Assembly: GCA_902812455.1 (NCBI GenBank)
Contig: CADDZH010000146.1
Location: 1 to 9,238, forward strand
Origin: Chloroflexota bacterium
GTDB taxonomy: Bacteria > Chloroflexota > Ktedonobacteria > Ktedonobacterales > Ktedonobacteraceae
DNA: 9,238 bases
Reading direction: 5' to 3'
Position numbers and translations under genes: made by a program. Shown here in pieces: positions 1 through 9,238 of this stretch; position 1 is the first letter of the stretch; each line of letters begins with the position of its first letter. Below the pieces are notes generated by a model. That model saw only the letters and a list, made by a program, of their open reading frames with translations, was not told the origin of the DNA and searched no databases.

Positions 1-1963
1 TGTCAAAGCTGCTTACACCATCCAGCAGCCACTCGTACTTCTGCGTCTCGAAATCGAAGCTGTAAATTGTTCCCTTCGGCTCATGCGAATGTGCATTGTC
101 TGATGAATGAAGCGCTCCTTCGATTGGGAAACTCAGAAATAGGGCTTTCCCTTTGATGCCGCGCACCCTGCTGAAGCGGCCTTCCGAGACGGGGAAAGGA
201 AGCACACGTTTCGTGATCCCATCGAGATCGATGACCAGGGAGAGCTTTTTAGAAGCTGATGTTTCCTTTTCGCTGCCCTCTTCCTGTCCCTCTTCTTCAG
301 CCCCGTTTTCAGCTTGAGAAGCATCTGCTTCCATCTCGTTCTGCTCCTCTTCCTCAGAGTCCTCCTCCGGCTTCTTTGGAGCATTTTCTTCTTTTTCCTT
401 GTCTTTTCCCTTAGGGGGTTTAGGCTCAGGCATAAACGGAGAACGCTGGTCTTTTCTCAGCATGATCACGTAAGGTTTCGTGCTGCGTGGGAAGCTCCAT
501 TCAGCTTGCAAGCTATCGTGGATCGGATTGAATGTGCGTTTACTCAGGAAGTACAGGTATTGGCCTTCTGGATCAAATGAGGGCGAGAAATCCCAGGTGA
601 CAGGTTCGGTAACAGCGTGCGTTTCACCGGTCTCGATGTTACATAATTTGATGATGCTGGTTTGCGCCGTGTTGTCGAAGCTGTATGCCAGCCAGCCACC
701 ACCAGGAGACCAGGCCAGGCCAGTAATGCGCCCATAATCGCTTTTATCTACAAGCGCCGATTGTTCGCGCTCCAGATCAACGACGAAAAGCTCGTTACGA
801 TGATTGGCGATGGCGACGAGATCGTCTGTGGGGGAGACTTCTAGACTGGTAGCCCGGCCAAATTCGAGGTCGCGCAGCACTTTTGGTTCGCTCGCTTCTT
901 CGGGATTAAAGATCACCAGCGCTTCCTGCCCAATTTCATCGCTGATGGCCACAAAGCGCTTGCCATCGTTGAGCCACTCTAACATGCGATAGCGCACACC
1001 ATCAGGCTCTCCATGCTGGAGCACCGGCCCTTCCCAGTTGCCCATCGAGAAGGCTTTGCCACGTGTGGTGACTGCCACAGCATAGCCTTCAGGATGCAGG
1101 GCGTAGGAGTCGAGGTACTGAGAAGCGGAGACAAATTTGCGGTTGCGCTGCGTGCGCTGGCTGGGCAGGTCTACCTCTACACGGTACCCGCTTTCAGTTG
1201 AGGGATCGAACAGGTAGAGATCGGCGCCTGCATGATAGACCAGGCGCCGGCCATCGCTTGCCAGGTTGCGGGCATAGAAATCTTCGTGATCGGTATGGCG
1301 ACGCACATCTTCTCCCCGAGGTGTGCATGAGTAGATGTTCCCGACGCCCTCGTGGTCTGAAAGAAAGTAGATGCGCTCGCCGACCCAGCATGGAGCAGCA
1401 ATATTGCCTTTGAGATCCAGCAATCGCCGGAACGTCCCGCTCCCGTCGCTATCACACCATAAGTGCCCGACTGTTCCTCCACGATAGCGTTTCCAGTATG
1501 CAGGCTCGCGAATATTGCGACCCAGCACGACACCGCCATCTGGCCCATACGAAATGGCATTTGCCATGCCAATGGGTAACTGGCGGGGCAACCCACCATC
1601 GGGACTGACTGCGTAAATGACCGAGGACCGCGGAGTATACTGGCCGGCATTACTGGCATAGAGTATTTCTTTCCCATCAGGCGACCAGCCCAGTACCGAG
1701 CAATTGGCCCCCTGGAATGTCAATCGTCTGGCCTGCCCGCCTGCAGCAGGCATAACATAGACTTCGGTCGGCCCCTCGTCTTCTCCAACAAATGCGAGTA
1801 GCTGGCCATCGGGAGAAAAGCGTGGGTACTTTATCTCATCAACTGCGGCAGTTAAACGCTCGGCTCTTCCGCCTTCTGTGGAAATGAGCCAGAGATCGTC
1901 CTCGGAGACGAAAACAATGAGGTCTTGATAAATGTGTGGGAAACGTATATATCCCTGAGGCAT
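1..1963 (-). CDS. Tricorn protease homologue, N-terminal 654 residues (3' end off window)
   Basis: The frame is open from an ATG at 1963 to the window edge, giving 654 residues of a family usually near 1,050-1,100. Tricorn is a large cytosolic serine protease that degrades peptides released by the proteasome or other proteases. Seen: beta-propeller repeats with SPDG turns (residues 50-53 and 94-97), an opening [20 protein letters not shown] typical of the first propeller, and the family segment [15 protein letters not shown] followed by [10 protein letters not shown] before residue 511. A Lys/Glu-rich acidic linker (about 511-571) interrupts the second propeller, after which [19 protein letters not shown] resumes the fold. 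The PDZ and S41-type catalytic domains with the active residues are not in the window, so activity cannot be judged. The start is supported by AAGGAG, 6 nt upstream. It lies 72 nt downstream of the SDR gene on the same strand. A TolB-like protein is the alternative, but the linker and post-linker motifs favour tricorn. Confidence 0.88.
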
Positions 1964-1994
1964 GGTTGCTCCTTCATCTAGCAAGCTTTTCTTA

Positions 1995-2024
1995 TATATC
2001 GTGATTGTGCTGTGTTTATAGCAA
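1995..2024 (-). promoter_or_regulatory. Weak candidate promoter for the tricorn gene
   Basis: On the minus strand, TTGCTA (2024-2019) is followed after 18 nt by GATATA (2000-1995) in an AT-rich 72-nt gap between the SDR stop and the tricorn start. The -10 match is poor, and read-through from the SDR gene is equally possible. No terminator hairpin is visible in the gap. Confidence 0.25.
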
Positions 2025-2035
2025 TTACTATTGTA

Positions 2036-2899
2036 TCAGAATTCTCGCTTCTCGTCTTCGTGCTGGAACGTGATATTGAAAGCCGGCCAGGGAGCATGTT
2101 CTGGCTGGGTATAGTTGATGATGCGGTAAAGCGAGCCTGCTCCATCTACTCGTAAGGTTGCACCGGAAATAAAGGACGCAGCAGGTGAGAGCAGGAAGAT
2201 CACTGCGGCAGCAACTTCACTTTCAGTGCCCATACGCCGCGCAGGGACTTCCAGGGCTGATGCTTGCAGCATGGCCTGGGTTTCCTGCGGGTAGGTATGA
2301 ATCCCGCTAGAGTTGATAAGCCCGGGGGCGACGGCATTAACGCGAATGCCAAATTGCGCCCATTCCAGGGCCAGGGATTGGGTGAGATTCACTACTCCTG
2401 CGCGAGCAGCGCCGCTATGGGCCAGGTTTGGAAAGCCACGCCACATGTCCATCACAATATTTACGATGCTTCCACCATGATCGCGCATCCAGTGCTGCAT
2501 AGCTGCGCGCGACATGTAGAACGTCCCGGTCAGGTTGGTCTCGATCACCGCGTGCCAGCCTTTGGCCGAGATGTTCTCTGCCGATGAGAAGAACTGCCCG
2601 CCGGCATTATTGACTAAGCCATCCAGGCGACCAAAACGCTCAAGCGCCGCCTGGATGGTGGCTATGACCTGCTCCTCGTTACGGATGTTGCAAAGGAGAG
2701 CTGCTGCCTGGCCGCCGAAGGCTTCGATGTCTGCACATGTTTTTTCAAGGTGCTGCATTGAACGAGAGCAGAGCACGACTCTAGCGCCAAGAAAAGCGAG
2801 TTCACGTGCAATAGCCCGCCCGATCCCTGTGCCTCCTCCGCTGACCAGGAATACTTGCTCGTCGAACAACCCACGGCGAAAAATACTCTGTTGTGGCAT
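2036..2899 (-). CDS. SDR-family oxidoreductase, PECR/dienoyl-CoA-reductase-like
   Basis: This is a 287-residue short-chain dehydrogenase/reductase. Visible are the cofactor glycine motif GGGTGIG near residue 21, an Arg-containing CSRS loop after the second strand suggesting NADP(H), NNAGG near residue 97, and the late motif HSGAARAGV before LALEW. This segment and the C-terminal LLSPAASFISG closely resemble peroxisomal trans-2-enoyl-CoA reductase (PECR) and citronellol-dehydrogenase-like bacterial proteins, so an acyl-CoA or terpenoid enoyl/alcohol substrate is likely. The classical YxxxK Tyr and Lys align to Ser and Arg. The PECR alternative YNLTK a few residues later is VNLTQ here. The catalytic mechanism is therefore not obvious from the motif. 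The start is supported by AAAGGA about 7 nt upstream. The upstream region is separated from its likely promoter by an inserted repeat element. It is divergent from a KASIII-like gene, and both could act on acyl thioesters, but a shared pathway is inference. Confidence 0.87.
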   Translation of the reverse strand: MPQQSIFRRGLFDEQVFLVSGGGTGIGRAIARELAFLGARVVLCSRSMQHLEKTCADIEAFGGQAAALLCNIRNEEQVIATIQAALERFGRLDGLVNNAGGQFFSSAENISAKGWHAVIETNLTGTFYMSRAAMQHWMRDHGGSIVNIVMDMWRGFPNLAHSGAARAGVVNLTQSLALEWAQFGIRVNAVAPGLINSSGIHTYPQETQAMLQASALEVPARRMGTESEVAAAVIFLLSPAASFISGATLRVDGAGSLYRIINYTQPEHAPWPAFNITFQHEDEKREF

Positions 2900-2929
2900 G
2901 GCGCTATCCTTTCTCTGCTCTATGTTTTT

Positions 2930-3029
2930 GGGTCTCCATCCTTTAGGGTGATCGACGAGAATGTGCCGATAAATCGGGGCTGGCCGCGATAAATCGGGCC
3001 CTACAGTTCACCCGCAAGGATGGAGAGCC
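2930..3029. mobile_element. MITE-like non-coding element, 100 bp
   Basis: The two ends are 22-bp inverted repeats (2930-2951 and 3008-3029) that match at 19 positions, mismatching only at terminal position 3 and positions 15-16. Read inward, the right end starts GGCTCTCCATCC and the left end GGGTCTCCATCC. The element has no coding capacity, so it would need a transposase supplied in trans. Ends beginning GGCTCT together with an 8-bp AT-rich target duplication are features of ISL3-family insertion sequences, so an ISL3 transposase is the likeliest mobiliser (inference). It sits 30 nt upstream of the SDR start, leaving only that gene's ribosome binding site between, and just before the -35 box of the divergent fabH-like gene. 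Confidence 0.75.
2967..2998. repeat. Tandem pair of CGATAAATCGGG inside the MITE
   Basis: CGATAAATCGGG occurs at 2967-2978 and 2987-2998, a period of 20 bp. Each copy carries the small palindrome CGAT-AA-ATCG, so each can form a hairpin or bind a dimer. The pair lies in the interior of the MITE-like element and may be part of what defines that repeat family. Confidence 0.7.
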
Positions 3030-3035
3030 ATGTTT

Positions 3036-3064
3036 TTTAGAACCTTGTTGGGTGAGATGAACAA
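3036..3064 (-). promoter_or_regulatory. Candidate (displaced) promoter of the SDR gene
   Basis: On the minus strand, TTGTTC (3064-3059) and TCTAAA (3041-3036) are separated by exactly 17 nt. Transcription would begin about at the right end of the MITE-like element, so the element would become part of the SDR 5' untranslated region. It overlaps the candidate promoter of the divergent fabH-like gene. Confidence 0.35.
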
Positions 3065-3073
3065 TGCTATTAT
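3045..3073 (+). promoter_or_regulatory. Candidate sigma-70 promoter of the fabH-like gene
   Basis: TTGTTG (3045-3050) and TATTAT (3068-3073) are separated by 17 nt. The predicted start near 3080 would give a leader of about 140 nt before the ATG at 3221. The -35 box lies 7 nt from the MITE target duplication, so the element borders this promoter. Confidence 0.6.
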
Positions 3074-3133
3074 TTCATCTAGAAGCTACCTGTGTAAATC
3101 ATATACCAGCATGGGCTTCTACCAAAAATTGGG

Positions 3134-3164
3134 AGCCAGCAACATCGTTGAGGCGATGCTGGCT
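3134..3164 (+). other. Hairpin in the fabH-like leader
   Basis: AGCCAGC (3134-3140) pairs with GCTGGCT (3158-3164), and the inner ATCG (3144-3147) pairs with CGAT (3154-3157). This is an 11-bp stem with a 3-nt bulge and a TTGAGG loop. It lies in the predicted 5' untranslated region about 55 nt before the start codon. No T-tract follows, so it is not a terminator. No known riboswitch was recognised in the rest of 3074-3220. Confidence 0.45.
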
Positions 3165-3220
3165 ATCGCCCTGGTTCTCAGCCTGGTGGAACCCTGGCAT
3201 GTTAAAAAAAGGATCTTTCT

Positions 3221-4474
3221 ATGGCACAGAGGCGTGCAGAGCAGTGGCCTGACTACACCTATATCGTACCCCAGATTTACACAAAAGCCCAGGTACGCCT
3301 GACCGGGCTGGGTTGTTATGTCCCGGCAGGTATTATCACCAATGAGTTTTACGCCTATGTGACTGCGCGCCTGGGTGAGCCGCGCAGCGTGGAAGAACTG
3401 GATCGCAGTTCTGGCTTGAGCGAACGCCGTGTACGTGCCTCGACACTGGAGCTTTGCCGCAAAGTAGCGGGAAAAGATGCTCCTGGCCTCATCGACAACC
3501 CACGTGCTCCGAGGCATGAGTCATTGATCGATATGGCCGTGAATGCAGCCAGGCGTGCGCTAGCAAGCGCGGATCGCGAACCCTCCGAAGTTGACGCCGT
3601 TATCGGCATCTCCTCTTCCGATAACTATGGCTTTCCAACCGTTGCCAGTCTCGTACAATTCCGCCTGGGCATGAGGCCTGTGCGAGCAATCATGTTGAAA
3701 GGCGCCTGCGCTTCCCAAACGGAAGCATTCCAGGTAGCCGCGGAAATGCTAACTGCCAGCTCGACGAAGCTTGTGTTGATCGTCGCGACCGAGGGGCTGC
3801 TGCCTAACGTTATGCATATCCTTGACTGGCGTCTCAGTTCGCTTTTTGGCGAAGGCGCTGGTGCTTTTCTCCTGGAGCGCGGGGGCGACGATGACGATAT
3901 CTATGTGATCAATGGCTATAACGCGGCGCTAGCGCCTACTCTGCATGGCCAGACACTCCTGCGCAAGGATGTCGTCGAAGCAGCCGAAGTCGATATGAAC
4001 ATCCTGAAGCTCTATAATGAAGGAAGAGGCGCAGAGGTCAATAAGGTTTTGTCGCAAGACCTGGCGGGCTATGCCAAAATGAACGGGAAAGATGTGTTCC
4101 GTATTGCGCCGCGTGCGATGGCCGAATGTATTGATGCCTTGTGCCGCCATGCAGAGCTAAACCCTGAGCAATTGAGCTATATTATACCGCACCAGGCCAA
4201 TTCGCGCATTACGCACCGCCTGGGAGAAGTGCTGATCCGCGAACAAGGTTGGCCCTCCTCAACGATGGAGAAACTTGTTGATGAATTCCGCTATTATGGA
4301 AATCTCTCCAATATCAGTATCGCTACTGCTCTGGTTGAACTGTTGCGCAAAGGGCGGCTCCATGAGGGGCAGTGGATGGCAGTTGCGGCTGTTGGCGCCG
4401 GTCTGCATTATGGAGGTTACCTCTTACGCTTTCATGAGTTTAAGAATCCGGGCGCGATCATAGTCTCTATGTGA
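3221..4474 (+). CDS. Beta-ketoacyl-ACP synthase III family protein (FabH-like)
   Basis: This 417-residue thiolase-fold condensing enzyme resembles FabH. The full catalytic triad is visible: Cys163 in KGACASQ, His324 in IIPHQAN and Asn361 in YYGNLSN. The oxyanion/structural segments SSLFGEGAGAFLLE (206-219) and a C-terminal GAGLHYGG (392-399) are also present. Such enzymes condense an acyl-CoA starter with malonyl-ACP, or act as acyl transferases in specialised pathways. It is about 90 residues longer than housekeeping FabH (roughly 315-330), with an N-terminal stretch of about 23 residues before the first strand and longer segments around 48-105 and 240-290. No fab genes or acyl carrier protein adjoin, so a lipid-modifying or specialised-metabolite role is as likely as bulk fatty-acid initiation. 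The start is supported by AAAGGA 8 nt upstream. Confidence 0.87.
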   Translation: MAQRRAEQWPDYTYIVPQIYTKAQVRLTGLGCYVPAGIITNEFYAYVTARLGEPRSVEELDRSSGLSERRVRASTLELCRKVAGKDAPGLIDNPRAPRHESLIDMAVNAARRALASADREPSEVDAVIGISSSDNYGFPTVASLVQFRLGMRPVRAIMLKGACASQTEAFQVAAEMLTASSTKLVLIVATEGLLPNVMHILDWRLSSLFGEGAGAFLLERGGDDDDIYVINGYNAALAPTLHGQTLLRKDVVEAAEVDMNILKLYNEGRGAEVNKVLSQDLAGYAKMNGKDVFRIAPRAMAECIDALCRHAELNPEQLSYIIPHQANSRITHRLGEVLIREQGWPSSTMEKLVDEFRYYGNLSNISIATALVELLRKGRLHEGQWMAVAAVGAGLHYGGYLLRFHEFKNPGAIIVSM

Positions 4475-4486
4475 TGTCAGGACTGA

Positions 4487-4503
4487 CCTCTTGCCAGAAG
4501 AGG
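4487..4503 (+). other. Small hairpin after the fabH-like gene
   Basis: CCTCTT (4487-4492) and AAGAGG (4498-4503) form a 6-bp stem with loop GCCAG, 13 nt after the fabH-like stop. No run of T follows, so it is at most a weak 3'-end structure, not a convincing terminator. Confidence 0.3.
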
Positions 4504-4523
4504 CGAAGTATGATACCCTCTGC

Positions 4524-4552
4524 TTGCAATATGTTAGAGACACATGTATTTT
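4524..4552 (+). promoter_or_regulatory. Candidate promoter of the FKBP-LLM pair
   Basis: TTGCAA (4524-4529) and TATTTT (4547-4552) are spaced 17 nt apart, about 30 nt before the FKBP start. Each hexamer matches the sigma-70 consensus at four of six positions. Transcription from the fabH-like gene could also continue into this pair. Confidence 0.4.
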
Positions 4553-4581
4553 CAAATTCAATTTTTAGGAGCCGATTTCTT

Positions 4582-5271
4582 ATGACGCAAACAATGAAAG
4601 GATCCAAAAGTACGTCACAGCAGAGGCAACGCCGGCCAGGGCAGCGCCAGCAAGAGCGCTTGCTGCGCCTCCAGCGGAGGCGTCGCCGGCAGCGTATATG
4701 GTTGAGCATTATCTTAACGGTGGTCATCCTGGCTGCCGCAGGGCTAGGTTACTGGCAATACGAGCGTATTACAACCCAGCAGCATGTCGTAAGTACCCCC
4801 AAGAAAACGGCCAAAACGCCGACAGCGCCGCAGCAGGTCGGCCCGAAGTGCTCTGTGGCCTCATCCGTTCCGCCCGTCTATGAAACAACGATAACAGCAG
4901 GACCCTCCAGTCCCCCGCCGGTAATAGGCACTCCGGCAACGAATCCTGATGGGCTGCAGTGCATCGATCTCAAAGTTGGTGTTGGTGTACCAGCGAATGC
5001 CAACAGCCCTGTTGAGGTTCAATATACCGGCTGGCTTGCCAGCAATGGGAAGAAGTTCGATAGCTCATATGACCGCAACCAGCCTTTCCAGGTCACGCTC
5101 GGCGCCGGACAGGTGATCAAAGGATGGGACGAGGGTATTGTTGGCATGAAACATGGCGGTATACGACGCCTGATCATTCCAGCCTCGCTCGCTTACGGCG
5201 CTCAGGGGCAGCCACCGACTATTCCGCCTAACGCAACCCTGATCTTCGATATTACGATGGTGAGTGTTTAG
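4582..5271 (+). CDS. Membrane-anchored FKBP-type peptidyl-prolyl isomerase
   Basis: The 229-residue product has three parts. First is a highly basic cytoplasmic N-terminus rich in Arg and Gln (1-38). A single membrane helix follows (about 39-58, IWLSIILTVVILAAAGLGYW). A Pro/Thr/Ser linker (about 70-122) then leads to an FKBP domain (123-229). The domain has the expected pocket residues: VEVQYTGWL, KFDSS, GQVIKGWDEGIVGMK, LAYGAQG and the closing LIFDITMV. By charge distribution it is N-in, with the isomerase outside, where it would speed prolyl cis-trans isomerisation in secreted proteins. Two cysteines (90 and 127) flank the linker and could form a disulfide (inference). The frame is open 37 codons further upstream, but the ATG at 4582 is preceded by AGGAG 10 nt upstream and gives a sensible topology. 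The stop TAG lies inside the ribosome binding site of the next gene, so the two are translated from one message. Confidence 0.9.
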   Translation: MTQTMKGSKSTSQQRQRRPGQRQQERLLRLQRRRRRQRIWLSIILTVVILAAAGLGYWQYERITTQQHVVSTPKKTAKTPTAPQQVGPKCSVASSVPPVYETTITAGPSSPPPVIGTPATNPDGLQCIDLKVGVGVPANANSPVEVQYTGWLASNGKKFDSSYDRNQPFQVTLGAGQVIKGWDEGIVGMKHGGIRRLIIPASLAYGAQGQPPTIPPNATLIFDITMVSV

Positions 5272-5285
5272 GAGGCAAGATAAGC

Positions 5286-6152
5286 ATGGATATCGGTATT
5301 GGCCTGCCAGGAACCATTCCTGGCGTGCAGGGACAACTAATTCTGGAATGGGCCGAGCGAGCCGATAGAGGCCCATTTGCCAGTCTTGGCAGCCTTGATC
5401 GCCTGGTCTATCCCAACTACGATCCCTTGATTACGCTGGCGGCTGCTGCGGCAGTAACCCGGCGTATTCGCCTGATGACGACTGTCCTGCTTGTGCCTTT
5501 GCACAATGCGGGCATCCTGGCAAAACAGGCTGCCAGCCTGGATGCGCTCTCAGGTGGTCGCCTCATTCTTGGGGTAGGTGTCGGAGCCAGAGAAGATGAT
5601 TTTCGGGCTGCGCCCGCTTCATTTCATGGCCGTGGGAAACGCTTTGAAGAGCAACTGGATATCATGACACGCATCTGGTCGGGCCAACCGCTCTCGGATG
5701 ATATCGGGCCAATAGGCCCATCACCTGCACGGCAGGGCGGCCCTGAACTCCTGATCGGCGGCTATAGCCCCAGAGCAATCCAGCGCGTTGGTCGCTGGGG
5801 AGACGGATTTATTGCTGGCGGCGCCCCGCCGCCGGTGGCTAAGCAGGCCTTCGCCCTTGCCGAGCAAGCGTGGAAGGCGGCAGGCAGAAGTGGTAAACCG
5901 CGCCTCGTCGCATCCATGTACTGGGGTCTTGGCCCCAACGCAGCCGAGCGAGCGGCGGCTTCCCTACGCCACTACTATGCTTATATGGGGCCGGCAGCAG
6001 AGCAAATAGCGAGTTCCGTTCCTTCAACGCCTGAGGCTGTAAAGGGGGCTATCCAGGCGTTTGCCGGTACTGGTGCGGATGAACTCATGTGCTGGCCCTG
6101 TATTCCAGATCTGGATCAGGTTGACCGCCTTGCCGATTTGATTGGCTCATAG
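5286..6152 (+). CDS. LLM-class flavin-dependent oxidoreductase
   Basis: The 288-residue product belongs to the bacterial-luciferase-like family, whose members use reduced FMN or coenzyme F420. Seen: the N-terminal barrel strand MDIGIGLPG, the early barrel portion ending in the conserved block LMTTVLLVPLHNAGILAKQAASLDALSGGR (residues 63-92), then LILGVGVGAREDDF, and the cofactor-side segment ELLIGGYSPRAIQRVGRWGDGFI (about 154-176). The length is slightly below the usual 300-350, mainly through short insertion loops. Which flavin and substrate it uses cannot be read from sequence; the motif style resembles F420-linked members, but this is inference. It starts 14 nt after the FKBP stop; TAGGAGG, which includes that stop codon, supplies its ribosome binding site. 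Nothing links its chemistry to the FKBP. It ends 2 nt from the convergent small gene with no terminator between. Confidence 0.88.
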   Translation: MDIGIGLPGTIPGVQGQLILEWAERADRGPFASLGSLDRLVYPNYDPLITLAAAAAVTRRIRLMTTVLLVPLHNAGILAKQAASLDALSGGRLILGVGVGAREDDFRAAPASFHGRGKRFEEQLDIMTRIWSGQPLSDDIGPIGPSPARQGGPELLIGGYSPRAIQRVGRWGDGFIAGGAPPPVAKQAFALAEQAWKAAGRSGKPRLVASMYWGLGPNAAERAAASLRHYYAYMGPAAEQIASSVPSTPEAVKGAIQAFAGTGADELMCWPCIPDLDQVDRLADLIGS

Positions 6153-6154
6153 CC

Positions 6155-6385
6155 TTAAAGTGGTTCGTCGAATTGTTCTTCTTCCTCTTCCAGGACAATT
6201 CTCTCTAGTTTGGCATCTGTGTCTCGGGTGAGAAGAAGTAATGTTTGGCGATAGACCTGGATGAAATCTAGCAGCCCAAGCGTCTCTTCTGCCGTCAGTT
6301 CGAAGGAAATGCCGGTGGGATGCTGGAGGCGAAGAAGCCCTGTATCCTCTAGATGTACCCGGTAGCGGCCTATAATTGCGTCCAT
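6155..6385 (-). CDS. Uncharacterised 76-residue protein
   Basis: The family is not recognised. The product starts MDAIIGRYRVHLEDTGLLRL, has a compact mixed strand/helix centre (SFELTAEETLGLLDFIQVY), and ends in an acidic tail with EEEEEQ. It has no membrane segment, signal peptide or cysteine, so it is probably a small soluble cytosolic protein. Its reality is supported by sensible codon use, GGAAGG about 10 nt before the ATG, and a stop placed exactly 2 nt from the convergent LLM gene without overlap. A bulged inverted repeat lies 23 nt upstream of the start. It could be an adaptor or a member of a lineage-restricted family; no function is assigned. Confidence 0.6.
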   Translation of the reverse strand: MDAIIGRYRVHLEDTGLLRLQHPTGISFELTAEETLGLLDFIQVYRQTLLLLTRDTDAKLERIVLEEEEEQFDEPL

Positions 6386-6407
6386 GCAGAATGATCCTTC
6401 CTGAAGT

Positions 6408-6438
6408 ATGGTGATAGAAGAACTTACTTCTATACCAT
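6408..6438 (-). promoter_or_regulatory. Inverted repeat in the leader of the 76-residue gene
   Basis: Arms at 6408-6420 and 6427-6438 are complementary over 12 bp with one bulged base and a 6-nt AT-rich loop. The repeat is 23 nt upstream of the start codon, adjoining the ribosome binding site. It could be an operator or an RNA hairpin affecting translation; no T-tract follows on either strand. The stretch from 6439 to 6560 shows no gene and no convincing promoter. Confidence 0.45.
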
Positions 6439-6560
6439 GCTCCCCTTTCTCGCGCTGTTTTCAAAATAACCCTTTAACGATAGAACGTGGAGATGATGGA
6501 AAAGTTCCCTTGAAGGTCTCATACTGCAATAAGTACTATCTGAATCTCCTATACAGGGTG

Positions 6561-6604
6561 AACAAAGAAAACAGAGCACTCAAGAGAAGCTCATGAGTGC
6601 CCTG
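6561..6604 (-). terminator. Rho-independent terminator of the SHOCT gene
   Basis: On the minus strand, an 11-bp stem with a single mismatch (arms 6604-6594 and 6582-6572) encloses an 11-nt loop. It is followed directly by TTTTCTTTGTT (6571-6561). It lies about 120 nt after the SHOCT stop codon, so that message has a long structured 3' end. Confidence 0.72.
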
Positions 6605-6638
6605 TAGAAGCCTGAGAGCTTATTCGAAAACCGATCAT

Positions 6639-6720
6639 AGCCTGACTCCCACAGGGGGAGTCACTACATATCTCCCGTTTGGGCCAAAGATGTAGTGGCC
6701 TCCCTTGTGGAGGCCAGGTT
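6639..6720. other. Four-way-junction (cloverleaf) structured element in the SHOCT 3' UTR
   Basis: CCTG (6641-6644) pairs with CAGG (6715-6718). Between them are three abutting hairpins: ACTCCC/GGGAGT (6645-6661), CACTACAT/ATGTAGTG (6662-6697, with inner CCC/GGG) and GCCTCC/GGAGGC (6698-6714). Each begins at the base after the previous one ends, so no junction nucleotide is unpaired. On the plus strand the outer stem can extend by G-U and A-U to 6639/6720. It begins 5 nt after the SHOCT stop and would be transcribed with it. It is not a tRNA: there is no anticodon-type 7-nt loop and no T-loop consensus. It could be an RNA motif (sRNA, stability or processing element) or a DNA cruciform repeat. 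Confidence 0.6.
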
Positions 6721-6722
6721 CC

Positions 6723-7022
6723 CTATTGATGGCTGGTTCCATTTGGTGAAGACTCAAGCCGCTCGCGCATCTGCTCGAAGGTAGCTGCATCGATCTCTCC
6801 ACGAGCGTAACGCTGGCGCAGGATCTCCATCGCGGAAGGTTGAGCAGGTGGTGCACCAGGGCGGTTATAAGGTGATTGCCCGTAGAATGACATTGGCCTG
6901 CTCCTTGCTGTAAACAGGCGCACCAGTCCCCAGATCAGCAGAGCCAGGATCACGAGCCAGAAGAACTTGGCGAGGAAAAACAACGGCAGCAAAAGCCCTA
7001 AACCGTGAAAACCCCAAAACAT
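6723..7022 (-). CDS. Small SHOCT-domain membrane protein
   Basis: The 99-residue product opens with a very hydrophobic segment (about residues 5-36, including LLLPLFFLAKFFWLVILALL) that forms one long or two short membrane passes. A Pro-rich spacer (about 43-62) follows. A C-terminal SHOCT domain (about 63-90) is recognisable by AMEILRQRYARGEIDAATFE, matching the family pattern of a short helix pair with RYARGEI. SHOCT domains are common at the ends of small bacterial membrane proteins and are thought to mediate oligomerisation; the specific role here is unknown. The frame is open 18 codons further up, but the start at 7022 is preferred because AAGAAGG precedes it and the product then begins MFWGFHG, typical of this family. 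It is monocistronic, between its own terminator and the divergent pyr control region. Confidence 0.82.
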   Translation of the reverse strand: MFWGFHGLGLLLPLFFLAKFFWLVILALLIWGLVRLFTARSRPMSFYGQSPYNRPGAPPAQPSAMEILRQRYARGEIDAATFEQMRERLESSPNGTSHQ

Positions 7023-7321
7023 CAATTTGCCTTCTTTCTTGTTTATGAACGTTGTCCTGGTACATTCCCACGACAACTCAGGTTCTCTTCATGCGGTGTA
7101 TCTTTCGATCCCACCATAAACATATACGTGTATCCCACAATAGGGTTATGTTTTACGATATATCGCTATCTATTTTCAAGAACAACAGTTGTGCTATGAG
7201 TATTCCCAATGCTGATAACAAAGCTGTACAGCACATGAGCGAGATCACAGGTATATCGTGATCTTTGCCCTCGCATAAAAAGCAGAAGTAAGCTACAGTT
7301 AGGAATAACAAATATATTTCA
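7023..7321. other. AT-rich intergenic region between SHOCT gene and pyr operon
   Basis: No credible gene is seen. Notable small structures are a 10-bp palindrome GCTGTACAGC (7223-7232) and an inverted repeat AGATCAC/GTGATCT (7242-7248 and 7258-7264). The latter has an outer GCGAG (7239-7243) that can partly extend with CTCGC (7270-7274). On the minus strand several weak promoter-like pairs lie around 7130-7180, such as TTGAAA spaced 18 nt from TAAAAC. They probably include the SHOCT promoter, but none stands out. Confidence 0.4.
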
Positions 7322-7348
7322 CGTAAAACATGTAAAACGGGTTTTACG
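7322..7348. promoter_or_regulatory. Candidate operator upstream of pyrB promoter
   Basis: Three copies of the half-site GTAAAAC occur at 9-bp spacing: forward at 7323-7329 and 7332-7338, and reversed (GTTTTAC) at 7341-7347. The last two form an inverted repeat with a GG spacer, and the first and third form an 8-bp inverted repeat CGTAAAAC/GTTTTACG. The cluster ends 6 nt before the -35 box of the pyrB promoter, a position suited to an activator or to a repressor hindering polymerase. The binding protein is unknown. Confidence 0.6.
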
Positions 7349-7354
7349 GTTCCC

Positions 7355-7383
7355 TTGACTTTTGGAGAATCTGCGGGTATACT
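7355..7383 (+). promoter_or_regulatory. Sigma-70 promoter of the pyrB-carA operon
   Basis: TTGACT (7355-7360) and TATACT (7378-7383) with a 17-nt spacer each match the consensus at five of six positions. This is the strongest promoter in the window. Transcription would start near 7390, giving a leader of about 230 nt before pyrB. Confidence 0.8.
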
Positions 7384-7443
7384 TCTAGCAATTTGAGAAC
7401 TGTTTGAGAGTGTTCCATCCAGTGGAAAAGGCATCGTAGATAC

Positions 7444-7626
7444 ATGAAGTTGAAGTACCGGGTACAGGTGAAAGGACTGCCGATACGCCTCGCGTATCGA
7501 TTGTTCCATCCCATTGGAGGACCCGGTATTCCCTTTACCGGAGATTCTCTCTTCCTCACCCCTTTGATTCGGGGGTGGGGAATTTTTTTTGCCCAAAAAT
7601 ACTATCATGAAGGAGGGTATGCATGA
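7444..7626 (+). CDS. Possible pyr leader peptide, overlaps pyrB start
   Basis: This is a 60-codon frame inside the pyr leader RNA. It runs through the hairpins, the terminator stem and its T-tract (encoding FF), and ends with a TGA that overlaps the pyrB ATG as ATGA. In enterobacterial pyrBI, a leader peptide translated through a pyrimidine-rich pause region and terminator lets a closely following ribosome block termination when UTP is low. The layout here is analogous. Against it: no strong ribosome binding site precedes the ATG (AAAAGG is 13 nt away), and a frame this short can occur by chance. No homology is recognised in the peptide. Confidence 0.3.
   Translation: MKLKYRVQVKGLPIRLAYRLFHPIGGPGIPFTGDSLFLTPLIRGWGIFFAQKYYHEGGYA
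7467..7560 (+). promoter_or_regulatory. pyr leader hairpins and candidate antiterminator
   Basis: Two perfect hairpins precede the terminator: CGATACGC/GCGTATCG (7481-7499, loop CTC) and CCGGTA/TACCGG (7523-7541, loop TTCCCTT). GGTGA (7467-7471) plus GGA (7474-7476) can pair with TCCTCACC (7553-7560), giving 8 bp with a 2-nt bulge and enclosing both hairpins. This takes bases from the 5' arm of the terminator. Alternatively GAGGA (7517-7521) can pair with TCCTC (7553-7557). Either pairing would be mutually exclusive with termination. The PyrR-binding loop consensus was not found. Confidence 0.4.
7552..7590 (+). terminator. Intrinsic terminator acting as pyr attenuator
   Basis: An 11-bp GC-rich stem with one G-U pair (arms 7552-7562 and 7572-7582) and a 9-nt loop is followed immediately by eight T (7583-7590). 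It points toward pyrB and lies 32 nt before its ATG. No upstream plus-strand gene exists for it to terminate, so it must end transcripts started at the pyrB promoter, that is, act as an attenuator. A pyrimidine-rich run (7544-7565) directly upstream could slow polymerase when UTP or CTP is scarce. Confidence 0.82.
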
Positions 7627-8615
7627 ATCAAGTGGCATTTCTTGCTCAAACCGAATCTATACTGGTTCCCCATCGCTTCAAAGGTCGCGATATCATTTCT
7701 TTTGACCACATTACAGTGGAAGACCTCTCTACACTCTTTTCCCTGACGGATAGCATGAAGCAGATCGCGATAAACAATGTGCCTTCGCGCTTGCTTGAAG
7801 GGCAAATCATATCTCTCCTCTTCTTTGAGCCTTCCAGCCGCACCTTTGGCTCATTTGCCGCGGCAGTCAAAAGGCTCGGCGGGCAGACTATCGAGGTTCA
7901 AAACCCGGAGGTCGTCTCTTCCTGCTCGAAAGGCGAGACATTCGAGGACACCATCCGCACATTTGAAGCCTACTCGAACGCCATTGTCCTGCGCCATAGC
8001 AAAGCTGGAGCAGCCAGGCTGGCCGCCGAGGTTGCTCACTTCGTCCCCGTCATCAATGCCGGCGATGGCAATAACGAGCATCCTACGCAAACGCTGCTTG
8101 ACCTCTATACGCTCTACGAAAAGTTTGGCAGGCTCGACAATCTCAAGGGACTGCTCGTTGGTGACCTGCTCAACAGCCGTACCATTCACTCGCTCATCCG
8201 GGGCCTCTCGCTCTTCGACAACAACACACTCTACCTGCTCTCGCCTCCACAATTGCGGCTCACACGCGATGATTATTGCGATTTTAGCTCACGCGGAATA
8301 CGCATTATCGAGATTGCAAGCGAAAAAGATATCCCCGGCGATTGTGACTTCTGGTACTGGACGCGCATCCAGAAAGAGCGCTTTACTTCTCTCGAAGAGT
8401 ACGAGGATGTGGTCAAAGATAAGTTCGTGGTTACCCCGCGCCTGCTCCAGGAACATGCGAGCAGGGAGATGATCCTGATGGACCCGCTGCCCAGAGTTGG
8501 CACTATAGACCCTGCTGTGGACAGCGACGAACGGGCGGTGTACTTGCGCTCACAGATCAGAAACGGTCTCTACACGCGCATGGCTCTACTGGCGCTCATT
8601 CTCGGTAAAGCATAG
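7623..8615 (+). CDS. pyrB: Aspartate carbamoyltransferase catalytic subunit
   Basis: The 330-residue enzyme condenses carbamoyl phosphate with aspartate to carbamoyl aspartate, the committed cytosolic step of pyrimidine synthesis. Key sites are visible. The phosphate-binding loop FFEPSSRT has Ser71, Arg73 and Thr74. The 80s loop SKGETF has Lys103, supplied to the neighbouring subunit. Arg124-His125 lie in VLRH, and HPTQ spans 153-156 in GDGNNEHPTQ. Arg186 lies in SRTIHS. The aspartate-binding TRIQ has Arg248 and Gln250, and the PLPR loop is at 288-291. The domains are a carbamoyl-phosphate half (about 20-165) and an aspartate half (about 166-315). Small departures from the usual motifs are SSRTF for STRTR and DPLPR for HPLPR. 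No regulatory-chain gene pyrI follows; carA begins 11 nt later. AAGGAGG sits about 7 nt before the start. Expression is probably set by the leader attenuator. Confidence 0.94.
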   Translation: MNQVAFLAQTESILVPHRFKGRDIISFDHITVEDLSTLFSLTDSMKQIAINNVPSRLLEGQIISLLFFEPSSRTFGSFAAAVKRLGGQTIEVQNPEVVSSCSKGETFEDTIRTFEAYSNAIVLRHSKAGAARLAAEVAHFVPVINAGDGNNEHPTQTLLDLYTLYEKFGRLDNLKGLLVGDLLNSRTIHSLIRGLSLFDNNTLYLLSPPQLRLTRDDYCDFSSRGIRIIEIASEKDIPGDCDFWYWTRIQKERFTSLEEYEDVVKDKFVVTPRLLQEHASREMILMDPLPRVGTIDPAVDSDERAVYLRSQIRNGLYTRMALLALILGKA

Positions 8616-8626
8616 TAAAGGGATAG

Positions 8627-9238
8627 ATGGCAATGCAGAGTATAACCTTACACGATAAAGACCTGTTCAATGAACTTTTTGAACACAGCCTGCTGCTTGA
8701 TGAAGAACCCTTCAGGACTGGAACACTGGTGTTAGAGGATGGAACGACCTTTGAGGGACGATCTTTTGGATACACGAGAGCGACTGCAGGTGAAGTTGTC
8801 TTCAGCACCGGCATGGTTGGCTATCCAGAAGCGCTGACCGATCCGTCCTACGCAGGCCAGATTCTAGTCACCACGTACCCGCTGATTGGCAACTATGGCG
8901 TTCCAGTTCCATCTTGCTGGGAAAGCGACAGAATCCATGTCGCCGGGCTGGTCGTCTCCAACTATATCGGCACCCCATATCATGCTCAGAGCACAATGAA
9001 TCTTGCGGCGTGGTTACAGCAAGAACAGGTTCCCGCGCTCGAAATCAAGGACACGCGCTTATTGACCCGGCACATCCGCACTCACGGTACCATGCTTGGC
9101 AAAATCGTCTTCGATAGGGATATACCCTTCCACGATCCCAATGCAGACAATCTGGTTGCGCAGGTTTCCAGCAGACAGGTGCAGCAGTATGGCAGCGGCA
9201 ATGTCACCATCGTCCTTGTTGACTGTGGGATGAAGCGC
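8627..9238 (+). CDS. carA: Carbamoyl-phosphate synthase small subunit (5' part, 204 codons)
   Basis: CarA hydrolyses glutamine and passes ammonia to CarB for carbamoyl phosphate synthesis, the substrate of PyrB. The frame is open to the window edge, covering about 204 of the usual 360-380 residues. The small-subunit N-terminal domain is clear: LVLEDGTTFEGRSFG (34-48), GEVVFSTGMVGYPEALTDPS, YPLIGNYGVP, and later DTRLLTRHIRTHGTM. The frame ends at VDCGMKR, the entry to the glutamine amidotransferase domain, so the catalytic Cys and His lie outside. About 30 residues precede LVLEDG where most CarA proteins have only a few. A start at the second in-frame ATG (8633) would shorten this only by two residues, and a GTG at 8729 would remove it. 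The ATG at 8627 has AAAGGG close upstream and begins 11 nt after pyrB, consistent with one operon; carB probably follows. Confidence 0.92.
   Translation, partial: MAMQSITLHDKDLFNELFEHSLLLDEEPFRTGTLVLEDGTTFEGRSFGYTRATAGEVVFSTGMVGYPEALTDPSYAGQILVTTYPLIGNYGVPVPSCWESDRIHVAGLVVSNYIGTPYHAQSTMNLAAWLQQEQVPALEIKDTRLLTRHIRTHGTMLGKIVFDRDIPFHDPNADNLVAQVSSRQVQQYGSGNVTIVLVDCGMKR

Follow-up and report, generated by a model that had tools for sequence, protein, structure and literature searches.

The window, by which we mean the whole stretch of 9,238 nucleotides that was analysed and that forms one contig, carries in this order a tricorn-like reading frame and a gene for an SDR oxidoreductase, both on the minus strand, a short element bounded by repeats, a fabH-like gene on the plus strand, and genes for an FKBP-type isomerase and a luciferase-like monooxygenase (Table 1). 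The element is flanked by the minus-strand SDR gene and the plus-strand fabH-like gene and thus lies between divergent genes, as a first, sequence-only reading of the window had placed it. The tricorn-like frame (2-2035, 678 codons) runs off the contig; judged by eye from its translation it is tricorn-protease/TolB-like, and it comes after the SDR gene in the same orientation. It probably makes up a two-gene unit with the SDR gene, with the element in front. A plus-strand frame of 90 codons (3030-3302), which takes its ATG from the right target duplication and overlaps fabH out of frame, gave no Pfam match and is probably spurious.

Among the best 120 of 765 matches, relatives of the FabH-like protein reach identities of up to 77%, the closest ranging from 72 to 77%. 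Most of these matches are nameless; the closest named one is a protein of a Ktedonobacteraceae MAG (75%), and the other readable organism names are from Ktedonobacteraceae too. Most likely the host belongs to the Ktedonobacteraceae (Chloroflexota). No FabH was confirmed in viral contigs, and the 216 plasmid records matched by FabH all stay below 60% identity.

Table 1. Features of the element and its surroundings (positions in the window).
Feature	Position	Strand	Remarks
SDR oxidoreductase gene	2036-2899	-	start codon 22 bp from left target duplication
Left target duplication copy ATGTTTTT, 8 bp	2922-2929
Left terminal inverted repeat GGGTCTCCATCCTTTAGGGTGA	2930-2951	+	19/22 identical to right arm; ISL3 end-profile score 7.14
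Left spacer, 12 bp	2952-2963
Two-hairpin unit, GTAG-led, REP-like, 41 bp	2964-3004	-	38/41 bases shared with viral contig L017 2507-2547
Second palindrome CCGAT-TT-ATCGG, untagged	2966-2977	-	from fold of unit; direct repeat CGATAAATCGGG
First palindrome GGCC-CGAT/ATCG-c-GGCC	2982-3000	-	from fold of unit; directly 3' of GTAG tag (3001-3004)
Right spacer, 3 bp	3005-3007
Right terminal inverted repeat, minus strand GGCTCTCCATCCTTGCGGGTGA	3008-3029	-	inverted match to left arm; ISL3 end-profile score 9.48
Right target duplication copy ATGTTTTT, 8 bp	3030-3037
Sigma-70-like promoter match TTTACA-18-AATAAT	3069-3098	-	10/12, TG before second hexamer; consensus match only
fabH-like (ketoacyl-ACP synthase III) gene	3221-4474	+	far side of element

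The element itself (2930-3029) had been described as a compact MITE of exactly 100 bp with 22-bp inverted ends matching at 19 positions, set between perfect 8-bp duplications, and length, arms and duplication are all confirmed. It is non-coding, its longest open stretch comprising 28 codons, and leaves no space for a transposase. Being short and non-coding, with terminal inverted repeats and an exact copy of ATGTTTTT on both sides as target-site duplication, it has these structural features of a MITE. The window was scanned for inverted pairs with 22-bp arms, at least 19 positions matching, at an element length of 60-400 bp. Two matches resulted, the second being the element displaced outward by a single base. 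Only the unshifted pair has identical flanking 8-mers, and 30 dinucleotide shuffles of the window yielded no such inverted pair. When up to three mismatches are allowed, the end consensus occurs in the window only at the two ends of the element (0.01 occurrences expected). The direct repeat covers 8 bp precisely and the likeness stops sharply on either side of it; at a given place, chance would produce a perfect 8-bp direct repeat immediately outside the two ends with a probability of about 1.6e-5. A third ATGTTTTT in the window is a single stray occurrence at 2737, within the SDR gene. The fold of the element is stronger than that of shuffled sequences (z -5.6 and -4.6). A transposon-type insertion with an 8-bp target duplication is supported.

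To place the ends, a 24-position profile was built from eleven ISL3 insertion sequences of other genomes. Matches to ISL3 transposases were present in 43 of 200, 48 of 199 and 31 of 149 genomes from the phyla of a Methylocapsa, a Planctomycetaceae and an Enterococcus genome, respectively, and 90 loci, 30 per genome set, were examined. Eleven of these possess an inverted pair of at least 15/24 around the gene together with a perfect 8-bp repeat, and 79 are without clear ends; a looser first pass had given pairs at 27 of 60 loci, many by chance. The eleven elements (L022, L025, L027, L028, L050, L052, L054, L058, L061, L068 and L076), all with exact 8-bp duplications, share the consensus GGCTCTTC...GTGGGT. 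Because they were picked for their 8-bp repeats, the length of the duplication is no independent test in this set. Transposase matches per genome numbered 13, of equal score, in G189, 11 in G433 and 12 in G394.

The window ends, GGGTCTCCATCCTTTAGGGTGATC and GGCTCTCCATCCTTGCGGGTGAAC, are inverted copies of each other, hence their profile scores (Table 1) are not independent. Both are within the leave-one-out range of the 22 ISL3 ends (2.15-22.06), though low in it, as 18 of the 22 exceed 9.48. Random 24-mers reach the two scores in 80 and 29 of 300,000 cases (about 3e-4 and 1e-4), and among the 18,430 24-mers of the window 7 and 3 reach 7.14 and 9.48, the ends themselves included. Published ISL3 ends from outside the profile score 15.3 and 14.6 (ISArsp7) and 3.5 and 1.4 (ISPst2), and five published ends of other families (IS30, IS481, ISNCY and two of Tn3) score -8.5 to -25.7. 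The ends of the element follow the pattern GG[G/C]TCT...GGGTGA. Its duplication is A+T at 7 of 8 positions, compared with 4-8 of 8 in the eleven ISL3 elements. Both the ends and the 8-bp duplication, often AT-rich in this family, agree with an ISL3-mobilised element. The earlier attribution to ISL3 on the basis of the ends and the AT-rich 8-bp duplications is upheld by these scores, low as they are, and agrees both with the published ISL3 ends and with the ISL3-type MITE of Microcystis discussed below. Given a transposon-type insertion, the ISL3 family is very probably the one responsible.

Duplications of 8 bp are also made by IS6 and IS256. The element could have been moved by another DDE family with duplications of this length, IS1595, IS6 and IS256 among them, and its likeness to ISL3 would then be coincidental; the weakness of its ends relative to most ISL3 ends would fit this, and an IS1595-linked MITE with 8-bp repeats has been tabulated (PMC3852290). 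However, the outer GG[GC]TCT and inner G-GTG blocks stand at the ISL3 consensus positions free of gaps, and L068 has GGGTG at the identical positions. Two controls, both weak, were made: 6 of 30 IS1595 loci gave doubtful end pairs, perhaps not the true ends, whose ISL3 profile scores are between -11 and -23, and ends were recovered at none of 30 IS6 loci. We regard mobilisation by one of these other families as unlikely.

Elements of the kind proposed here, ISL3-type MITEs, are already published, and the element is a further one. A MITE of Microcystis aeruginosa PCC 7806 is 187 bp long, duplicates 8 bp and has ends that agree with the GGCTCTTCG found in ISL3 elements; two strains harbour 31 and 33 identical copies, two insertions being present in one strain only (PMC11448079). 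Both elements have 8-bp duplications, ISL3 ends of the GGCTCT type and a stem-loop, lack a transposase, and are found between genes, the Microcystis copies mainly so. In contrast, the present element is known from one copy in another phylum, is 100 bp long, has 22-bp matched ends instead of 9 and carries a GTAG-led hairpin core. The MITE linked to ISMac21 in Methanosarcina acetivorans, with an ISL3 element as its partner, is likewise small and has 22-bp inverted ends, but it is 179 bp long, is present in 6 copies with 7-bp direct repeats and resides in an archaeal host (PMC3852290). ISArsp7, an ISL3 element of Arthrobacter plasmids with the ends GGCTCTTCGCG...GGTGAAT (PMC6305408), resembles the element in its 24-bp ends, GGCTCTTC...GGTGAAT, and in its 8-bp repeat, and differs in being 1,451 bp long with a transposase gene of its own.

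A part of the element which the sequence-only reading overlooked is the hairpin core at 2964-3004, which is also present, without ISL3 ends, in the viral contig IMGVR_UViG_3300044684_000582 (L017). On the minus strand, from 3004 to 2964, it consists of GTAG, a 19-nt palindrome and then the second palindrome. GTAG REPs are defined by an unpaired GTAG tag followed by a short small-loop stem (PMC3733652), and here GTAG is unpaired in the fold and stands directly before such a stem, with a second palindrome nearby. The core differs from GTAG REPs in that two copies of the unit were found, the second palindrome is untagged and no RAYT was seen among the window proteins; of the GTAG REPs, which comprise 24 families, the defining form was compared. 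RAYT tyrosine transposases have been proposed as the enzymes that mobilise GTAG REPs (PMC3733652). The eight window proteins scanned are of other kinds or without match. From its form, the core is likely a member of the REPs, and we refer to it as a REP-like GTAG unit.

The match in L017 has an E value of 1.2e-12 in the record, which corresponds to about 4e-6 when multiplied by 2.9 million contigs. Of the 20 bases on each side of the core, only 7 and 4 are shared between the window and L017. Within L017 2300-3002 no ISL3-like inverted ends surround the unit; the sole inverted pair in this region (16/20) is formed by the unit's own first palindrome and a palindrome about 120 bp further on. A related inverted palindrome is located at L017 2630-2651. 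A portal-like gene (586-1176) is found at a distance of about 1.3 kb from the unit; its product matches one phage record, from a Microcystis phage, at 36% identity, which does not tell the host. L017 was the only contig returned by three pattern scans for the core. As GTAGGG opened one of the patterns, it is in part due to the query that the L017 match starts at GTAG, while the second palindrome and the upstream loss of likeness are independent of that pattern. The exact core was not found in viral contigs, and the core had no match among phages. With two mismatches allowed, the first half of the unit occurs in none of 299 genomes of the G002 phylum and in 2 of 294 genomes of the G005 phylum, there at 11 places, none of which has an intact GTAG. 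In total two copies of the unit are at hand, those of the window and of L017.

These properties bring up a second alternative, namely a REP-derived palindrome cluster in which a GTAG REP doublet sits within a longer palindrome, forms one large hairpin and acts at the RNA level, on mRNA stability or termination, the 8-bp repeat being due to chance or secondary. It would account for the GTAG-led doublet and the strong fold, and GTAG-15 dimers of A. variabilis, inserted in long palindromes, are a precedent for REPs within larger inverted repeats (PMC3733652). A nested palindrome within an inverted-repeat unit also forms a family in G359, a genome from the phylum of G005. Against this stand the exact 8-bp repeat abutting both ends, with the low chance probability given above, and the fit of the ends to ISL3, and we consider such a cluster quite improbable.

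The G359 family itself (loci L179-L208) comprises about 40 copies of a unit GGGGGTCAGAC...GTCTGACTCCCC (41 matches, one of them short; 40 of 241 candidates scored). Both end motifs are present at 25 of 30 loci, and 24 of these span 62-67 bp. The nested palindrome varies between copies on both arms, whereas at their outer ends the units agree with GGGGWSAS, the motif known from TIRYT repeats (PMC3733652). The idea that GATTTATC palindromes make up one widespread family was rejected, GATTTATC being present in 8 of 25 G359 copies. Because the inner palindrome varies within this family, we treat the GATTTATC likeness as presumptive convergence.

Outside the host genome, no further copy of the 100-bp element was found by exact patterns or blastn in the genome contigs, viral contigs, plasmids and phages searched. 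The exact pattern GGSTCTCCATCCTTNNNGGTGA occurs in 8 stretches of genome contigs (84,980 species) and 5 of viral contigs. A second end was present downstream in none of the 13 (best 7/22 mismatches; 3 kb searched, or 1.2-2.8 kb for 5 of them), and the 8 genome stretches belong to other phyla; therefore these stretches look like chance. Exact patterns for both ends gave no match in viral contigs; such patterns miss diverged copies. Short partial matches of the element in 6 plasmid records (E 1-4) and in one phage record (34 bp, E 0.008) were likewise judged to be chance and not copies. The first 8,000 bases of the window match 6 plasmid records, none of which covers the element, and the translated frames of the element used as query gave one candidate and no match. 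As to a partner enzyme, no ISL3 gene bounded by the 22-bp ends of the element was seen among the loci collected, which are from phyla other than Chloroflexota, and Ktedonobacteria are absent from the few names shown for the best 120 of 265 matches in an ISL3 profile search of the protein database. Transposition in trans, the partner enzyme and other copies are what we infer.

With regard to the neighbouring genes, a promoter scan of 2700-3400 gave three sigma-70-like matches, 0.6 being expected, and two of them share the AATAAT of 3069-3098. The match at 3098-3069 faces the SDR gene from beyond the element. Judged from this one consensus promoter match and one fold, the element is most likely part of the SDR 5' leader, with the promoter on one side of it and the ribosome-binding site on the other. 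In the fold of this putative leader the element forms a closed hairpin, and the mean unpaired value of the Shine-Dalgarno region is 0.59 with and without it. On the minus strand the hairpin lacks a following U tract and should therefore not stop transcription of the SDR gene. Insertion into the divergent promoter region had been thought to make a regulatory effect likely; such an effect is plausible, but it is not indicated, the Shine-Dalgarno sequence being equally open in both folds.

Read along the plus strand, the hairpin leads into ATGTTTTTTA, by eye a terminator-like U tract contributed by the T-rich duplication, and this, together with the intergenic position before a gene and the stable fold, would suit a conserved regulatory stem-loop of the locus (operator, riboswitch or terminator) without any insertion; this can hardly be maintained, however, as it leaves the direct repeat without explanation, no Rfam family reaches its gathering score in the window, a terminator scan limited to loops of 3-8 did not list the element, and there is no gene seen for a terminator to end, because the SDR gene and the further frame to the left are both on the minus strand.

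We therefore return to the ISL3 family and propose, with good though not full confidence, that the element is a non-autonomous, MITE-like mini-transposon mobilised by ISL3, which was built on or has gained a REP-like unit and was inserted in the probable SDR leader. A DDE transposase of the ISL3 family, supplied from another place in the genome, would recognise the two ends and insert the element at an AT-rich site, whereby 8 bp would be duplicated. The interior of the element is mainly the GTAG-led double hairpin, a REP-like unit which it probably either acquired or arose around, as this hairpin also occurs without ISL3 ends in one viral contig. The insertion would add a self-contained stable hairpin to the SDR leader and leave the start site exposed. 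More tentatively, and with some doubt on our side, two mobility systems may be combined in the element: an ISL3-type MITE would bear a GTAG REP doublet with a mobility of its own, and spread would occur by DDE and HUH routes.

Ktedonobacter racemifer has 601 transposase genes (PMC3236041), and among the matches listed in full-text searching we found no report on MITEs in Ktedonobacteria. A clean ISL3-type MITE in this group extends a kind of element which Cyanobacteria and Archaea are reported to have. To a specialist, the REP-like core would be the feature to follow up: if it is a separate mobile unit, it would offer a testable case of a short repeat spread by the ends of another element. Should the mosaic be true, one repeat would spread by both a double-strand DDE and a single-strand HUH route, and ISL3 ends could bring a REP to other sites, the cargo being an RNA-active hairpin.
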